From Sulfurimonas hydrogeniphila (GTDB lineage Bacteria; Campylobacterota; Campylobacteria; Campylobacterales; Sulfurimonadaceae), in contig NZ_CP035534.1 in the NCBI RefSeq assembly GCF_009068765.1, forward strand, positions 1,674,001 through 1,738,000: DNA of 64,000 nt. The letters are read 5' to 3'. Under the pieces are notes generated by a model. The model saw only the letters and a program-made list of their open reading frames with translations. It ran no database searches and was not told the DNA's origin. The stretch's first letter is position 1. Each line of letters opens with the position of its first letter. Below are positions 1 through 64,000 of this stretch, piece by piece. A program made the translations under genes and the position numbers.

Positions 1-76
1 AACAGGCTTTTAATTGAGTAATTTGGACACATACAGCAACTTTTCAAAAAACTTTATATGTAAGAATAAGATAAGC

Positions 77-93
77 TTAGTCAATATGACTAA
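77..93. promoter_or_regulatory. Inverted repeat, candidate heat-shock operator
   Basis: A perfect 7-bp inverted repeat, TTAGTCA-ATA-TGACTAA, ends five bases before the -35 box of the groES promoter. It does not match CIRCE (TTAGCACTC-N9-GAGTGCTAA) or the HAIR site of HspR. Its position suits a repressor or activator site, but the protein is unknown. The repeat is seen directly; the role is inferred. Confidence 0.45.
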
Positions 94-98
94 AGGTA

Positions 99-127
99 TT
101 GACATTTTTACTTTTTTCTTGTAATAT
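99..127 (+). promoter_or_regulatory. Sigma-70 promoter of groES-groEL
   Basis: TTGACA at 99-104 and TAATAT at 122-127 are separated by 17 bases, close to the ideal housekeeping promoter. Transcription would start near 134, giving a leader of about 30 bases with the ribosome site AAGGAGA at 155-161. It lies directly after the inverted repeat at 77-93. Confidence 0.75.
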
Positions 128-164
128 TCTTCTCATAAATTAATCATATTTGTAAGGAGATATA

Positions 165-425
165 ATGAATTTTACACCTTTAGGAAAAAGAGTATTGGTT
201 AAACGTGTTGAAGAGGCTAATACTACGAGTTCAGGTATTATTATTCCTGATAATGCAAAAGAGAAGCCTTCTCGCGGGGAAATTGTAGCAGTAAGTTCAG
301 AGGTGAGTGAGCTAAAAAAAGGTGATGAAGTTATTTTTGGTAAATACTCCGGAAATGAGGTTACACTTGATGGTGATTTATATATAGTAATAGATGTTGA
401 TGATATTTTCGGAATCATTGGTTAA
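165..425 (+). CDS. groES: Co-chaperonin GroES
   Basis: This 86-residue protein is the cytoplasmic 10-kDa co-chaperonin that caps GroEL and closes the folding chamber. The N-terminal strand ([12 protein letters not shown]), the mobile loop around residues 18-32 ending in [12 protein letters not shown], and the C-terminal [13 protein letters not shown] region are standard, and the length is slightly below the usual 95-97. The ATG follows a strong AAGGAGA site. groEL follows after 35 bases and shares the promoter at 99-127. The upstream inverted repeat suggests heat-shock control by something other than HrcA at CIRCE. Confidence 0.97.
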
Positions 426-460
426 GTAAAAAAAATTAAAAAATATAAGGAGTTTAACAA

Positions 461-2104
461 ATGGCAAAAGAGATAATATTTTCAGATAACGCAAGAAACA
501 AACTGGCACGCGGAGTTGAAAAACTCACAGATGCGGTAAAAGTGACAATGGGACCTCGCGGTCGTAATGTTTTGATACAAAAAAGCTATGGTGCGCCTAG
601 TATCACAAAAGACGGTGTATCTGTTGCCCGTGAAATTGAGCTACAGGACAACCTGGAAAACATGGGAGCACAACTTGTAAAAGAAGTTGCTTCAAACACT
701 GCGGATGAAGCCGGAGACGGAACAACAACGGCAACAGTGCTTGCAAATGCGATTTTCAGCGAAGGGCTTAGAAACATCACTGCAGGTGCAAACCCTGTTG
801 AAGTAAAACGCGGAATGGACAAAGCATGTGATTCAATTTTGGAGCACCTAAAAGCCGCATCGAAATCTATTAAAGACAAAAATGAAATTGCACAGGTTGC
901 AACTATTTCTGCAAACTCCGATGCAAAAATAGGAAACATGATAGCAGAAGCTATGGAAAAAGTCGGTCAGGACGGTGTAATTACTGTTGAAGAGGCAAAA
1001 GGTATCGTAGATGAGCTTGATGTTGTTGAAGGTATGCAGTTTGACCGTGGATATTTAAGCCCGTATTTCATTACAAATACTGAAAAAATGACAGCAGAAA
1101 TCGAGAATCCTTATATCTTACTGGTTGACAGTAAAATTGCATCACTCAAAGATCTGCTGCCGGTTTTAGAACAGGTACAAAAGACAAACCGTCCTTTACT
1201 TATTATCGCTGAAGATGTAGAGGGTGAAGCACTTTCAACTCTTGTTGTGAACAAACTTCGCGGTGTACTCAACATTTCCGCTGTAAAAGCACCAGGCTTT
1301 GGAGACAGAAGAAAAGCAATGCTGCAAGATATTGCAACATTGACAGGCGGTACTGTAATTTCTGAAGAAACCGGTTATACTTTGGAGGGTGCAGAAATTT
1401 CTATGCTTGGCCAGGCATCACGTGTTGTCATAGACAAAGACAATACAGTCATCGTTGACGGTGCAGGAAGTGAAGAAGCTGTCAAAGCCCGTATATCTGA
1501 AATAAAAACACAGATTGAAGCAACTTCCAGCGAGTATGATAAAGAAAAACTGCAAGAACGTCTTGCAAAACTCAGCGGTGGTGTAGCCGTCATCAAAGTC
1601 GGTGCTGCAACTGAGACTGAAATGAAAGAGAAAAAAGACCGTGTTGATGATGCGCTTTCGGCTACAAAAGCAGCTGTTGAAGAAGGTATAGTCATCGGTG
1701 GTGGAGCGGCACTGGTTCATGCTGCTGCAAAAGTAAATATTGATAACCTTGAAGGCGATCAAAAAATCGGTGCTGAGATTATATTACGTGCCGTGAAAGC
1801 TCCTATAAAACAGATTGCACAAAATGCAGGATTTGACACAGGTGTTGTTGTCAATGCAATTCAAAATGCAGAAAATGAAAATATTGGTTTCAATGCGGCA
1901 ACAGGTGAATATGTAGATATGTTTGAAGCGGGTATTATCGATCCGTTTAAAGTTGAACGTGTTGCGCTTACAAATGCGACTTCCGTTTCAAGCCTGCTCC
2001 TCACTACAGAAGCGGCAATTTTTGAAATTCCAAAAGAAGAAGCTCCTGCAGCAGATATGGGAGGAGGAATGCCTCCGCAAATGGGAATGCCGGGAATGAT
2101 GTAA
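461..2104 (+). CDS. groEL: Chaperonin GroEL
   Basis: The 547-residue 60-kDa chaperonin forms the double-ring ATP-driven folding machine. The N-terminal [12 protein letters not shown], the ATP-site DGTTT near residue 86, the GGG stretch near residue 412 and the methionine/glycine-rich C-terminal tail ([14 protein letters not shown]) are all present, and the length is normal. It has its own AAGGAG site at 448-453 and is cotranscribed with groES. The patatin-like gene starts seven bases after its stop and may be read through. Confidence 0.98.
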
Positions 2105-2110
2105 GAAGCA

Positions 2111-2965
2111 GTGAGTAAAAAAACTGTCTCCTTGGTTCTTGGAAGCGGTGGTGCCCGTGGTCTAGCCCACATTGGCATCATCAGATACCTCGAAGAAAAC
2201 GATTACGAAATAAAATCTGTTTCAGGATGTTCTATCGGTGCACTCGTCGGTGGATTTTATGCAGCCGGAGTGCTGCATATTTATGAAGAGTGGCTCAAGC
2301 AGATAGATACTCTTGAAATGCTAAAACTGCTTGACTTTAAAGGTTCAGGCGGTCTTGTATCAGGACAGAAACTGATGCAAAAGCTTGAAAACCTTGTCGG
2401 CGACTGCCTCATCGAATCTTTAGATATAAAATTTACAGCTGTCTGTACAGATATAGAAGCTGAGAAAGAAGTATGGATTAACAGTGGTTCTTTATTAAGT
2501 GCCATTAGAGCATCCATCTCTCTGCCTCTTTTTTTCACTCCTTTTATCACATCATCAGGAAAAAAACTTGTTGACGGCGGGGTACTCAATCCGGTACCTA
2601 TTGCGCCGACATTTCATGATGATACAGACCTTACTATTTCGGTAAACCTGGGTGCTGAAGCTGCTCCTGATATGCCAATAAAAAAACGTAAAAAAACTGA
2701 CACTCCAATACGGCAAAAACTGCAACACTATCTGAAGACTCTCTCATTACCCGATACATTTGTCAAAGAAGACAATATGTACAGCATTGCAAACAAATCT
2801 TTTGAAACACTCCAGGGAGCACTCGCCCGTATGAAACTTGCAGCTTATCCTTCTGATATAGAAATAGATATACCCAGAAACCTGTGCAACACTTTTGACT
2901 TCGACAAAGCAGAAGAATTGATTGCCTATGGTTACAATTTATGCAAAAAAAGAGCTGATTTATAA
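2111..2965 (+). CDS. Patatin-like phospholipase, RssA type
   Basis: This 284-residue protein is a predicted serine lipid acyl hydrolase. Three patatin signatures are present: the oxyanion loop GSGGARG (residues 11-17), the nucleophile elbow GCSIG with Ser41, and the catalytic DGG near residue 155 (LVDGGVLNPVP). No signal peptide is seen, so it is probably cytoplasmic or peripherally membrane-bound. The start is GTG, six bases after the groEL stop and with only a weak ribosome site, which suggests coupling to groEL. Substrate cannot be told from sequence. RssA/YchK is the closest named type I recognise. Confidence 0.85.
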   Translation: MSKKTVSLVLGSGGARGLAHIGIIRYLEENDYEIKSVSGCSIGALVGGFYAAGVLHIYEEWLKQIDTLEMLKLLDFKGSGGLVSGQKLMQKLENLVGDCLIESLDIKFTAVCTDIEAEKEVWINSGSLLSAIRASISLPLFFTPFITSSGKKLVDGGVLNPVPIAPTFHDDTDLTISVNLGAEAAPDMPIKKRKKTDTPIRQKLQHYLKTLSLPDTFVKEDNMYSIANKSFETLQGALARMKLAAYPSDIEIDIPRNLCNTFDFDKAEELIAYGYNLCKKRADL

Positions 2966-3013
2966 TTTATTGTCTTATAATGACTACACTTATACATAAC
3001 GAAAGGAAAACAG

Positions 3014-3463
3014 ATGAGTAATAAAATTTTCATAATAACAGTCTTTATAGGAAATATTGCATTTGGTGGTGTTTTACCAAAAATAGATCTGCAGGGAACC
3101 ATTCACACAAAAAGCACAAACAGTTTTAGAGCAAAAGTCAGCAAAAAACTTTTTGAACATGGTCTTGACAAAAAAATCGCAAAAGCCAACGTTGACAATG
3201 TACTTCTTCATGATGATGCTCTTAATGAGTTGATGACACAAAACATTCTCAAAAACATCCCTTTGCTCAAAGATGAAAATATATTAAACTTTATCACACA
3301 CTCTGCCTTACGAAAAAAAACAGTCGATTTGAGTTCCTATGCCACACTGGTTTCTTTGGTGCAAAAACACGCAGCCGCTTTCATAGATAAAGACTTAATC
3401 TCACAAATAGAACAGACAAGCATTGAAAATGAAAAATTAAAATCGATGAAGGTTTTTGTTTAG
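3014..3463 (+). CDS. Putative exported protein of unknown function
   Basis: I do not recognise this 149-residue protein. Residues 1-18 form a short hydrophobic signal-like segment (KIFIITVFIGNIAFGG), suggesting export to the periplasm. The rest is helical and lysine-rich with no cysteines or known motifs. It has an AAAGGA ribosome site (3002-3007) and a TATAAT-like -10 at 2976-2981. Its TAG stop abuts the ATG of the next gene, so the two are translated together. Confidence 0.6.
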   Translation: MSNKIFIITVFIGNIAFGGVLPKIDLQGTIHTKSTNSFRAKVSKKLFEHGLDKKIAKANVDNVLLHDDALNELMTQNILKNIPLLKDENILNFITHSALRKKTVDLSSYATLVSLVQKHAAAFIDKDLISQIEQTSIENEKLKSMKVFV

Positions 3464-3703
3464 ATGAAGATTGAAAACCCGTTTGAGTCTGGGCATATAA
3501 AAAACTATATTTTACTTTATGCAAGTGTTGTCATAATAATGATTTTATTTTTCTTCGCTTCAACACTCTTTCAAGAAGATGCAAAAAAAATAGAAAAAAA
3601 GAGTTTTAATACAAAAGCACCTGAATTAAAAAAGCCACAGGCTGCAAACAAAAAAACATCTGTAAAAGAAAAAAAGTTTAAACTGCTGCAGACAAATTAC
3701 TAA
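3464..3703 (+). CDS. Small single-pass membrane protein, Lys-rich tail
   Basis: This 79-residue protein has one transmembrane segment at about residues 15-34 followed by a lysine-rich tail with some prolines. No family is recognised. It begins at the base after the preceding stop codon. Downstream, convergent on the minus strand, is exbD. The TM-plus-Lys/Pro layout recalls the N-terminal part of TonB, but the C-terminal TonB domain is absent, so this likeness is weak. Codon use and the coupling favour a real gene. Confidence 0.55.
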   Translation: MKIENPFESGHIKNYILLYASVVIIMILFFFASTLFQEDAKKIEKKSFNTKAPELKKPQAANKKTSVKEKKFKLLQTNY

Positions 3704-3724
3704 AGGGCACCTCTGAATGTAAAA

Positions 3725-4123
3725 CTACTCTTTCGTAACTATATACAACTGTTCGTGTCCCAGTTTCTTTAAAATATCCATCACATTTACAAAGTCCTGA
3801 AACTTGGACTCTTTGTCACTTCGAAGCACTACCGTCTGGTCTTTGGAAACAGCAGAAAGTTTTTGTTGTAACTCTTTAAGGTTTACTTTCTCTTTGTCAA
3901 AAAATATCTCACTTTTTGCATTCACATAAACCGTCACCTCTTTTTTCGTATCTTCTTTTTCTGTTGCTTTTGCTTCTGGCAAATTCACGGGAATAACGCC
4001 CTGCTTTATAAAAGTAGCTGTTGTCAGCACCATGACAAGCAGAACAAGCATAATATCTATAAAAGGAATGACATTGATCTGGTCAAACTTTTTAAACTGT
4101 TTTTTACACTTCATGGGCCACAT
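3725..4123 (-). CDS. exbD: ExbD-like proton channel subunit
   Basis: This roughly 132-residue inner-membrane protein partners ExbB in a proton-driven motor that energises TonB or a similar transducer. One N-terminal transmembrane helix (FIDIMLVLLVMVLTTATF) carries the essential aspartate of the VIPFIDIMLVLL signature. A periplasmic domain follows. Several starts are possible: TTG at 4126, ATG at 4123 and ATG at 4114; all overlap the exbB end, indicating translational coupling. It is the last gene of the pyrC-regulator-kinase-exbB-exbD string. No tonB is visible nearby. Confidence 0.88.
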   Translation of the reverse strand: MWPMKCKKQFKKFDQINVIPFIDIMLVLLVMVLTTATFIKQGVIPVNLPEAKATEKEDTKKEVTVYVNAKSEIFFDKEKVNLKELQQKLSAVSKDQTVVLRSDKESKFQDFVNVMDILKKLGHEQLYIVTKE

Positions 4124-4550
4124 CAAACTTTGTTAAAATTCTTTCAACTTTACGAAGAAGAATTGTATAGGCTACAATAGCCGGCATAGCCACAACAAGT
4201 CCCATCGCCGTAGCTTTGAGTGCAAGAGCGAGTCCTATCATGATTTTTTTTGCATCTACTGCACCCAAATCACCCAAAGTATAAAAAGTGATCATAATAC
4301 CGATGACTGTTCCAAGCAGACCCACATAGGGTGCATTTGTTCCTATTGCACTGATGACATTGATATTGTCCGTTAAGTCAAGTTCTAAATTGTCTCTGTG
4401 TTTATAATCTTCTATACGTACACTCTTGTAAAACATCATTCTCTCAATAAAAAGCCACAAAGTGACAATACTCATAAGAATCAAGGTTCCCATAACACCA
4501 TAATCAAGGGCCTGTTCTGCATATGTCATTATATCATTTGTTATTTGCAT
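4104..4550 (-). CDS. exbB: ExbB-like proton channel subunit (MotA/TolQ family)
   Basis: This 148-residue inner-membrane protein has three predicted transmembrane segments: near residues 17-35, then the conserved pair starting at NAPYVGLLGTVIGIMITF and continuing through LALALKATAMGLVVAMPAI. These match the short epsilonproteobacterial ExbB type. With ExbD it forms the stator-like complex that uses proton motive force. It overlaps the 3' end of the kinase gene by 10 bases and exbD by about 20. Co-location with a two-component system suggests regulated energisation of an outer-membrane function. Confidence 0.9.
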   Translation of the reverse strand: MQITNDIMTYAEQALDYGVMGTLILMSIVTLWLFIERMMFYKSVRIEDYKHRDNLELDLTDNINVISAIGTNAPYVGLLGTVIGIMITFYTLGDLGAVDAKKIMIGLALALKATAMGLVVAMPAIVAYTILLRKVERILTKFDVAHEV

Positions 4551-5383
4551 TCATATTCCTGTTTAAATTTTAATTCTACTGTTGTTCCAATATTTTTTGA
4601 TGACTGCAACAGTAATTCTATATTGTTTCTTTCGCAAAATCTTTTGACAAGATTTAATCCTATGCCAAAACCCTGCATATTTTTATTTGACTGGTAATAG
4701 TTGTCAAAAATACGAACAAGTTCAACCTCATCCATCCCTATTCCGTAATCTTTTATTTTTATACTGTTGTTTTTTACCTCAATATCTATATTTCTTGAAG
4801 TGCCTGAGTATTTTACCCCATTATCAATAATATTGTCAATTACTTTTCCCAAACCTTTTTGATCGCTCAATACAGGCATTTTTTCCAACACAAGATTAAA
4901 TTTCATTTGAGGATATATTTTTTTTACAAAGCCAACTCTCTGTTTGACTAACTCATCAACAAAAAACTCCTCTTTTATCTTTTGATTTGTCTGCATCTTA
5001 ATCAGATAATCCAATTCATTATAACGCTCTTTAAGCATCATACAGGCTGTATTTATACGTCCAATGCGTTTGAGTATTTTCTCATCATGGCAATTTTTAC
5101 CTAAAAGCTGTGTCGTTGTTGTAATGGTGCTGATAGGCAGATTAAGCTCATGGAGGGTCTCTTTTGAAAGGTTTTGCAACTCTTGAACATACTCAGCCAA
5201 GGGATCAACTGCAAGTTTGGATATAAATACTCCTGAAAGTATAACAATACAAAGAACAATAAAAGCAAACATATAAAGATTCTCTACATGTAATACGTTA
5301 AGAAAGTAGTATCCGAGCAGTAAAAAACCTGCTACAGTAAAAAAGTAATAAATAAAGATAATTATTCGAAGATTACGAAACAA
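4541..5383 (-). CDS. Membrane sensor histidine kinase
   Basis: The 280-residue kinase has two N-terminal transmembrane segments (about residues 8-28 and 35-52) with almost no periplasmic loop, so the signal is probably sensed in or near the membrane. The H-box is KETLHELNLPIS, the N-box IDNIIDNGVKYS, and the G-boxes DYGIGMD and GFGIGLNL. No clear HAMP is seen. The inferred start is TTG, overlapping the regulator gene by 11 bases. It is paralogous in layout to the kinase at 41946-43130. The signal is unknown; exbB/exbD downstream may be in the same physiological circuit. Confidence 0.88.
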   Translation of the reverse strand: MFRNLRIIIFIYYFFTVAGFLLLGYYFLNVLHVENLYMFAFIVLCIVILSGVFISKLAVDPLAEYVQELQNLSKETLHELNLPISTITTTTQLLGKNCHDEKILKRIGRINTACMMLKERYNELDYLIKMQTNQKIKEEFFVDELVKQRVGFVKKIYPQMKFNLVLEKMPVLSDQKGLGKVIDNIIDNGVKYSGTSRNIDIEVKNNSIKIKDYGIGMDEVELVRIFDNYYQSNKNMQGFGIGLNLVKRFCERNNIELLLQSSKNIGTTVELKFKQEYECK

Positions 5384-6032
5384 GTTTGTATCCGATGCCG
5401 CGAATATTTTCTATGCACATAGTAGGCAGTAATTGTTTGAGTCTGTTTATATAGACGCGTATAGCGCCATCACTTCCTCCTCCGTCAGCCGTTGTCCACA
5501 ACTCTTCATATATCAGCTCTTTTGGTACAGGAGAGTTGACATGATTCATCAGCAATGCTAAAAGTTCATACTCTTTTTTTGAAAGTTCCAAAACCGTTTT
5601 ATTATAATAAATACATTTATGCAGCTTGTCATGACACAGTTCACCTATACATTCCGCTTCTTTTATCTTGGTTCTTTTTATAAGCGCCTGTATGCGAAAT
5701 AAAAGTTCTGCATTGTCAAAAGGTTTTGTTAAAAAGTCATCACAACCGCTTACAAAACCACGATGAAGCATCTCTTTTTCTTTATGCGAAGTTAGAAAAA
5801 TGGCAGGTGTTTCATCCTGGGCAGAGCGTAAATCACCGAGCAGAGAAATACCGTCTATAAGAGGCACATTGATATCCAAAAGATAAATATCAAACTTTGT
5901 ATCATAGGTGGCATCAAGAGCATCCTGCCCGTTTGGATAATGAAGCACTTCATACCCCTCTTCCTCGAGTAAGTCCACCAGGGTCTCCCCAAAAAGAAGG
6001 TCATCTTCAAGCAGCAGTATTTTAATCGACAC
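5373..6032 (-). CDS. OmpR-family response regulator
   Basis: This 219-residue regulator has an N-terminal receiver domain with the acidic pair (LLLEDD), phospho-acceptor Asp in YLLDINVP, and Lys in FLTKPFD, followed by a winged-helix DNA-binding domain ending in [12 protein letters not shown]. It is the cognate partner of the overlapping kinase. The start is GTG at 6032, overlapping the pyrC stop by 11 bases. Targets are unknown. Confidence 0.92.
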
Positions 6033-7029
6033 TCTCTATAGCCCATCCTATCGTTTCACCCGCATACATAGGCACAACTCCTGCATAGTTCTGGGGAACT
6101 ACAAAGGGTCTTTTTTCAAGCGTCACTTCTTTAAACTCAGGACAGATTCCGTAAATATTTTGTGCATTGTCACTGACAAATGCCTGTAAATTATCCAACT
6201 TGTCAAACTGATCAAATATTTCTGTCAGAAGCTGTAGTGAAATCGGTGCGGTAAAAATACCCGCCGCACAGCCACAGGACTCTTTTTTATGCTGAGGATG
6301 CGGCGCAGAATCTGATCCGAACATTACTTTTGGATGCGCTTCAAGCGCTACACTTAAAAGTGCATCCAAATCTTCCGGTCTTTTGGCAATCGGTTTGCAA
6401 AAAAGGTGCGGCCGCATCAATCCGCCGATGACATCATCCAGCGTTAACAGCAGGTGATGTACAGTAATCGTCGCATACAAATTCGGATATTTGTCCAGCA
6501 TGGCAACTGCTTCTTTGGTTGTAATATGCTCCATTATAATTTTCAAATCAGGAAAATTCTGTGCCAAAAGCTCATAAATACTCATAAACTCCGCTTCTCT
6601 GTCCATCACAAAACCATCCGTCTCACCGTGCACGCATAAAGGAATACCCAAACTGCTCATCGTCTCCAAAGTAGTACGCATCTCTTCTATATCAAAAGAG
6701 CTGACACCGCCCTCTGAATTTGTAGTAATTCCCGCAGGATAGAGTTTAATCGCTGTTATTTCATCTACTATGCTTTCTAAAAAAGCTTTATCATAATTTT
6801 TATAAAACAGTGTCATGTAGGGTTCAAAATAATCATTTGGCACAGCCGCCATAATCCGCTCTCTGTACGCCAAAAGATCTTCTCTTGTCTCAACAGGAGG
6901 CACAAGATTGGGCATCACTATGGCCCCGCTGTAACTGTATGCCGTCAAGGGCGCTACATTTTCAAGCATTACACCGTCACGAAGGTGCAGGTGCATATCC
7001 AGAGGCATCAAAAGTGTATGAGTTTTCAT
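6022..7029 (-). CDS. pyrC: Dihydroorotase
   Basis: This 335-residue cytoplasmic enzyme interconverts carbamoyl aspartate and dihydroorotate in pyrimidine synthesis. The zinc-binding DMHLHLRDG motif (residues 11-19), the carbamylated-lysine region ([10 protein letters not shown]), later histidines in CVHGE and IMEHITT, and the catalytic FGSDSAPH are all visible. Length fits class II PyrC. A clear AAGGAAA site precedes the ATG. It is the first gene of the string that continues into the response regulator, kinase, exbB and exbD, an unusual partner set for a biosynthetic gene. Confidence 0.95.
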
Positions 7030-7077
7030 AAAAATTTCCTTAAGTTTATCAATGAAAACATTATAACAAATTCGTTG

Positions 7078-7419
7078 TTAAATGCCCCATAAATATATAT
7101 CGGCAAACCAAAGAAGCATGCCTATAGGTGCCAAAAACCTATATAAATGACTGAGCTTTACAAAAGGTTTTCCTTCTATAAAAACACCTACCTGGACAGC
7201 AGAAACCATGAGTGAAGCGAGAATAAGAAAAAGATAAGCAGCAAGTAAAACTGTGTACCATGTTTTATGGGTAAAACCATACACAAGCAAAGCCACGATA
7301 GCAATAAAAACAAGAGTGTTTTGAATATTCATATTGAGATTGGATTTTTCTTCTTTTTTGTAAACGCGGGCAATTTTAAAGTAAAGAAAAGCAAGAAAAA
7401 GCATTGTATAGTAAAGCAT
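7078..7419 (-). CDS. Small integral membrane protein, unknown
   Basis: About 113 residues with four predicted transmembrane segments. No family is recognised. ATG at 7419 is preferred because a GGAG site lies eight bases upstream; an in-frame TTG at 7425 is less likely. It lies 48 bases upstream of pyrC on the same strand and may be cotranscribed with it. The palindrome at 7460-7475 is upstream and could be its operator. Confidence 0.6.
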   Translation of the reverse strand: MLYYTMLFLAFLYFKIARVYKKEEKSNLNMNIQNTLVFIAIVALLVYGFTHKTWYTVLLAAYLFLILASLMVSAVQVGVFIEGKPFVKLSHLYRFLAPIGMLLWFADIYLWGI

Positions 7420-7459
7420 TGGCAAAACTCCGTATTTTTTACAGGAATTCTACCTAATT

Positions 7460-7475
7460 AAGATTAACTAATCTT
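7460..7475. promoter_or_regulatory. 16-bp palindrome between mutase and membrane-protein genes
   Basis: AAGATTA-AC-TAATCTT is a perfect 7-bp inverted repeat with a two-base centre. The centre is too short for a good RNA hairpin, so a protein-binding site is more likely than a terminator. It lies upstream of the gene at 7078-7419 and downstream of the mutase gene, both on the minus strand. Confidence 0.35.
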
Positions 7476-7490
7476 TATTATACATATAAA

Positions 7491-8849
7491 TTATAAACTT
7501 TCTTTTGCCTGGGCTATTAAATCATTGATTGCATTTTCATAGCGTTTGGCTTCCTCTTTGTCTGTTGATTCAAATCGCGTCACTAAAACCGGTGTTGTGT
7601 TACTCGCCCGTACAAGCCCCCAGCCTTTTTCAAAGTTGATGCGTACACCGTCCACGTCTATCATATCTTTTATAACAGGAAAATCGGCAGGCGGATTTTT
7701 AAGCAGTTCTTTTACTTTTTCTATGATTTTAAATTTCTGTGCTTCTGTTGTTTCTACTTTAATTTCTTCGGTAGAATAGACTTGCGGGAGTTTGGCAAGT
7801 TCTGCATCTAAATCTATCCCCTCATGTACCAGTTCCAACATTCTGAGTGTTGCATAAATCGCATCATCATAGCCGAAATAACGGTTTTTAAAAAAAACAT
7901 GCCCGCTCACCTCACATGCCAAATCAGCATTGATTTCTTTCATTTTTACTTTGAGATTTGAATGTCCTGTTTTATACATCACAGCCTTGGCACCACGACG
8001 CTCCAACTCATCATACATCACCTGTGAGCATTTCACTTCTCCTACAACGGTCGGCTTGTCCATCTTCATGGCATATAAAAGTGCCATCATATCGCCTTTG
8101 ATGTTGTTCTTATGCGTAAGCACCGCTATACGGTCTGCATCCCCGTCATACGCAAAAGCAATATCCCCCTCTTTTTCAAGCAGGGCTTTGACATCTTTGA
8201 GATTTTCCTCTACCGAAGGATCAGGATGATGGTTTGGAAAAGTTCCGTCAGGCTCTACATATATTCCCTTTACATGTAATGCGAGTTTTTCAAAGATTTC
8301 AGGCAGCACAACACCTGCTACACCATTGCCGCAATCATAAACAATCTTTGTTTGCAACCCTTTAAGGTGTTGAAATTCATTGACCATAAAATCTATATAA
8401 CGCTCTTTCGCCTTGATTTTACTCACATCTCTTGGTACTTTTGGCGGCATTTGCATCGTCTCGCACTCACGCCCAAGCGCATAAATATCTTCCCCAAAAA
8501 AAGGCGCTTTGTCTACCGTAATCTTAAAACCGTTGTATTCACTCGGATTATGCGAACCTGTTATCATAACAGAAGCCGAAGGCACAATGCCATCCCACTC
8601 CTGATAATTTGTAAAGTAGTTTACCGGTGTCGGCACAAGCCCCATGTCAAGCACTTTTTTCCCGCCTGCATTGAGCCCTGCCACCAGATACTCAAAAAGA
8701 ATCGGCGAGTGGTTTCTGGCATCATAACCCACTGCCACATATTCGCCCTCTATTTTAGATGCAAGCCCATAGCCTATTTTTGTGACACTCTCTTTATTTA
8801 GCTCTTTTTTGTATATTCCTCGTATGTCGTACTCTCTGTAGATGCTCAT
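7491..8849 (-). CDS. Phosphomannomutase/phosphoglucomutase
   Basis: This roughly 452-residue cytoplasmic enzyme moves phosphate between C6 and C1 of mannose or glucose, feeding sugar nucleotides for surface polysaccharide. The phosphoserine loop ITGSHNPSEYNG, the metal loop DGDADR and the sugar loop CEVSGH are present, and it starts with the typical MSIYREYDIRGIYK. ATG at 8849 is chosen over an upstream start at 8888, because the extra 13 residues are not family-like and an AAGG site lies just upstream of 8849. Substrate preference cannot be read here. Confidence 0.92.
   Translation of the reverse strand: MSIYREYDIRGIYKKELNKESVTKIGYGLASKIEGEYVAVGYDARNHSPILFEYLVAGLNAGGKKVLDMGLVPTPVNYFTNYQEWDGIVPSASVMITGSHNPSEYNGFKITVDKAPFFGEDIYALGRECETMQMPPKVPRDVSKIKAKERYIDFMVNEFQHLKGLQTKIVYDCGNGVAGVVLPEIFEKLALHVKGIYVEPDGTFPNHHPDPSVEENLKDVKALLEKEGDIAFAYDGDADRIAVLTHKNNIKGDMMALLYAMKMDKPTVVGEVKCSQVMYDELERRGAKAVMYKTGHSNLKVKMKEINADLACEVSGHVFFKNRYFGYDDAIYATLRMLELVHEGIDLDAELAKLPQVYSTEEIKVETTEAQKFKIIEKVKELLKNPPADFPVIKDMIDVDGVRINFEKGWGLVRASNTTPVLVTRFESTDKEEAKRYENAINDLIAQAKESL
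8270..8279. repeat. TTACATGTAA palindrome (1 of 16)
   Basis: Inside the mutase gene, read as Leu-His-Val in LHVKG. It is a member of the dispersed intragenic palindrome family described in the findings. Confidence 0.8.
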
Positions 8850-8916
8850 ATATAAACCTTGTAAAATAATTAGGTTAATTTTACACAAATCTTAATTAAA
8901 TATTGCTTTTTTTTGT

Positions 8917-9240
8917 TTAAATCTTTAGATCAAGTTGTTTGTAACCCGTTTTTTCAAACATCTCCTTCAGCATTTTTTCACCACCCTCTTTTGACAACGC
9001 AGCTATTGATTTTTTACCGTCATAGCCCACACTTTGCAAAAAGCTTTGAAAATCCTGAAAATTGGAAATCAGTTTATTTATTGTCTCATCTGTACCGTTG
9101 GTCTGCTTGTTTGCTTCGTTTACATGTAAAGCAATTTGTTTCATATTTTGCGCTATCTCTTTTTTAATTGCTTTGACATCATCAGCAGAGAGTTTTTTTG
9201 TGTATAAATTTTTAATTGCACTGTTTGAAGATATGTCCAT
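8917..9240 (-). CDS. Small helical protein, unknown
   Basis: This 107-residue protein is not recognised. It is soluble, lysine-rich and mainly helical, with no signal peptide or cysteines. Its central region (KQIALHVNEANKQ) includes one copy of the TTACATGTAA palindrome. Style and size recall small flagellar-associated proteins of this phylum, but there is no decisive motif. A REP-like element lies 27 bases upstream. Confidence 0.6.
   Translation of the reverse strand: MDISSNSAIKNLYTKKLSADDVKAIKKEIAQNMKQIALHVNEANKQTNGTDETINKLISNFQDFQSFLQSVGYDGKKSIAALSKEGGEKMLKEMFEKTGYKQLDLKI
9120..9129. repeat. TTACATGTAA palindrome (2 of 16)
   Basis: Inside the gene at 8917-9240, extended to TTTACATGTAAA (9119-9130), read as Leu-His-Val in ALHVNE. 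Confidence 0.8.
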
Positions 9241-9266
9241 AAATATTGCCTTCTCAATGATTTTTT

Positions 9267-9292
9267 TCGGAATCGGTACTTTAGTGCCGACT
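9267..9292. repeat. REP-like palindrome, copy A
   Basis: The core TCGGTACTTTAGTGCCGA (9273-9290) folds as an 8-bp stem with one G-T wobble and a TT centre, preceded by TCGGAA and followed by CT. The whole 26 bases recur identically at 12973-12998. It lies between divergently oriented genes. Confidence 0.75.
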
Positions 9293-9380
9293 GGTTGTTA
9301 TAGAACTTTATGTATTACTATCGGTTTTATGCACAAAATCTTAACTTCTACAAAGAATTTATTTAAATTTACATATTTTC

Positions 9381-9409
9381 TTGGTTATTTAAAAAAAAAC
9401 TGATATACT
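9381..9409 (+). promoter_or_regulatory. Probable promoter of cold-shock gene
   Basis: TTGGTT (9381-9386) and TATACT (9404-9409) are 17 bases apart, with a run of nine A in the spacer. Transcription near 9416 would give an untranslated leader of about 110 bases, long as is usual for cold-shock genes. Confidence 0.5.
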
Positions 9410-9420
9410 GTTGCCAAGTG

Positions 9421-9456
9421 AAAGATGAGGCGTGAATTCATCTTTAGTGTGTTTTT
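9421..9456 (+). promoter_or_regulatory. Hairpin plus T-run in cold-shock leader
   Basis: AAAGATGA (9421-9428) pairs perfectly with TCATCTTT (9438-9445), followed after five bases by TTTTTT (9451-9456). This may be an attenuator-like or temperature-sensitive leader element. Further on, ACCTCCT (9473-9479) is an anti-Shine-Dalgarno-like stretch. Function is inferred. Confidence 0.4.
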
Positions 9457-9526
9457 TGATCTATGTGTTAAAACCTCCTAAAGACTCTCCCAATTTTTTG
9501 ACAAAATAAATATACAAGGCTAGACA

Positions 9527-9745
9527 ATGGCAGAATTACAAGACGGTAAAGTTAAATGGTTTAACGACGAAAAAGGTTATGGTTTCATAGAGCAAGACAA
9601 TGGTGGAAAAGATGTATTCGTACATTTCCGTCAAGTGAACAACAACGGTGGTGGACGTGTTTCACTTGAAGAAGGTCAAAGAGTAACTTTCGAAGTTGGT
9701 GAAGGTCAAAAAGGCCCACAGGCTGAGAACGTAACTCCTCTTTAG
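9527..9745 (+). CDS. Cold-shock protein, CspA family
   Basis: A 72-residue single-domain nucleic-acid chaperone. The RNP1-like KGYGFIEQ and RNP2-like DVFVHF motifs are intact, with the start [14 protein letters not shown] typical of the family. The internal glycine-rich loop (NNNGGGR) is a little longer than in E. coli CspA. The long leader with a hairpin (9421-9456) suggests post-transcriptional control. A terminator hairpin follows at 9769-9797. Confidence 0.93.
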
Positions 9746-9768
9746 TAGTTAACCTCACACCCCTTTTA

Positions 9769-9797
9769 TGCAGGCTTTTATGCCTGTATGATTTTTC
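9769..9797 (+). terminator. Intrinsic terminator after cold-shock gene
   Basis: The stem TGCAGGC/GCCTGTA around a TTTTAT loop is followed closely by TTTTT (9792-9796). It sits between convergent csp and ackA. Confidence 0.7.
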
Positions 9798-10831
9798 TAT
9801 CTTTTTAAAACTTCCAAACACTCGTTTACTATTTGCAACTCTTCATCTGTTTTTATCACTAATGATTTTATATTTTTAAGTATTTTATTATTCATAACCG
9901 CTTCTCGAACATATGCAGAATTTTCGCCTATACCGCCGCTGAATATTATGGCATCCACATCCTCAAGCAACACCATATACGCACCTATATACTTTTGAAT
10001 CCGTCGCACCATAATGTCGAGTGCCAGTTTTGCCGCATCATCTTTGCGGTTTTGTATCTTTCGTACATCATTTTCGCCGCACAAACCAAGCAGTCCTGAC
10101 TTTTTATTGAGCATTTCATCTATTTCATTCGGCTTTACATGTAAAGACTCTTGCAGATATAAAACAATAGCCGGGTCAATGTCACCGCTCCTTGTTCCCA
10201 TCACAAGCCCTTCAAGCGGAGTAAATCCCATAGAAGTATCGCAGCTTTTCCCGTTTTTAACAGCACAGGCACTTGCTCCGTTTCCAAGATGCAAGCTTAT
10301 AATGTTTGTATCTTCTGCTTTTTTTCCAAGCAATAATGCCGCTTGTTGCAGTAAATAGGCATGAGACGTCCCGTGAAAACCATAACGGCGGATTTGATGT
10401 TTTTCATACAGCTCATGGGGAAGTGCATATAAAAATGCCTCTTTTTTCAGTGTTGCATGAAAAGCCGTATCAAAAACAGCTATTTGAGGGATGTTTGGCG
10501 CATAGTGACGAACGACTTTTATACCTTCAAGATTTGCCGGATTATGCAAAGGTGCCAAAGGAATTAAATCACTTATAGCCTGCATAACCTCATCATCTAT
10601 AAGAACAGAAGCTCTAAACTGCTCACCGCCGTGAACTACTCTGTGCCCTACTGCATCAATCTCTGCAAAGTTTACATGTAAAGACTCTATCGCCTCAAAA
10701 TGGTTTGCTACAGGCGAATTTGGCTCGCCTATATGTTCTACAAGCTCGCTTTGCAAAATTTTTGCACCCGGCATTGCAAAAAGTTTGAATTTTAAAGAAG
10801 AACTTCCGGCATTGATTACTGCAACTCTCAT
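9797..10831 (-). CDS. ackA: Acetate kinase (short form)
   Basis: This cytoplasmic enzyme converts acetyl phosphate plus ADP to acetate plus ATP, and the reverse. The N-terminal NAGSSSLKFKLF, substrate motifs GHRVVHGG, PLAPLHNPANL, DTAFHAT and GFHGTSHAYL, the phosphate loop HLGNGASACAV and the GGIGENSAYVR motif are intact. At 344 residues it is about 50 shorter than most acetate kinases. The gap lies mainly between residue 35 and the GHRVVHGG motif, away from the catalytic residues. It overlaps pta by four bases (ATGA), so the pair is coupled. It carries two TTACATGTAA palindromes. Confidence 0.93.
   Translation of the reverse strand: MRVAVINAGSSSLKFKLFAMPGAKILQSELVEHIGEPNSPVANHFEAIESLHVNFAEIDAVGHRVVHGGEQFRASVLIDDEVMQAISDLIPLAPLHNPANLEGIKVVRHYAPNIPQIAVFDTAFHATLKKEAFLYALPHELYEKHQIRRYGFHGTSHAYLLQQAALLLGKKAEDTNIISLHLGNGASACAVKNGKSCDTSMGFTPLEGLVMGTRSGDIDPAIVLYLQESLHVKPNEIDEMLNKKSGLLGLCGENDVRKIQNRKDDAAKLALDIMVRRIQKYIGAYMVLLEDVDAIIFSGGIGENSAYVREAVMNNKILKNIKSLVIKTDEELQIVNECLEVLKR
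10135..10144. repeat. TTACATGTAA palindrome (3 of 16)
   Basis: In ackA, extended to the 12-mer TTTACATGTAAA, read as Leu-His-Val in SLHVKP. Confidence 0.8.
10672..10681. repeat. TTACATGTAA palindrome (4 of 16)
   Basis: In ackA, again as the 12-mer TTTACATGTAAA, read as Leu-His-Val in SLHVNF. Confidence 0.8.
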
Positions 10832-12912
10832 TGGTTTTCCCCCGCTTGAATAGCCGTAATAGCTACGGTATTGACAATATCCTCCACCAGACAGCCTCGG
10901 CTCAAATCATTTACCGGCTTGTTGAGTCCCTGCAATACGGGTCCTATAGCAATGGCTCCGCTTGAGCGTTGTACGGCTTTATAGGTATTGTTGCCTGTGT
11001 TTAAATCAGGAAATACAAATACCGTCGCCTTCCCTGCCACTTTTGAGTTCGGCAGTTTGATTTTTGCCACCTCTTTGTCAATTGCCGCATCATACTGAAT
11101 AGGCCCTTCTACAAGTAAATCCGGTCGCTTTTGGCGTACAATTTTTGTGGCAGTTCTTACTTTGTCAACATCCGAGCCGTGCCCGCTCTCTCCCGTCGAG
11201 TATGAAAGCATGGCAATTTTTGGCTCAATACCGAACATTTTTGCACTTTGCGCCGATGCAATGGCGATTTCTGCGAGCGTTTGCGCGTCCGGATCCTGAT
11301 TGATTGCACAGTCACCGTACACAAGCACCTTTGTTTTAAGACACATAAAAAAGACACTTGAAACAACAGAAAATTCCGGTTTTGTTTTTATAATCTGCAA
11401 AGCGGGACGAATGGTATCTGCCGTTGCATGAATAGCACCACTGACCATACCGTCGGCATAACCGAGTTGTACCATCATTGTGGCAAAATAGTTCACATGC
11501 AACATTGCATCTTTGGCTGCCTCTTTTGTGATACCTTTGTGTTTTCTCAGCTCGTAAAAAACATCCGTAAACTTTTCTATCAATGGGGATGAGAGATGAT
11601 TGACTACAGTTGCCGCGGATAAATCAAGCCCCAAACGCAGATAACGCCCTTTGAGTTCTTCTTCATCACCTATAAAAATAATCTCTGCGACCCCTCTTCT
11701 TAAAATTATTTCTGCTGCCCTTAAAATGCGTTCATCACTTGATTCGGGCAACACGATTCTTTTTTTATTTTGCGACGCCATGTAAAAAAGTTTGTATTCA
11801 AACATCTGCGGTGTCATAATATCACTGTAGGCTGTTGCTATCTTTTCTTCTATGCTTTTTATATCCACACTGCTGTTAAAAAGTCCCAAAGCAAGTGCGA
11901 TTTTTCTCTCAGAATGAGCACGCAGTCTTGAGTGCACTTTCATGACATCTCTTGCTGTTTCAAAAGTATCGGTATCGACACAGAGTATAGGCACTTTGAA
12001 GCTGTTTAGCCCTTCTATGAGCTTTTGAATATTTTTATTAAGCTTCATACTGAAAGGAAAAATAATCGCAGCAATATTCGGATAACCTGAAGAGTGCAAA
12101 GCCCCAAAAAGCCCTAAAATAATATCAGATCTGTCAGCGGGAACAATGACCAAATCTTCTTCTTCAATATGTTCTAAAAAATTATCGAGTGTCAATGCTG
12201 CAACTTTGACATTTCTTATCACTCTGGTATGGTCATAGCTCTCAAGCAGTATCTTTTTTGCGCCAAGCGTCTCTATCACATCCTCAATAGTAGGCAAGTT
12301 CAATTCCTCTACCTCTTTTAAAAGATAAATTGTATAAGGCACTTTTTCAAACATTTTTTGCAACTGCTTGTACTTTTCATCATTGACACGGTTCACAAAA
12401 GTGGCAAAATGGGTACATCCCTCAGAAGTCAGATACTCATTTTCAATCAAAACATTTTCATATATCTCTTTTGTTGTGGCACTGTCGACTTTAATGACGC
12501 TTATCACGGGTGCGGCAAAATTTTGGGCGATTTTGACATTTAAATCATAACTGATGGTCGAGGTTAAAAAAGAACGCCGAATCCCTTCACACAATACAAA
12601 ATCATACTCACGTTCAAGCTTTTTGAATTTGTCTATAAGACGGGTTATCAGAAGATTGTCCTCTTTTTTAGAAATCATCTCTTCGACTTCTTTAATGTCA
12701 AAACCATAACATGCTGCATAGTCTATATCGAGATTATAACGCTGCAAAATAAAGTCTATATCACCGTCACGTATGTTTTTGTCAAAGATTATCGGGCGAA
12801 AAAAAGCGACACGATGCAGTTTACGCTTGAGTATTTCCATCATGCCCATAGAGACAAAAAGTGTCCCTGCATTTTTTTCCTGTGCGGCAATATAGAGTGA
12901 TTTTATTTTCAT
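10828..12912 (-). CDS. pta: Phosphate acetyltransferase (long form)
   Basis: This 694-residue cytoplasmic enzyme makes acetyl phosphate from acetyl-CoA. Domains in order: an N-terminal P-loop-like BioD-type region (start KIKSLYIAAQEKNAGTLFVS, about 1-210), a DRTGG-type middle region (about 210-330), and the catalytic PTA domain (about 375-690) with LPESSDERILRAAEII, YADGMVSGAIHATADTIRPA and the C-terminal FPDLNTGNNTYKAVQRSSG. Length matches the enterobacterial long form. With ackA it forms the acetate overflow/activation pathway. A REP-like element lies upstream. Confidence 0.95.
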   Translation of the reverse strand: MKIKSLYIAAQEKNAGTLFVSMGMMEILKRKLHRVAFFRPIIFDKNIRDGDIDFILQRYNLDIDYAACYGFDIKEVEEMISKKEDNLLITRLIDKFKKLEREYDFVLCEGIRRSFLTSTISYDLNVKIAQNFAAPVISVIKVDSATTKEIYENVLIENEYLTSEGCTHFATFVNRVNDEKYKQLQKMFEKVPYTIYLLKEVEELNLPTIEDVIETLGAKKILLESYDHTRVIRNVKVAALTLDNFLEHIEEEDLVIVPADRSDIILGLFGALHSSGYPNIAAIIFPFSMKLNKNIQKLIEGLNSFKVPILCVDTDTFETARDVMKVHSRLRAHSERKIALALGLFNSSVDIKSIEEKIATAYSDIMTPQMFEYKLFYMASQNKKRIVLPESSDERILRAAEIILRRGVAEIIFIGDEEELKGRYLRLGLDLSAATVVNHLSSPLIEKFTDVFYELRKHKGITKEAAKDAMLHVNYFATMMVQLGYADGMVSGAIHATADTIRPALQIIKTKPEFSVVSSVFFMCLKTKVLVYGDCAINQDPDAQTLAEIAIASAQSAKMFGIEPKIAMLSYSTGESGHGSDVDKVRTATKIVRQKRPDLLVEGPIQYDAAIDKEVAKIKLPNSKVAGKATVFVFPDLNTGNNTYKAVQRSSGAIAIGPVLQGLNKPVNDLSRGCLVEDIVNTVAITAIQAGENQ

Positions 12913-12972
12913 GTTTTTACCTTTTTGCTTACGAACAAGATTATAAGCTTTCAGTCTGGGTTCCGTTGTGTC

Positions 12973-12998
12973 TCGGAATCGGTACTTTAGTGCCGACT
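12973..12998. repeat. REP-like palindrome, copy B
   Basis: It is identical over 26 bases to the copy at 9267-9292; the stem core is 12979-12996. It lies between divergent pta and the YchJ-like gene. Confidence 0.75.
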
Positions 12999-13043
12999 CT
13001 CAAGGCTATAAAAGTCTGAGTTCTGAAATGGTTCAATATACAG

Positions 13044-13049
13044 TATAAT
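13044..13049 (+). promoter_or_regulatory. -10 box of YchJ-like gene
   Basis: TATAAT is 23 bases before the ATG at 13072, leaving a short leader with a GGAA site. No convincing -35 is seen. Its position supports the short start of the gene. Confidence 0.5.
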
Positions 13050-13071
13050 TCTATCTAAAAAACGGAACCTT

Positions 13072-13416
13072 ATGACACCAAAAGAGTTAATGATAAGCAG
13101 ATATGAGGCATTTGTAAAAAAAGACTGGGAATATTTGGCACACACTTCTGTTTCACAGACAGTTGAAGATTTGCGACATACGCCTGCATTAGAGTGGCTG
13201 AGGCTTGATGTGTTACATGTAACGGCAGATACGGTCGAGTTTAAAGCCTATTACAAAGAAAACGATACCTTACATGTACTGCATGAAAAAAGTTTTTTTG
13301 TGCAGAAAGATGGCCAATGGAAATATAAAGACGGAACACTTTACAACTCCAAAATAGAGCGAAATATCAGCTGTCCCTGCGGAAGCGGCAAAAAATACAA
13401 AAAGTGCTGTGGCTGA
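13072..13416 (+). CDS. YchJ-like SEC-C motif protein
   Basis: This 114-residue protein has a YchJ-type NTF2-like domain (PKELMISRYEAFVKKDWEYL through FFVQKDGQWKYKDG) and a C-terminal zinc-binding SEC-C motif, CPCGSGKKYKKCC. Enterobacterial YchJ carries SEC-C motifs at both ends; here the N-terminal one is missing. The promoter at 13044 shows this is not a mis-called start. Function of the family is not established; a role in protein quality control is often proposed for SEC-C proteins. It carries one TTACATGTAA and one near copy. Confidence 0.85.
   Translation: MTPKELMISRYEAFVKKDWEYLAHTSVSQTVEDLRHTPALEWLRLDVLHVTADTVEFKAYYKENDTLHVLHEKSFFVQKDGQWKYKDGTLYNSKIERNISCPCGSGKKYKKCCG
13213..13222. repeat. 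TTACATGTAA palindrome (5 of 16)
   Basis: In the YchJ-like gene, read as Leu-His-Val in VLHVTAD. A one-mismatch copy (TTACATGTAC) follows at 13270. Confidence 0.8.
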
Positions 13417-13457
13417 ATATTTGTTTGTTATGCAGGTTTTACACAGTTAAGACACAA

Positions 13458-13661
13458 AGTCGGCACTGCAGAAAAAAATTTAGTTTTTTTCACAAGTCAT
13501 GCTTTAGCATAGAAAGTACCGATTCCGAAATACAAAGGGACCCATCCTTCAGGGTGGGCTGAGAGTGGCAGGAAAGCAACAACAGTTTTTTTTGGAACCC
13601 GTACTTCAGTGCGGGCGAGCATGGCAGGAAAGCAACAAACAGTCGGCACTGCAGAAAAAAA
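13458..13661. repeat. REP/BIME-like cluster
   Basis: This convergent intergenic gap is filled with related hairpin units. Seen in order: a 21-base half unit at 13458-13478 starting AGTCGGCACTGCAG; the matching half AGTACCGATTCCGA at 13515-13528; a hairpin CCCATCCTTCAGGGTGGG at 13541-13558; a spacer GGCAGGAAAGCAACAACAG at 13567-13585; a hairpin CCCGTACTTCAGTGCGGG at 13598-13615; a near-identical spacer at 13623-13642; and a perfect second copy of the 21-base half unit at 13641-13661. The remainder of 13417-13669 shows no gene. Confidence 0.75.
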
Positions 13662-13669
13662 CCAAATTT

Positions 13670-14035
13670 TTACACTTGAATAACATTTTTTCCTTGCCAT
13701 TTGAAGGAGAGTACAAGTTTTTCGCAGGCGGCAGTTTTGGCATAATCCTGCAGATACTCCAGCATCATTTTAGCATAACCTTTTTCACGATATTTTTCAT
13801 CCGTGACCAAATCAAAAACATAAAGATGTCTTTTATGGCAGAGGCTTGTCTGCACCGCTGCACCTCCGTAGCATACCAGTTCACCGCGTTCCAAAATACC
13901 GAACATCTTATATTCCATATGTCGCATATCGTATATAAGGTCTTCAAATTCATCGTAGCTCAGCTCTGTGTAAAGCTGTTTTACCAGGTCATACACGGGA
14001 TAAAGTTCTTTGAATGTCATTTCTCTTATTTGCAT
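13670..14035 (-). CDS. GNAT-family N-acetyltransferase, C-terminus shortened
   Basis: About 121 residues. The acetyl-CoA-binding core is visible as YVFDLVTDEKYREKGYAKMM, the Q/R-x-x-G-x-G/A region, preceded by the usual GGAAVQT strand. The usual C-terminal AHRFYEKxGF helix and last strand are absent: after KLVLSF the frame ends in WQGKNVIQV. A REP half unit begins nine bases past the stop codon. The gene may have been trimmed by REP insertion or rearrangement, so activity is uncertain. The start is ambiguous (14035 or 14053). Substrate is unknown. Confidence 0.7.
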   Translation of the reverse strand: MQIREMTFKELYPVYDLVKQLYTELSYDEFEDLIYDMRHMEYKMFGILERGELVCYGGAAVQTSLCHKRHLYVFDLVTDEKYREKGYAKMMLEYLQDYAKTAACEKLVLSFKWQGKNVIQV

Positions 14036-14068
14036 AATGTTATTGTAGCACATAATAAGAAGCTAAAG

Positions 14069-14090
14069 AAACCCGTACTTTTAATGCTCA
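14069..14090. repeat. Degenerate REP-like remnant
   Basis: AAACCCGTACTTTTAATGC resembles the left half of the REP hairpin CCCGTACTTCAGTGCGGG but has lost pairing on the right. It lies between divergent genes. Confidence 0.4.
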
Positions 14091-14126
14091 AATGTGTATT
14101 TAAGAAAGTACAAAAGTTTTCTGTTC

Positions 14127-14132
14127 TATAAT
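14127..14132 (+). promoter_or_regulatory. -10 box of repeat-protein/kinase/regulator operon
   Basis: TATAAT lies 20 bases before the ATG at 14153, with a GGGAAGA ribosome site between. The -35 region is not obvious. Confidence 0.5.
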
Positions 14133-14152
14133 GAAAAGAAAACGGGAAGAAT

Positions 14153-15925
14153 ATGAAATTTATACAGCTTTTTTTACTCTTTGGGATATTTTTATACGCT
14201 TCGGTAAAAACACCTTCTGATGTCTATTCTCAGTCTATTGTGCTCAAACAGATGGTTGAAGAACTGCGCAAAGAAAACGGCATCACAAAACCACTTAAAG
14301 AGGTTGAACAGCAACATAACAAACTGCCGCGGCATGTTATTCAAAAAACACTTGAAGTGTTGACAAAAGTAAACAAATACAGAGAAATACACAACTTTGG
14401 TCCTATTGCCATTCCGCCTGTTCCTCCAAGAAAAATTACCCCGCAGGATGTATATAACAATGTCATACGACTAAAAGAAGAGATTCACTACCTGCTCAAA
14501 AACCAAAAAAAGTACTTTGCTTACAAACAGTACAAAGACAAAACACCGAGTGATGTTTACCAGGTACTCTGGACAGTTTCTCTTGGTTTTGATGAGTTGC
14601 TGGGACAGGGATTTACCCCAAGTGATGTTTATATCCAGTCACAGCAGATTCTTGAGCGTATTGAATTTTTACGCTCTTCACAAAGAGAGTACAGTGATGT
14701 AAAAATGCCGCCAAAACGACCAAACCTTCATCCGAATCATGCACTCTATGCCTCAATAGATTTGATAAAAAAGATAAGTGAAGTTGAAAAAAAACTCTGG
14801 ATGACGCCCGTACCTGTACCAAAAGCCAAGCACAAAGTCATCTCTCCCACAGAAGTATATGACTCTCTGCAAACCGTCAAAGCAGAGCTTAACAGACTCT
14901 CTCGCCGTTTGGGAATAGAAAGAAGCTTTCCACCAAAAAAACTCCAAACAAAAAAGACACCTTCGGATGTCGTCCAAAATCTTGAGTATGCAAAAGCACT
15001 TCTGCCTGCTTTTGATTTTTCTCATCCGCTCAATCAGTATCCACAAAAATCACTTACCAAAACACCTAATGAAGTTTATGCACTCAGCGAATATATTTTG
15101 CATAAAATTATGCGAATCAAAGAGAGAAGAGGCATCCAGCTCAAAGCGAAAAAAGTACCGTATGTCTATGGACTTGAGCCTATTTATGTCTATGTTAAAG
15201 GACTTGAAGATTTGGAAAAAACAGCAAAACTAAAATCACTCGAAGGATTTTACCCCTCACAAATCCCTGATGCACCAAATACAAAAATAACACCAAGTGA
15301 GGTATATGAACTCATTTTACGACTTGATGATGAAATCAACCTAGTTTACAATACAAAAAAATATAATTATAATTTTATCTCCTACAGAAACTACCTCGAG
15401 AAAAAAATATACCAGGACAAGACACCTTCTGATGTTTATAATCTCTTATGGAAAATATCGTATGAACTTGATACAATTTTAAACCAGGAGTATACTCCGA
15501 ATGAGACCTATATTCTTGCTGTCAAACTCTACAAAAACATCCAGACTGTCAGTTATCATTTGACGCAAAAACAGATACTTGTTCCTTTGCTGAAGTATGA
15601 ATCAAAAGCTCCCTCTGATGTCTTTATGCAAAGTCTGCAACTCATGCAGACACTTACAAAAATCAAAAAAAGAGGCAATCTCAACTCAGCAACACTTACT
15701 ATTCCGCGTGACAAAATCATCACACCAAACTCTGTATATAATGCCTTGCGCCTCATCAGCGGGACTGTTTCAGAACTGCGCGTTTACTATAATATACAAG
15801 AGCATACAACTGCGCTCTCACAAAAAACACCAAAGAACAAAACACCTTCAGATGTTTTTAGTGTCTTAGAGGCAACAAACAAACTCGCACAACAAATTCT
15901 CAAAGACAGTACCTATGCGTATTAG
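14153..15925 (+). CDS. Exported protein of 16 TPSDVY repeats in two arrays
   Basis: This 590-residue protein starts with a signal peptide (about 1-17, FIQLFLLFGIFLYAS) and is then built almost wholly of units of about 38 residues. Each begins with a TPSDVY-like motif followed by a helix of about 20 residues. By hand, motifs start at 20, 58, 96, 131, 155, 194, 231, 269 and again at 304, 342, 380, 424, 448, 486, 524, 564. The second set of eight repeats the spacing of the first with an offset of 284-295, including the same short 24-residue gap between units 4 and 5. Units 2 (LPRHVI), 6 (PNHALY) and 10 (EPIYVY) are degenerate. No cysteine, enzyme motif or anchor is seen. It overlaps the downstream kinase gene by 11 bases, so it is probably a periplasmic ligand-binding or structural partner of that kinase. 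The family was not recognised. Confidence 0.85.
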   Translation: MKFIQLFLLFGIFLYASVKTPSDVYSQSIVLKQMVEELRKENGITKPLKEVEQQHNKLPRHVIQKTLEVLTKVNKYREIHNFGPIAIPPVPPRKITPQDVYNNVIRLKEEIHYLLKNQKKYFAYKQYKDKTPSDVYQVLWTVSLGFDELLGQGFTPSDVYIQSQQILERIEFLRSSQREYSDVKMPPKRPNLHPNHALYASIDLIKKISEVEKKLWMTPVPVPKAKHKVISPTEVYDSLQTVKAELNRLSRRLGIERSFPPKKLQTKKTPSDVVQNLEYAKALLPAFDFSHPLNQYPQKSLTKTPNEVYALSEYILHKIMRIKERRGIQLKAKKVPYVYGLEPIYVYVKGLEDLEKTAKLKSLEGFYPSQIPDAPNTKITPSEVYELILRLDDEINLVYNTKKYNYNFISYRNYLEKKIYQDKTPSDVYNLLWKISYELDTILNQEYTPNETYILAVKLYKNIQTVSYHLTQKQILVPLLKYESKAPSDVFMQSLQLMQTLTKIKKRGNLNSATLTIPRDKIITPNSVYNALRLISGTVSELRVYYNIQEHTTALSQKTPKNKTPSDVFSVLEATNKLAQQILKDSTYAY

Positions 15926-17867
15926 TCTCTCAACAAAGGTTGCCATCGGCACTTTCATCATTGCCACGGTCGGAATACTTGTGATTGTCTTTTTCTCTTT
16001 TTCTCTTATGATGCAGTATTCAAAAGAGAATTCCCTTGAACAACTCAACTTTGAGCTCAAACAAAACAAAGAAAGTATTCACAACGACATCCAACAGGTT
16101 GTTTATGATGCAAAAATCCTCTCAAAAAATGAAGATGTTACAGCATATTCGCGGGCATTTTACAATCCTTACAGTTATGATAAAAAAACAAACAGAACTT
16201 TAAAAGGAATAGAGTCTTCTCTTGAAAAAAACTTTATCGCTCTTTTATCGCACAACGATGCCTATTTCAACATCCGTCTTTTATATAAAACCGGTTGGGA
16301 ACTCCTTGTCACATATAAAGACAAAGAGGGTGTACATATTCAGAAAAAGAGTCTTTTACAAGACAAATCAGCAAAAAAATACTTTCAAGAAACAATAAAA
16401 CTCCATCCTGAAGAGGTTTCTGTCTCAGATATAACACTCAATGAAGAGTATGGACAGCTTTCCTATCCGCTTACGCCGACTATTCGCATCTCTTTACCAA
16501 TATATATTGACAAAAAACTCTTTGGTATGCTCATCATCAATGCAAATATCAATAAACTTTTTCGGGTGATTAAACAATATGATGACAAAAACAGCCCTAA
16601 AAACATCTATCTTGCAGACAAAAACAAATACTATATTTACAATAAGGACCAAAGCAAAACATTCGGATATGTGTTTGGGCACAAAGACTACAGGCTTGAT
16701 TATGATTTTGATCTGAGTAAACAGAGTTATTATAAAGACGATATATTGTTTACCTATACAACACTTCACTATACAAAAGATAAATTCATATATATTGCAC
16801 TGACATCTACAAGCAGTTTTTTACAAAAAGACTATAAAAAATTTATTCACTCACTCACACTTTATAGTTTGCTAGTCTCCTTGCTTATTGCTTTGATCTC
16901 ACTTATACTTGTCCGTTGGCTTATCACACCACTCAGTAAAATCACCCAGGCTGCAAAAGCCATTGCCGATGATACGTCAAAAAACAACATTGACTTCAAT
17001 ACTATTCATACGCATGATGAAATCGAAGAGTTGGCAGACTCTCTGCAGATTATGCTTCAAAAGTTAGAAGAGTCAAAAAAAGATGTCGAGAAAAAAGTCA
17101 AAGAACGCACAGAAGAACTTAACAAACTCAATGAAACACTCGAACAACTGGTGAAAGAAAAAACAAATGAAAATATCAAACAGCTTGAAACACTTCAACA
17201 GCAGAGTAAACTTGCCTCCATGGGAGAGATGATAGGCGCCATTGCCCATCAGTGGAGGCAACCGCTTAACGAGATAAGCATAGCCGTCCAAAATCTCAAA
17301 TATGATTATGAAGACGGATTAATTACAAAAGAGTACCTTGATGACTTCATAAAATCAACAAAAAAAGTAATTCAGTTTATGTCCGATACCATTGACGATT
17401 TTAGAAATTTCTACCGGGTTGACAAAACACAGGAACGCTTTAGTGTAAAAGAAGCGGTACAAAGAGTTCTCTCTATTCAAACAGCGCAACTGCAAAACAA
17501 CAACATCAAAGTTACACTCCTTGGTGAAGATTTTGAAACAATCGGGTACAAAAATGAACTGCAGCAGGTTATTTTAAACCTTATAAACAATGCAAAAGAT
17601 GTTTTGCTTGAAAGAAATATCAGTGACGCTAAAATTACAATTATTTTAAAGAATCATACAGTAATAGTACGTGATAATGGTGGGGGAATCACTCCAGAGG
17701 TTATAGACAGGATTTTTGAGCCCTACTTTACGACAAAAGAACAGGGCAAAGGAACAGGAATGGGTCTGTATATGTCTAAAATGATGATTGAAGAAAATAT
17801 GAACGCAAAACTGAGCGTAAAAAACACCGGCGAAGGTGCAGAATTTAGGATAGACTTTGATGAGTAA
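15915..17867 (+). CDS. Two-TM sensor histidine kinase with periplasmic sensor
   Basis: This 650-residue kinase has TM1 at about residues 9-33, a periplasmic region of about 280 residues that looks like a double-Cache sensor, TM2 at about 318-340, a HAMP segment (RWLITPLSKITQAAKAIADD), a long coiled coil (about 385-435) and a kinase core. The H-box is GAIAHQWRQPLNEIS, the N-box ILNLINNAKDVL, and the G-boxes RDNGGGI and GTGMGLYMSK. The AHQWRQPL form is common in Campylobacterota. It sits between the repeat protein and the regulator with overlaps at both ends, so all three should be made together. Confidence 0.93.
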   Translation: MRISLSTKVAIGTFIIATVGILVIVFFSFSLMMQYSKENSLEQLNFELKQNKESIHNDIQQVVYDAKILSKNEDVTAYSRAFYNPYSYDKKTNRTLKGIESSLEKNFIALLSHNDAYFNIRLLYKTGWELLVTYKDKEGVHIQKKSLLQDKSAKKYFQETIKLHPEEVSVSDITLNEEYGQLSYPLTPTIRISLPIYIDKKLFGMLIINANINKLFRVIKQYDDKNSPKNIYLADKNKYYIYNKDQSKTFGYVFGHKDYRLDYDFDLSKQSYYKDDILFTYTTLHYTKDKFIYIALTSTSSFLQKDYKKFIHSLTLYSLLVSLLIALISLILVRWLITPLSKITQAAKAIADDTSKNNIDFNTIHTHDEIEELADSLQIMLQKLEESKKDVEKKVKERTEELNKLNETLEQLVKEKTNENIKQLETLQQQSKLASMGEMIGAIAHQWRQPLNEISIAVQNLKYDYEDGLITKEYLDDFIKSTKKVIQFMSDTIDDFRNFYRVDKTQERFSVKEAVQRVLSIQTAQLQNNNIKVTLLGEDFETIGYKNELQQVILNLINNAKDVLLERNISDAKITIILKNHTVIVRDNGGGITPEVIDRIFEPYFTTKEQGKGTGMGLYMSKMMIEENMNAKLSVKNTGEGAEFRIDFDE

Positions 17868-19131
17868 GAATGATATTGCTATATTGTATGTGGAAGATGA
17901 AGTACATGTAAGAGAGATGCTCTCACGCTTTTTGCAGCGTTTTTGCACTAAGCTTTATATTGCAAAAGATGGAGAAGAGGGGCTGTCTTTGTACAAAAAG
18001 CACCATCCGGATATTGTTATTTCAGATATCCGTATGCCAAAAATGAGTGGACTCGAGATGGCTGAAGCCATCAAAAAAATCAATCCTTCCCAACTTATTA
18101 TGCTCATAACAGCCCACAATGACAGTGAATTTTTACACAAAGCCATTAACCTTGGAATAGACGGCTACATTCTCAAACCGGTAGATTTGGATGCTGTGAA
18201 TGAAAAATTAAAAACTCTTATACAACGCATACAAAACGAAAGAGCGGCACAGCAGCTCAAAGAGAGCGAAGAGAAACTAAAGCTTCTTTCACAGGCTGTG
18301 GAACAGATGCATGAAATGGTACAGATTACAGATGTTGACGGAAAAATCATTTATGTAAATCCTGCGGCAACCGAGAATACGCAATATGAAGAGAATGAAC
18401 TTGTAGGAAAAAGCAACCGTATACTCAAATCAGGAGAACATTCAAAAAAGTTTTATGATAATCTATGGAAAACTGTTTCAGAGGGAAAAACCTATCAAAA
18501 TACTTTTATCAACAAAAGAAAAGACGGAAGTCTGTACTATGATGAAAAAATCATCTCTCCCATAAAAGACAAAGATGGAAAGGTGCGCTACTTTGTCTCC
18601 ACAAGCCGTGATATAACACAACGGATTGCTCTGGAAAAAGAACTTCAAAAACTTGCAACCAAAGATGCGCTTACAGGTCTGTATAATCGCTATAAAATGT
18701 CAACACTTATAGAAGATGAAATAAAAAGAACAAAACGCTACGGTGAAGTTTTCAGTCTTCTTATGCTTGACATAGACAAATTTAAGAATGTCAATGACAC
18801 CTATGGACATGATGTGGGCGATTATGTTTTGCAGGAGTTGAGTCGTATTGTTTTGCAAACCATAAGAAAAACGGACAGTTTCGGGCGATGGGGCGGTGAA
18901 GAGTTTATGCTGCTGACCCCCCATACAAATACACAACAGGCTATGGAACTTGCCCAAAAAATACGTAAAGGTGTAGAAGAACATCCTTTTAAACATGTAA
19001 AAAAAATCACAGTAAGTATTGGCGTTACAGAGTACATAAACGGAGAAAAGGAAACATCACTCTTAAAACGCGCTGATCAGGCTTTATACGAGGCAAAAGC
19101 TTCCGGGCGCAACCGGGTAGTCTTTTTTTAA
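17860..19131 (+). CDS. Response regulator with PAS and GGDEF domains
   Basis: About 423 residues. A receiver domain (1-120; VEDE, phospho-Asp in DIVISDIRMP, Lys in ILKPVD) is followed by a short coiled coil, a PAS domain (about 145-255; ITDVDGKIIYVNPAAT) with its PAC tail, and a GGDEF domain (about 265-423) with the intact active site GRWGGEEF. It is predicted to make cyclic di-GMP when phosphorylated by the upstream kinase. ATG at 17860 is preferred to the TTG at 17857; the gene overlaps the kinase stop by eight bases. No EAL domain is present. Confidence 0.93.
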   Translation: MSKNDIAILYVEDEVHVREMLSRFLQRFCTKLYIAKDGEEGLSLYKKHHPDIVISDIRMPKMSGLEMAEAIKKINPSQLIMLITAHNDSEFLHKAINLGIDGYILKPVDLDAVNEKLKTLIQRIQNERAAQQLKESEEKLKLLSQAVEQMHEMVQITDVDGKIIYVNPAATENTQYEENELVGKSNRILKSGEHSKKFYDNLWKTVSEGKTYQNTFINKRKDGSLYYDEKIISPIKDKDGKVRYFVSTSRDITQRIALEKELQKLATKDALTGLYNRYKMSTLIEDEIKRTKRYGEVFSLLMLDIDKFKNVNDTYGHDVGDYVLQELSRIVLQTIRKTDSFGRWGGEEFMLLTPHTNTQQAMELAQKIRKGVEEHPFKHVKKITVSIGVTEYINGEKETSLLKRADQALYEAKASGRNRVVFF

Positions 19132-19143
19132 CCATATTTTAGA

Positions 19144-19149
19144 TATAAT
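19144..19149 (+). promoter_or_regulatory. -10 box of ABC-F gene
   Basis: TATAAT is 30 bases before the ATG at 19179, in the only gap between this gene and the preceding operon. Confidence 0.5.
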
Positions 19150-19178
19150 CGCGAAAAATATTAACTAGGCTAAACAAT

Positions 19179-20786
19179 ATGGTAACAGTACAAAACTTAA
19201 CAATGCGCTTTGGAAACAGAGTGCTTTTTCAAGACATAAACTTAAAACTAGACCGTCACAAAAGATACGGTCTTATCGGAGCAAACGGAGCCGGTAAAAC
19301 AACATTTTTGAAAATTCTTTCAGGTCAAATCAATGAATATGACGGGGAAGTCATCATTCCAAAACAAAACAAAGTCGGCGTTTTGGGACAAAACCAGTAT
19401 GCTTATGAAGACTTTACAATTATGGATGCTGTTTTATACGGAAACAGACGCTTGTATGATGCTATCAAAGAAAAAGAAGAAATTTATATGTCCGGTGATT
19501 TTGAAGACGATGCTGTCAACAACCGTCTTGCTGAACTTGAAACTATCTGTGTGGAAGAAGACCCGACCTATGAATACGATGTAAACATTGCAAAAATTCT
19601 GGAAAATGTCGGAATTGCGGCTGAAAAGCACAATGAACTGATGAGCACACTTGACTCTGCTGACAAATTCAAAGTTCTTTTGGCGCAGGTTTTATATCCA
19701 AAGCCTGATGTATTGTTTTTGGATGAACCGACCAACAACCTTGATATTGAAACAATCAGTTGGCTTGAAAACGAACTCAAAAGACATGAGGGAACGATGG
19801 TTGTCATCTCGCATGACAGACATTTTCTCAATGCAGTAGTCACAAACATTCTTGATGTTGATTACCAGAAAATCCGAGAGTTTACCGGCACCTATGACGA
19901 CTGGTATATTGCGGCAAATGTCATGGCAAAACAGATGGAACTCGACAATGCAAAAAAACTCAAAGAAAAAGAGCAGCTAGAAGCTTTTGTTCGTCGATTC
20001 AGCGCCAATGCATCAAAAGCAAAACAGGCAACTTCAAGACAAAAACAGCTTGAAAAATTAAATATAGAAGAGATTAAACCGTCATCCCGCCGTGATCCTT
20101 CTATCGTTTTCAAACCAAAAAGAGTCATGGGAGACGAAGCCTTAAATGTTGAGCATATCTGTCATTCATACGGAGACAATGAAGTCTTAAAAGATGTTAC
20201 TTTTAAAGTAAATCCGGGTGAAAAAATCGCCATTATCGGTGGCAACGGTGTAGGAAAAACAACACTTGTAAAAATAATTATGGAAGAGCTCAAACCAAGC
20301 TGTGGCGGTACTGTAACCTGGGGAGCAACAATTGAATCTTCCTACTTTCCACAGGATACAGCGGATATTATCAAAGGCGACGGCACACTTTATGACTGGC
20401 TGCGTGCCTTTGATCCTAAACGGGAAATATCAGAAATCAGAAACTGTCTCGGAAGAATGCTTTTTAACGGAGAGCAGCAGGAGAAAAATGTCGAAGCGAT
20501 TTCGGGGGGAGAAAAACACCGAATGATGCTTAGTAAGATGATGCTTGAGGGTGGTAACTTCCTTGTGCTTGATGAACCGACCAACCACCTTGATCTTGAA
20601 GCGATTGTTGCCCTTGGTGAAGCACTGCATGAGTTTAAGGGCAATGTTATCTGTGTCTCGCATGACCGTGAACTTCTTGACGCTTTTGCCACACGCATCA
20701 TAGAACTGCATGATGATCATACCTATACCGACTTTCAGGGAAGCTATGAAGAGTTTGCTGCTGCCAAAGAAGCCGGAACACTCTGA
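19179..20786 (+). CDS. ABC-F family ATPase, YbiT-like
   Basis: The 535-residue soluble protein has two ATP-binding cassettes in tandem and no membrane segments. Walker A motifs are GANGAGKTT and GGNGVGKTT; Walker B regions are VLFLDEPTNNLD and LVLDEPTNHLD. The second signature, ISGGEKHRMML, is canonical, while the first (STLDSADKFKVLLAQ) is degenerate. The region between the cassettes holds the charged linker helices typical of ABC-F ribosome-binding proteins. The N-terminal VTVQNLTMRFGNRVLFQDI is closest to YbiT. Its probable role is tuning translation at the ribosome. The next gene starts two bases after its stop. Confidence 0.93.
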   Translation: MVTVQNLTMRFGNRVLFQDINLKLDRHKRYGLIGANGAGKTTFLKILSGQINEYDGEVIIPKQNKVGVLGQNQYAYEDFTIMDAVLYGNRRLYDAIKEKEEIYMSGDFEDDAVNNRLAELETICVEEDPTYEYDVNIAKILENVGIAAEKHNELMSTLDSADKFKVLLAQVLYPKPDVLFLDEPTNNLDIETISWLENELKRHEGTMVVISHDRHFLNAVVTNILDVDYQKIREFTGTYDDWYIAANVMAKQMELDNAKKLKEKEQLEAFVRRFSANASKAKQATSRQKQLEKLNIEEIKPSSRRDPSIVFKPKRVMGDEALNVEHICHSYGDNEVLKDVTFKVNPGEKIAIIGGNGVGKTTLVKIIMEELKPSCGGTVTWGATIESSYFPQDTADIIKGDGTLYDWLRAFDPKREISEIRNCLGRMLFNGEQQEKNVEAISGGEKHRMMLSKMMLEGGNFLVLDEPTNHLDLEAIVALGEALHEFKGNVICVSHDRELLDAFATRIIELHDDHTYTDFQGSYEEFAAAKEAGTL

Positions 20787-20788
20787 AA

Positions 20789-21637
20789 ATGAAAAAATAC
20801 GAAGAGTATTTGGGTCTTGGAATCGCCGGCAATTTTGCCCTGCACCTTGCCCAGGCCGGAGAGCTTGAAGAGTTCAGAAATATTGTAACAGAGGATGAGG
20901 CCGCGCCAAAAGGGCTTTTTCCTTTCTACCTGCCCTGTGAAAAAAAGAAAGAGACTTCTCGTCCGAGTGAGATACTTTTCACCTATCCGCTTTCTTCTGC
21001 ACTGATACAACTGCCAAAAGAAGATGTCCATGTCCAGGCAGAACCCGAAGTTGGACTTTTGTGTGAACTGACCTATCAAAACGGACAAATCACGGCTATT
21101 GAACCAACATATTTCGGTGCATATAACGACTGCTCTATTCGTGTCAGCGGTGCCAAAAAAATCAGTGACAAAAAAAACTGGGGACAAAACTCCAAGGGAT
21201 TTGCTTCGCAACTCATTTCAATTGACAAATTTGAAGAGGGCGGCGTAATGGATGACTTCAGCATCTGCAGTTTTTTACGTCGCAATGATGCCTTGCATCC
21301 CTATGGCGAAAATGCAACACTAACCGGTTACAGCTACTTTTATGAAAAACTCACACAATGGATATGCAAACAGATAAATACCCAAAAAGATTTTGGACCG
21401 CTGGAAGATTTAAAAAGTTATACAGTTACATGTAACTACCCCAAAAAAGCGCTTATCAGCATAGGAGCTACACGATATACGCCCTATGGAGAAACTACTT
21501 TTTTACAAAAAGGGGATGAAATATTTGTTGTTCTTTATAATCACAAAACTTACTCCCTGCGCGATGTCACAGATACGCTTCATGATAAGAATTACACACA
21601 AGAACAGATGAGTATTTTGGCACAGAGCGTTTGCTGA
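20789..21637 (+). CDS. Conserved protein, DUF5718-like
   Basis: The 282-residue soluble protein starts KKYEEYLGLGIAGNFALHL and contains PEVGLLCEL and the NWGQNSKGF segment. I associate this pattern with DUF5718, a family of unknown function found in this phylum. The EPEVG and late DDFSICSFLRRND layout faintly recalls fumarylacetoacetate-hydrolase folds, but catalytic residues cannot be assigned. It starts two bases after the ABC-F gene and overlaps the next gene at TGATG. Confidence 0.65.
   Translation: MKKYEEYLGLGIAGNFALHLAQAGELEEFRNIVTEDEAAPKGLFPFYLPCEKKKETSRPSEILFTYPLSSALIQLPKEDVHVQAEPEVGLLCELTYQNGQITAIEPTYFGAYNDCSIRVSGAKKISDKKNWGQNSKGFASQLISIDKFEEGGVMDDFSICSFLRRNDALHPYGENATLTGYSYFYEKLTQWICKQINTQKDFGPLEDLKSYTVTCNYPKKALISIGATRYTPYGETTFLQKGDEIFVVLYNHKTYSLRDVTDTLHDKNYTQEQMSILAQSVC
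21426..21435. repeat. TTACATGTAA palindrome (6 of 16)
   Basis: In the DUF5718-like gene, extended to GTTACATGTAAC, read as Val-Thr-Cys-Asn. Confidence 0.8.
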
Positions 21638-21852
21638 TGAAAACAGGTATTTATGAACACTACAAAGGCAAAAGGTATCAAGTGATTGATACCGTAAGGC
21701 ACTCTGAAACAGAAGAGCTTATGGTTCTTTATCGCGCCCTGTATGGAGACGAAGGACTCTGGGTACGGCCTTACAGTATGTTTTTTGAAACTGTATCTGT
21801 CAATGGCTGTATGCAACCACGATTTCGCTATCTTGGAGAAAAAAATGAGTAG
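21637..21852 (+). CDS. DUF1653 family protein
   Basis: A 71-residue protein matching DUF1653: it starts with GIYEHYKGKRYQVIDTVRHSE and has YRALYGDEGLWVRP and a C-terminal PRFRYLG. Function is unknown; the fold is a small beta barrel by family knowledge. ATG at 21637 overlaps the previous stop as TGATG, and the end overlaps the SUI1 gene by eight bases. Confidence 0.85.
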   Translation: MKTGIYEHYKGKRYQVIDTVRHSETEELMVLYRALYGDEGLWVRPYSMFFETVSVNGCMQPRFRYLGEKNE

Positions 21853-22192
21853 AGGGAAAAAACTCGACATCTTTATCGGTGCGAGTATAGATGATGACAG
21901 CTGGGCTGAAGTTCATAATCCCGGCCCTCCAAAAACTTCAAACATTACGGAAGAACCCGCGAAACATTTTTTACTTTTTAAAAAAGAAAAACGCAGAGGC
22001 AAAACAGTTACACTGGTTGGAGAATTTCACAGACCAAAAAATGAACTGGCACTCCTCTTAAAATTACTGAAAAAAAAGCTTGGTTGCGGAGGCACTCTTA
22101 AAGAAAACTGGATGGAATTTCAGGGAGATATAAAAGAAAAGCTTCGCCCGCTTTTAACTGAAGAAAAATTTCGTTTCAAAAACGGACACTAG
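21845..22192 (+). CDS. SUI1/eIF1-like translation factor, YciH type
   Basis: About 115 residues. The C-terminal half is the SUI1 domain, running from VTLVGEF through LLKLLKKKLGCGGTLKENW to DIKEKLRPLL. Bacterial members (YciH) are proposed to affect start-site fidelity. An in-frame extension upstream to 21743 is rejected, because it runs antisense-free but frame-shifted through DUF1653. ATG at 21845 lies within the end of DUF1653. Its stop overlaps the convergent diguanylate cyclase stop by four bases. Confidence 0.88.
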   Translation: MSRGKKLDIFIGASIDDDSWAEVHNPGPPKTSNITEEPAKHFLLFKKEKRRGKTVTLVGEFHRPKNELALLLKLLKKKLGCGGTLKENWMEFQGDIKEKLRPLLTEEKFRFKNGH

Positions 22193-23424
22193 GCAATTTT
22201 TGCCTTTGAGGCATTGGATGTGATTATATACCTGTCTCTTCCGGCCTCTTTTGCTTCATAAAGCATTTCATCAGACCGTGAAATCAACACATCTTCATCC
22301 AGCGCTTCATCTGCTACACAACAAACGACTCCAATAGAGAGTGTAAGATACTCATGTACTTTTGAAGCTTCATGTTTTATTTCAAGGCCTCTTACAGCAT
22401 TGCAGATTTCCCGGGCAATATTTGCACTGTTTGTCTCACTCGTATCACTCATAAGTACTCCAAACTCTTCACCGCCAAGTCTAAAAACATAGTCTCCCGG
22501 TCGTTTGAGTGTCTCTTTTAAAACTTTTGCAACACTTTTAAGTGCTTCATCTCCTGCCAGATGTCCATAAGTGTCATTATATTGTTTAAAATAGTCAATA
22601 TCAAGCATCATAAATGTAATATAGGCTTTATTTCGTTTTGCACGTTTGACTTCTCTTTCATAAATGAAATTAAAATATCTTCTGTTGTGAAGATTTGTCA
22701 AAGAATCTGTATAAGAGGCATTTTCAAGCTTTTTATTGGCAAGTTTAAGTTTCTTCGCTGCAATTTCAAGTCTTGTCTGATCTTTTTGAATACTCTCAAA
22801 TACATAAAAAAGAATTATCAGCAGTCCCACAATAATAAGTCCGAGTGAAGTACCAATTTTTAGCAAAATTGAATCATAGGTATATAAAAACTTCTTTCTC
22901 TCATAATTCGCCATATTGACTTCATAATTGATCAGTTTTTCCAAAACATTATGAATTGTCTCAACTTTTTTTTCAAGTGTTGTTATTGATATATGCGCTA
23001 AATTTTTGGAAGCTTGCACGGCTTTTAGAACTTTGGAAAAATAATTATTGGCACGATTAATTTCCAAATCAGCATATTCGAGATAATACAATTCCTCTTC
23101 TGTCTTAAAATGAGACTTATAACTTTGCCATTTTTTATTGATATATTTTAAAGATGTGTCTATTTTAAAAGCTGCCTCACTGGGGCTGATTTCATCTCTA
23201 CGCACCTTGTAAACAGTAGCTGCCAGGTCGTAACTGTATGTTTTGACTATCTCATTCAATTCTGTTACAGGTATCAAAGAACCAAAGTACAAAGAATCCA
23301 TATTTTTTTTCATTGCATTGACATAGTTTGTCCCTATGAAGCCAAGAGCAAACAGGCCGACAGTAATCAAAAGAAAAAGAAAAAAAAGCTTGCTTCTAAG
23401 TTTAAGTGCTTCGATAAACTGCAT
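22189..23424 (-). CDS. Membrane diguanylate cyclase
   Basis: About 411 residues. TM1 lies at about 12-33 and TM2 at about 190-210, enclosing a helical periplasmic domain of about 155 residues like a four-helix-bundle sensor. A GGDEF domain (about 245-405) follows, with active site RLGGEEFG and start TDSLTNLHNRRYF. It makes cyclic di-GMP. ATG at 23424 is chosen because GAAGGA lies seven bases upstream; a longer frame to 23490 lacks such a site. A REP remnant lies upstream. Confidence 0.92.
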   Translation of the reverse strand: MQFIEALKLRSKLFFLFLLITVGLFALGFIGTNYVNAMKKNMDSLYFGSLIPVTELNEIVKTYSYDLAATVYKVRRDEISPSEAAFKIDTSLKYINKKWQSYKSHFKTEEELYYLEYADLEINRANNYFSKVLKAVQASKNLAHISITTLEKKVETIHNVLEKLINYEVNMANYERKKFLYTYDSILLKIGTSLGLIIVGLLIILFYVFESIQKDQTRLEIAAKKLKLANKKLENASYTDSLTNLHNRRYFNFIYEREVKRAKRNKAYITFMMLDIDYFKQYNDTYGHLAGDEALKSVAKVLKETLKRPGDYVFRLGGEEFGVLMSDTSETNSANIAREICNAVRGLEIKHEASKVHEYLTLSIGVVCCVADEALDEDVLISRSDEMLYEAKEAGRDRYIITSNASKAKIA

Positions 23425-23490
23425 ATATATCCTTCTTTGATACAAATAATTAAGCATATTTTGTACCATAATCTTTATAGATATTGCCAT

Positions 23491-23508
23491 CCCGCACTGA
23501 AGTACCGA
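23491..23508. repeat. REP-like remnant
   Basis: CCCGCACTGAAGTACCGA joins the left arm of the GCGGG-type hairpin to the right arm of the TCGG-type, so it pairs imperfectly. It is followed by CTG and eight T. It lies between divergent genes. Confidence 0.55.
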
Positions 23509-23597
23509 CTGTTTTTTTTCTTGTTCTTCCCCCTCTTATATGTTAAAATTCCAAACAAATTTAAAAACTGACATTTTGTCATAAAAAAAGAGCAATC

Positions 23598-24029
23598 ATG
23601 AAAGCCCAGGCAATAAAAACAGACCGATATCTCAACAGACAACAGATAAAAGAGCATTTAAAAAATGTAGAGTACATCATTATGGCGGCACCTGCACCGG
23701 ATCATTTCAAACAGACACCCATACACTTTACACTCTTTTTAAATACAGAAGAAGCACTGCCAAAAGATATTCAGGATGCCGTACTGGAAAAATTTTTGCA
23801 GGAACATAAAATAGGCAAACCTGCAGAACTCATGAGTCAGCTTATGCCAGTGGGTTTTGCACTCAGCAAGGCACAAGACACCCCCATGCCTATGTTACTG
23901 GTAAAGCCGGAGGATCAAAAAAGTATTCCCTATACAGTAATGCATGTCATGGATTTCTTGGCAGATTCAGATGCCTTTGATGAAGCAAAAAAAGAGAATC
24001 TCACCGGCTGGAGTTACTCTTACGAGTAA
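23598..24029 (+). CDS. Conserved hypothetical cytoplasmic protein
   Basis: A 143-residue protein with no recognised family, signal peptide or membrane segment. It has a central run FTLFLNTEEALPKDIQDAVL and methionine-rich stretches. An AGAGCAA ribosome site precedes the ATG. Its 3' end overlaps the convergent pepP end by 29 bases, and upstream are a REP remnant and a small TGACA-TTT-TGTCA inverted repeat (23569-23581). Confidence 0.6.
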   Translation: MKAQAIKTDRYLNRQQIKEHLKNVEYIIMAAPAPDHFKQTPIHFTLFLNTEEALPKDIQDAVLEKFLQEHKIGKPAELMSQLMPVGFALSKAQDTPMPMLLVKPEDQKSIPYTVMHVMDFLADSDAFDEAKKENLTGWSYSYE

Positions 24030-25287
24030 TTTCCTCTATCTCTTTTGCAATATGTGAAGAGAGATTTTCACAGCCGTTTTTCGTAACTAAAATATTGTCT
24101 TCAATTCTTATGCCTGTACCTCTGTACTTTTTAGGAATACTTATATCTGCTGCATCAAGGTAAATACCGGGTTCTATGGTCATAACCATACCGGGTTGCA
24201 GCGGAATCTCTTTGCCGTTTGGTTTTTTATAGGGACATTCATCATGCACATCGAGCCCCATCCAGTGTCCGATACCGTGCGGATAATATTTTTTGTGTGC
24301 TTTTTCTTTTAGCAGTTTTTTGAGTTCTCCCTGCAATATTCCCAAATCTATCATTCCCTGACACAGCAACTCTTCGGATTTTTTCTGCAGTACACTTTTG
24401 AACACGCCAGGGAAAATCATCTTTATAATCTCTTTTTGTACATGTAAAACCATTTCATAGAGTTCTTTTTGTGCTTTTGTATAACTTCCGCTGACAGGAA
24501 TTGTGCGCGTTATATCACTTGCATAATACCGGTATTCACATCCGGCATCTATGAGTATCAGATCACCTTGCATCAATTTTTTATCGTTGTTTACATAATG
24601 CAAAGTATTGGCAGAGTTTCCACAGGCTACAATAGAGGTATAAGCATCGCTGTAGGCACCGTTTTTTTTAAAAATGTACTCTAAATTTGCCTGCAGTTCA
24701 TACTCATAATGCAGTTTCGCACTCAATTTCATCGCTTTATGATGTGCTTTTTTTGTAATATTGATAGCTTTTTTAATAAGCTTAATTTCAGATTTCGACT
24801 TTATGAGACGCATTTTTTCAATATATGTCGCCAGATTCTCATAACTTTGTATGCTTTTTTTAAAGCGTTTTAAGATTTTAACCTTTGCATATTCCAGTTT
24901 GAAATCATGATAGATATGTTTTTTATTTTCTGTAAACTCTTTAAGTTTTTCTTCAAACTCATCAATTTCAAAAACATCATCCACCATGAAAAGCTCTTTG
25001 GCTTTCTCTTTTCCCAGCCTTTTTCCATGCCAGAGTTCCTGCATTTTGTCTTTTTTGGCAACAAACAAAAAAGTGTGAAATTTTTTTGCATCTTTTACAA
25101 TAACCAAAGCAGAATTGTCTTCTGTGAAACCGCTCATATAGTAAAAATTACTGTTTTGTCGGTATGGATATTGTGTATCATTGGAACGTGTTTTTTGCTC
25201 TGCACTCAACAAGACAGCTACACTCAAAGGCTTCAGTTTACGTCCCAAACGTATTCTTCTTTGTTTGTACTCTTTTTCACTTATCAA
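24001..25287 (-). CDS. pepP: Xaa-Pro aminopeptidase, M24B family
   Basis: About 428 residues. This cytoplasmic metallopeptidase removes N-terminal residues before proline. It has an N-terminal creatinase-like domain (about 1-165) and a pita-bread catalytic domain with metal ligands in LIDAGCEYRYYASDITRT, HGIGHWMGLDVHDE, MTIEPGIYL and GIRIEDN. The start is probably TTG at 25287, with GGGAG eight bases upstream, which overlaps the preceding lipoprotein gene by 11 bases; a GTG at 25314 is the alternative. It is last in the long greA-to-pepP string. Confidence 0.93.
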   Translation of the reverse strand: MISEKEYKQRRIRLGRKLKPLSVAVLLSAEQKTRSNDTQYPYRQNSNFYYMSGFTEDNSALVIVKDAKKFHTFLFVAKKDKMQELWHGKRLGKEKAKELFMVDDVFEIDEFEEKLKEFTENKKHIYHDFKLEYAKVKILKRFKKSIQSYENLATYIEKMRLIKSKSEIKLIKKAINITKKAHHKAMKLSAKLHYEYELQANLEYIFKKNGAYSDAYTSIVACGNSANTLHYVNNDKKLMQGDLILIDAGCEYRYYASDITRTIPVSGSYTKAQKELYEMVLHVQKEIIKMIFPGVFKSVLQKKSEELLCQGMIDLGILQGELKKLLKEKAHKKYYPHGIGHWMGLDVHDECPYKKPNGKEIPLQPGMVMTIEPGIYLDAADISIPKKYRGTGIRIEDNILVTKNGCENLSSHIAKEIEEITRKSNSSR

Positions 25288-25894
25288 GACATACTCCCTG
25301 CAGCCATAAACCACACTCTTTTAAAATTTCATCCAAGGCATTGCTGAGTGCAACAACCCCGCCTTTTGCATCATCTGACAAAGTTTTTTGTTTAAAATAA
25401 AAAGTTTTTGTCGCTACTGTTTTATGACTCGCTTCATCAACCAGGTTACATGTAATGACAACATTGACAAAAGAATTTTTTTCGTTTTCATCAAAATACT
25501 GCATAAAATCTTCTATATTTATTTCCAGTCTGTAGTCGTTTTTTGTTTTTGATTCTGCACTTTGCACACTCTTAAAAAGCTTCAGATCCCGCAAATACTC
25601 TGTAACAGCATATGTTAGAGCATCATTTGGCGTCTGCGCCCATCTTGACTGGGCATAAGAGTATTGTGCATATTTTCCCTCTACATAATACATTTTCAAG
25701 GACATATAGAGTTTGTCACCAAAAGAGCGCTCTACTTTGAGTGTTTTTTTCCGACATTTGCCTGTCTGTACTTTTACTGCTTTTGGCTGTATATTGAGTC
25801 GGTACTGATTCTGCGCCGGTGTCGGCGATGTGCATCCGGTAATTGTTATTACCGCGATACATGTAAGGCATATAATTAATAATCTATTTTTCAC
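25277..25894 (-). CDS. ABC transporter auxiliary lipoprotein (PqiC/DUF330-like)
   Basis: About 205 residues with a lipoprotein signal ending in TITGC (Cys near residue 21), so it is anchored in an outer or inner membrane leaflet. The body resembles auxiliary lipoproteins of MCE/Mla transport systems. GTG at 25894 is preferred: it follows AAAGGGGA and overlaps mlaD by 11 bases. The three upstream genes encode the MlaE permease, MlaF ATPase and MlaD, so it is probably the outer-membrane-facing partner. Confidence 0.75.
   Translation of the reverse strand: MKNRLLIICLTCIAVITITGCTSPTPAQNQYRLNIQPKAVKVQTGKCRKKTLKVERSFGDKLYMSLKMYYVEGKYAQYSYAQSRWAQTPNDALTYAVTEYLRDLKLFKSVQSAESKTKNDYRLEINIEDFMQYFDENEKNSFVNVVITCNLVDEASHKTVATKTFYFKQKTLSDDAKGGVVALSNALDEILKECGLWLQGVCLDK
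25446..25455. repeat. TTACATGTAA palindrome (7 of 16)
   Basis: In the auxiliary lipoprotein gene, read as Ile-Thr-Cys-Asn. Confidence 0.8.
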
Positions 25895-26846
25895 CAGGTC
25901 CCCTTTTGTATCTTTCTTTTTTATATAAAATATCACTCGGACTGCGGTCATAATGTTCTAACAGCTCATCTAAATTTATCAATGTCTGTTGCATTTGTGT
26001 CACAGTGCTGTTAATCAACGGTACGGACTGCACTGTAATATCTTCAACATTATTCTGTACATCAGAAAAAGATTTTGCCATATCATTCATAATATGTCCC
26101 ATTTCCAGATATGTTTGTTTGATACTCGAAAAAGAGTCATTGATTTTCTTTTCCCATGCAATGCTGTGTGCAACCAATTTATTCATATTGGGAATACTTT
26201 TATCAATCTGAGCTGTGATATGTTCCATATTTTTCGCACTTGCCTGCAGGTGTGCAATGGTTTTTTCATCAAGTATTGTATCAATTTTTGCCATAACCAT
26301 AGCACTCTCGTGTAAAAATCTAGAAAACTGTTCCTGGTTTTTTTCACTCAACAGCTCATTGGTTCTGTCAAGCGTCATAAGCAACAGTTCAGAGACCGAA
26401 TCCAGCGACTGTTCCACATTTGCGAAAAAAGAAGGAGCTGACTTGATTACAGGATACATTTCTCCTTTTTTTGCTGTAAGCGGCGGTGCATTATTGCTTC
26501 CCTCTGTCAGATTTATATAACTCAATCCGGTAATGCCCTGTGCAGTAAGCTTTGCCACCGTATCTTCTTTGACAGGTGTCGTCTTTAGCATACTGACTGT
26601 CACCTCCACCTGTTCGGTGTTTTTCGGATTTATACGCAAGCGTATTACTTTGCCTACTTTTATACCCTTGTATTTCACAGGTGCATCAAGATTGAGTCCC
26701 AACACCGATTCGTTAAAATATATAATATACTTTTGTGTCGCCTCTGCTTTTTCAGGTTTGAGCATCCAGTAAACAAATCCGAGTATGCTGAGCATTCCCA
26801 ACAAAACGACAAACCCTATCAATGTATAATTTACTTTATTGTTCAT
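25884..26846 (-). CDS. mlaD: MCE-domain phospholipid transport protein MlaD
   Basis: The 320-residue protein has a single N-terminal membrane anchor (about 8-28), the MCE domain (about 40-115; VLGLNLDAPVKYKGIKVG and GITGLSYINL) and a long helical C-terminal region (about 150-310) that could form a tunnel or span to other partners. It overlaps mlaF by four bases. It binds lipid in the periplasm for transport between membranes. Confidence 0.9.
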   Translation of the reverse strand: MNNKVNYTLIGFVVLLGMLSILGFVYWMLKPEKAEATQKYIIYFNESVLGLNLDAPVKYKGIKVGKVIRLRINPKNTEQVEVTVSMLKTTPVKEDTVAKLTAQGITGLSYINLTEGSNNAPPLTAKKGEMYPVIKSAPSFFANVEQSLDSVSELLLMTLDRTNELLSEKNQEQFSRFLHESAMVMAKIDTILDEKTIAHLQASAKNMEHITAQIDKSIPNMNKLVAHSIAWEKKINDSFSSIKQTYLEMGHIMNDMAKSFSDVQNNVEDITVQSVPLINSTVTQMQQTLINLDELLEHYDRSPSDILYKKERYKRGPGEK

Positions 26847-27577
26847 ATTGTATCTCTAAAAAAAGTCTGTATAAAATCATTCTTCACAGAAGTAACCTCT
26901 TCTAAACTGCCCTCATAAGCAATTTTTTTATTATCAATTATAGCCATTCTATCCAAAGTATTATATATAGAATGTAAATCATGTGTGACAATTACCATAG
27001 TAAGTCCCAGCATTGAACGCAACTGCAATATAAGTTCATCGAACTCTCTGGCAGAAATCGGATCAAGTCCGCTTGTAGGTTCATCCAAAAAAAGCAGTTT
27101 GGGATCCATCGCCAAAGCTCTGGCAATCCCCGCTTTTTTTCGCATACCTCCGCTTATTTGCGAAGGATATAAAAATGCATCACTTGGTTTCAAACCTACC
27201 AGATCAAGTTTAAATGCCACTATTTCTTCTATCATTTTTTGGGAGAGTGTTGCATACTCCCGCAGCGCCAACGCAATATTTTCCGCCAGAGTCAAAGAAG
27301 AAAAAAGAGCACCAAACTGGAACAATACACCCCATTTTCGCCTGAGTTCCTGTGCCTGGCTTTCACTGATACTCTCTATTTTCTGTCCCAAAATCTCAAT
27401 ACTTCCTGAGTGAAACTCCTGCAGCATGACCATTTCACGCAGCAGTGTTGTTTTTCCGCAGCCGCTTGGTCCCAAAAGCCCGTAAATTTCACCTTCGTTT
27501 ACATGTAAATTGAGCCCGTCATGCACCACTTTGTCACCAAAAACTGTTTTGACACCGCATACTTTAATCAGTTCCAT
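26843..27577 (-). CDS. mlaF: ABC transporter ATPase MlaF
   Basis: A 244-residue ATP-binding subunit of the MCE-type lipid transporter. The Walker A GPSGCGKTT, the signature QISGGMRKKAG with Mla-like GGMRKK form, and Walker B LLFLDEPTSGLD are intact. It overlaps mlaD by four bases and mlaE by one base. Confidence 0.95.
   Translation of the reverse strand: MELIKVCGVKTVFGDKVVHDGLNLHVNEGEIYGLLGPSGCGKTTLLREMVMLQEFHSGSIEILGQKIESISESQAQELRRKWGVLFQFGALFSSLTLAENIALALREYATLSQKMIEEIVAFKLDLVGLKPSDAFLYPSQISGGMRKKAGIARALAMDPKLLFLDEPTSGLDPISAREFDELILQLRSMLGLTMVIVTHDLHSIYNTLDRMAIIDNKKIAYEGSLEEVTSVKNDFIQTFFRDTI
27499..27508. repeat. TTACATGTAA palindrome (8 of 16)
   Basis: In mlaF, read as Leu-His-Val in LHVNEG, in the first strand of the ATPase. 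Confidence 0.8.
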
Positions 27578-28683
27578 TATATCCCCAGATTTGTAAAGGC
27601 TATAGAAAAAACCGCATCACATACAATTACGGCAAAAAGTGACTCGACAACACTTTTTGTAGTATTGTAGCCTATACTTTGTGTATCATCTTTGACAATC
27701 AACCCTCTGTAAATACCGATAGAAGCAATCAAAAATGCAAAAAACGGTCCTTTGACAAGTCCCACATAAAAATGTTTCATTGCCACTACCTCTTGCAGTC
27801 TGTCAATGAAAAGTGCCGGCGGCAGGTCCAGACTCAAATCGGCAACGATAATGCCTCCGAGCATAGCCATAATATCTGCTACAAAAATGAGTATCGGCAG
27901 CATAACAACAAGAGCAACTATTCTTGGCAAAACCAAAAAAGTATATGGGTCAAAGCCCATAGTCCGCATAGCATCAATCTCCTGTGTGATTTTCATCGCT
28001 CCTATCTGTGCCGTATAGGCTGAACCGCTTCTGCCTGCGATGACTATTGCCGTAATCAAGGGGGCAAGTTCTCTGAATATAGAAATACCCATCATATCCA
28101 CAATAAAAATATTGCCTCCGTATCGCTGAAGCTGATAAGCAGCCTGATAGGCTGTCACCAAACCAATCAGAAAACTTGTCAATGCTACAATGCCAAGAGC
28201 ACGCAGTGCACTTTCATTGATTTCAAAAGCTATCTCTTTTATACGGATATTTTTAACACTTTTAAAATAGAGCAAAAAAGAGACAAAAACCTTCCCGATA
28301 AACTCCATAAAAGAGATAAATGAAAGGTAGGAGCGATAAAAAGTTTTTCCCATACACTCAAATATATTTTCTTTTAAAGGTTTGTATTTTTTATCGAGCT
28401 TTTTTTTATGCTCTTTGGTCAATGCAAGTGTATGCAAAAAGTTTGTATTTGTACACTCTGTGTTTACATTGTACTCTTCTTGCAGGTCAGCTAAAAAAAG
28501 AGCAAAGGCGGTATCAAGATAGCGGGCATCTCTTAAATCAACAGTAATTTTTTTAAAATTTGAGAGCTCGATTTTTGCAATGAATTCTTGGGCTTGATGA
28601 AGATTGTAGAGTGTCAATTCCCCTGAAAATTCAAGGGAAATACTCTCTTTGTCAATAGTAGTGCGCAGTAGGTTTTCAGGCAT
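27577..28683 (-). CDS. mlaE: MlaE permease with N-terminal STAS domain
   Basis: The 368-residue inner-membrane permease has an N-terminal STAS-like domain (about 1-105), then the MlaE core with five or so membrane segments, including the conserved GRSGSAYTAQIGAMKITQEI and the EIDAMRTMGFDPYTFLVLPR segment. In enterobacteria the STAS protein (MlaB) is separate; here it is fused to the permease, as is common in this phylum. It is probably cotranscribed with the chemotaxis genes upstream. Confidence 0.92.
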   Translation of the reverse strand: MPENLLRTTIDKESISLEFSGELTLYNLHQAQEFIAKIELSNFKKITVDLRDARYLDTAFALFLADLQEEYNVNTECTNTNFLHTLALTKEHKKKLDKKYKPLKENIFECMGKTFYRSYLSFISFMEFIGKVFVSFLLYFKSVKNIRIKEIAFEINESALRALGIVALTSFLIGLVTAYQAAYQLQRYGGNIFIVDMMGISIFRELAPLITAIVIAGRSGSAYTAQIGAMKITQEIDAMRTMGFDPYTFLVLPRIVALVVMLPILIFVADIMAMLGGIIVADLSLDLPPALFIDRLQEVVAMKHFYVGLVKGPFFAFLIASIGIYRGLIVKDDTQSIGYNTTKSVVESLFAVIVCDAVFSIAFTNLGI

Positions 28684-28695
28684 GAGACAAAAAGG

Positions 28696-29190
28696 CTAAA
28701 AATCTCTTTCTAAAAGTTTGTTCACTTTTAAAATAGTAATAATTTTATCTGCCTGCTTTCCTACACCGTCTATAATAGTGTCATCACCGTTGACAGTATC
28801 AGGCGGCGGTCCCACATTCTCTTTTTTAATGCGAATTGCCATTGTGAGTCTGTCAATCACAAATCCTGCCACATCAGAGCCGTTTCGCATAACAATAAAG
28901 CGTGTATCTTCGCTCTGTTTTTTAGGAGGCAGTCCAAATTTTGTACGCAGATCTATAAGCGGAATAACAGAACCGCGAAGATTAAACACACCCAAAACAT
29001 ACTTAGGCACCTGCGGAACTCTTGTCCATGGAAAAGGTTTGATAATCTCCTGAATGGAAAGAATAGGTACTGCATACTCTTCATCCCCTATGACAAATCC
29101 GACAAGTTGTACCACATCATCGAGCTGATCAACAACACTGTCATTTTGTTCAGCCTGTTTGTTAATAATATCTTTTAATTTATCACTCAT
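28696..29190 (-). CDS. cheW: Chemotaxis coupling protein CheW
   Basis: The 164-residue protein links chemoreceptors to CheA. The CheW fold spans about residues 25-160, with VGFVIGDEEYAVPILSIQEI, VFNLRGSVIPLIDLR and FVIDRLTM. An N-terminal extension of about 25 residues is present. It directly abuts cheA with a shared base. Confidence 0.95.
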   Translation of the reverse strand: MSDKLKDIINKQAEQNDSVVDQLDDVVQLVGFVIGDEEYAVPILSIQEIIKPFPWTRVPQVPKYVLGVFNLRGSVIPLIDLRTKFGLPPKKQSEDTRFIVMRNGSDVAGFVIDRLTMAIRIKKENVGPPPDTVNGDDTIIDGVGKQADKIITILKVNKLLERDF

Positions 29191-31595
29191 TATAAAAACT
29201 CCGGTTTAAAGTTAACATTTCTCTGTACAACACTTGCCAAATAGTCGGCAGAATAAGGTTTCGTGATATACTCAACCATACCTGATTCAACCCCGCGCAT
29301 ACGGTCAGATTTACTTGTTCTTGATGTTACGGCTATAAGCGGAAGGTTTTTATATCTGTTGTATTTTTTAATCTCCGAGGCAAGTGTATATCCGTCCATC
29401 CTTGGCATTTCGATATCAATGAGCATTGCATCTATATTGTGATCGCCTGATTTCAAGAGGTTAAGTGCTTCTTGTCCGTCACTCGCTTCAACAAGAGTAA
29501 TCCCCATAGGTTCCAGTGCTTTTCGCATAATCGTTCTGTCTGTTTTGGAATCATCAACGATCATTACAGTATAGTCACTCGCTTTTGTTTTCTCTTTCAC
29601 CGCAGATTCATCTGACGAGCTTATCTGCGTGGCTTTTGTCTCTTTGGCCATATCCATAAGCGCCACAACATCAACGATAAGTGTCACTCCTCCGTCTCCG
29701 CGGATGGTAGCTCCCGCAATCCCTTCAATACCTTTGAGATACTCACCGAGAGATTTGATAACAATCTCTTCCTGCCCTACCAAAATATCTACAATAAGCC
29801 CCAGTTTGCTTGTTCCGAGTCCCAAAACAACAACATAGGCATGTTCACTCGCATCCAAAATACGCTCAACTTCAAAAATATCTCCGATGTGCACCAGTGA
29901 AAGAACATCATCACGCAATCGCATTACAGAACGTCCCTCTACTGTATATATTTCATCTTTTGAAATTCTGACCGTTTCAAGAACAGAGGCTAAAGGAATG
30001 GCATAATGCTCTTCTTGAACACCCACAAGAAGTGCCTGAATAATTGCCAGAGTCAGTGGAATTTTCAGTTTTATAGAAGTACCCTTGTCTATTTCACTGT
30101 CAATATCTATGATACCGTTGAGTTTTTCGATGTTTGTTTTGACAACATCCATCCCGACACCGCGTCCGGATACACTTGTCACGGCAGCAGCTGTTGAAAA
30201 TCCCGGTTTAAAGATAAGTGTATATGCTTCTTTGTCACTCATCTGCTCTGCTTCTTTTTCAGTGATGATGCCTTTTTCAAGCGACTTTTGCTTAAGCATC
30301 TCCGGGTCAAGCCCTTTTCCGTCATCATCTATCTGAATCACAATCTGATTGCCCTCATTATAGGCTTTGAGTGTAATCGTACCCTCTTCCGGTTTTCCTT
30401 TCGCAAGACGCTCTTCTGGCGTCTCTATACCATGGTCACAGGAGTTACGGATAATATGCACAAGCGGATCCCCGATCTCTTCCACAATTGATTTGTCAAG
30501 CTCTGTATCTTCACCGGAGATAACAAGTTCAATCTTCTTGTTGAGTTCGCGGGAAAGGTCCCGGATCATTCTAGGGAATTTGTTAAAAACTTTTCCTATT
30601 GGCAACATACGCGTTTTCATAACCGCAATTTGCAAATCAGTCGTTACAAGAGAAACAATAGAGACAACCTGGTTGAGCTCTTCTAAAAATTCTTCTCCCT
30701 CATAACGCTCTTCAACATCATCATTGATTTTAATCAATCTGTTTTTTGCCAAAACAAGTTCACCGATCAGATTCATCAGATGGTCAAGTCTTTTGACATC
30801 CACACGAATCGTCTGCTCAACCGTGGCAGGTGCACGTTTTGCCGGTGCTGCCGCCTTTGGATCCTCAGCAGAAGCATTTTGCGATGCTTTTTTATTTTGT
30901 GAAACAGGAGCAGGAGTCGGTGCCTTTGGAACTTCTTCTTTTTTCTCTTGTTTTTCTTCTTTTTTCGGCTCTTCTTCATTTGGTTCCGGTGGCATCACAG
31001 GCACTTCTTCACCCGCGGCTATTTTTGCTTCTCTTTTGGCTCTGTCTTCGGCCTGGCGCTGTGCCAAAAGTCTTTCTATTTCAGCTTCTATCTCATCAGG
31101 GTCCATATTGTCATAGTCCGGTTCTTCTTCCTGAGTCTCTTCTTCAGCTGCCGCAGGCTCTTGTTCTTCTTTTTCCTGTGCTGCTGTTGCATCGGCAAGT
31201 CCTGAAAGGTCACCGTTGCTTATTTTGTCAAGTCTTGCGACACAGGCGGCCACATCTATGCCTTCATCACTGCTCGTGTCACGGATTTTTTCCAAAAGTG
31301 CTTTCATCAGGTCAATAGACTCCAGAATAACATCCATAACATCCGGAGTGATACTCAACTCTCCATGACGGGCTTTATTGAGCACATCTTCCATATGATG
31401 TGTCAAATGTGTCAAGGTGTCAAAATTCAAAAACGATGAAGCCCCTTTCACGGTGTGTGCAACACGAAATATCCCGTTTAGCAATTCCAAATCATCCGGA
31501 CGGGATTCTAATTCGACCAAATCTTCGTCAAGCTTTTCAACAAGTTCAAACGATTCAACTAAAAAATCTTGCAGTATCTCTTGAAATTCATCCAT
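29190..31595 (-). CDS. cheA: Chemotaxis kinase CheA fused to receiver (CheAY)
   Basis: The 801-residue kinase has an HPt domain with His47 in RVAHTVKGASSFL, an acidic/proline linker of about 130 residues, a dimerisation region, an ATPase domain (HIIRNSCDHGIETPEER, DDGKGLD, GRGVGMDVV), a CheW-like regulatory domain and a C-terminal receiver (about 670-800) with IVDDS, Asp in LIDIEMPRMDG and Lys in ITKPYS. The CheA-receiver fusion is typical of Campylobacterota and often acts as a phosphate sink. Confidence 0.96.
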   Translation of the reverse strand: MDEFQEILQDFLVESFELVEKLDEDLVELESRPDDLELLNGIFRVAHTVKGASSFLNFDTLTHLTHHMEDVLNKARHGELSITPDVMDVILESIDLMKALLEKIRDTSSDEGIDVAACVARLDKISNGDLSGLADATAAQEKEEQEPAAAEEETQEEEPDYDNMDPDEIEAEIERLLAQRQAEDRAKREAKIAAGEEVPVMPPEPNEEEPKKEEKQEKKEEVPKAPTPAPVSQNKKASQNASAEDPKAAAPAKRAPATVEQTIRVDVKRLDHLMNLIGELVLAKNRLIKINDDVEERYEGEEFLEELNQVVSIVSLVTTDLQIAVMKTRMLPIGKVFNKFPRMIRDLSRELNKKIELVISGEDTELDKSIVEEIGDPLVHIIRNSCDHGIETPEERLAKGKPEEGTITLKAYNEGNQIVIQIDDDGKGLDPEMLKQKSLEKGIITEKEAEQMSDKEAYTLIFKPGFSTAAAVTSVSGRGVGMDVVKTNIEKLNGIIDIDSEIDKGTSIKLKIPLTLAIIQALLVGVQEEHYAIPLASVLETVRISKDEIYTVEGRSVMRLRDDVLSLVHIGDIFEVERILDASEHAYVVVLGLGTSKLGLIVDILVGQEEIVIKSLGEYLKGIEGIAGATIRGDGGVTLIVDVVALMDMAKETKATQISSSDESAVKEKTKASDYTVMIVDDSKTDRTIMRKALEPMGITLVEASDGQEALNLLKSGDHNIDAMLIDIEMPRMDGYTLASEIKKYNRYKNLPLIAVTSRTSKSDRMRGVESGMVEYITKPYSADYLASVVQRNVNFKPEFL

Positions 31596-31606
31596 ATTTA
31601 CACTCC

Positions 31607-32548
31607 CTATTTCTTCATATGTGCACGTACAATACGTGATACTTCATCAAAAAATGCACCTGCCTTAAACTTAACCAAATAAGCTTCTCCGCCGGCTTCC
31701 TCACCTCTTGTTTCACTAAAATGATCACTGATTGAGGAGTTAAAGACTATAGGAATATCACTGAACCTTTCATCTTCTTTGACTTTCGCCGCAAAATGAA
31801 AACCGTCCATTCTTGGCATTTCAACATCTGAAATAATTATTTTTAAATTATCTGCCAAATTATCTCCATAAGTTTCATAGAGATCTTTCAGTTTATTAAG
31901 ACCCTCTTCTCCATCCATCGCTTCTACAACATGAAAGCCCATTTTCATCAATGCATCTTTGACAATTTTACGAGCCGTTGCACTGTCATCAAGCACCATT
32001 GCCAGACCTGAAAATGTTTCTATTTTCTCCGGTGCGGAATCTGTTTCAGGTTCATACAGTCCCAAATCCTGAACAACACTTTCAAGGTCCAGGATTAAAA
32101 GAACATTATCACCCTCTATCTTTGTTACTCCAGTTATTTTATTGCTCTCAAGTCCTGAGGAACTGCTCATAAAAGTTGCCGGTTCTATATCACTCCAGCT
32201 GATTCTTCTGATGCGTTTTGCTTCATGAACTATAAAGCCTATCAGCACATTGTTAAACTCTGTAATAATAACGCGGGCATTTTTCTTTGCATCTTCGGGT
32301 TCAGTCACACCCATCCATTTTGCCAGATTGACAACAGGAATGACCACTTCACGCAAATCAAATATTCCCTCTATGAACTCCGGTGTACTTGGCAGCTCTG
32401 TCAGTTTTGGCAAACGTATAATTTCTCTGACCTTAGAGACATTGATACCGTAAATACCTTCATAAACCTTGTCTTTTTCCTGTTTAAATATGCGAAAATC
32501 AACAAGTTCCATCTCATTGGAACCAACTTTTAAAGACTTTTCATCCAT
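31607..32548 (-). CDS. cheV: Chemotaxis protein CheV
   Basis: The 313-residue protein has a CheW-like domain (about 10-160; GIFDLREVVIPVVNLAKW) and a C-terminal receiver (about 180-310; VLDDSATARKIV, Asp in IIISDVEMPRMDGF, Lys in YLVKFK). It is an adaptor that couples receptors to CheA and can be phosphorylated. An AGGGAGA site precedes the ATG, and 11 bases separate it from cheA. Confidence 0.95.
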   Translation of the reverse strand: MDEKSLKVGSNEMELVDFRIFKQEKDKVYEGIYGINVSKVREIIRLPKLTELPSTPEFIEGIFDLREVVIPVVNLAKWMGVTEPEDAKKNARVIITEFNNVLIGFIVHEAKRIRRISWSDIEPATFMSSSSGLESNKITGVTKIEGDNVLLILDLESVVQDLGLYEPETDSAPEKIETFSGLAMVLDDSATARKIVKDALMKMGFHVVEAMDGEEGLNKLKDLYETYGDNLADNLKIIISDVEMPRMDGFHFAAKVKEDERFSDIPIVFNSSISDHFSETRGEEAGGEAYLVKFKAGAFFDEVSRIVRAHMKK

Positions 32549-32551
32549 CTT

Positions 32552-33292
32552 TTATATCTCCCTAGAGTATTTTTTTTCTTCCAACAACTCTATGTCTTGA
32601 GCTGATTTTACAATAAAGTATCTTTGATTGCAAGCAAAAGCACCCAGATTTATATAGTAAAAACCGTCTGTGTCAAAAGAAATGTTTTGATGATAATGTC
32701 CCTCTATAAAGTAGTCGCAGGTATATTTTTCTGCCAAACGCTTTTGTACAAATTCTCTAAAACCCGTAAATTTCTGACAGTCATTTTTTTTACTCAAATA
32801 GCTGTCAAGATTTTTCAAAATCGCATGTTTTGAAAATATATCTATATACTTTAAAACAAAAAGAACAAAAGGGCTTCGTATCAAAGATGTGTAGAGTTTA
32901 TAGAGTCTCTCCCCGTCAAAGTCTCCATGTGCAAGATAGACTTTTTTCTTTTGATACAATGCTTTTACCGGCTGGTTTTTAATCGAAAAAACCCTGGCCT
33001 TTGGAAAAACATTTTTTATATTAAAGTCATGGTTCCCCTCCAGATAGACAACTTCCGTATCTTTGGAAATATCATTTATAAGCGCTATAACCTCTTTGTT
33101 CTGCTTACATGTAAAGTCTATAGACCCAAACAGAGCGTCAAAGATATCTCCCATCAGAATAAGCTGGGGTACTGCCATATTTTTACTGTGTATTTCTCGT
33201 AAAAAATATAAAAGTTCCGGACGCAGGTGTGAATAGTGCGCATCAGAAACAATAAACGCACCCTCTTGGATAATAACCGGTTTAGGGGACAT
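32552..33292 (-). CDS. lpxH: LpxH-like UDP-2,3-diacylglucosamine hydrolase
   Basis: The 246-residue calcineurin-like metallophosphoesterase probably cleaves UDP-2,3-diacylglucosamine in lipid A synthesis. Metal motifs SDAHYSH, MGDIFD, EGNHDF, AHGD and GHYHQ are all intact. The start overlaps argC by 11 bases. The order argC-lpxH-cheV is not functional in an obvious way, but spacing implies one transcript. Confidence 0.82.
   Translation of the reverse strand: MSPKPVIIQEGAFIVSDAHYSHLRPELLYFLREIHSKNMAVPQLILMGDIFDALFGSIDFTCKQNKEVIALINDISKDTEVVYLEGNHDFNIKNVFPKARVFSIKNQPVKALYQKKKVYLAHGDFDGERLYKLYTSLIRSPFVLFVLKYIDIFSKHAILKNLDSYLSKKNDCQKFTGFREFVQKRLAEKYTCDYFIEGHYHQNISFDTDGFYYINLGAFACNQRYFIVKSAQDIELLEEKKYSREI
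33105..33114. repeat. TTACATGTAA palindrome (9 of 16)
   Basis: In the lpxH-like gene, read as Phe-Thr-Cys-Lys. Confidence 0.8.
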
Positions 33293-34295
33293 AGGCTATA
33301 TCTGGTATCGCCGTCGTCTCATCAATGCCCATCATCAGATTGGCGTTGACAACGGCCTGAGAAGATGCTCCTCTCATCAGGTTGTCTATGCTTGAAGATA
33401 TAAAAAGTATATTGCCTTTTCTTTGGGCATAGATGTCACAGAAATTTGTTCCGGCAACATTTTTCATGTCCACCGGCACAGAACTCACCCTTACATGTAC
33501 GTCATTTTTATAAAATTCTTCTACAACATCCAGGGCGTCGAAATCATCACTGACCTGTATATAAATCGAACTTATCATACCCCGCGTCACAGGAACCAGA
33601 TGCGGTACAAAACTGATTTTGTCAAAAGAGATATTCAGTTTGTCTGCAATTTCGGGAGCATGTCTGTGCAACAAAGGATTGTAGGCAAAAAGATTGTCAT
33701 TGACATTCACAAAATGTGTCACTTCACTGAGCTTTTTGCCTGCTCCGCTCACTCCTGTTTTTGCATCAATTATAATCGGTGTATCCGTAATACGTTTGTC
33801 CATAAACGGAAGCAGTCCCAATATCGCGGATGTAGGGAAACATCCCGGATTTGCAACCAGTTTTGCAGACTTTATCGCTTCACGATTGAGTTCAGGGAGT
33901 CCGTAGACAACATGTTCCAGATTTTTTGGGTCTGTATGGGGACAGTAAAATGCCTCATAAATATCCTGCGGCAGTCTGTAGTCAGCTGAGAGGTCAACAA
34001 CTTTGATACCCTTCTCTAACAACGGCTTGACGTAAGCCATTGCTGTTTTATGCGGCAGTGCCAAAAAAACCAGTTTACATGTAAGCGCCATTGCATCAAT
34101 ATCTGCTTTTTGCACCTCATCTTCGCACACACCGTTTAAAGAAGGATGGAGCTTGTTTATGGTCGTTCCGCCTTCAGAGTTTGCGATGTATGCCAAATGA
34201 AAAAAAGGATGTTTTATGAGCATTTTGACAAGTTCCAGCCCTGTGTAGCCTGTTGCCCCGACCACGCCTACATTTATTTTACTCTTGTTTTGCAT
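33282..34295 (-). CDS. argC: N-acetyl-gamma-glutamyl-phosphate reductase
   Basis: The 337-residue enzyme makes N-acetylglutamate semialdehyde in arginine synthesis. The NADP-binding GVVGATGYTGLELVKML (residues about 10-26) and catalytic Cys in VANPGCFPTSAILGL are present. The length is normal. Its ATG overlaps the greA stop as TAATG. Confidence 0.95.
   Translation of the reverse strand: MQNKSKINVGVVGATGYTGLELVKMLIKHPFFHLAYIANSEGGTTINKLHPSLNGVCEDEVQKADIDAMALTCKLVFLALPHKTAMAYVKPLLEKGIKVVDLSADYRLPQDIYEAFYCPHTDPKNLEHVVYGLPELNREAIKSAKLVANPGCFPTSAILGLLPFMDKRITDTPIIIDAKTGVSGAGKKLSEVTHFVNVNDNLFAYNPLLHRHAPEIADKLNISFDKISFVPHLVPVTRGMISSIYIQVSDDFDALDVVEEFYKNDVHVRVSSVPVDMKNVAGTNFCDIYAQRKGNILFISSSIDNLMRGASSQAVVNANLMMGIDETTAIPDIAYVP
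34075..34084. repeat. TTACATGTAA palindrome (10 of 16)
   Basis: In argC, read as Leu-Thr-Cys-Lys. A one-mismatch copy lies at 33490. Confidence 0.8.
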
Positions 34296-34798
34296 TACTC
34301 TTTACACTCAAAAACAATATCCTGGTATTTCACCTCGTCTATTTCAAACTCTTTTTCACCGCCGGGGAGACGGACTTTGACCTCGTCACCCTCTTCTTTG
34401 CCAAGAAGCTGTTTTGCCAGAGGAGAGTTAAAAGAGATGAGCCCTATGTCAGGATTGCTCTCACAGCCGCCAACTATCGTGTAGGTTACCTCTTCGTCTG
34501 TGTCCATATTTGTCATGACAACCGTTGAGCCAAAGCTCACCTTGGTGTGCTGCAGATCTTTAGGATCAACAATCTGGGCATTTCCTAAAATCTCCTGAAG
34601 CTCTGCAAGGCGGTTGTCTATACTTTTTTGCTGCTCTTTTGCCGCATGATACTCTGCATTTTCTTTTAAATCGCCGTGTTCAAGCGCTTCTTCAATCGCT
34701 TTGACAACACCCGGTCGTTTTACCTCTTTTAAATCTTTCACTTCGGCCTGTAACTTCTCGTAGCCAAAAAGTGTCATCGGTTCTATGTTGTTTTGCAT
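34295..34798 (-). CDS. greA: Transcription elongation factor GreA
   Basis: The 167-residue factor rescues backtracked RNA polymerase. The N-terminal coiled coil carries the acidic tip in EHGDLKENAEYHAAKEQQ, and the C-terminal FKBP-like domain ends with SPLAKQLLGKEEGDEVKVRLP. The start could be at 34798 or seven codons later (MTLFGYEKL). It is first in the long minus-strand string through pepP. Confidence 0.95.
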   Translation of the reverse strand: MQNNIEPMTLFGYEKLQAEVKDLKEVKRPGVVKAIEEALEHGDLKENAEYHAAKEQQKSIDNRLAELQEILGNAQIVDPKDLQHTKVSFGSTVVMTNMDTDEEVTYTIVGGCESNPDIGLISFNSPLAKQLLGKEEGDEVKVRLPGGEKEFEIDEVKYQDIVFECKE

Positions 34799-34848
34799 AA
34801 TCTATTCTCTTTATTAAATTTTTTTAGTTGTATGATTATATCAAAACT

Positions 34849-37692
34849 TTACACTTTGTTAAATTTATTTTTTTCTATTTCGCTCAAGGCTTTAAGAGAC
34901 ATCTCTTTAACATCCCTTGCCACCTCATTGACTTCAGCCGCAGTCTGTGCATTAAGCTCTGTCATAGCATTTACCTCATCAACTGCTTTGTTAATAGAAT
35001 TCGCACTCTCGCTCTGTTCGGAAATATTGGCCTCAACATCGGTAATGGACTGCGTCAGGATACTCACTGTTGTATTGATTTCAGCCAGTGATTTTTGTGT
35101 TCCCTCTGCAAGCTTTCTTACCTCATCGGCAACAACGGCAAATCCGCGTCCATGCTCACCCGCACGTGCTGCTTCAATGGCCGCGTTAAGTGCCAGCAGA
35201 TTTGTCTGATCCGCTATATCACTGATAACCTGCATCACATTTTTAATATCCTGTGACTGGCTGACAACTTCATTTGCTTTTTGGGATGTCTCTTCTATGG
35301 TCTGAGCTATAGTATTGACCGCCTGCGTTGTCACACTCAGCTCTTTTGCCTGTGAAGCCGTAGAACTGTTTAATTCCTGCATTTTTGACTCAAGCATATC
35401 TGCCCGCTCAAGCAGTGCATTTGCATTGTTATAGGAATCGTTCAAAAGTTTTATGATGGCATCGCCAAGATTGTTGACTCTCTCTACAACCGCTTTTGTC
35501 TCTCCTGTAATTTTTGCATCAAGAACAATCTTATCCAGGTAGTTATAGTTTGCATACTTTTCAAGACCTTCGAGTATATCGTCCATCACTTTTTCCTGGG
35601 TATCGAGCATTTTATTGATTGTGTTTGCCAAAGTCTGGATTTGCGAGTTTGTTGCCTCGGAGTTGACTCTGCATTTAAAAGAACCCTGCTGTACCTTATT
35701 GAGAGTAAGAATTGACTCTCCGACACAGAGCATATCATTCTCTATTCCTTCATTTATTGTATCTGTCTGTTCGTTGACCATTTTTGCAACACGGGCGAGT
35801 TCATCACTGCCAGACAAATCAATCTTTTCGATTACATTGTGTTTTCTGTTTAAAAACTCCAAAAACTGTTCCATCCCTTTGCTTATTTTTGAAACGGAGT
35901 GTGTGATATTTTTGCTGATTAGCCACGAAAGCACTGCTGTAAACAAAATAATAAAAAGCATTACAAAAAGATACAGATAGAGCGCATTTTTTTCATTCTC
36001 ATATTTTTCATGTGCCAACCGGGTAAGATTTTGGCTCAGGCGGTCATCCACTTTCTTCAAAAGATTGATTTTTTGCGTGATGGTATCAAACCAGTAAGAA
36101 GCATCCACACCAAATCCGCCTATGGTATTGGCCTCAAGCGCAATTTTTCGCATCTTTTCAACCTCCTGCACTGCCTGTATAGCCATCTGCTTTGTATAAT
36201 ATGCCACCAGATAGGAAGGGGCTACAGAGCGAAATACTCTCAAAAAACTTTTTTGTTCTGTTATGAGTTTTACAAATTTCTCTTTCATACCCGGCAGAAA
36301 TTTATTTCTGGCAAAAGCATTTGAGAGCACTGCCCGCTCTATGCCTGCTCTCTCTTTTGCCATTAAAAAACTGTAATAGGCAATGAGCTTTCTTCCGCTT
36401 TTTATATCTGTTGCCAAATGTGTCATATAGGCAATCGTATCAAGCATAGATGTATTTGCGGCAGTATAAGTATTTAGAGCACTTTTTACATCAATATCCA
36501 GTGATGTCACACGCTTTCTTACACCCTGTAATTCTTGAATTTTTTGCAAAAACTGATTTACGCGTTTTTGTAATTCATGCGGATAGTTTTGAAAATGAAA
36601 ACTTTTGATATCACCTTTAAGCCTTGCCAGTTTTTTATCACTTGCGGCTCTCTGTGCCGGAAGTCTGGTAACGAATTTTTTGGCATTTGAGCCTATATAC
36701 CCTGCTGTAGCACCTCTCTCTTTTTGTGTTTCATGTACAAAGTTTGCGATGTCTATGGCAAGCTGAAAGAGTTCTTTGCTTCTTTTGTCACTGCCGTTCA
36801 ATCCTTTTTCTATTTTTTCCTGCACTTTTTTGAGTCTGTTTATTTTTTTTGTAATCGTATCAAACCAGTAGGTGGCATCCACACCAAAACCGCCAATTTC
36901 TTTGGCACTCAGCAAAATGGTTTCCATCCGTTTGACTTCTTCAATCACCTTACCCTGCAGAATCTCTCTCTTGTATGCAATATCTTTTTTTGAGGCAAGG
37001 GTCTCAAAGCTGCTCATAAATGCCTCTTGTTCAGAGATCAGTCCTGCCAGTTTTGTTTTTGCCCCTTTGATAAACTTGTCATTTGCGAAAGTGGCACTTC
37101 CGACTGCACGCTCTATGCCGGCTCTCTCTTTGGACTGTAAAAAATCATAATACGCCAGGGTCTCGGCACTGAGCTGTGCATCCGCTGCCTGCAAAGAAGC
37201 TTTTGCTATAAAATTTAAAAACTTTGCATTCATTTGTGTATAGTAGGCAATCGCCTCCTTTGCTCCCATACTCTGTGCCGTCACCTGAGAACGAATGGTA
37301 TTTATCCTTGAGAGATCCTGTAATGCTTTTTCAAGGTATTCTTTGACATCTTTATCCAACAGACTGATGACATTCCCGTTTTGCAGATACTCTTGCAGTT
37401 CTTGAATTTTTTTGTCAGTCTCTTCTTTTTGCGAGACAAGTTTTTGTGCAAACTTTTTCCCTTTTGAACCCAAAAATCCGGCAGTTGCACCCCGCTCTTT
37501 TTGTGTCTCATGCACAACTTTGGAAATTTTTTGATCCAGATCGACGATGATGCTGTATGTTTCATACTGCTGACTGTTTTGCAAATGACTGTAAATTGCA
37601 CTTATGGCTATGATGACAATGACCGCAAGAGGCACTGCAACATTGAGCAGCATCTTGTTTCTTACTGAAATCTTTGTTAAAAAATTAACCAT
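34849..37692 (-). CDS. Chemoreceptor with duplicated NIT-like sensor
   Basis: The 947-residue methyl-accepting protein has TM1 at about 15-34, a periplasmic region of about 550 residues, TM2 near 575-595, a HAMP region, and a signalling domain with the canonical tip [20 protein letters not shown]. The periplasmic part is two copies of a nitrate/nitrite-sensor-like domain: [12 protein letters not shown] at 61 and 320, [10 protein letters not shown] at 188 and 447, and FGVDA(T/S)YWFDTIT at 269 and 527, a period of 258-259. It overlaps the PAS gene upstream by eight bases. The ligand is unknown. Confidence 0.93.
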
Positions 37693-38086
37693 TGTGGCGC
37701 TCCTTTGCTCTCATCTCTTTATAAATTTTTTCATATTTCTCTTTTTCCATTTCTGAAACTGTTCTTCTGCAGGAGATATAACCCGGTTGCCCGTCACAGG
37801 AGGTAAAGGGGTAAACCGTGGCAAAAACCCAATAGTAGTCACCGTTTTTTGCCTTGTTTTTTACAAAGCCCCGCCATCGCTTCCCGCTTTTTATCGTATC
37901 CCACAAATCTTTAAAAGCGGCACGCGGCATATCTGGGTGACGGACAATATTATGCGGTTTGCCAACAAGTTCATCAACACTGTATCCGGCATAATGACAA
38001 AACTCATCATTGGCAAAACGGATAATCCCTTTCGTATCTGTTTCTGAGACCAAAAAAGCTTTGGTATCCAAATGTATTTCAGCCAT
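37685..38086 (-). CDS. PAS sensor protein, Aer/CetB-like
   Basis: The 133-residue cytoplasmic protein is a single PAS domain with Aer-type features: [17 protein letters not shown], the [10 protein letters not shown] segment and [12 protein letters not shown]. In Campylobacter, the PAS protein CetB works with the receptor CetA in energy taxis, probably through FAD. The eight-base overlap with the downstream receptor gene suggests a similar pair here. Confidence 0.88.
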
Positions 38087-38171
38087 TCAAAATCCTTAAG
38101 TATATTTTAAAAGTTAGATATAGTACTTTTAGAAAGCTTTGCTTTTAGTTAAAGGTTCTAAAAATTCTCTT

Positions 38172-38207
38172 TTTTACACTTTCTTTTCACTCTTGTTTTA
38201 CACTGCC
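38172..38207. promoter_or_regulatory. Three 12-bp direct repeats upstream of porin gene
   Basis: TTTTACACTTTC, TTTTCACTCTTG and TTTTACACTGCC start at 38172, 38184 and 38196, exactly 12 bases apart. Tandem direct repeats close to one helical turn resemble binding sites for OmpR-family regulators, and one is encoded at 41297. They end 23 bases before the porin ATG. Confidence 0.45.
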
Positions 38208-38230
38208 GACATCTTTCATAGGAGGAAAAT

Positions 38231-39616
38231 ATGAAAACAACTTTAAAAATAAAGCTTCTTGGACTGGCAGGTCTCGTCTGTGCTTCACAAATTGAGGCGG
38301 CCGACTGGCTCAAGCTGCAAGGGTATCAACCGGAGTTTTTTGCACCAAAAGGGGTAATCGTTCCATATCGCAGTCACAAACCGAAAGTCTGGGGATTCAT
38401 TCAGGCAAATTACAAAAAAGACGAGGGAAAAGTTTTGATTGCTCCTGACGGTAAAAACAAAACACCTTTTTCTCTTTTAAACCCTGACCTGGAATCGCAA
38501 TCCGGTATGAGTCTTTTTCGGGCACGTTTGGCGATGAGAGGGATGGCTGACAATGACAACCTTGTCAACTACTTTTTTATGACAGAGTTTGGAAACAACG
38601 GTGTCAACAATCTTGCCGGACATAGAAATGTCGGTACTTATTTTACAGATGCTTCTGTAACACTCAAACATATAAAAGGGGCGAAAATCAGAGCCGGTAT
38701 GTTCAAATATCCGGGAAGTGAAGAGGGCTTGCAGGCTGTCTTTGTCTCTCCTTACATCGAGTTTACTTCTATGACATTTCAACAGCTTTTAGAACGACAG
38801 GTAACAAAAGTAGGAGCAGCACAGACAGGTGCAGCAGCAGGCGGTGCACAGACAGTTCACTATACCAGCACAGAAATCAACAGACCAATCGGCGCTTTTA
38901 GAGATACGGGTGTGCAGATTTTCGACACCTTGCCGCTGGTAGATTCATGGAACATCTCTTATGCTTACATGTACGGAAACGGAAACGGTATCAGTATGAG
39001 CAGTTCAAATGCACAGGCAACCCACTACGGATATCTTGCACTGGAGAAAATTTTTGCAAATCCCGGCAAAGGATACTATACAAATTCACTCAAAATGTTT
39101 GTCTGGGGACAAAGCGGAAAAAGAAAACTTCTCTCCAACAACGGAACAGCAACAACCCAAATTGATGCAGACCGCAAACGATACGGTTTAGGCTTTACCT
39201 ACCATAAAGACGGCATCAGAGTCGAAGGAGAATATATGAGAGCTTCTGGGATGATTTATACCGGTGCAAAAGATACAGATCCTGATCCGCAGACTGAAAA
39301 CTGGCAGTTTCAATTCGCTGCAGGCAGTGAAAACAAAGCGGATGGCGGATATGTGAATCTTCAGTATGAAATCGTTCAGAGAAAGTTTGAAGTATTTGGC
39401 AGATATGACTACTTAAACCGTCTGACCAATGACACCAAAGGCGAACGTGACTTTAAAACCCTAACGCTTGGTGCCTCATACAGATTCAAAGGAGCAACAA
39501 GAGTCGATCTGAACTACATGATACGGGATGCAAAAGCTCCGGGTAATGCAAATGCACAAAAAGTTTTAGACAATATGGGGAACCGTATTGCTATTCAAAT
39601 AACAGCAGCTTTTTAA
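38231..39616 (+). CDS. OprO/OprP-like outer-membrane porin
   Basis: The 461-residue protein has a signal peptide (about 1-23, ending IEAAD) and a beta-rich body ending in aromatic Phe (AIQITAAF), typical of an outer-membrane barrel. Segments such as FRARLAMRGMAD and GAKIRAGMFKYPGSEE resemble phosphate-selective porins O/P. A GGAGG ribosome site is strong. The substrate is unknown; the neighbourhood suggests an anion such as a sulfur oxyanion. Confidence 0.82.
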   Translation: MKTTLKIKLLGLAGLVCASQIEAADWLKLQGYQPEFFAPKGVIVPYRSHKPKVWGFIQANYKKDEGKVLIAPDGKNKTPFSLLNPDLESQSGMSLFRARLAMRGMADNDNLVNYFFMTEFGNNGVNNLAGHRNVGTYFTDASVTLKHIKGAKIRAGMFKYPGSEEGLQAVFVSPYIEFTSMTFQQLLERQVTKVGAAQTGAAAGGAQTVHYTSTEINRPIGAFRDTGVQIFDTLPLVDSWNISYAYMYGNGNGISMSSSNAQATHYGYLALEKIFANPGKGYYTNSLKMFVWGQSGKRKLLSNNGTATTQIDADRKRYGLGFTYHKDGIRVEGEYMRASGMIYTGAKDTDPDPQTENWQFQFAAGSENKADGGYVNLQYEIVQRKFEVFGRYDYLNRLTNDTKGERDFKTLTLGASYRFKGATRVDLNYMIRDAKAPGNANAQKVLDNMGNRIAIQITAAF

Positions 39617-39626
39617 AGGATTGACA

Positions 39627-40139
39627 ATGAAATTATTCAAAAAACTCTCAACAGTGGCATTACTTATGTTGCTCGGAACAGGTCTCTATGCGCAAAACAG
39701 TGACGCAGAAGAAGAAAATGATGTAGTCAAAATAGTCTATCAGTGTGATTTTCCCGATATTCAACGTATACACCTGATGCTCAATACTATTAATAACGCA
39801 GCCAGCTATTTTGACAAACATCTTATTCCGTATGAGATAAATGTTGTCGCTTTTGGTCCATGTCTTCAATACATGATGAAAGATTTTAAGGGCACAGGTT
39901 TTGTTAAAATGCCTTACTGTGAGCACGGAGGCCCGACAGGTGCCGGAACAGTTTCACGTTTTAAATCTTTAAAACAGCTTGGCGGAGACAACATCAACTT
40001 TTTTGCCTGTGGCAACACTATGAAGAAAAAACATGTCAAAGATGAGCAACTGCAGGATTATGTGAAAAAAACACCTGCGGGCATCATTAAAATCGTTAAT
40101 TTGCAAAGACAGGGATGTGCATACGTCAAAATTAAGTAA
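39627..40139 (+). CDS. Exported DsrE-like protein
   Basis: About 170 residues with a signal peptide (1-23). The mature part has a DsrE-like layout: VKIVYQCDFPDIQRIHLMLNTI, then YEINVVAFGPCLQYMM and INFFACGNTMKKK with conserved-type cysteines. Family members handle sulfur or act as sulfurtransferase-like subunits, usually in the cytoplasm; the exported form is of unknown function. ATG at 39627 is preferred over TTG at 39621. It is probably cotranscribed with the porin. Confidence 0.75.
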   Translation: MKLFKKLSTVALLMLLGTGLYAQNSDAEEENDVVKIVYQCDFPDIQRIHLMLNTINNAASYFDKHLIPYEINVVAFGPCLQYMMKDFKGTGFVKMPYCEHGGPTGAGTVSRFKSLKQLGGDNINFFACGNTMKKKHVKDEQLQDYVKKTPAGIIKIVNLQRQGCAYVKIK

Positions 40140-40154
40140 TTTAACGCCAAGATT

Positions 40155-40182
40155 TGTGTATTATTATAAAAAATAATACACA
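40155..40182. terminator. AT-rich hairpin, possible terminator
   Basis: TGTGTATTATT and AATAATACACA form a perfect 11-bp inverted repeat around six bases, between the DsrE-like gene and the sensor gene. The following TTCTTTAT is only a weak T-run, so it could instead be an operator for the sensor operon. Confidence 0.5.
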
Positions 40183-40208
40183 TTCTTTATGTATGAAGTA
40201 AAAAGAAC

Positions 40209-41300
40209 ATGAAACTCTATCAGAAATATCTCGCTGTAATATTGTTAATGCTGGTAATTTTTATAGGCTACTTCTATACACAAAACAAGCAGGAGTTTAC
40301 TGACAGAGTGCATACTGTTTTACTCAATATTTTAAACAAACAGATAGAAAATGAAAAGGCACGGGCTTTTAATTTTGCCTTTGCCCTCTCTCAAAACGAA
40401 ACACTCCAGCGTGCGCTTAAAAACAATGATGCAAAAAAAGCCTATGAAATTCTCCAGACACATATGAAGGCACTTGAAACTTTCAGCGGTTCAAAAATCC
40501 GTATTCAGATTCTTTCAAAAGACATTACTATATTTGCACGCAGCTGGGATAACAGTGATGCGGGTGTCAATGTCAAAGCCTACCGTCCTGACTTGGTAGA
40601 GATGAAAAAAACACTCAGCCCGCATCTCTCCTATGAAGCGGCAAGACGGCTTGTGCTTATCGCTTCTATTCCTATTGTAGAGAACAAAAAGTGTCTCGGG
40701 TTTGTGGAAGTTATTCAACGTTTTGCTTCCCTTGAAAAATATTTTGCCCAGTACGATATAGATATGATTGCACTCCTCGATGACAAATACCAAAACCAGT
40801 CCGTACTGCTAAAAAACAATCCTCGGATTGCCAATATGATAGTGGCAAACAACGGAGCAAACATCAATCACATTCAAAATCTCCGCAGACTGGACTTGAA
40901 TAAACTTGAAAGTCTGGGTTCTGTGCAGACCGAAGAGTATCTCTACATATCAAAAGTCATTCTCAACTCCAAAGCAGAACGTATAGGTTACTTTATACTT
41001 ATACTTTCACAAGAAAAACTCAAACTTTTCAGCAGTTTTGAGAATGAACTTGAAAGCTTTTTCAGCTACTCAAGAAAAGATCTTTATTCTACTATTGTCA
41101 ATAAAGACAAAGCTTTTGACCCTTATACCGACTTAACAGCAAAAGAGCTTGTTTCACTGAAAAAATGCACAACACAAAAAGACAGGGCCTGTTTGGAGAA
41201 AAATTTACGTAACAAACTCAACAGATACACAAAAGAAGAGTTAATATCCCTCTTGCTGGATGCCAACTCTCAAAAAATTTCAAGAGGAAAGATAAAATGA
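40209..41300 (+). CDS. Membrane-anchored periplasmic sensor without output domain
   Basis: The 363-residue protein has one N-terminal membrane segment (about 5-24) and a periplasmic Cache-like region (about 30-275) with segments such as RIQILSKDITIFARSWDNSD and VLIASIPIVENKKCLGFVEV. A C-terminal helical region contains two cysteines (KKCTTQKDRACLEK). No second membrane segment or kinase domain is seen, so it cannot signal alone. Its end overlaps the response regulator start by four bases. It may present a ligand to the kinase two genes downstream. Confidence 0.8.
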   Translation: MKLYQKYLAVILLMLVIFIGYFYTQNKQEFTDRVHTVLLNILNKQIENEKARAFNFAFALSQNETLQRALKNNDAKKAYEILQTHMKALETFSGSKIRIQILSKDITIFARSWDNSDAGVNVKAYRPDLVEMKKTLSPHLSYEAARRLVLIASIPIVENKKCLGFVEVIQRFASLEKYFAQYDIDMIALLDDKYQNQSVLLKNNPRIANMIVANNGANINHIQNLRRLDLNKLESLGSVQTEEYLYISKVILNSKAERIGYFILILSQEKLKLFSSFENELESFFSYSRKDLYSTIVNKDKAFDPYTDLTAKELVSLKKCTTQKDRACLEKNLRNKLNRYTKEELISLLLDANSQKISRGKIK

Positions 41301-41959
41301 AAATACTTTTGCTCGAAGATGAGACAATTTTAAAAGAGAGCATTGAAGAATTTCTCAGCTCAAAAGACTATACAGTAGACAGTTTTGAGAACAGCAGTGA
41401 TGCTTTTGATGCCATTTTTTGCAAAGAGTATGACTTGCTCCTTCTGGATGTCAATGTCCCCGGAGAATTTGACGGATTTTCTTTAAGAAAAGAACTCGGA
41501 GATGAGGGAAAGAACATTCCTACAATTTTTGTCACTTCCATGTCAAGTGCCGATGCAATGCTGCAGGGGTATGCAAACGGCTGTTGTGACTATATTAAAA
41601 AGCCTTTTGATTTAATCGAATTACAGTTAAGAGTACAACATGCCCTAAAATCCAACTGTTTTAAAACCGACAGTGATATGCTCCAACTTCCCTGTGACTA
41701 CCGGTATGATGTTAACAACCGAAAACTTATCGGTATATCGGGAGAGATTCAACTGAGCAAAACAGAAAATGATATTCTTACTCTGTTCATCAAACACAGA
41801 AACCAGATTGTCACTTTTGAAATGCTGTATGAAGAGATCTGGGAGAACAATGTTGAAGCTGCCAATGCGAGAGTGCAGATAAACAACTTAAGAAGAAAGC
41901 TGCCAAAGGATGTCATTGAGAATATTTACGGCATAGGATACCGGCTTGATTGTCAATGA
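41297..41959 (+). CDS. OmpR-family response regulator
   Basis: The 220-residue regulator has a receiver domain (LLLEDE; Asp in LLLLDVNVP; Lys in IKKPFD) and a winged-helix output ending ENIYGIGYRLDCQ. It is paralogous to the regulator at 5373-6032. It is coupled to the sensor gene by a four-base overlap and to the kinase by 14 bases. Candidate targets are the 12-bp repeats at 38172-38207. Confidence 0.93.
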   Translation: MKILLLEDETILKESIEEFLSSKDYTVDSFENSSDAFDAIFCKEYDLLLLDVNVPGEFDGFSLRKELGDEGKNIPTIFVTSMSSADAMLQGYANGCCDYIKKPFDLIELQLRVQHALKSNCFKTDSDMLQLPCDYRYDVNNRKLIGISGEIQLSKTENDILTLFIKHRNQIVTFEMLYEEIWENNVEAANARVQINNLRRKLPKDVIENIYGIGYRLDCQ

Positions 41960-43130
41960 AGAAAAATTTGTAAAAAAATACAGTCTTATTTATACACTGA
42001 TTGTCTCTTTTATACTCCTGACGCCTTTGTCATTGTATATCAATCATAAAATAAACCTGCAGGAAGTGCAAACAGAAGTGGAACTCAAATCCATCCAGGC
42101 GCACATCATAAAAGCCATGGACAACTTTGGAAACCATCCTCAGGAGATCTTTGAGTTTCCCAGGTTTGCCTCTTTTGCCTCAGGTCTTTACAAAAAAGAT
42201 TTTACTCCGGTCTATACACAAATAGACGAACCCCTCCCCTCCTATATGCCAGGATACCATTCCAAAGGTTCTCATAGATACCTCATCACAGAACTCCCGG
42301 ATAAAAAATACTTTTTTGCAAACTATTTGGTCACAAAAACAGAAATCTCTTTCGCTCCTGTTTTTTTTGAAGCCAGCCTCATTGCCTTTGGAATCATTAC
42401 GCTCATCTTGCTGCTCTCTTTTTATTTTTTAAAAAGCTTTTCAAAACCCTTCAGAAGAGTCAATGAAAAGCTCGATGATTTTATCAAAGAGTCTATGCAT
42501 GAAATCAACACCCCTTTGAGCATCATCAATGTAAATGTTGACCTTTTTGATGCGCTTTACGGCAAAAACAAATATTTCAACCGCATAAAATCAGCAACAC
42601 GCTCTCTTGCCACCATTTACAATGACATGGATTATCTCATAAAACAAAACAGAGTTGAATACAAAAATGAGCCCATTAACCTTTACGACTTTTTACAGGA
42701 GCGTGTCTCTTATTTTGAACTTATCTGCCAGTTAAAAGAGATAAAACTTCTCTTTACATGTAAGGTAGGACAACCTGTACTGTTTTTCAGCACAACTAAA
42801 CTGCAAAGAGTCGTTGACAACACACTTTCCAATGCCATAAAGTTTTCATTTGCAAAAAGTAAAATAGAGATAAAGCTTTTCCATGACAATGAACTGAATA
42901 TATGTCTGAGTATCCAAGATTATGGAAAAGGCATCCAAAACCCGCAAAAAATTCTCGAACGCTACTACAGGGAAAATGAATATAAAAACGGGTTTGGCAT
43001 AGGTATGAGCATCGTCAAATCAATCATAGATGAAGCCGATATACATCTTGATATAAAATCCGAACCGGGAAAAGGAAGCATATTTACCTATACCTTTAAA
43101 AAGTCTATGTTCCAATCAGTTCCTGTTTGA
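41946..43130 (+). CDS. Membrane sensor histidine kinase
   Basis: The 394-residue kinase has TM1 at about 13-30, a short periplasmic region of about 100 residues, TM2 at about 140-160, then the H-box KESMHEINTPLSIIN, N-box VDNTLSNAIKFS and G-boxes QDYGKGI and GFGIGMSIV. The start is probably TTG at 41946, with TAGGAT a few bases upstream. Its 3' end overlaps the convergent MerR gene by 26 bases. Confidence 0.9.
   Translation: MIVNEEKFVKKYSLIYTLIVSFILLTPLSLYINHKINLQEVQTEVELKSIQAHIIKAMDNFGNHPQEIFEFPRFASFASGLYKKDFTPVYTQIDEPLPSYMPGYHSKGSHRYLITELPDKKYFFANYLVTKTEISFAPVFFEASLIAFGIITLILLLSFYFLKSFSKPFRRVNEKLDDFIKESMHEINTPLSIINVNVDLFDALYGKNKYFNRIKSATRSLATIYNDMDYLIKQNRVEYKNEPINLYDFLQERVSYFELICQLKEIKLLFTCKVGQPVLFFSTTKLQRVVDNTLSNAIKFSFAKSKIEIKLFHDNELNICLSIQDYGKGIQNPQKILERYYRENEYKNGFGIGMSIVKSIIDEADIHLDIKSEPGKGSIFTYTFKKSMFQSVPV
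42754..42763. repeat. TTACATGTAA palindrome (11 of 16)
   Basis: In the histidine kinase gene, read as Phe-Thr-Cys-Lys. A one-mismatch copy lies in the porin gene at 38965. Confidence 0.8.
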
Positions 43131-43785
43131 TTGCTCTGTAGAACTCTTTGTATGTTGCACGGTTGAAAATATACTCTTTGGTTTTAAAAAGTGTATCAAA
43201 TACTATTTTCCACAAAGCAGAAAAATTTTTATCATCTCGCAGTGCACATAGTTTTTCCTGCATTTTAAGTTCCAATTTTGCCAATTCCCGGGCATGTTTT
43301 ACATACTCTTTTATCAACTCATAATCAACCCCGACTTCCCTGCAGTTCTCTATCAAATTCACTATACAAGCTTCTTTTTGAGTATAATCATTCTCCCCTA
43401 TTGGCATTAAAACACCATCAGCAAGCAACCTTTCCAGGAGTTCCTCATCAATATCAAAATGCTCTGTAAACTCTTTTTTGCTGTAGTGCTCGCTGTGAAT
43501 CTCAATACCGCTTAAAGTATTCATGAGCGGTGCCAGCATTGTGTAAGAACTTGAAAATGAATTGTTTTTTTTCTCTAAAACCAGTTTCACCTGTTCGTTA
43601 CTGCTACCCATCTCCTCTTTCATATACTTGATATATTTGATGAGCTCTATATGCTCATCATTGTATTTATGAACATTTGCCTTTACTTTTACAGGATTTG
43701 GCAAGAGTCCCTCTTTTATATAGTAAAGTATAGTCGATTTTGGAACACCTGTTTTTGCCACAAGTTCAGACATTTTATAATCCAT
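43105..43785 (-). CDS. MerR-family transcriptional regulator
   Basis: The 226-residue protein has an N-terminal MerR winged helix (MSELVAKTGVPKSTILYYIKEGLL, with HKYNDEHIELIKYI) and a longer C-terminal effector region with cysteines in LIENCREVG. It is divergent from the YeeE operon, whose promoter region holds the inverted repeat at 43837-43856, so it is the likely regulator of that operon. Confidence 0.87.
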   Translation of the reverse strand: MDYKMSELVAKTGVPKSTILYYIKEGLLPNPVKVKANVHKYNDEHIELIKYIKYMKEEMGSSNEQVKLVLEKKNNSFSSSYTMLAPLMNTLSGIEIHSEHYSKKEFTEHFDIDEELLERLLADGVLMPIGENDYTQKEACIVNLIENCREVGVDYELIKEYVKHARELAKLELKMQEKLCALRDDKNFSALWKIVFDTLFKTKEYIFNRATYKEFYRAIKQELIGT

Positions 43786-43823
43786 TTTTCATCCTAATTA
43801 ATAACTGATTAAGAATTATATCA

Positions 43824-43856
43824 TATAATTTAAATTGTAAAGTGTAGCTTTACACT
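43824..43856 (+). promoter_or_regulatory. Promoter and operator of YeeE operon
   Basis: TATAAT at 43824-43829 is a -10 candidate. Two nested inverted repeats follow: GTAAAG-TGTAG-CTTTAC (43837-43853) and AGTGTA-GCTT-TACACT (43841-43856). They lie at or just past the start point, so a repressor site is more likely than a classic MerR spacer site. Confidence 0.5.
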
Positions 43857-43878
43857 ATTTATTTAAAATGGAGTTTAT

Positions 43879-44397
43879 ATGCCTAGACAGATACCTTGGT
43901 GGGTTGGCGGAATTGCAATGAGTTTACTTTTTTATTTTAGTTTTTCAACTTTTGGAGCGAATCGTCCTATCGGTGCTTCAACCGGAATGGCGTACCTTGC
44001 AACTGTTTTATTTGGACTGGATGCAGATAGTTATGCTTATACAGCAGAGATAGAACAATCCGGAGCATGGGAAGGTGTCATGCTGATCGGTCTGTTCTTT
44101 GGCGGACTTTTTATGTCAATTTTTGTAACAAAGTCTTTTCATTTGAGTCTTATCCCCACACTCTGGAAAGAGAGAAAAAACAGATCAGTCAAATCTCGTA
44201 TGCTTTGGAGTTTTATTGCCGGATTTCTGCTTGTATTTGGTGCCAGACTAGCAGGCGGATGCAATGCCGGGCATATTTTGTCCGGTGGCAGTCAATTGGC
44301 ACTCAGTGGTGTAATCTTTGCCGTTTTTGCGCTGGGAACAGGTGTGATAACAGGAAGATTTTTTTACAAAAAAAAGGTTTGCAAAAATGACAGATAG
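43879..44397 (+). CDS. YeeE/YedE transporter half, N-type
   Basis: The 172-residue inner-membrane protein has about four membrane segments and the family signature GARLAGGCNAGHILSGGSQL. YeeE/TsuA proteins import thiosulfate or related sulfur compounds, normally as one chain with two halves. Here the halves are separate genes with an 11-base overlap. The signature cysteine is intact. Confidence 0.88.
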   Translation: MPRQIPWWVGGIAMSLLFYFSFSTFGANRPIGASTGMAYLATVLFGLDADSYAYTAEIEQSGAWEGVMLIGLFFGGLFMSIFVTKSFHLSLIPTLWKERKNRSVKSRMLWSFIAGFLLVFGARLAGGCNAGHILSGGSQLALSGVIFAVFALGTGVITGRFFYKKKVCKNDR

Positions 44398-44983
44398 AAT
44401 TGTACATATGTTTGATATAGTGGCAAGGCAAGGACATGGTTCTGTTTGGACGGTACTGTTTACAGGCTTTGTTTTTGGTGCCGTTATTTTATACTCAAGA
44501 TTGGATAAATTTGAAAAAATGGCTGGTTTTATGCTTTTTGAAGATACCCTTGTTCCTCGTATGGCGATGACAACCGTTGCACTTTCAAGCCTGGGATTTT
44601 ATATTTTGGTACAGACTGGTTATGCTTCTTATTCTGTAAAACCTGTTTTACTTGCAGGACTTATCACGGGGGCAATACTTTTTGGTATCGGCTTGGTTAT
44701 TTTAGGAAAATGTCCCTCTGCTTTTTTTGTTTCGGTATCTGAGGGCCGAATAGATGCCCTTGTCGGCGTTTTGGGAGGAATGGTCGGTGGAGCGGTTTTT
44801 ACGCTTTTTTACCCTCAGATAAAAAACTTCATGGGTCCGGATTTGGGAAAAGTGCAAATATTTCATTATTTTGAAGATCACGCTTTACTTGTTGTAGTAA
44901 TTTTTAGTACTATTTTACTGATTACTGCATATCTGCTGCCGACAATAGAATATAAAGACCCTGCAGATTTCAAAAAAAATTAG
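44387..44983 (+). CDS. YeeE/YedE transporter half, C-type
   Basis: The 198-residue membrane protein has about five membrane segments and the second-half signature LGKCPSAFFVSVSEGRIDAL. With the preceding half it should form one transporter. Two halves can be translated as a coupled pair. It is followed by the CMD gene after 16 bases. Confidence 0.87.
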   Translation: MTDRIVHMFDIVARQGHGSVWTVLFTGFVFGAVILYSRLDKFEKMAGFMLFEDTLVPRMAMTTVALSSLGFYILVQTGYASYSVKPVLLAGLITGAILFGIGLVILGKCPSAFFVSVSEGRIDALVGVLGGMVGGAVFTLFYPQIKNFMGPDLGKVQIFHYFEDHALLVVVIFSTILLITAYLLPTIEYKDPADFKKN

Positions 44984-44999
44984 ATACAAAGGAAAAAAT

Positions 45000-45527
45000 A
45001 TGGCATATATACAACTACCGGAATTTGAAGAAATGAGCCCTGCAATTCAGGACAAAGCAAGACCTATTTTAGAAAAAACAGGAAAACTCGGAGAGATATT
45101 CAAACTCTTGGCTCTTGATGAAAAAGTTTACTTTGCAACAGACACAATGATACAAAAATACCTTTTGGATGAAACAACACTCTCATACGATATAAAAGAG
45201 TCTATCGCTTTGCTTATATCTTTGGAAAATGGCTGTAAAATGTGTGTAGATGTCCATAAAAGTATCGCAAAAATGTTAGGTATGAGTGAGGAGAGAATCG
45301 AAGAAGTTTTACAGGGTGTCGATGATTTGGATGCTGATGAAGCAGAAAAAGCACTTTTAAACTTCTGTATACGCGCATCCAAAAAAGACAACTACAAAGT
45401 TACAAAAGAAGAGATAGACAACTTGAAAAAACTCGGCTGGAGTGATATCCAAATAGTCGAAGCAGTTGCTATTACCGGTTACTTTAACTACATTAACACA
45501 CTTTCAAATGTTTTTGGCTTAGAGTAA
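45000..45527 (+). CDS. AhpD-like carboxymuconolactone decarboxylase family
   Basis: The 175-residue helical protein carries the AhpD-type redox motif E-x2-C-x2-C-x3-H in LENGCKMCVDVHKS. Such proteins are often thiol-based peroxidase reductases rather than true decarboxylases. An AAAGGA site precedes the ATG. Its place in a sulfur-transport operon suggests a role in thiol or persulfide redox. Confidence 0.85.
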   Translation: MAYIQLPEFEEMSPAIQDKARPILEKTGKLGEIFKLLALDEKVYFATDTMIQKYLLDETTLSYDIKESIALLISLENGCKMCVDVHKSIAKMLGMSEERIEEVLQGVDDLDADEAEKALLNFCIRASKKDNYKVTKEEIDNLKKLGWSDIQIVEAVAITGYFNYINTLSNVFGLE

Positions 45528-45531
45528 GAAT

Positions 45532-45978
45532 ATGAAAAATGTTTTTTTAATTCTCAGCCTTTTTAGTGTACTTGTCAATGCCAGAGAGTATAAAGTTGTC
45601 TTTGACTGCAGTTCGGCTGATGCATCTTATATAAAAAGCCGTATGTGGCTTGTCGGAAAAACTATAGATATGATTGAAGAACAGGGAGATACTGCAAAAG
45701 TAGCACTGACACTTCACGGCTCCTGCGTTGCAATGGTGGCAAAAGATTACGACATGACAGTACCGGATGAAGATGTCCAAGATATAAAACAATCCCAGCA
45801 ATACCTCAAGAAACTTGCAAAAAGAAAAAATGTCACCATCACTGCCTGCGCTATGTCTCTGGCACATAATGCTATTGAAAAAGAAGATGTTCTGCCTTTT
45901 GTAAAGATTTCAAAAAACAGTTTCTTAGATACCATCAGATACCAAAATGACGGGTATGCGCTCATGAGTTTCAAATAA
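45532..45978 (+). CDS. Exported DsrE-like protein (second copy)
   Basis: The 148-residue protein has a signal peptide (about 1-17) and a DsrE-like body with VKVALT-type strands, LHGSCVAMVAKDYD and NVTITACAMSLAHN. It is distantly similar in layout to the protein at 39627. It begins four bases after the CMD gene. Substrate is unknown. Confidence 0.72.
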   Translation: MKNVFLILSLFSVLVNAREYKVVFDCSSADASYIKSRMWLVGKTIDMIEEQGDTAKVALTLHGSCVAMVAKDYDMTVPDEDVQDIKQSQQYLKKLAKRKNVTITACAMSLAHNAIEKEDVLPFVKISKNSFLDTIRYQNDGYALMSFK

Positions 45979-45990
45979 AAAGGTTTGGCA

Positions 45991-46389
45991 ATGCAAAAAA
46001 TTTTTATACTGCTTTTTGTTTTGTTCTCCTGTGCACAGGCACAAAACAGCGTTACAGATACAACGCAAGAGTTACAATGGCTTGATACAAAGGATATGCA
46101 GAAGTTTAACGGTATATGGAAACTGGCAAACAGTTACTGTAAAGCATTACATGCAGCGCAAAAAGATGACTGGCGACTGCCGACAAAAAAGGAACTGCAA
46201 CACCTGGGAGAGTCAAAAAAACTCAAAGCAAAATTCAGGCACCTTGATACTGCGCTGTACTGGAGTAAAGATATAGACAAAAGCAGTGACGGATTTAATG
46301 CTTATACCGTCTATACAGGAAACGGTTTCATCTCATCAACGGATAAATGCAATACAAACAAACTGGTATGTGTCAGAAAACTACAGTGA
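45991..46389 (+). CDS. Exported DUF1566 (Lcl-like) protein
   Basis: About 132 residues with a signal peptide and a DUF1566 domain: TQELQWLDT, DDWRLPTKKELQHL, ALYWSKD and the C-terminal VCVRK. Two cysteine pairs could form disulfides. The function is unknown; members are often surface or periplasmic. ATG at 45991 is preferred over TTG at 45985. It ends convergently, overlapping the gene at 46381 by nine bases. Confidence 0.8.
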   Translation: MQKIFILLFVLFSCAQAQNSVTDTTQELQWLDTKDMQKFNGIWKLANSYCKALHAAQKDDWRLPTKKELQHLGESKKLKAKFRHLDTALYWSKDIDKSSDGFNAYTVYTGNGFISSTDKCNTNKLVCVRKLQ

Positions 46390-46623
46390 TGAAAGATCAA
46401 ACTCTCTGGTTTGATCTGAACACTCTATTGTAATAATACAGGCAGATTTACTGATTTTTTGAACATTTCCCACATTATCCAGGAGTATCATAGACTTTTT
46501 TGTCACGGGGTCAAAGGTTTTCAGTTTTTCATCTTGAACATAAAAAATACGTCCGCCTCCGCAGCCGTCACCGACAATCCCCTCACAAACAAGATCAGAA
46601 CTCAAATCAAAACCATGAATCAT
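46381..46623 (-). CDS. Small hypothetical protein
   Basis: About 80 residues if it starts at the ATG at 46623 (a start at 46644 is also possible). It begins with MIHGFDLSSDLVCEGIVGDG and looks like a small beta-rich protein. No family is recognised. It overlaps the membrane-protein gene upstream by 17 bases and appears to be the last gene of the surE string. Confidence 0.5.
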   Translation of the reverse strand: MIHGFDLSSDLVCEGIVGDGCGGGRIFYVQDEKLKTFDPVTKKSMILLDNVGNVQKISKSACIITIECSDQTREFDLSSL

Positions 46624-46990
46624 CCAGACACTCCTCTTTTGCATCTTTTACAAACTCTTTATACTCCGTACTGTTTTTGTCCAGATTTTTATACTCATCA
46701 TAGGTATACTCTTTGAAAGTGGCATCATCCAGACATTTGCAAAGCTTCGTAGAGTTTTCGTCACCGCTGCAGTGCGAAAGCATCTCTTTTTTCTGTTCCT
46801 CTTCCCAACCGATGTAGGAGTTATAGTACGGATAAAGCGCCCATATTGCAAAAGCTATTGTCAGGACAATATTGATAATATATTCTCTCTTTTTTGTCTC
46901 AAAATATTTTTTTACATCATAAGAGATTAAAATTATAAAAACAACCTCAAGCCCTATATTAAACCAGTCGCTCTCTAAAAAATCAAACAA
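46607..46990 (-). CDS. Membrane protein with Cys-rich C-terminal segment
   Basis: The 127-residue protein has two membrane segments (about 10-28 and 38-57) and then a soluble tail with four cysteines (SHCSGDENSTKLCKCLDD and EECLDDS). No family is recognised. It begins three bases after the ThiF-like gene and shares its transcript. Confidence 0.6.
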   Translation of the reverse strand: MFDFLESDWFNIGLEVVFIILISYDVKKYFETKKREYIINIVLTIAFAIWALYPYYNSYIGWEEEQKKEMLSHCSGDENSTKLCKCLDDATFKEYTYDEYKNLDKNSTEYKEFVKDAKEECLDDSWF

Positions 46991-46993
46991 ATC

Positions 46994-47638
46994 CTATTTT
47001 TCCTCTCTTAGCTTTTTGATTGCTTCGGCACACATGGTCAGACCGAAAGTTGCCGTGACACCCATAAAGCTGCCTTTTTCTTTTATGACTGCTTCCTCGC
47101 TTGAAAAAATCACTTTATATTTTTTGTTAAAACCGCGTTTTTTCAATTCATACCGAATTTTTGCACCGAATTTATCGCCGTAACTTTTCCAGATATCACC
47201 CACCTGAACCTTTGTCGGATCAAGCCTTTTGGCACTTCCAAAAGAAGAGATGAGTTTTTTATGGCATTTTTGTGCGATTGCGAGTTTTGCATTTCTGTCA
47301 TCTATTGCATCAAGTACCAAGTCATACGGTTCAAAATCAAACTCCTGCACCCACGCTTCGTCTATGCGTCTGTTGATTACATGTAACTCCGGATAGTGCT
47401 CTTTTAAGGCGTCTACCTTTGTCTCACCTTCATGCAGTTCCGACCACATCTGACGATTTTGGTTTGATTTGTCATAGGTATCAAAATCTACAATCGTGAT
47501 ATCTTTCACACCGCTTCTGTATAAACAGTCCAGGCAGAAGCTGCCGACACCGCCGACACCCAGCAGTAATATTTTAGCATCTTCGAGTTTAGAAAAATCA
47601 TCCTTTAACACAAGTTTTATGCGGTCATATTTTTGCAT
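46994..47638 (-). CDS. ThiF/TcdA-like E1 superfamily protein
   Basis: About 214 residues. The nucleotide-binding LLGVGGVGSFCLDCLYRSG and the IVDFDTYDKSNQNRQ segment are those of ThiF/MoeB/TcdA proteins. Missing C-terminal Cys-rich zinc sites and the family size fit TcdA (CsdL), which cyclises threonylcarbamoyladenosine in tRNA, but this is not certain. ATG at 47638 overlaps the surE stop as TGATG. Confidence 0.8.
   Translation of the reverse strand: MQKYDRIKLVLKDDFSKLEDAKILLLGVGGVGSFCLDCLYRSGVKDITIVDFDTYDKSNQNRQMWSELHEGETKVDALKEHYPELHVINRRIDEAWVQEFDFEPYDLVLDAIDDRNAKLAIAQKCHKKLISSFGSAKRLDPTKVQVGDIWKSYGDKFGAKIRYELKKRGFNKKYKVIFSSEEAVIKEKGSFMGVTATFGLTMCAEAIKKLREEK
47377..47386. repeat. TTACATGTAA palindrome (12 of 16)
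   Basis: In the ThiF/TcdA-like gene, read as Leu-His-Val in ELHVIN. Confidence 0.8.
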
Positions 47639-48423
47639 CAGTCCAACCATTCTTCTAATGTTTTCATGCTTTTGTACGCACTCAAATCAAGCATAATCGG
47701 AGTCACAGATATAAATCCGTCACGTATTGCTTCATAATCGCTCACACCTTTGACACCTTCTCTTGCTCGAAAATTCAGAGGATGCAGCCCAAGCCAGTAG
47801 TGTTTCTCGCCTCGTGGATTACTGTGCACATCGGCTTCATTCGAGTAGATCCTGTACCCTGCATAGGTTATCTTCATCTGTGCCTCTTCAACTGCCGGAG
47901 GAATGTTGATATTTAAAAATTCTCTCTCAGGCAGAGGGAACTTTTCATTTCGTATTTTTGTCACTATCTTTTTGATTGTTTTTTGAGCGAGCGTAAAATC
48001 TCCCTTGGGATTGGTAAAATCCATTACCTGCGAAATCGCAACAGAGGGAATATTGTGCAAAACACCTTCCATAGCACCTGCAGCGGTTCCGCTGTAGGTA
48101 ATGTCTTCACCCATGTTGGAACCTCTGTTTATCCCGCTGACAACAAGGTCTGGTTTGTCTCCCTGAAAAATTGCATTCAAAGAGAGGTACACGCAGTCAG
48201 TGGGTGTTCCGTCTTCGAGTTTAAAAAAGTTCTCTTCAATGCCTACAAAACGCAAAGGTCTTGTCAGGGTCAAAGAGTGTCCGCAGGCAGACTTTTCATT
48301 TGCCGGAGCCACAACAGTCACCTCCACATCTGGGAGCTCACGTAAAGCTTCCACCAGACACAGCAGTCCTTTCGCCTCATATCCGTCATCATTTGTTACT
48401 AAAATTTTATACTTGTTCTTCAT
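47638..48423 (-). CDS. surE: 5'/3'-nucleotidase SurE
   Basis: The 261-residue phosphatase acts on nucleoside monophosphates under stress. The metal-binding LVTNDDGYEAKGL (residues about 8-20), SGINRGSNMGEDITYSGT and later SVTPI segment are intact. Length is normal. It is the first of four coupled minus-strand genes. Confidence 0.95.
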   Translation of the reverse strand: MKNKYKILVTNDDGYEAKGLLCLVEALRELPDVEVTVVAPANEKSACGHSLTLTRPLRFVGIEENFFKLEDGTPTDCVYLSLNAIFQGDKPDLVVSGINRGSNMGEDITYSGTAAGAMEGVLHNIPSVAISQVMDFTNPKGDFTLAQKTIKKIVTKIRNEKFPLPEREFLNINIPPAVEEAQMKITYAGYRIYSNEADVHSNPRGEKHYWLGLHPLNFRAREGVKGVSDYEAIRDGFISVTPIMLDLSAYKSMKTLEEWLD

Positions 48424-48475
48424 AATGTAATTGTATAGAAAACATCATTTACATTTGATAATTTTTCATTATTAC

Positions 48476-48481
48476 CGATAT
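48476..48481 (+). promoter_or_regulatory. Possible sigma-28 type -10 box
   Basis: CGATAT preceded by C resembles the -10 of flagellar sigma-28 promoters in this phylum. A clear TAAA -35 at the right distance is not seen, so this is weak. Confidence 0.25.
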
Positions 48482-48513
48482 AGATTAAAAGTAAAAAAGA
48501 GAAGAAAAGAAAA

Positions 48514-49038
48514 ATGAACACATCTTATGCAGCAAACAGTTACTACCGCCATGATTTGAACATTACCATGAAAACCTCAAGCGGAGACGTTATAACAATG
48601 GACTTTGCAAACGAGAAGTCTGCCTCTGCAAATTATGAGACAGATGGCAGTTCACGCAAAACATCAATGAGCTTTTCCTCAATGTCCTCATTTAAGTTCT
48701 CCATAGATACAAACGGCATCGATGCTCAGGACCAAAAAGAGATAGAAGCTTTCATGAAAACGGCTCAGCCTTATATAGACAAATTTATACAGGAGTTAAG
48801 CGAAGATGCCCCAAAATCACCGGTAACAAAGCTTGCAAAAAAAATAGCCGCACTGTTTCAACCCAATGAAAACAACAGTGAGGCACGCAACAATACTATC
48901 AAAACAAATATTGTAGAAATGTTTGACAGATCACTGCAAAAAGTACAGGAACCTTTCAATATTTTCAAAGAAACACAGAAGCTTCTGGAAAAAACACTCA
49001 AAGAGTTTGATACCTTTAACAAAGAACTTTACGCCTAA
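48514..49038 (+). CDS. Hypothetical protein, possibly motility-associated
   Basis: The 174-residue soluble protein is not recognised. It starts with MNTSYAANSYYRHDLNITMK, is serine-rich in residues 35-65 and helical and lysine-rich after 75. No signal peptide or cysteine is present. The weak sigma-28-like box upstream and its composition hint at a flagellum-related role, which is inference only. Confidence 0.6.
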   Translation: MNTSYAANSYYRHDLNITMKTSSGDVITMDFANEKSASANYETDGSSRKTSMSFSSMSSFKFSIDTNGIDAQDQKEIEAFMKTAQPYIDKFIQELSEDAPKSPVTKLAKKIAALFQPNENNSEARNNTIKTNIVEMFDRSLQKVQEPFNIFKETQKLLEKTLKEFDTFNKELYA

Positions 49039-49050
49039 AAATGCAAAAAC

Positions 49051-49080
49051 TTGACAATAGCGTCAGAGTTATTGTAAAAT
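49051..49080 (+). promoter_or_regulatory. Promoter of rho
   Basis: TTGACA (49051-49056) and TAAAAT (49075-49080) are 18 bases apart. The leader would be about 75 bases. ACAATA and TATTGT within it form a loose inverted repeat. Confidence 0.6.
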
Positions 49081-49161
49081 TCCAGCAACAAGACAGATAC
49101 ACAAGGTATCTTTGAATCTTTCCTACAATTTCAATCCTAATCAATTAAGGCAGTCATACAT

Positions 49162-50514
49162 ATGAGTGAACATGAATCTTCCACACAATCGCGTAAAAAC
49201 ACTAAAAACAATCATAAAAACAATTCAAAATCCAGAACACACACTCCTGTAAAAGGCTCAAGTGTCGAAGAACTTCGTACAAAAAGCATTCAAGAGCTTG
49301 TTGATATAGCGACACAGCTTGGTGTTGAACAGCCAAATGAACTCAAACGCCAGGATGTAATCTTTGAAATACTCAAAGCGCAGACTGCACAGGGCGGCTA
49401 TATTCTTTTCAGCGGTATTTTGGAAATCATGCAAGACGGTTACGGTTTTATCCGTTCAATCGATCAGAGTTTTAATGAAAGTATCAATGATGCCTATGTA
49501 TCAAACACACAAATCAAACGCTTTGCTCTGCGAAACGGAGATGTTGTAACGGGTCAGGTTCGTCCTCCCAAAGATCAGGAACGCTACTACGCGCTTATAA
49601 AGATAGAAGCAGTCAACTCCCTTCCTCCGGAAGAGAGTAAGAAAAGACCTCTTTTTGAAAACCTCACACCACTTTATCCGACAGAACAGCTCAAACTCGA
49701 ATACCGTGAAAAAGGCTTGACAGGCCGTATGATGGATCTTTTTTGCCCTATCGGAAAGGGACAGCGCGGTTTGATAGTTGCGCCTCCAAGAAGCGGGAAA
49801 ACAGAGCTTTTAAAAGAGATTGCACACGGTATTACGACAAATCATGCTGAAGTTGATTTGATGGTACTTCTTGTGGACGAACGCCCAGAAGAGGTAACAG
49901 ACATGGAGAGAAGCGTCAAAGGAGAAGTCTACAGTTCTACCTTTGATATGCCTGCAAAAAACCATGTAAAAGTTGCCGAGATGGTCATAGAAAAAGCAAA
50001 ACGTAGAGTAGAGCTTGGTCGTGATGTCGTTATTCTCCTGGATTCTATCACTCGTCTTGCACGTGCCTACAACACAGTTACCCCTTCAAGCGGAAAAGTG
50101 CTCTCGGGTGGTGTGGATGCAAATGCCCTGCATAAGCCAAAACGTTTCTTCGGAGCGGCGAGAAACATTGAAAACGGCGGCAGTTTGACTATTATTGCCA
50201 CAGCTTTGGTTGATACGGGAAGCCGAATGGATGAAGTTATCTTTGAAGAGTTCAAAGGGACAGGAAATATGGAAGTCGTCCTTGACAGAAAAATTGCAGA
50301 CAGACGTATCTACCCTGCTATTGACATTCTCAAATCAGGAACACGTAAAGATGAACTCCTTATCGGTCCAGAAGTATTGCAGAAGGTATTTATTCTTCGT
50401 CAGATGCTGCATAAACAGGATAACGAAGTCGAAGCACTCAAATTTATCTACAACACTATGGGCAAAAAATCTACGAATGAAGAGTTTCTTGAAAGTATGA
50501 ACACAAACAGCTAG
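49162..50514 (+). CDS. rho: Transcription termination factor Rho
   Basis: The 450-residue RNA-dependent ATPase has a lysine/asparagine-rich N-terminal extension (about 1-35), a Rho N-terminal and cold-shock-like RNA-binding domain ([21 protein letters not shown]), and the ATPase domain with Walker [17 protein letters not shown] near 205-213, the [10 protein letters not shown] motif and the [22 protein letters not shown] loop. Length is a little over the E. coli form because of the extension. A REP-type element follows its stop. Confidence 0.97.
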
Positions 50515-50528
50515 TGTTCATGTTTTTA

Positions 50529-50600
50529 GGAACCCGTACTTCAGTGCGGGCTAAGAGTGACAAGAGTATTACAACAGCCGGCACTGAAGTACCGGTTTCG
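50529..50600. repeat. Complete BIME-like element (two inverted REPs)
   Basis: A first hairpin CCCGTACTTCAGTGCGGG (50533-50550, preceded by GGAA) and a second CCGGCACTGAAGTACCGG (50578-50595, followed by TTTC) lie in opposite orientation around a spacer of 27 bases ending ACAACAG. It sits between convergent rho and the thioredoxin-like gene and may also stop transcription from both sides. Confidence 0.8.
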
Positions 50601-50617
50601 AAATTGAGATTAAGTCC

Positions 50618-50947
50618 TTAACACTCTTTCAAAATCACATCTATCATATCATCGGCAAGAGTAATCCCTGTTCTGTAAAAAAGCTGTTTCTCTGCCTCTT
50701 TAAATATCAAAGTAGTCGGCACTTCTTCAACAAAATACCGCTGTGTCAGATACTCCGACTTTCCGCTGTCAATGCTCAAAACAGAGACATTCGCAAGCCT
50801 GTCACACAACTCCTCAAGCTCCATGTCCATAATCTGGCATGCATCACAGTAGTAAGAACCAAACTTTAAAACGACAAATTTTTCTTTTTCAAATTCTCTT
50901 GCCAAAACAACATCAAAATTATCTTCATCCACATCTATAAACGCCAT
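50618..50947 (-). CDS. Thioredoxin-like protein
   Basis: The 109-residue cytoplasmic protein has a thioredoxin fold with the redox site YYCDACQIM (C-x-x-C) and the cis-proline segment EEVPTTLIF. The active site is CDAC rather than CGPC, so it is probably not the main thioredoxin. It starts three bases after murD. Confidence 0.88.
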   Translation of the reverse strand: MAFIDVDEDNFDVVLAREFEKEKFVVLKFGSYYCDACQIMDMELEELCDRLANVSVLSIDSGKSEYLTQRYFVEEVPTTLIFKEAEKQLFYRTGITLADDMIDVILKEC

Positions 50948-50950
50948 TGT

Positions 50951-52180
50951 CTATCCTTTTAATTGCTTAACTGCTCTTTTAAACTCATCCCCACGCTCTG
51001 CAAAGTTTTTATATTCGTTAAAACTCGAAGCAGCAGGAGAGAACAACACGGTTTTTCTTGCTATATTATAGGCTTTTTTGACACTCTCTTGCAAGTTTTT
51101 TTGCAAAAACAAATTTTTTTGTTTCACTTTTACATGTAAAGCATCATAAATTTTTTTCCCTGTATCTGAAAAAAGTATGATGTTTGCGACATCACTTGCA
51201 AGCAAAAAATCTATCAGCACTTCATAATGCACACCTCTGTCATTCCCCCCGATTATAAGCGTATCAACATTTTTTAAAATTTTCACAGCCTCTATGGTAG
51301 CCTGAGGGATTGTTGCTATTGAGTCATTTATATAAGACACACCCTTGACTTCTTTGACAAATTCCAGCCTGTGAGGAAGCGTTTGAAAAGTGTTAAGTGT
51401 TTGCATATATGCCTCATCACCGAGTGCCAAAATTTCTTTGAGTTTTTCAAGTATCTGCAAAGTAGATTGATGAATAAACCCGTTTTGCAGACTGAAATCC
51501 ACACTGTATTTGAGTTCATTTTCATATACATTATATCCGCAGTCCAATTTTTGCGCCAGATTATAGATAAAAACATCCTTTTTGCTCTGATACCTGTATA
51601 TATTGAACTTGGCTGCATAGTATTCCTGTACATCTTTGTAATAATCCAAATGTTCTTCAAACAGATTGGTCAAAATCGCAATATGAGGGGAGTGCGTTAC
51701 ATGTAAGAGCTGATGAGAGGAGAGTTCCATCACTATTTTTGTCTCAGCACTGATCTCTTCGAGCATATCAAAAGCGGGTATACCGATATTGCCACATAAA
51801 ATACTCTTTTTTTCTGCATTTTTCAACAAACTGTCTATAAGTGTTACAAGGGTACTTTTGCCTTTTGTTCCCGTTACTCCGATAATCTGATGTTTAAAAT
51901 GCTTGAGCAACAGTGCAGTTGTAGAAGAAAAATGAAAAGAGTGATAATCAATGTCCAAATTATACAAAGAGATACCGGGTGATTTGATAATCAGTTCTGC
52001 TTCATGGAGCCTGTCCAAATAATTCTCATCACAAGAAGGATGATTTTTATCTATAATAACAAGTTCAGTACCCGGTAAATATTTTTGTGCAAAATTATAA
52101 AAAGACTTCCCTTCTACACCAAAACCGAAAATCCCGATACTTTTATACTGTTTTAAATCAGAAACTAAGTTTTTCAACAT
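50951..52180 (-). CDS. murD: MurD-type UDP-MurNAc-L-Ala glutamate ligase
   Basis: About 409 residues. The Mur ligase ATP site GVTGTKGKSTLVTLI lies near residue 105, followed by KIVMELSSHQLLHV, EHLDYYKDVQEY and the C-terminal FSPAASSFNEYKNFAERGDEF. Ordinary MurD adds D-glutamate to UDP-MurNAc-L-alanine; the adjacent MurL-like gene raises the possibility that it adds L-glutamate (MurD2 type). Canonical ELSSFQ is ELSSHQ here. ATG at 52180 is chosen; the frame to 52231 would run into the neighbour. Confidence 0.9.
   Translation of the reverse strand: MLKNLVSDLKQYKSIGIFGFGVEGKSFYNFAQKYLPGTELVIIDKNHPSCDENYLDRLHEAELIIKSPGISLYNLDIDYHSFHFSSTTALLLKHFKHQIIGVTGTKGKSTLVTLIDSLLKNAEKKSILCGNIGIPAFDMLEEISAETKIVMELSSHQLLHVTHSPHIAILTNLFEEHLDYYKDVQEYYAAKFNIYRYQSKKDVFIYNLAQKLDCGYNVYENELKYSVDFSLQNGFIHQSTLQILEKLKEILALGDEAYMQTLNTFQTLPHRLEFVKEVKGVSYINDSIATIPQATIEAVKILKNVDTLIIGGNDRGVHYEVLIDFLLASDVANIILFSDTGKKIYDALHVKVKQKNLFLQKNLQESVKKAYNIARKTVLFSPAASSFNEYKNFAERGDEFKRAVKQLKG
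51130..51139. repeat. TTACATGTAA palindrome (13 of 16)
   Basis: In murD, extended to TTTTACATGTAAA on the left, read as Leu-His-Val in ALHVKV. Confidence 0.8.
51697..51706. repeat. TTACATGTAA palindrome (14 of 16)
   Basis: In murD, read as Leu-His-Val in LLHVTHS. Confidence 0.8.
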
Positions 52181-53513
52181 GGCTTTTAAGGTTCTTTTTA
52201 AATTTTTGCGGCAGATTGTTTTGCCCGTCATAGTTTACATGTAAAGGATATTCCATATTTTTTGGTTTGTAGGTTTTCAACAGGGACGGCAATTCTTGTT
52301 GAGAACACGAATAATATTTTTTGCTTAATGCGTAATTGACCTCATCATAGGTCCCCACACACTCAAAAGGTTTGACGGCATCACTTTGGGAAAGTCCGTC
52401 AAAAAGTTCTTGCAGTGCCAAATCGTCAAGCATATCTTTGCCAAATATTTTTTGCAGTGCAGCGTCCTCTATATAATTGCACAGCATGATATAGGTAAAT
52501 AGGCATTTTGGGCATTTGCCACACCATTCATTGCGCTTGCTGCCAACATTACAGCTGCGAAACGTAAAAAAGTGTTCTTTTGCAAAGCTGGCAAAAAGCT
52601 TGGCAATGTGTATCTCGTCCAAAGGACGCAAAAAACTGAAATACTCTACATCCTCCGTTATAAAACTAAAAACATACTCCCGAAAATCATTTTCAAACTC
52701 TATAGATTTTGAGTACTGATGGTTGATTTTCTGTCCGTTGTAGATGATGTTTTCTTCATTGGCACTTGATTCGTTTGAAAGGACGATGTACTTCGTTTTA
52801 TACAGCAGACCAAGCCAAATGGAGATAAAGCCGACAATGGAGGAAAAAGGGATATGTCCGTTTAAGTAGCCACGCGCATTAAAATCCAGAATTTTCTCCA
52901 GGTCAAGCTCTCTTTTTAGTTCTATCGCATGTTTTGGATGCTGCTTCAGTATCTCTTGTGAAGCAACAATAGGGTTCATAGAAAACATCAATGCATCAGG
53001 AAACTCCTTTTTTAAAAGCTCATAACTTACAAGAGAGTCTTTTCCTCCGCCAATCGGTATGATGATGTTTTGCTGTGTGCATAAAGCTGTTTTGTCAAAT
53101 GTCTTGCCTTTACATGTAAAGCGAACAAGATCTTCTTGCTTTACCTCGATGCCATTGAGATAAATATACTCCCCCAGCCCATTAAAATAAAGCTTTTCAA
53201 ACCATTTTTTCTGCATTTCGTTTATTGTTCCGCATTCTATGACAAACTCTTGCGGCAGAGCGATTTTGTAGTAACTGATGGCTTCTGCAAGGCCGATATG
53301 AAAAACAATATTTTGCATAGAAAAATCTGTAGATATTTTTTCATTTTTTTTAATGCTGAGACGATGAAGAAAGTCAGTCGTTTTTCCTTCTTCATCAAGT
53401 TGATAGTGAAAGTGCAGAGCTATTTTATCTTCATCTTCTTGAATTTCATAGCTTTTGTATATAAATTTATTTGCTTTTTTACGCAACTCTTTAAATTTTT
53501 TCATGAGAACCAT
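52158..53513 (-). CDS. murL: MurL-like UDP-MurNAc-L-Ala-L-Glu epimerase
   Basis: The 451-residue protein has an ATP-pyrophosphatase (adenine nucleotide alpha hydrolase) motif IIPIGGGKDSLVSYELL near residue 150, an NARGYLNGHIPFSSIVGF segment, SNESSANEEN, and the cysteine motif RSCNVGSKRNEWCGKCPKC. By family knowledge, MurL of Xanthomonas uses ATP and magnesium to epimerise the terminal L-glutamate of UDP-MurNAc-L-Ala-L-Glu, and its gene pairs with murD2. Overlap with murD by 23 bases supports this pairing. The assignment is from motif and context; a sulfur-carrier or tRNA-modification role is the alternative. Confidence 0.7.
   Translation of the reverse strand: MVLMKKFKELRKKANKFIYKSYEIQEDEDKIALHFHYQLDEEGKTTDFLHRLSIKKNEKISTDFSMQNIVFHIGLAEAISYYKIALPQEFVIECGTINEMQKKWFEKLYFNGLGEYIYLNGIEVKQEDLVRFTCKGKTFDKTALCTQQNIIIPIGGGKDSLVSYELLKKEFPDALMFSMNPIVASQEILKQHPKHAIELKRELDLEKILDFNARGYLNGHIPFSSIVGFISIWLGLLYKTKYIVLSNESSANEENIIYNGQKINHQYSKSIEFENDFREYVFSFITEDVEYFSFLRPLDEIHIAKLFASFAKEHFFTFRSCNVGSKRNEWCGKCPKCLFTYIMLCNYIEDAALQKIFGKDMLDDLALQELFDGLSQSDAVKPFECVGTYDEVNYALSKKYYSCSQQELPSLLKTYKPKNMEYPLHVNYDGQNNLPQKFKKNLKSHVEKLSF
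52235..52244. repeat. TTACATGTAA palindrome (15 of 16)
   Basis: In the murL-like gene, read as Leu-His-Val in PLHVNY. Confidence 0.8.
53110..53119. repeat. TTACATGTAA palindrome (16 of 16)
   Basis: In the murL-like gene, extended to TTTACATGTAAA, read as Phe-Thr-Cys-Lys. Confidence 0.8.
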
Positions 53514-53570
53514 TTGATATTTTTAAAAGATTATATAATCTTTTAACTCTATATCAACTAAAAGTTCCCA

Positions 53571-54014
53571 TTAGTTAAAATACTCAAACAGTTTGTTTTT
53601 ATCGATTTTCACCAAATCAAGCGCCACATTCTTTTTCAAAACAGCCTTTGTTTCCTGGCTGAGTTTATCAAGCAGTTCGGCATTGTTCTCCTGTGGAAAT
53701 GCTAAAAACAGAGATTTTGGCTGTATCTGCTGTACAATCATATCTATATCTTCTGCCACCTCAGTAAGTGTTCTTTTTGCAATCGTCTCTTCAACACTGT
53801 GTTCTTCAATTGTTGCGTGTCCTTTTCTGCCATTGGCATCACTTTTGAGTTCATGGAGTTTTTTTCTGCCCTCAATAAAATCCTCAGCATTCACCAATTC
53901 CAAAGAGTAGTTAATTTTCAATTCATTGTTATAAATATCTTCATGTTTTACTGTTTTATATGCTTTTAATTCCCCTAAGTCTGCCACGATTATAACTGTA
54001 TTGTCTAATTTCAT
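53571..54014 (-). CDS. Host-attachment-protein-like (baeRF-like) protein
   Basis: The 147-residue protein resembles the bacterial family named for attachment to host cells, with an eRF1-like fold: VIIVADLGELKAYK, KSDANGRKGHATIEEH and a C-terminal LFLAFPQENNAELLDKL. The function in free-living bacteria is unknown. It is divergent from pcm. Confidence 0.65.
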   Translation of the reverse strand: MKLDNTVIIVADLGELKAYKTVKHEDIYNNELKINYSLELVNAEDFIEGRKKLHELKSDANGRKGHATIEEHSVEETIAKRTLTEVAEDIDMIVQQIQPKSLFLAFPQENNAELLDKLSQETKAVLKKNVALDLVKIDKNKLFEYFN

Positions 54015-54125
54015 AATTCATCCTTGTAAAAAAATTTAAAAACATCATCAAAACAAAAGATGCTTTACATTATGATATGGAAAGAATACTTTATTGCAGA
54101 TAAATTTCAGACAAAAGGAGCAAAT

Positions 54126-54755
54126 ATGAGTACAAACCGTGAACTCATTCAAAGCATGCAAAATTCTGGCGTTTTAAAAACACCACAAATCATAGAAGCT
54201 TTTGAAAAAATTGACAGAAAATATTTTGTGCCCGAAGGTTTTGAAGAAGCAATTTACAGAGATGCTCCCCTGCCCATCGGCGAAGGACAGACAATCTCTC
54301 AGCCTTCAACAGTTGCTTTTATGCTTGAACTGCTTCAACCACACCAAGGAGACTCTGTTTTGGATATAGGGTCAGGTTCCGCCTGGACTACATCACTCCT
54401 GTGCGCCATTGTAGGTGAAACCGGTCATGTTACGGGCATGGAACGTGTTGAGAGGCTTGTCAGTATTGGACAAAAAAACCTTTCGCAGTTTGGTTTTGGG
54501 CAGTGCCGTATCGAAAAAGCAGGCAAAGAGTTAGGAAAACCGGGAGAACAGTTTGACAAGATACTGGTCTCTGCCAGTGCACCGGAAATTCCTTTTTCAC
54601 TTTTTGAACAACTCAAACCCAACGGTGTACTTGTCATACCGGTAGGCAATTCCATCTTTAAGTTTAAAAAACTTCAAGATGGCAGAATACAGCAAGAGGA
54701 ATATGCAGGTTTTGTATTTGTACCTTTGATTTACCAGGAAAAACAGTTTCATTAA
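54126..54755 (+). CDS. pcm: Protein-L-isoaspartate O-methyltransferase
   Basis: About 209 residues. It methylates isoaspartyl residues to start repair of damaged proteins, using S-adenosylmethionine. The YRDAPLPIGEGQTISQPST segment and SAM-binding DSVLDIGSGSAWTTSLLC are typical. ATG at 54126 is chosen because AAGGAG lies just upstream; an in-frame ATG at 54060 lacks a site. Confidence 0.93.
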   Translation: MSTNRELIQSMQNSGVLKTPQIIEAFEKIDRKYFVPEGFEEAIYRDAPLPIGEGQTISQPSTVAFMLELLQPHQGDSVLDIGSGSAWTTSLLCAIVGETGHVTGMERVERLVSIGQKNLSQFGFGQCRIEKAGKELGKPGEQFDKILVSASAPEIPFSLFEQLKPNGVLVIPVGNSIFKFKKLQDGRIQQEEYAGFVFVPLIYQEKQFH

Positions 54756-54806
54756 ATCATCTTTTAATCCACTCTCTGCTAAAATCTATTTACCTGAATT
54801 TGGAGT

Positions 54807-56516
54807 ATGAATTTGAAAGAAGCGCATGAAGTTTTAGCCAGAAAATATCGTCCGTCAAACTTTGATGAACTTATCGGTCAAGAGACGATAGCACAGACTC
54901 TCTCACTTGCACTTGATTCAAACAGACTCTCTCATGCCTATCTGTTTTCAGGGCTGCGCGGGAGCGGAAAAACTTCAACTGCCCGTATCTTTGCCAAAGC
55001 ACTCATTTGCGAAGAAGGAATGAGCCATAAACCTTGTGACAAATGTTCCAACTGTGTGATGGCAAAAGAGAATCGTCATATGGACATCATAGAGATGGAC
55101 GGGGCAAGCAGCCGTAAAATCGACGATATTCGTGACCTTATAGAACAGACAAAATACAAACCGGCCGTTGCCAGATATAAAATCTTCATTATTGATGAAG
55201 TACATATGCTCACAAAAGAGGCTTTTAATGCCCTGCTTAAAACACTTGAAGAACCACCAGAATATGTCAAGTTCGTCCTTGCAACCACTGACCCGCTCAA
55301 ACTTCCTGCAACAATTTTAAGCAGAACACAGCATTTTCGATTTAAAAGTATTGCCACAAACAAGGTCGTTGATCATCTTGCCCATATTTTGCAACTTGAG
55401 GGGATAGAGTATGAAACAGAGGCGCTTGAAATTCTCGCAAGAAGCGGGAGCGGAAGTCTTCGTGATACGCTGACATTGCTTGATCAGGCAATAATCTACT
55501 CAAAAAACCATGTTGATGTTCGTACCGTTACAGATATGCTCGGGCTGGTTGACCCAAAGTTTATCAGTAAACTTTTCGATACTGTTTTTGCAAAAGATTA
55601 TGCACGGCTGGTAGAGTATACAAAAGAACTGGAAGATTACGAAAGTGAAATGGTTGTAGACGAACTCATCGCTTATCTCAAAGATAAAATGTATAATCAG
55701 GATGCTCTTTTTTCTACACTGGTACTTGACAGGTTTTTTAGAATACTGAGTGAATCAAAATATCTTTTCAGTATTAATGCCGATGGTTCCTTTGTGCTTT
55801 CGATGATATTTTTCAAGATGACAGAAGCGCTTAAAATACGGGAAATCGACCAGATGATAGAATCTTTTGAAAAAGATGTGAAACGTCCTGAAATTATTGT
55901 ATCACAGGAAGAGAAAAAAGAGGTGCAAAGCTCCTCTCCTGTAAAAATAAAAATGCAGGAAACTACCCCTGAGATGAACGGCAAAGTCGCAAAAGAAACC
56001 TCTGCAGAAAATACGCAGGAAATACCGCCCAATGAGCATCTTCTCACTTTTCAAACGCTCATAGAAAGAATCACAGACAGAAACTATGCACTTGGTGAGT
56101 GTTTTACAAAAAATATTCGCTTTGTTTCCTATGAAAAAAACATACTTACTTGGGAGAGTTGTGCGGACGAAGAGTGTAAAAAAGTGCTCAAACACGGATA
56201 TGCGGTCATTAAACAGCTTGTTCGTGAAACCTTTAGTTTTGAGACAAAAATAAAAGGAGTTGCCTGCACGAAGATAGAAACAGAAGAGGAACCACAGACA
56301 CAGGCATCACAACCCGTCGAACAACAGCCCGAAATGCAAAGCGGCTCTACCGTCGAGGACATTGAAGCAGGCGGTGCTGCAAGCTGTGTGACAAACTGTG
56401 ACGAGCCTTCTGTGCAAGATGAAACAAACGGCACAGACATCACAAAAGAGCCGATGATCCAAAAGGCGATAGAGATGTTTGAGGCAAAAAAGGTCACCGT
56501 TCAGTCAAAAATCTAA
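54807..56516 (+). CDS. dnaX: DNA polymerase III gamma/tau subunit
   Basis: The 569-residue clamp-loader ATPase has Walker A SGLRGSGKTSTARIF near residues 48-62, a zinc site CEEGMSHKPCDKCSNC, Walker B FIIDEVHMLT and sensor ATTDPLKLP. The C-terminal tau-like part is present. No slippery frameshift site was noticed for a shorter gamma form. It converges on hsdS through a hairpin. Confidence 0.95.
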   Translation: MNLKEAHEVLARKYRPSNFDELIGQETIAQTLSLALDSNRLSHAYLFSGLRGSGKTSTARIFAKALICEEGMSHKPCDKCSNCVMAKENRHMDIIEMDGASSRKIDDIRDLIEQTKYKPAVARYKIFIIDEVHMLTKEAFNALLKTLEEPPEYVKFVLATTDPLKLPATILSRTQHFRFKSIATNKVVDHLAHILQLEGIEYETEALEILARSGSGSLRDTLTLLDQAIIYSKNHVDVRTVTDMLGLVDPKFISKLFDTVFAKDYARLVEYTKELEDYESEMVVDELIAYLKDKMYNQDALFSTLVLDRFFRILSESKYLFSINADGSFVLSMIFFKMTEALKIREIDQMIESFEKDVKRPEIIVSQEEKKEVQSSSPVKIKMQETTPEMNGKVAKETSAENTQEIPPNEHLLTFQTLIERITDRNYALGECFTKNIRFVSYEKNILTWESCADEECKKVLKHGYAVIKQLVRETFSFETKIKGVACTKIETEEEPQTQASQPVEQQPEMQSGSTVEDIEAGGAASCVTNCDEPSVQDETNGTDITKEPMIQKAIEMFEAKKVTVQSKI

Positions 56517-56540
56517 TCAAAAAACAGCATAGTTTTGATT
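56515..56540. terminator. Bidirectional hairpin between dnaX and hsdS
   Basis: AATCAAAA (56515-56522) and TTTTGATT (56533-56540) form an 8-bp stem around ten bases, flanked by A- and T-rich sequence on both sides. It marks the edge between core genes and the defence island. Confidence 0.5.
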
Positions 56541-57767
56541 TTACAACTCCCCTCTAAATGCCTGGTCTAAGATGGAAGCCTTTAATGCTACCAGACTTTG
56601 CATTTTTTCTTTTTGAACCTGTTTTAGCTTCTCTACATGTAAAGAGATTTCATCTAAATAGGTTACTGTTTTTTGTTGGATGTTTAATGGTGGTAATGGC
56701 AATAAAACTTCTGCTAATCTTCTAATAGCTAATTTAGGTTGAGCAACAGTTTTTGTAGCTAACCCTATTCTATTTTTGAATTGACTTGAATTAGTCATAA
56801 AATATATATATTTGTTATCGATATTTTGAGTTATGTACACTAATTTAACTGCATTTTCTGTTAAATTAGCTCCATCAAGTTTTTGAGGAATAATTCCAGT
56901 TTTACCAATTGTCCCTGCAATGCTTATATATAAATCCTTAGATGTTATTGTATAGTTTTTGATTGCTTCATATATATCATTTGTAATAAACTGAATCTTT
57001 TTTAGATTAATAGTTCCAGTATTTAAAAAATCTGCTACTCTTATATATGGATGTTGAGTAGGTTGTTCTTGAAGTTTTTTACCTTTAGGTAATCTTTTAC
57101 CACCTTTGATTTTAGCAATATCTTCAATTTTCACAATATTATACTTATCTTCCAACTCTCCAAAAACCTCATTCAAAACACTTCCCATAAAAACATCAAC
57201 TTCATCCATATTTTTTTGATGCAGGGCTATTGATTTATCTATCATTTCAAAAAGAGTATCTAGTTTTACAACTATTCTTTTTTGTTCTTGGAGTGGAGGC
57301 AGAGGAATTTGAAACTTTTTTAAACTTGTTTTACTAACTTCTTTGAATGTTGTAGAATTTGATAATGAAGTAATTTCAGGTGTAAATCTACTTAAAATAT
57401 ATGCTAAATATCGATTATTTAAATTTTCATTGCATATAAAATTTGTAAAGCCTTGATTTGTAGATACTTCAATTGTGTTAATTGCTATTTTCCCAATAGT
57501 CGCTCTGCTACTGTAAAGGACAGTTCCGACTGGTAAAAGTTTTGCTGAACTTTTATCTAATCCTTGTTGAGTAATTTTATCTTTGGAATCAGAAATATAA
57601 ATTATATCTCCTATTTTTCCCAAATCTGTTGGAGATAACCATACAATATTCCCATTATCCCAATATTCATTCATGTTTCTTTTCGGTGTTCCACCACCAA
57701 TTAATTTAGATATATCATCTAACTGTTTCCACTCCCAGCCCGCAGGAAGCTCATATAACTCACTCAT
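56541..57767 (-). CDS. hsdS: Type I restriction specificity subunit HsdS
   Basis: The 408-residue protein has two target-recognition domains (about 5-150 and 215-355), each followed by a helical spacer with QIPLPPLQEQKRIVVKLDTL and LLPLPPLNIQQKTVTYLDEI. The C-terminus ASILDQAFRGEL is typical. It sets the DNA sequence methylated with HsdM. It overlaps the Abi gene by eight bases. Confidence 0.95.
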   Translation of the reverse strand: MSELYELPAGWEWKQLDDISKLIGGGTPKRNMNEYWDNGNIVWLSPTDLGKIGDIIYISDSKDKITQQGLDKSSAKLLPVGTVLYSSRATIGKIAINTIEVSTNQGFTNFICNENLNNRYLAYILSRFTPEITSLSNSTTFKEVSKTSLKKFQIPLPPLQEQKRIVVKLDTLFEMIDKSIALHQKNMDEVDVFMGSVLNEVFGELEDKYNIVKIEDIAKIKGGKRLPKGKKLQEQPTQHPYIRVADFLNTGTINLKKIQFITNDIYEAIKNYTITSKDLYISIAGTIGKTGIIPQKLDGANLTENAVKLVYITQNIDNKYIYFMTNSSQFKNRIGLATKTVAQPKLAIRRLAEVLLPLPPLNIQQKTVTYLDEISLHVEKLKQVQKEKMQSLVALKASILDQAFRGEL

Positions 57768-58347
57768 TATTCACCCTCTTTGCAAATGCACACACTTCAT
57801 CATCAAAATAGCTTAGTATCTCATATATCTCACTCTCTATGTTTACAAACTCATCTTTTATAATATTTTCATGATGAAAAACCCTATTTCTAAACTTTCT
57901 GATGTTGTTTAACTTTGCAGATATTTTTTTTCTATCTATTAACTCTCTGTTTTTTGGTGGTAAGTTTGGAAATATCTGTTTAAGATAGGCTGTTCTCATC
58001 TTATCGTTATAAGCAGATTGAAAAAGTGCAGTCCAAAAACCAAATGAAAGTTCAGATATTAATTTATCCTGAGTAATTTCTTCACGATTCTTTCTTATTT
58101 TATCTTTTGCAGATTCTATTTTTTCTATCTCTTTGTGTTTTAAGAATTGTGCTTCATTTACAATCCATCCAGCACCATAAAACCTTTCAAATAAGCTATT
58201 TATGCTATTTCGTAAACTAACCTCTAAAACAGAAAGGGGAATATATGATTGTTTTGCCTTTTTTAGATTACTATCATAAAGTTCTAAAGTATCATAAATG
58301 GCAAATCGTTTTGATGTAATATATTTATTTATTAGAATATCATTCAT
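57760..58347 (-). CDS. Abi-like protein with HEPN-type motif
   Basis: The 195-residue protein matches Abi-type proteins: it has PLSVLEVSLRNSINSLFERF, LSFGFWTALF and a C-terminal IRKFRNRVFHHENII. The RNRVFH run fits the R-x4-6-H signature of HEPN ribonucleases. It lies between hsdM and hsdS and overlaps hsdS, so it may be a guard that acts if the restriction system fails. That role is inferred. Confidence 0.8.
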   Translation of the reverse strand: MNDILINKYITSKRFAIYDTLELYDSNLKKAKQSYIPLSVLEVSLRNSINSLFERFYGAGWIVNEAQFLKHKEIEKIESAKDKIRKNREEITQDKLISELSFGFWTALFQSAYNDKMRTAYLKQIFPNLPPKNRELIDRKKISAKLNNIRKFRNRVFHHENIIKDEFVNIESEIYEILSYFDDEVCAFAKRVNNE

Positions 58348-58388
58348 TTGACTTTAGACTCCATTTTTTGTATAATACAAACGAAATT

Positions 58389-58426
58389 CCCTCGTAAGCC
58401 TATATACTTAGAGATATAGCCGAGGG
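58389..58426 (-). terminator. Hairpin between hsdM and Abi gene
   Basis: CCCTCG and CGAGGG close an imperfect hairpin with inner CTATAT/ATATAG pairing, just after the hsdM stop. A second palindrome TTTGTAT-A-ATACAAA (58367-58381) follows and includes a -10-like sequence for the Abi gene. Hence hsdM may end here and Abi-hsdS be separately expressed. Confidence 0.45.
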
Positions 58427-58434
58427 TTCTGAAC

Positions 58435-59919
58435 TTATTCAATATCTTTTCCCATTAAAATCGTTTCTATTGTCTTCATTAAAGTGTTTATCTCTTCATT
58501 ATTGCTTTTTATATTTTCAACTAACTCTATCGGTGATTTATGCTCGATAACTTCAATGTTGTTAGGATTTTTAGCACTGATGTCAAACTCTTTAATGTCA
58601 TTTATATTAACTATCCAAGAGTTATCTGTAAGAGTTCTGTCTTCCCACACCTCTAAAAATTCTTTGAAGTGTTCATACTGAATAGGTTTGTTTTTTGTAA
58701 GTTTATACGGCGGGTTAACTTCGTAGTAAAATATATCTGAGGTACTTCCGTTTCTGTCAAAGAAGAGTACATTTGTTTTCACACCACTGTAAGGCAAAAA
58801 TATTCCTGCTGGAAGACTAAGGATAGTATGCACATTAAATCGTTCTAAAAGTTCTTTTTTGACTGCACCAAATGCCTTGTTTGTTTGAAACAGCACACCT
58901 TCAGGAATAACCACACCACACTTTCCACCAAGTTTTAAGTAGTTCATCATATGTTGTAAAAACAGCAACTCAGTAGCATTAGACTTTATAGGAAAATTTT
59001 GCTGGATGGAATCATTCTCTTTTCCGCCAAAAGGAGGATTTGCCAAAATACAATCAAACCTGTCTTTTTCTTCCAGCCCTCTGATGTCTTTTGTAAGCGT
59101 GTTTGTTTTTGCAATGTTTGGAGATTCTATACCGTGCAAAATCATATTCATCACACCCATTACATAAGAGAGTGGAGTTTTTTCATTTCCAAAAAAAGTA
59201 TCTTCATTTAAAAACTTTAGCTGTTCGGTGGAGAGTTCTCTTTGTTCGTTTTTTGCAACATCGGTGTATCTCATGTGATTATATGCTTCTATGAGAAACC
59301 CGCATGAACCGACTGCCGGATCATACACAGTTTGCCCGACTTGTGGGTTAACAACATCAGCAATAACTTTGATAAGCGGACGAGGAGTATAAAACTCCCC
59401 ACTGTTACCGCCATCACTCCCCATATCTTTAAGCAGTTTTTCATAAATAAGTGAGAGTTGAAACAAATCAGCCTGATTGTGAAAGTCCATAGCATCAATG
59501 ATGTCTAAAACCTCACGAAGCGTATGCCCATTAGCGATGCGATTATCTAAAAATTCAAAGATAGCACCGATTTTGTATTTTATAGATTTTGGGTCTTGGG
59601 TAATAGATTTAAACCCTTTAAGGTAGACAAAAAGTTCCTTATTTACAAACTCTAAAAGGTCTTCCCCGCTTTTGGCATTGATAAGGTCAATCTTGCCATC
59701 TTTTTTAGGACAAGCCCAAGAACTCCACTTGTATTTATCATCAAGTATATAAGTATAATCTTGCCCGTTTAAAAGTGCTTCATCAGCCTTAGAATCTTCT
59801 AAATCATTTAAAAATTTTAAAAAAAGTATCCACGATATCTGTTCTGTGTACATCATAGCACCGCTGATTCCATCATCCCTACGGAGTATGTCTGTTATTC
59901 TGTTTATTTTGTTTTCCAA
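58435..59919 (-). CDS. hsdM: Type I restriction methyltransferase HsdM
   Basis: The 494-residue N6-adenine methyltransferase has the HsdM N-terminal helical domain (about 1-140), SAM motif I region VYDPAVGSCGFLIEAYNH and catalytic ILANPPFGGKEN (NPPF). Family start IGQISWILFLKFL-like segment (YTEQISWILFLKFLNDLED) is seen. It methylates DNA with HsdS and would require HsdR for cleavage, which is not in the window. Confidence 0.96.
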   Translation of the reverse strand: MENKINRITDILRRDDGISGAMMYTEQISWILFLKFLNDLEDSKADEALLNGQDYTYILDDKYKWSSWACPKKDGKIDLINAKSGEDLLEFVNKELFVYLKGFKSITQDPKSIKYKIGAIFEFLDNRIANGHTLREVLDIIDAMDFHNQADLFQLSLIYEKLLKDMGSDGGNSGEFYTPRPLIKVIADVVNPQVGQTVYDPAVGSCGFLIEAYNHMRYTDVAKNEQRELSTEQLKFLNEDTFFGNEKTPLSYVMGVMNMILHGIESPNIAKTNTLTKDIRGLEEKDRFDCILANPPFGGKENDSIQQNFPIKSNATELLFLQHMMNYLKLGGKCGVVIPEGVLFQTNKAFGAVKKELLERFNVHTILSLPAGIFLPYSGVKTNVLFFDRNGSTSDIFYYEVNPPYKLTKNKPIQYEHFKEFLEVWEDRTLTDNSWIVNINDIKEFDISAKNPNNIEVIEHKSPIELVENIKSNNEEINTLMKTIETILMGKDIE

Positions 59920-59942
59920 ATTTTACCTTTCTTTTAGCGCAA

Positions 59943-60059
59943 AGCTATGTTGTGATTTCTTAGTTTTTTCAACATAGTTTTAAAGCTATGTTAACTTTTT
60001 TTGATTTTTTTAACATAGGTCTTAAGCTATGTTAATATTTTTCACTTCTTTTAACATAG
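59943..60059. repeat. Three tandem 41-bp inverted-repeat units before hsdM
   Basis: Each unit is AGCTATGTT-N19-AACATAG, with units starting at 59943, 59984 and 60025, exactly 41 bases apart. Adjacent units also create AACATAG-N8-CTATGTT palindromes. It fills the gap between the fic stop and hsdM start on the minus strand. It looks like a multi-site operator or repeat-based control region; see findings. Confidence 0.8.
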
Positions 60060-60061
60060 TG

Positions 60062-61120
60062 TTATATTCCTTTTTTCAACCTGTTAAACAGCTTATTGTT
60101 AATATAAAATTTACTATTTTGAATTTGTATATTTGTTACTATGCCTATCTCTTCTAAACGGATTAAATACTTAGATGCTGTTTGTCTTGTGATACCCAGA
60201 CCATCTACCAAAAACTCTATTTTCGTGTAAGGATGCATAAATAAAATCTCAACCAAATCTTTAGAGTAGATTTTTGGCAACTCCTCACGGATTTTAATTT
60301 TACTCTCATTTATGAGTTTATCTATATCTTCTATGAGAATGATTGTGGCTTGTGAAGTCTTTTCTACTCCGTCCAACATGTAAAGTATCCATTCTTCCAT
60401 CTTCTCCTCAGTTCTCACCTCTTGCAGTAGTCTATAGTAGTCTGCTTTATTTTGAATGATATAAGAACTCAAATACAAAATAGGCACATCAAGCAAGCCT
60501 TTGAGCATAAGATACAAGATATTTATAATCCTGCCAGTACGACCATTGCCATCATAAAAGGGATGGATACTCTCAAACTGATAATGAATAATCGCCATAT
60601 TTACAAGTGGGTCAATCTCATTTTCTTCATTGATATACTTCTCAAGATTGTCTAAAAGTTTTTGTATAGTCTCATACTCTTGAGGTGGTTCAAACACCAC
60701 CTCTCCGGTAGATTGGTTTTTCAGTACTGTTCCACTCTGTTTTCTAACCCCTGCATCATTTTGTTCTAAAATTCCTTGAATTCGCACTATATCACGTTTG
60801 AGCAGCAAACCACTCTCTTTTACAATCGCATACCCCTTTAAAAGTGCCTCTCTATAGTGTTGCACCTCTTTTGTAGCATGTGTAACCGACTCTACATCAA
60901 GCCCGGCACGAAACAACTCATCATGCGTGGTAATGATGTTTTCTATCTCCGAACTATCCTTAGCCTCTTGTAAAACCAAAGCATTTATAAGAATGTTTTG
61001 ATTTGGAATGATTTTAGCCGTACCGTTTAGCTTTGCCAAAGCACGGTTAGCCGAAATGGCTTTTTTTAGGACTGTTTGGGTTTCTGGGTTGGTTTTTAGG
61101 GGTAGGTTAATTGGATTCAT
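60062..61120 (-). CDS. Fic-family protein with winged-helix C-terminus
   Basis: About 352 residues. The Fic core motif HPFYDGNGRTGRI is intact, and an inhibitory helix motif SSEIEN (S-x3-E-N) lies in the N-terminal region, so it is a class II, self-inhibited AMP-transferase type. The C-terminal about 60 residues (DLVEILFMHPYTKIEFLVD then GITRQTASKYLIRLEEIG) form a winged helix that could bind DNA. It overlaps the OLD-like gene by 14 bases. ATG at 61120 is preferred to one at 61168. Confidence 0.9.
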   Translation of the reverse strand: MNPINLPLKTNPETQTVLKKAISANRALAKLNGTAKIIPNQNILINALVLQEAKDSSEIENIITTHDELFRAGLDVESVTHATKEVQHYREALLKGYAIVKESGLLLKRDIVRIQGILEQNDAGVRKQSGTVLKNQSTGEVVFEPPQEYETIQKLLDNLEKYINEENEIDPLVNMAIIHYQFESIHPFYDGNGRTGRIINILYLMLKGLLDVPILYLSSYIIQNKADYYRLLQEVRTEEKMEEWILYMLDGVEKTSQATIILIEDIDKLINESKIKIREELPKIYSKDLVEILFMHPYTKIEFLVDGLGITRQTASKYLIRLEEIGIVTNIQIQNSKFYINNKLFNRLKKGI

Positions 61121-62915
61121 TTTCAAATTGTATTTTAACCCACTCAAAAATTTTTTCCCACTTTTCAATAGTATCCTGACTAATATTTTCTTTTTTTATC
61201 TTTTCCCCATTAACTTTCTGTAAAAATGTTTTTGCAAAAATAATTTTTCTCGCATTTCCAATTTTTTTCACCTTATCATCTTCTTCATTGCATTGTATCT
61301 TTTCATCTATTAGCAATAAATCATCACATGAAAATATATTTTCAATTCCATTAATATCTTCAAGTATATGAACTTTTTTTGCTGTGTCTTCTCCGTTATC
61401 ATTAAATATATTTTTTTTCAATTCTTTTTTAATCTCTTGTGGATGTGTACCATCATCCATTATTAAAACCCAATCTAATCCATACCCTAAACAAAAAGAA
61501 ATTAAATGGTAAATTTTTCCATTTTTTATACCAATACCTGGTACAAATTTATAAAGATTTTCTTTATTTAAAATTTTACTCATAGCTTGAAAATAATAAA
61601 AGTCAGACAATCCCTCAAGGAGTATGTTTTTTTCTCCCAATACACCTACATCTATATCTAACCCCATTGCCTCCGCAATAGGCTGCAAAGCATCTTTTTT
61701 ATAACTTGTATTGATTTTAGATGTTGTCAACCCTTCTACCAAAGTACCTTTGCTTTTAGTATTAATAACGAGTCCTATGTTATATAACTTATCTATATCT
61801 ATTAACGATGGAGAATGAGTAGAATAGATAATTTGATGTTCTTTTTTTTCTGTTAAATATTTAAATAAATTAAGCATATCTTTTTGTGCTTTGACATGTA
61901 AATATAAACCTGGTTCATCAAATAAAATAATTAGTTTTCCATCATTTTCTTTTGATTTCAATGACAGCCATGCAGACAAAAACCATATCATTCCTTTACT
62001 TCTTTTCCTTGGTTCTAAAGGTACATTATCTTGCGTTTCAATATAAAAAAATACAGTTTTAACTGCTTTACTAGCTACATTATCATTTTCAATACTAAAA
62101 CTAATTCTTACATCATTATTGCCATATATTTTTTGCTGCCAATCTTGTGTAAATGTAACCGATACAGCATTTATGATTTTTGATGTTGTAGCTTTCTTTT
62201 GGGCATTATTTAAATTTGATATTTCTAAAAAAGTTTTATTACCCATAATGCTTTCTAATTTACGAACAGCTCCATAACCTTTAGCATCTTTGTTTGCACT
62301 TTCTAAATCTGAAATTAAAATTTTATCAGGCAATAAATCACTAAAGTCACTAAATAATATTATGTTAGGAGTTAAACGCCAAAATTCAACAGCAATTTCA
62401 TCTTTTTTATTATCTACATCTATAATAAACTCTTTAATTTCTATTTCTTCTCCACTCTCATTTGTATTTGTTACAACAGAAGACAATACAGCACCTTTTA
62501 ATAACCCAATTATTCCTCCATTCAGTTTAATAGTTAAAGTGTCACTATTATGATCATATTCTTTTGTAATTGTAAATTCTTTAATTTTTTTAATTTTTTC
62601 TACATCTAAAAAATCTTCTTCTTTTATTACAAACTTTTCTTTTAATTCACTTATTAAGTCTTTTATAAATTTTTCTGAATCTATAATTTTATAAGTACAA
62701 GAAACTGATTGTATATAATTTTCTTCTTGCTCTTCTTCAAAATTCAGCGTATCTCTATCAAATGTTTCTTCCTCGTAGGACTTTAAAGCTTCTAAAACAG
62801 AACTTTTCCCTGATTCATTTTGACCTGCTAGAACAAATAAGTCATCTGTAAATACAATATCTCCCGAATCCTTAATGCTTCTATAGTTTTTAATTCTTAC
62901 TTTGCTAAGTTTCAT
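61107..62915 (-). CDS. OLD-like AAA ATPase with TOPRIM region
   Basis: The 602-residue protein has an ABC-like ATPase (Walker A GQNESGKSSVLEAL near residue 33; Walker B LIILFDEPGLYLHV; RSKGMIWFLSAWLSL signature-like region) and a C-terminal TOPRIM-like region with ILLEGLSDFYYFQAM and WVLIMDDG. This resembles overcoming-lysogenisation-defect nucleases, often phage-defence effectors. No UvrD-type helicase partner (as in Gabija) is adjacent. The A/T content is higher than in core genes. Confidence 0.85.
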   Translation of the reverse strand: MKLSKVRIKNYRSIKDSGDIVFTDDLFVLAGQNESGKSSVLEALKSYEEETFDRDTLNFEEEQEENYIQSVSCTYKIIDSEKFIKDLISELKEKFVIKEEDFLDVEKIKKIKEFTITKEYDHNSDTLTIKLNGGIIGLLKGAVLSSVVTNTNESGEEIEIKEFIIDVDNKKDEIAVEFWRLTPNIILFSDFSDLLPDKILISDLESANKDAKGYGAVRKLESIMGNKTFLEISNLNNAQKKATTSKIINAVSVTFTQDWQQKIYGNNDVRISFSIENDNVASKAVKTVFFYIETQDNVPLEPRKRSKGMIWFLSAWLSLKSKENDGKLIILFDEPGLYLHVKAQKDMLNLFKYLTEKKEHQIIYSTHSPSLIDIDKLYNIGLVINTKSKGTLVEGLTTSKINTSYKKDALQPIAEAMGLDIDVGVLGEKNILLEGLSDFYYFQAMSKILNKENLYKFVPGIGIKNGKIYHLISFCLGYGLDWVLIMDDGTHPQEIKKELKKNIFNDNGEDTAKKVHILEDINGIENIFSCDDLLLIDEKIQCNEEDDKVKKIGNARKIIFAKTFLQKVNGEKIKKENISQDTIEKWEKIFEWVKIQFENESN

Positions 62916-63004
62916 AAATTTATTATTCCTTTATACATACATGTGATATTTAAATATTTTTGTCTCTTTTTCTTTATTGTAACATTCTTTAATAATTATT
63001 TGCA

Positions 63005-64000
63005 TTAAATCTCCAAAACATCCCTCTCCAACTCAGCCTTTAACTCTTCTTCTGTAGGAAAATACATCTGATACTTGGAGACAAAAAGTTGTTCGTTGTC
63101 TTTGAGGCTGGAATATTTGACGACAGTATTGTCTTTGTCAGCACAAAGAATTATACCTATGGTTGGATTATCTTCAGGCGCTTTTTCTAATTCGTCGAAC
63201 ATATTAACATACATATCCATTTGTCCTATATCTTGGTGAGTGAGCTTGCCTCGCTTTAGGTCTAAAATGACAAAACACTTCAAGATATAGTTATAAAACA
63301 CCAAATCTATGTAAAAATCACTAAGCTCTGTCTGAACCCTCTTTTGTCGTGCTACAAAGGCAAATCCACGCCCAAGCTCTAATAGAAACTCTCTTATTTT
63401 AGCTATGAGCTCTGCCTCTAGATCGTTTTCCCTAAAAGATGGATTGTCCTCTAGTTCTAAAAGTTCCAACACATACGGATCTTTAATGATGTCTTTGGCT
63501 ACAAGCTTCATAGACTTTGTCTTCTCTTGTGCCTCTTTTGTTCTACCGGGGCTTTCTCTCTGCTGGAGAGTAGGCATTCGTAGTAGTGTGAGTGTATCTG
63601 TCTTTCCATTGCTCTTACACTCCAGTTAGATTTGGTAGACTCTTGCATATACCATTCTCTAGCATCTCTCTTTTCAATTCTTAGAAGAAGTACATAGTGG
63701 CTCCATGTCAATTGTGCAGACAGTGTCTGCAAATTTAAAAATGACAAATAGAATTTTTTCATATTATAAATATTTCTTTTACTAAACCCTTTACCAAAAT
63801 CTTCTGTAAGCTTATGAGATAGCTCTTTTATGAGTGCCTTACCATACTCTGCCCTCTCTTTGCCTCGTTGTTCTTCTTCAACTATCTGTTGCCCTATATG
63901 CCAATAGGCTTCAACCATGATAAAGTTTACTGACCTATAGGCATTATCTCTAGCATTTTGAAGTATATTTTTAATACTATTATAAAAGTTATTGTCTGCA
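63005..64000 (-). pseudogene. DUF1016 (YhcG-like) nuclease, frameshifted and truncated by window
   Basis: Two overlapping frames encode one DUF1016 protein. The upstream part reads from the window end (NARDNAYRSVNFIMVEAYWH, open past 64000) to the ERQIHSHYYECLLSSRE region, and stops at 63508. The downstream part continues in the next frame from about 63550 through KDPYVLELLELEDN, the PD-(D/E)XK region DFYIDLVFYNYILKCFVILDLK and IGIILCADKD, to 63005. The shift lies around 63530-63551, near a GGGG run. The start is outside the window. It could be a pseudogene, a sequencing error or a translational frameshift. Confidence 0.8.

Follow-up and report, generated by a model that had tools for sequence, protein, structure and literature searches.

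Within the 64,000-nucleotide stretch of the Sulfurimonas hydrogeniphila genome analysed here (the window), a gene that we call REP encodes a repeat protein of sixteen units which, judging from comparisons of its units and homologues, arose by whole duplication of an eight-unit ancestor. Since the gene almost everywhere adjoins the gene for a membrane sensor, REP is most likely a periplasmic co-receptor of an undescribed type, a soluble adaptor that serves only the neighbouring transmembrane sensor and sets kinase activity, a reading to which we give somewhat better than even credence.

The initial annotation had described an exported-type protein of 590 residues with 16 units in two equally spaced arrays, and every detail that we checked against the open reading frame and the unit positions was correct. 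The units begin at residues 20, 58, 96, 131, 155, 193, 231 and 269 in the first array and at 304, 342, 380, 424, 448, 486, 524 and 564 in the second (Table 1), with spacings of 38, 38, 35, 24, 38, 38, 38 and 35 residues followed by 38, 38, 44, 24, 38, 38 and 40. The offset between the arrays is 284-295 residues and the 24-residue unit occupies the same place in both, exactly as claimed. The TPSDVY motif has diverged in units 2, 6 and 10 (LPRHVIQ, HPNHALY and EPIYVYV, respectively), with position and helix retained. The composition is lysine/arginine-rich; the N-terminus, whose sequence predicts export, has no lipobox, and a residue count found no cysteine anywhere in the mature protein.

Table 1. 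Features of the REP locus, in window positions.
Feature	Position	Strand	Basis
REP gene, putatively exported 16-unit repeat protein, 590 aa	14153..15925	+	ORF and family relatives
REP N-terminus, signal-peptide-like, MKFIQLFLLFGIFLYASV	14153..14206	+	sequence; start hydrophobic in almost every relative
First 8-unit array, residues 20-303	14210..15061	+	unit profile, AlphaFold2 model
First-array unit starts	14210, 14324, 14438, 14543, 14615, 14729, 14843, 14957	+	
Unit 4, short, 24 residues, first array	14543..14614	+	unit profile; helices 132-150, 156-176
Second 8-unit array, residues 304-590	15062..15922	+	unit profile, AlphaFold2 model
Second-array unit starts	15062, 15176, 15290, 15422, 15494, 15608, 15722, 15842	+	
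Unit 12, short, 24 residues, counterpart of unit 4	15422..15493	+	best-scoring unit pair
Partner membrane histidine kinase	15915..17867	+	PF21623 sensor, HAMP, HisKA, HATPase
Response regulator REC-PAS-GGDEF (diguanylate cyclase)	17857..19131	+	overlaps kinase gene

That an eight-unit ancestor was duplicated whole had also been claimed, and the claim is borne out by the unit comparisons, the tree and the existence of stand-alone eight-unit proteins. The two halves align with a Smith-Waterman score of 326, far above the 42 +/- 7 (maximum 80) of residue shuffles; when whole units were shuffled (n=1000), the score was 187 +/- 31 with a maximum of 318. With the six motif residues omitted, the profile similarity of the units was 1.60 at an offset of eight and 0.44-0.92 at all others, and when the units of the second array were put in 100,000 other orders, only 6 reached the offset-8 score. 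Stand-alone eight-unit homologues of 300-326 aa exist, and a profile built only from these (A2) matches the two halves of REP separately, with E-values of 2.2e-44 and 9.5e-28. A maximum-likelihood tree, its root not fixed, was built from 62 sequences comprising halves and short proteins. It brings the first halves together (100/99) and places the second halves in a group of their own (95/94), so that one duplication predates all 16-unit proteins compared. The eight-unit array itself probably derives from a four-unit block that went unremarked in the initial annotation, a weaker case than that for the step from 8 to 16: units 1-4 resemble units 5-8 in order, which makes a four-unit ancestor likely, the actual order ranking first of 24 in the short (8-unit) form, while in the long (16-unit) form 9 of 576 orderings match or beat the offset-4 order.

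Modelling of REP and a search for its repeat in other genomes, both proposed at the outset, yielded confident all-helical models and a family that spans several phyla in 8- and 16-unit forms. AlphaFold2 models built with 26 sequences reached a pLDDT of 89.9 and a pTM of 0.89 for the whole protein; residues 19-303 modelled on their own gave 92.5 and 0.88. Each unit is modelled as a single helix of about 21 residues, capped at its N-terminus by TPxDVY; the helices span residues 21-41, 59-79, 97-112, 132-150, 156-176, 194-214, 232-252 and 270-283 in the first array and 305-326, 343-363, 381-399, 425-443, 449-471, 487-507, 525-545 and 565-582 in the second. Most of the modelled linkers are long, mostly about 17 residues and often proline-rich, and linkers of about five residues occur only at units 4-5 and 12-13. 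Going by these lengths, the helices within a four-unit block can run parallel, and a tight reversal would join the two four-unit blocks of one array. The superhelical, ligand-binding scaffold suggested in the initial annotation is a conjecture that goes beyond the all-helical build supported by the models. Comparison with the PDB gave nothing significant, either by Foldseek (best E 0.36 for whole REP and 2.1 for the first half) or by VIA-align (Z at most 5.3, whole or half), and whole REP had no significant match among viral structure models. The absence of a fold match is not proof of a new fold.

Sequence searches with REP and a profile of its 26-member family found no meaningful match above cut-off in Pfam or NCBIfam and no family in the PDB, where 8fjf H10 (E 0.006 over 44 residues) lacked a significant stretch; the earlier view that the repeat is not TPR, Sel1 or Kelch thus holds. 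TPR proteins were sought as 34-residue helix-turn-helix units matching TPR profiles; no TPR model matched, and the AlphaFold2 models have one helix per unit of about 38 residues. Neither Sel1 nor Kelch was matched in Pfam by any of the 26 members, and since the model contains no strands, REP is not a Kelch propeller. Nor does it belong with the periplasmic solute-binding proteins, taken as two-lobed alpha/beta folds matching SBP profiles, since it is predicted to consist of helices only; no strand was modelled, and neither Pfam nor NCBIfam gave a match of that kind. The PexRD54 WY domain (PF22748, 42 residues, curated cut-off 27 bits) was weakly scored in 8 of the 26 members, and was rejected: its 26.6 bits were gathered from scraps, with a best stretch of 12 residues and no single significant one, and the score reflects convergence of the repeated helix start. 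In the literature, we found no paper on the TPSDVY motif or on PF21623.

A scan of contigs with the single REP sequence gave no match, and it was an alignment-based scan that found the relatives. Of the 99 genomes in the relatives set, 15 carry the family (S. hydrogeniphila included), as do 11 of 397 Campylobacterota genomes, 21 of 48 genomes in the class of a Magnetococcales MAG (L041), 3 of 293 in the order of an Oceanospirillaceae MAG and 4 of 24 in the phylum of a Nitrospirae MAG. Many of the relatives are MAGs, and some unexpected hosts, for instance a Persephonella MAG (L036), may reflect faulty binning. Identity to the S. hydrogeniphila protein is 34-38% for 16-unit members from Oceanospirillaceae, Magnetococcales and Nitrospirae. 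Conservation is higher in the first half than in the second (2.96 versus 2.51 bits per column), and many charged or polar positions are invariant, for example R39, Q64, K65, E68, K72, R77, R93, R106, E110, D147, R248, R252 and E256.

The start of the partner kinase gene overlaps the 3' end of REP by 11 nt, and the two TM segments of the kinase (residues 9-27 and 319-337) flank a PF21623 sensor that scores 71 bits and is related to PDB 3lid, a structure listed as dCache_1 (PMC4822843). This is the only PF21623 gene found in the S. hydrogeniphila genome. The REP-kinase-GGDEF order is retained across phyla at almost every locus whose flanks are long enough, including nearly all 16-unit loci of Campylobacterota, and the pairing of REP with a kinase recurs in Oceanospirillaceae, Magnetococcales, Nitrospirae and Rhodospirillales MAGs. 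The linkage to kinases, flagged early as worth checking, is strong and crosses phyla: in a table compiled by hand from search coordinates, a PF21623 sensor lies directly downstream on the same strand in 51 of 65 REP genes. PF21623 was found in all 15 REP-bearing relatives versus 25 of the 84 without REP (Fisher p 2e-7; relatedness is uncorrected here and in the other counts). Many PF21623 genes occur without REP, and in 20 loci of such genes read from REP-free genomes REP was seen in none, one contig (G043) ending at the kinase start.

Beyond the window, the sensor stays constant and the output varies. The operon of the 8-unit form differs from that of the window but is just as well conserved, in Campylobacterota, Magnetococcia and Nitrospirota. 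It comprises REP, a PF21623-HAMP-GAF-HisKA-REC hybrid kinase, a CheB-CheR fusion and, on contigs that extend far enough, a REC-GGDEF protein, and from its gene content links a kinase to a chemosensory-like methylation module. We observed these partner genes beside an 8-unit REP at locus L088 (8763-15211) and at the Magnetococcia loci L138-L145. At another locus (L092) the partner is a PF21623-GAF-SpoIIE protein. The linkage of REP, as read from these gene orders, tracks the sensor and not the output, be that a kinase, a hybrid kinase with CheB-CheR and REC-GGDEF, or SpoIIE; and since REP is usually the first gene of the operon, it would be the input component. REP could conversely be an output, a secreted scaffold or matrix protein under control of the adjacent c-di-GMP pathway. 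In favour of this, REP opens an operon that ends in a diguanylate cyclase, and matrix components are often repeat proteins. Against it, what is conserved next to REP is the sensor domain, with outputs that differ, and almost every family member has either 8 or 16 units, in contrast to the freely varying repeats of adhesins; we consider this reading quite unlikely.

The other fourteen REP genes have no scored PF21623 sensor directly downstream. One lies at a contig end (G463:C29, L044), and another (L043) is followed by a homologous kinase in which PF21623 was not scored. A third (L154, 2328-3579, in G819) lacks its inner units and is fused in frame to an apparent fragment of a histidine kinase dimerisation domain, with a lone receiver gene next, and is probably a deletion remnant of a REP-kinase-regulator operon. 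Two are tandem, very divergent 8-unit genes (L086, 8257-11851, in G063) that alternate with genes for membrane PAS-GGDEF/EAL proteins, in which no known sensor family was matched by the periplasmic part, and three divergent members (L148, L155 and L157) adjoin 4HB chemoreceptors. Two others are orphans (L038 and L151), the 16-unit copy of a Campylobacterales MAG (G070, L038) having no signal peptide in the called ORF and many motifs lost. The contig that holds this degenerate copy also encodes an unusually long DNA gyrase A (L038, 2769-7838) of 1689 aa with apparently two intein-like insertions. The remaining four are REP-like genes of a single genome (G588; L149, L150 and L158) of the order of the Oceanospirillaceae MAG. 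In this genome, which has no PF21623, the copies on contigs C34 and C21 adjoin porin-like genes (PF13609/PF13372 matches), and by comparison no porin-like neighbour was seen for the copy on C6. Such porin-adjacent genes might suggest a transport-associated periplasmic protein, with ligand binding first and signalling second, that was later recruited beside sensors in most lineages. This we regard as very unlikely: G588 is the only such genome seen among the 293 of that order searched, and the scenario is in any case compatible with a co-receptor role in the S. hydrogeniphila window.

One locus lacks REP. In L116 (G056:C196, 3824-3905) the gene is cleanly missing between GNAT and the kinase, with 81 nt in its place, and the gene order is otherwise that of the window (PTA, YchJ, GNAT, kinase and GGDEF regulator); the kinase is 63% identical to the S. 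hydrogeniphila partner. This could be a natural loss or a MAG assembly artefact; if there is no assembly error, the kinase can persist without REP, G056 keeping both kinase and regulator. Such persistence would fit an accessory inhibitor. REP could be a subunit that reports the state of the envelope, binding an envelope polymer or outer-membrane protein rather than a small solute and restraining the kinase until titrated off, as in CpxP-CpxA. An all-helical, cysteine-free, lysine/arginine-rich protein would suit this function, as would the porin-like neighbours in the G588 branch. CpxP, however, is a small helical dimer that lacks repeats of the REP type, and no envelope-related genes surround most loci, so that we think this alternative unlikely.

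We return to the co-receptor. REP combines a signal-like N-terminus with a gene encoded alongside that of a membrane sensor, and the orphan G070 copy, with no signal peptide in its called ORF and many motifs lost, counts in favour. Counting against it are the G056 kinase without REP, if its assembly is correct, and the porin neighbours in G588 without PF21623; moreover, PF21623 is itself a sensor domain and may bind ligand directly, and many PF21623 genes have no REP. In a mirror-tree comparison, the divergence of REP follows that of the sensor (rho 0.86) hardly better than that of the kinase domain (rho 0.83), so that co-evolution does not single out the sensor. In the proposed mechanism REP would be exported, would fold as a wholly helical protein with one helix per unit and, by analogy with known systems, would dock on the periplasmic sensor of the kinase encoded by the overlapping gene. 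A ligand or other envelope component binding REP could then alter this contact and set kinase activity, in whichever direction, and phosphate passed from the kinase to the REC-PAS-GGDEF protein would change c-di-GMP. Elsewhere, REP-type co-receptors may act on hybrid kinases with CheB-CheR, SpoIIE phosphatases, GGDEF-EAL proteins and chemoreceptors. Because the partner gene switches between kinase, phosphatase, cyclase and chemoreceptor, the role can be tested directly, and an unnamed family without a detectable fold relative would give orphan PF21623 sensors a testable input. REP is also a clear case of stepwise repeat doubling in which the 8-unit intermediate form is still extant.

Several known systems invite comparison. 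The peridinin-chlorophyll protein exists in 8- and 16-helix forms, with duplication-derived halves and half-size relatives, and thus also has two 8-helix halves; its units are much shorter than those of REP, there is no sequence relation, and at rank 23 in the Foldseek list of REP (E 5.8) it is not a match and serves only as a lead. The alpha-solenoids of TPR and Sel1 proteins share helical tandem repeats of similar unit length, but have two antiparallel helices per unit joined by tight turns, whereas REP is modelled with one 21-residue helix and an extended return of about 17 residues. The PF21623/dCache family (VP0354, PDB 3lid) includes the sensor of the partner kinase, with REP itself outside the family as an extra component. 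Partners of the LuxP type have a two-lobed alpha/beta binding-protein fold, and LuxP, TorT and XylFII differ in this from REP, which is predicted to be all-helical with 16 single-helix units and has no sequence or fold match. What LuxP-LuxQ, TorT-TorS and XylFII-LytS (PMC6321045) would share with the proposed system is an exported soluble protein acting on a membrane sensor. Binding proteins act on the sensor kinases LuxQ, TorS and LytS and on chemoreceptors, a pairing pattern that the occurrence of REP with several receptor classes resembles (PMC6321045). The periplasmic domain of LuxQ belongs to the Cache superfamily, as does the sensor of the REP partner (PMC4822843). The periplasmic co-receptors of sensor kinases reviewed to date are solute-binding proteins (PMC6321045); whether there is a second, structurally unrelated class, all-helical, grown by doubling from 4 to 8 to 16 units and working in at least three phyla on dCache kinases, phosphatases, c-di-GMP enzymes and chemoreceptors, is in our estimate evenly balanced. 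A further comparison is with NspS, a periplasmic protein that controls c-di-GMP through the membrane receptor MbaA (PMC8967002), as we propose for REP. NspS, though, is a polyamine-binding protein and MbaA itself makes and degrades c-di-GMP, whereas the kinase of the REP system would act through a separate REC-PAS-GGDEF protein.
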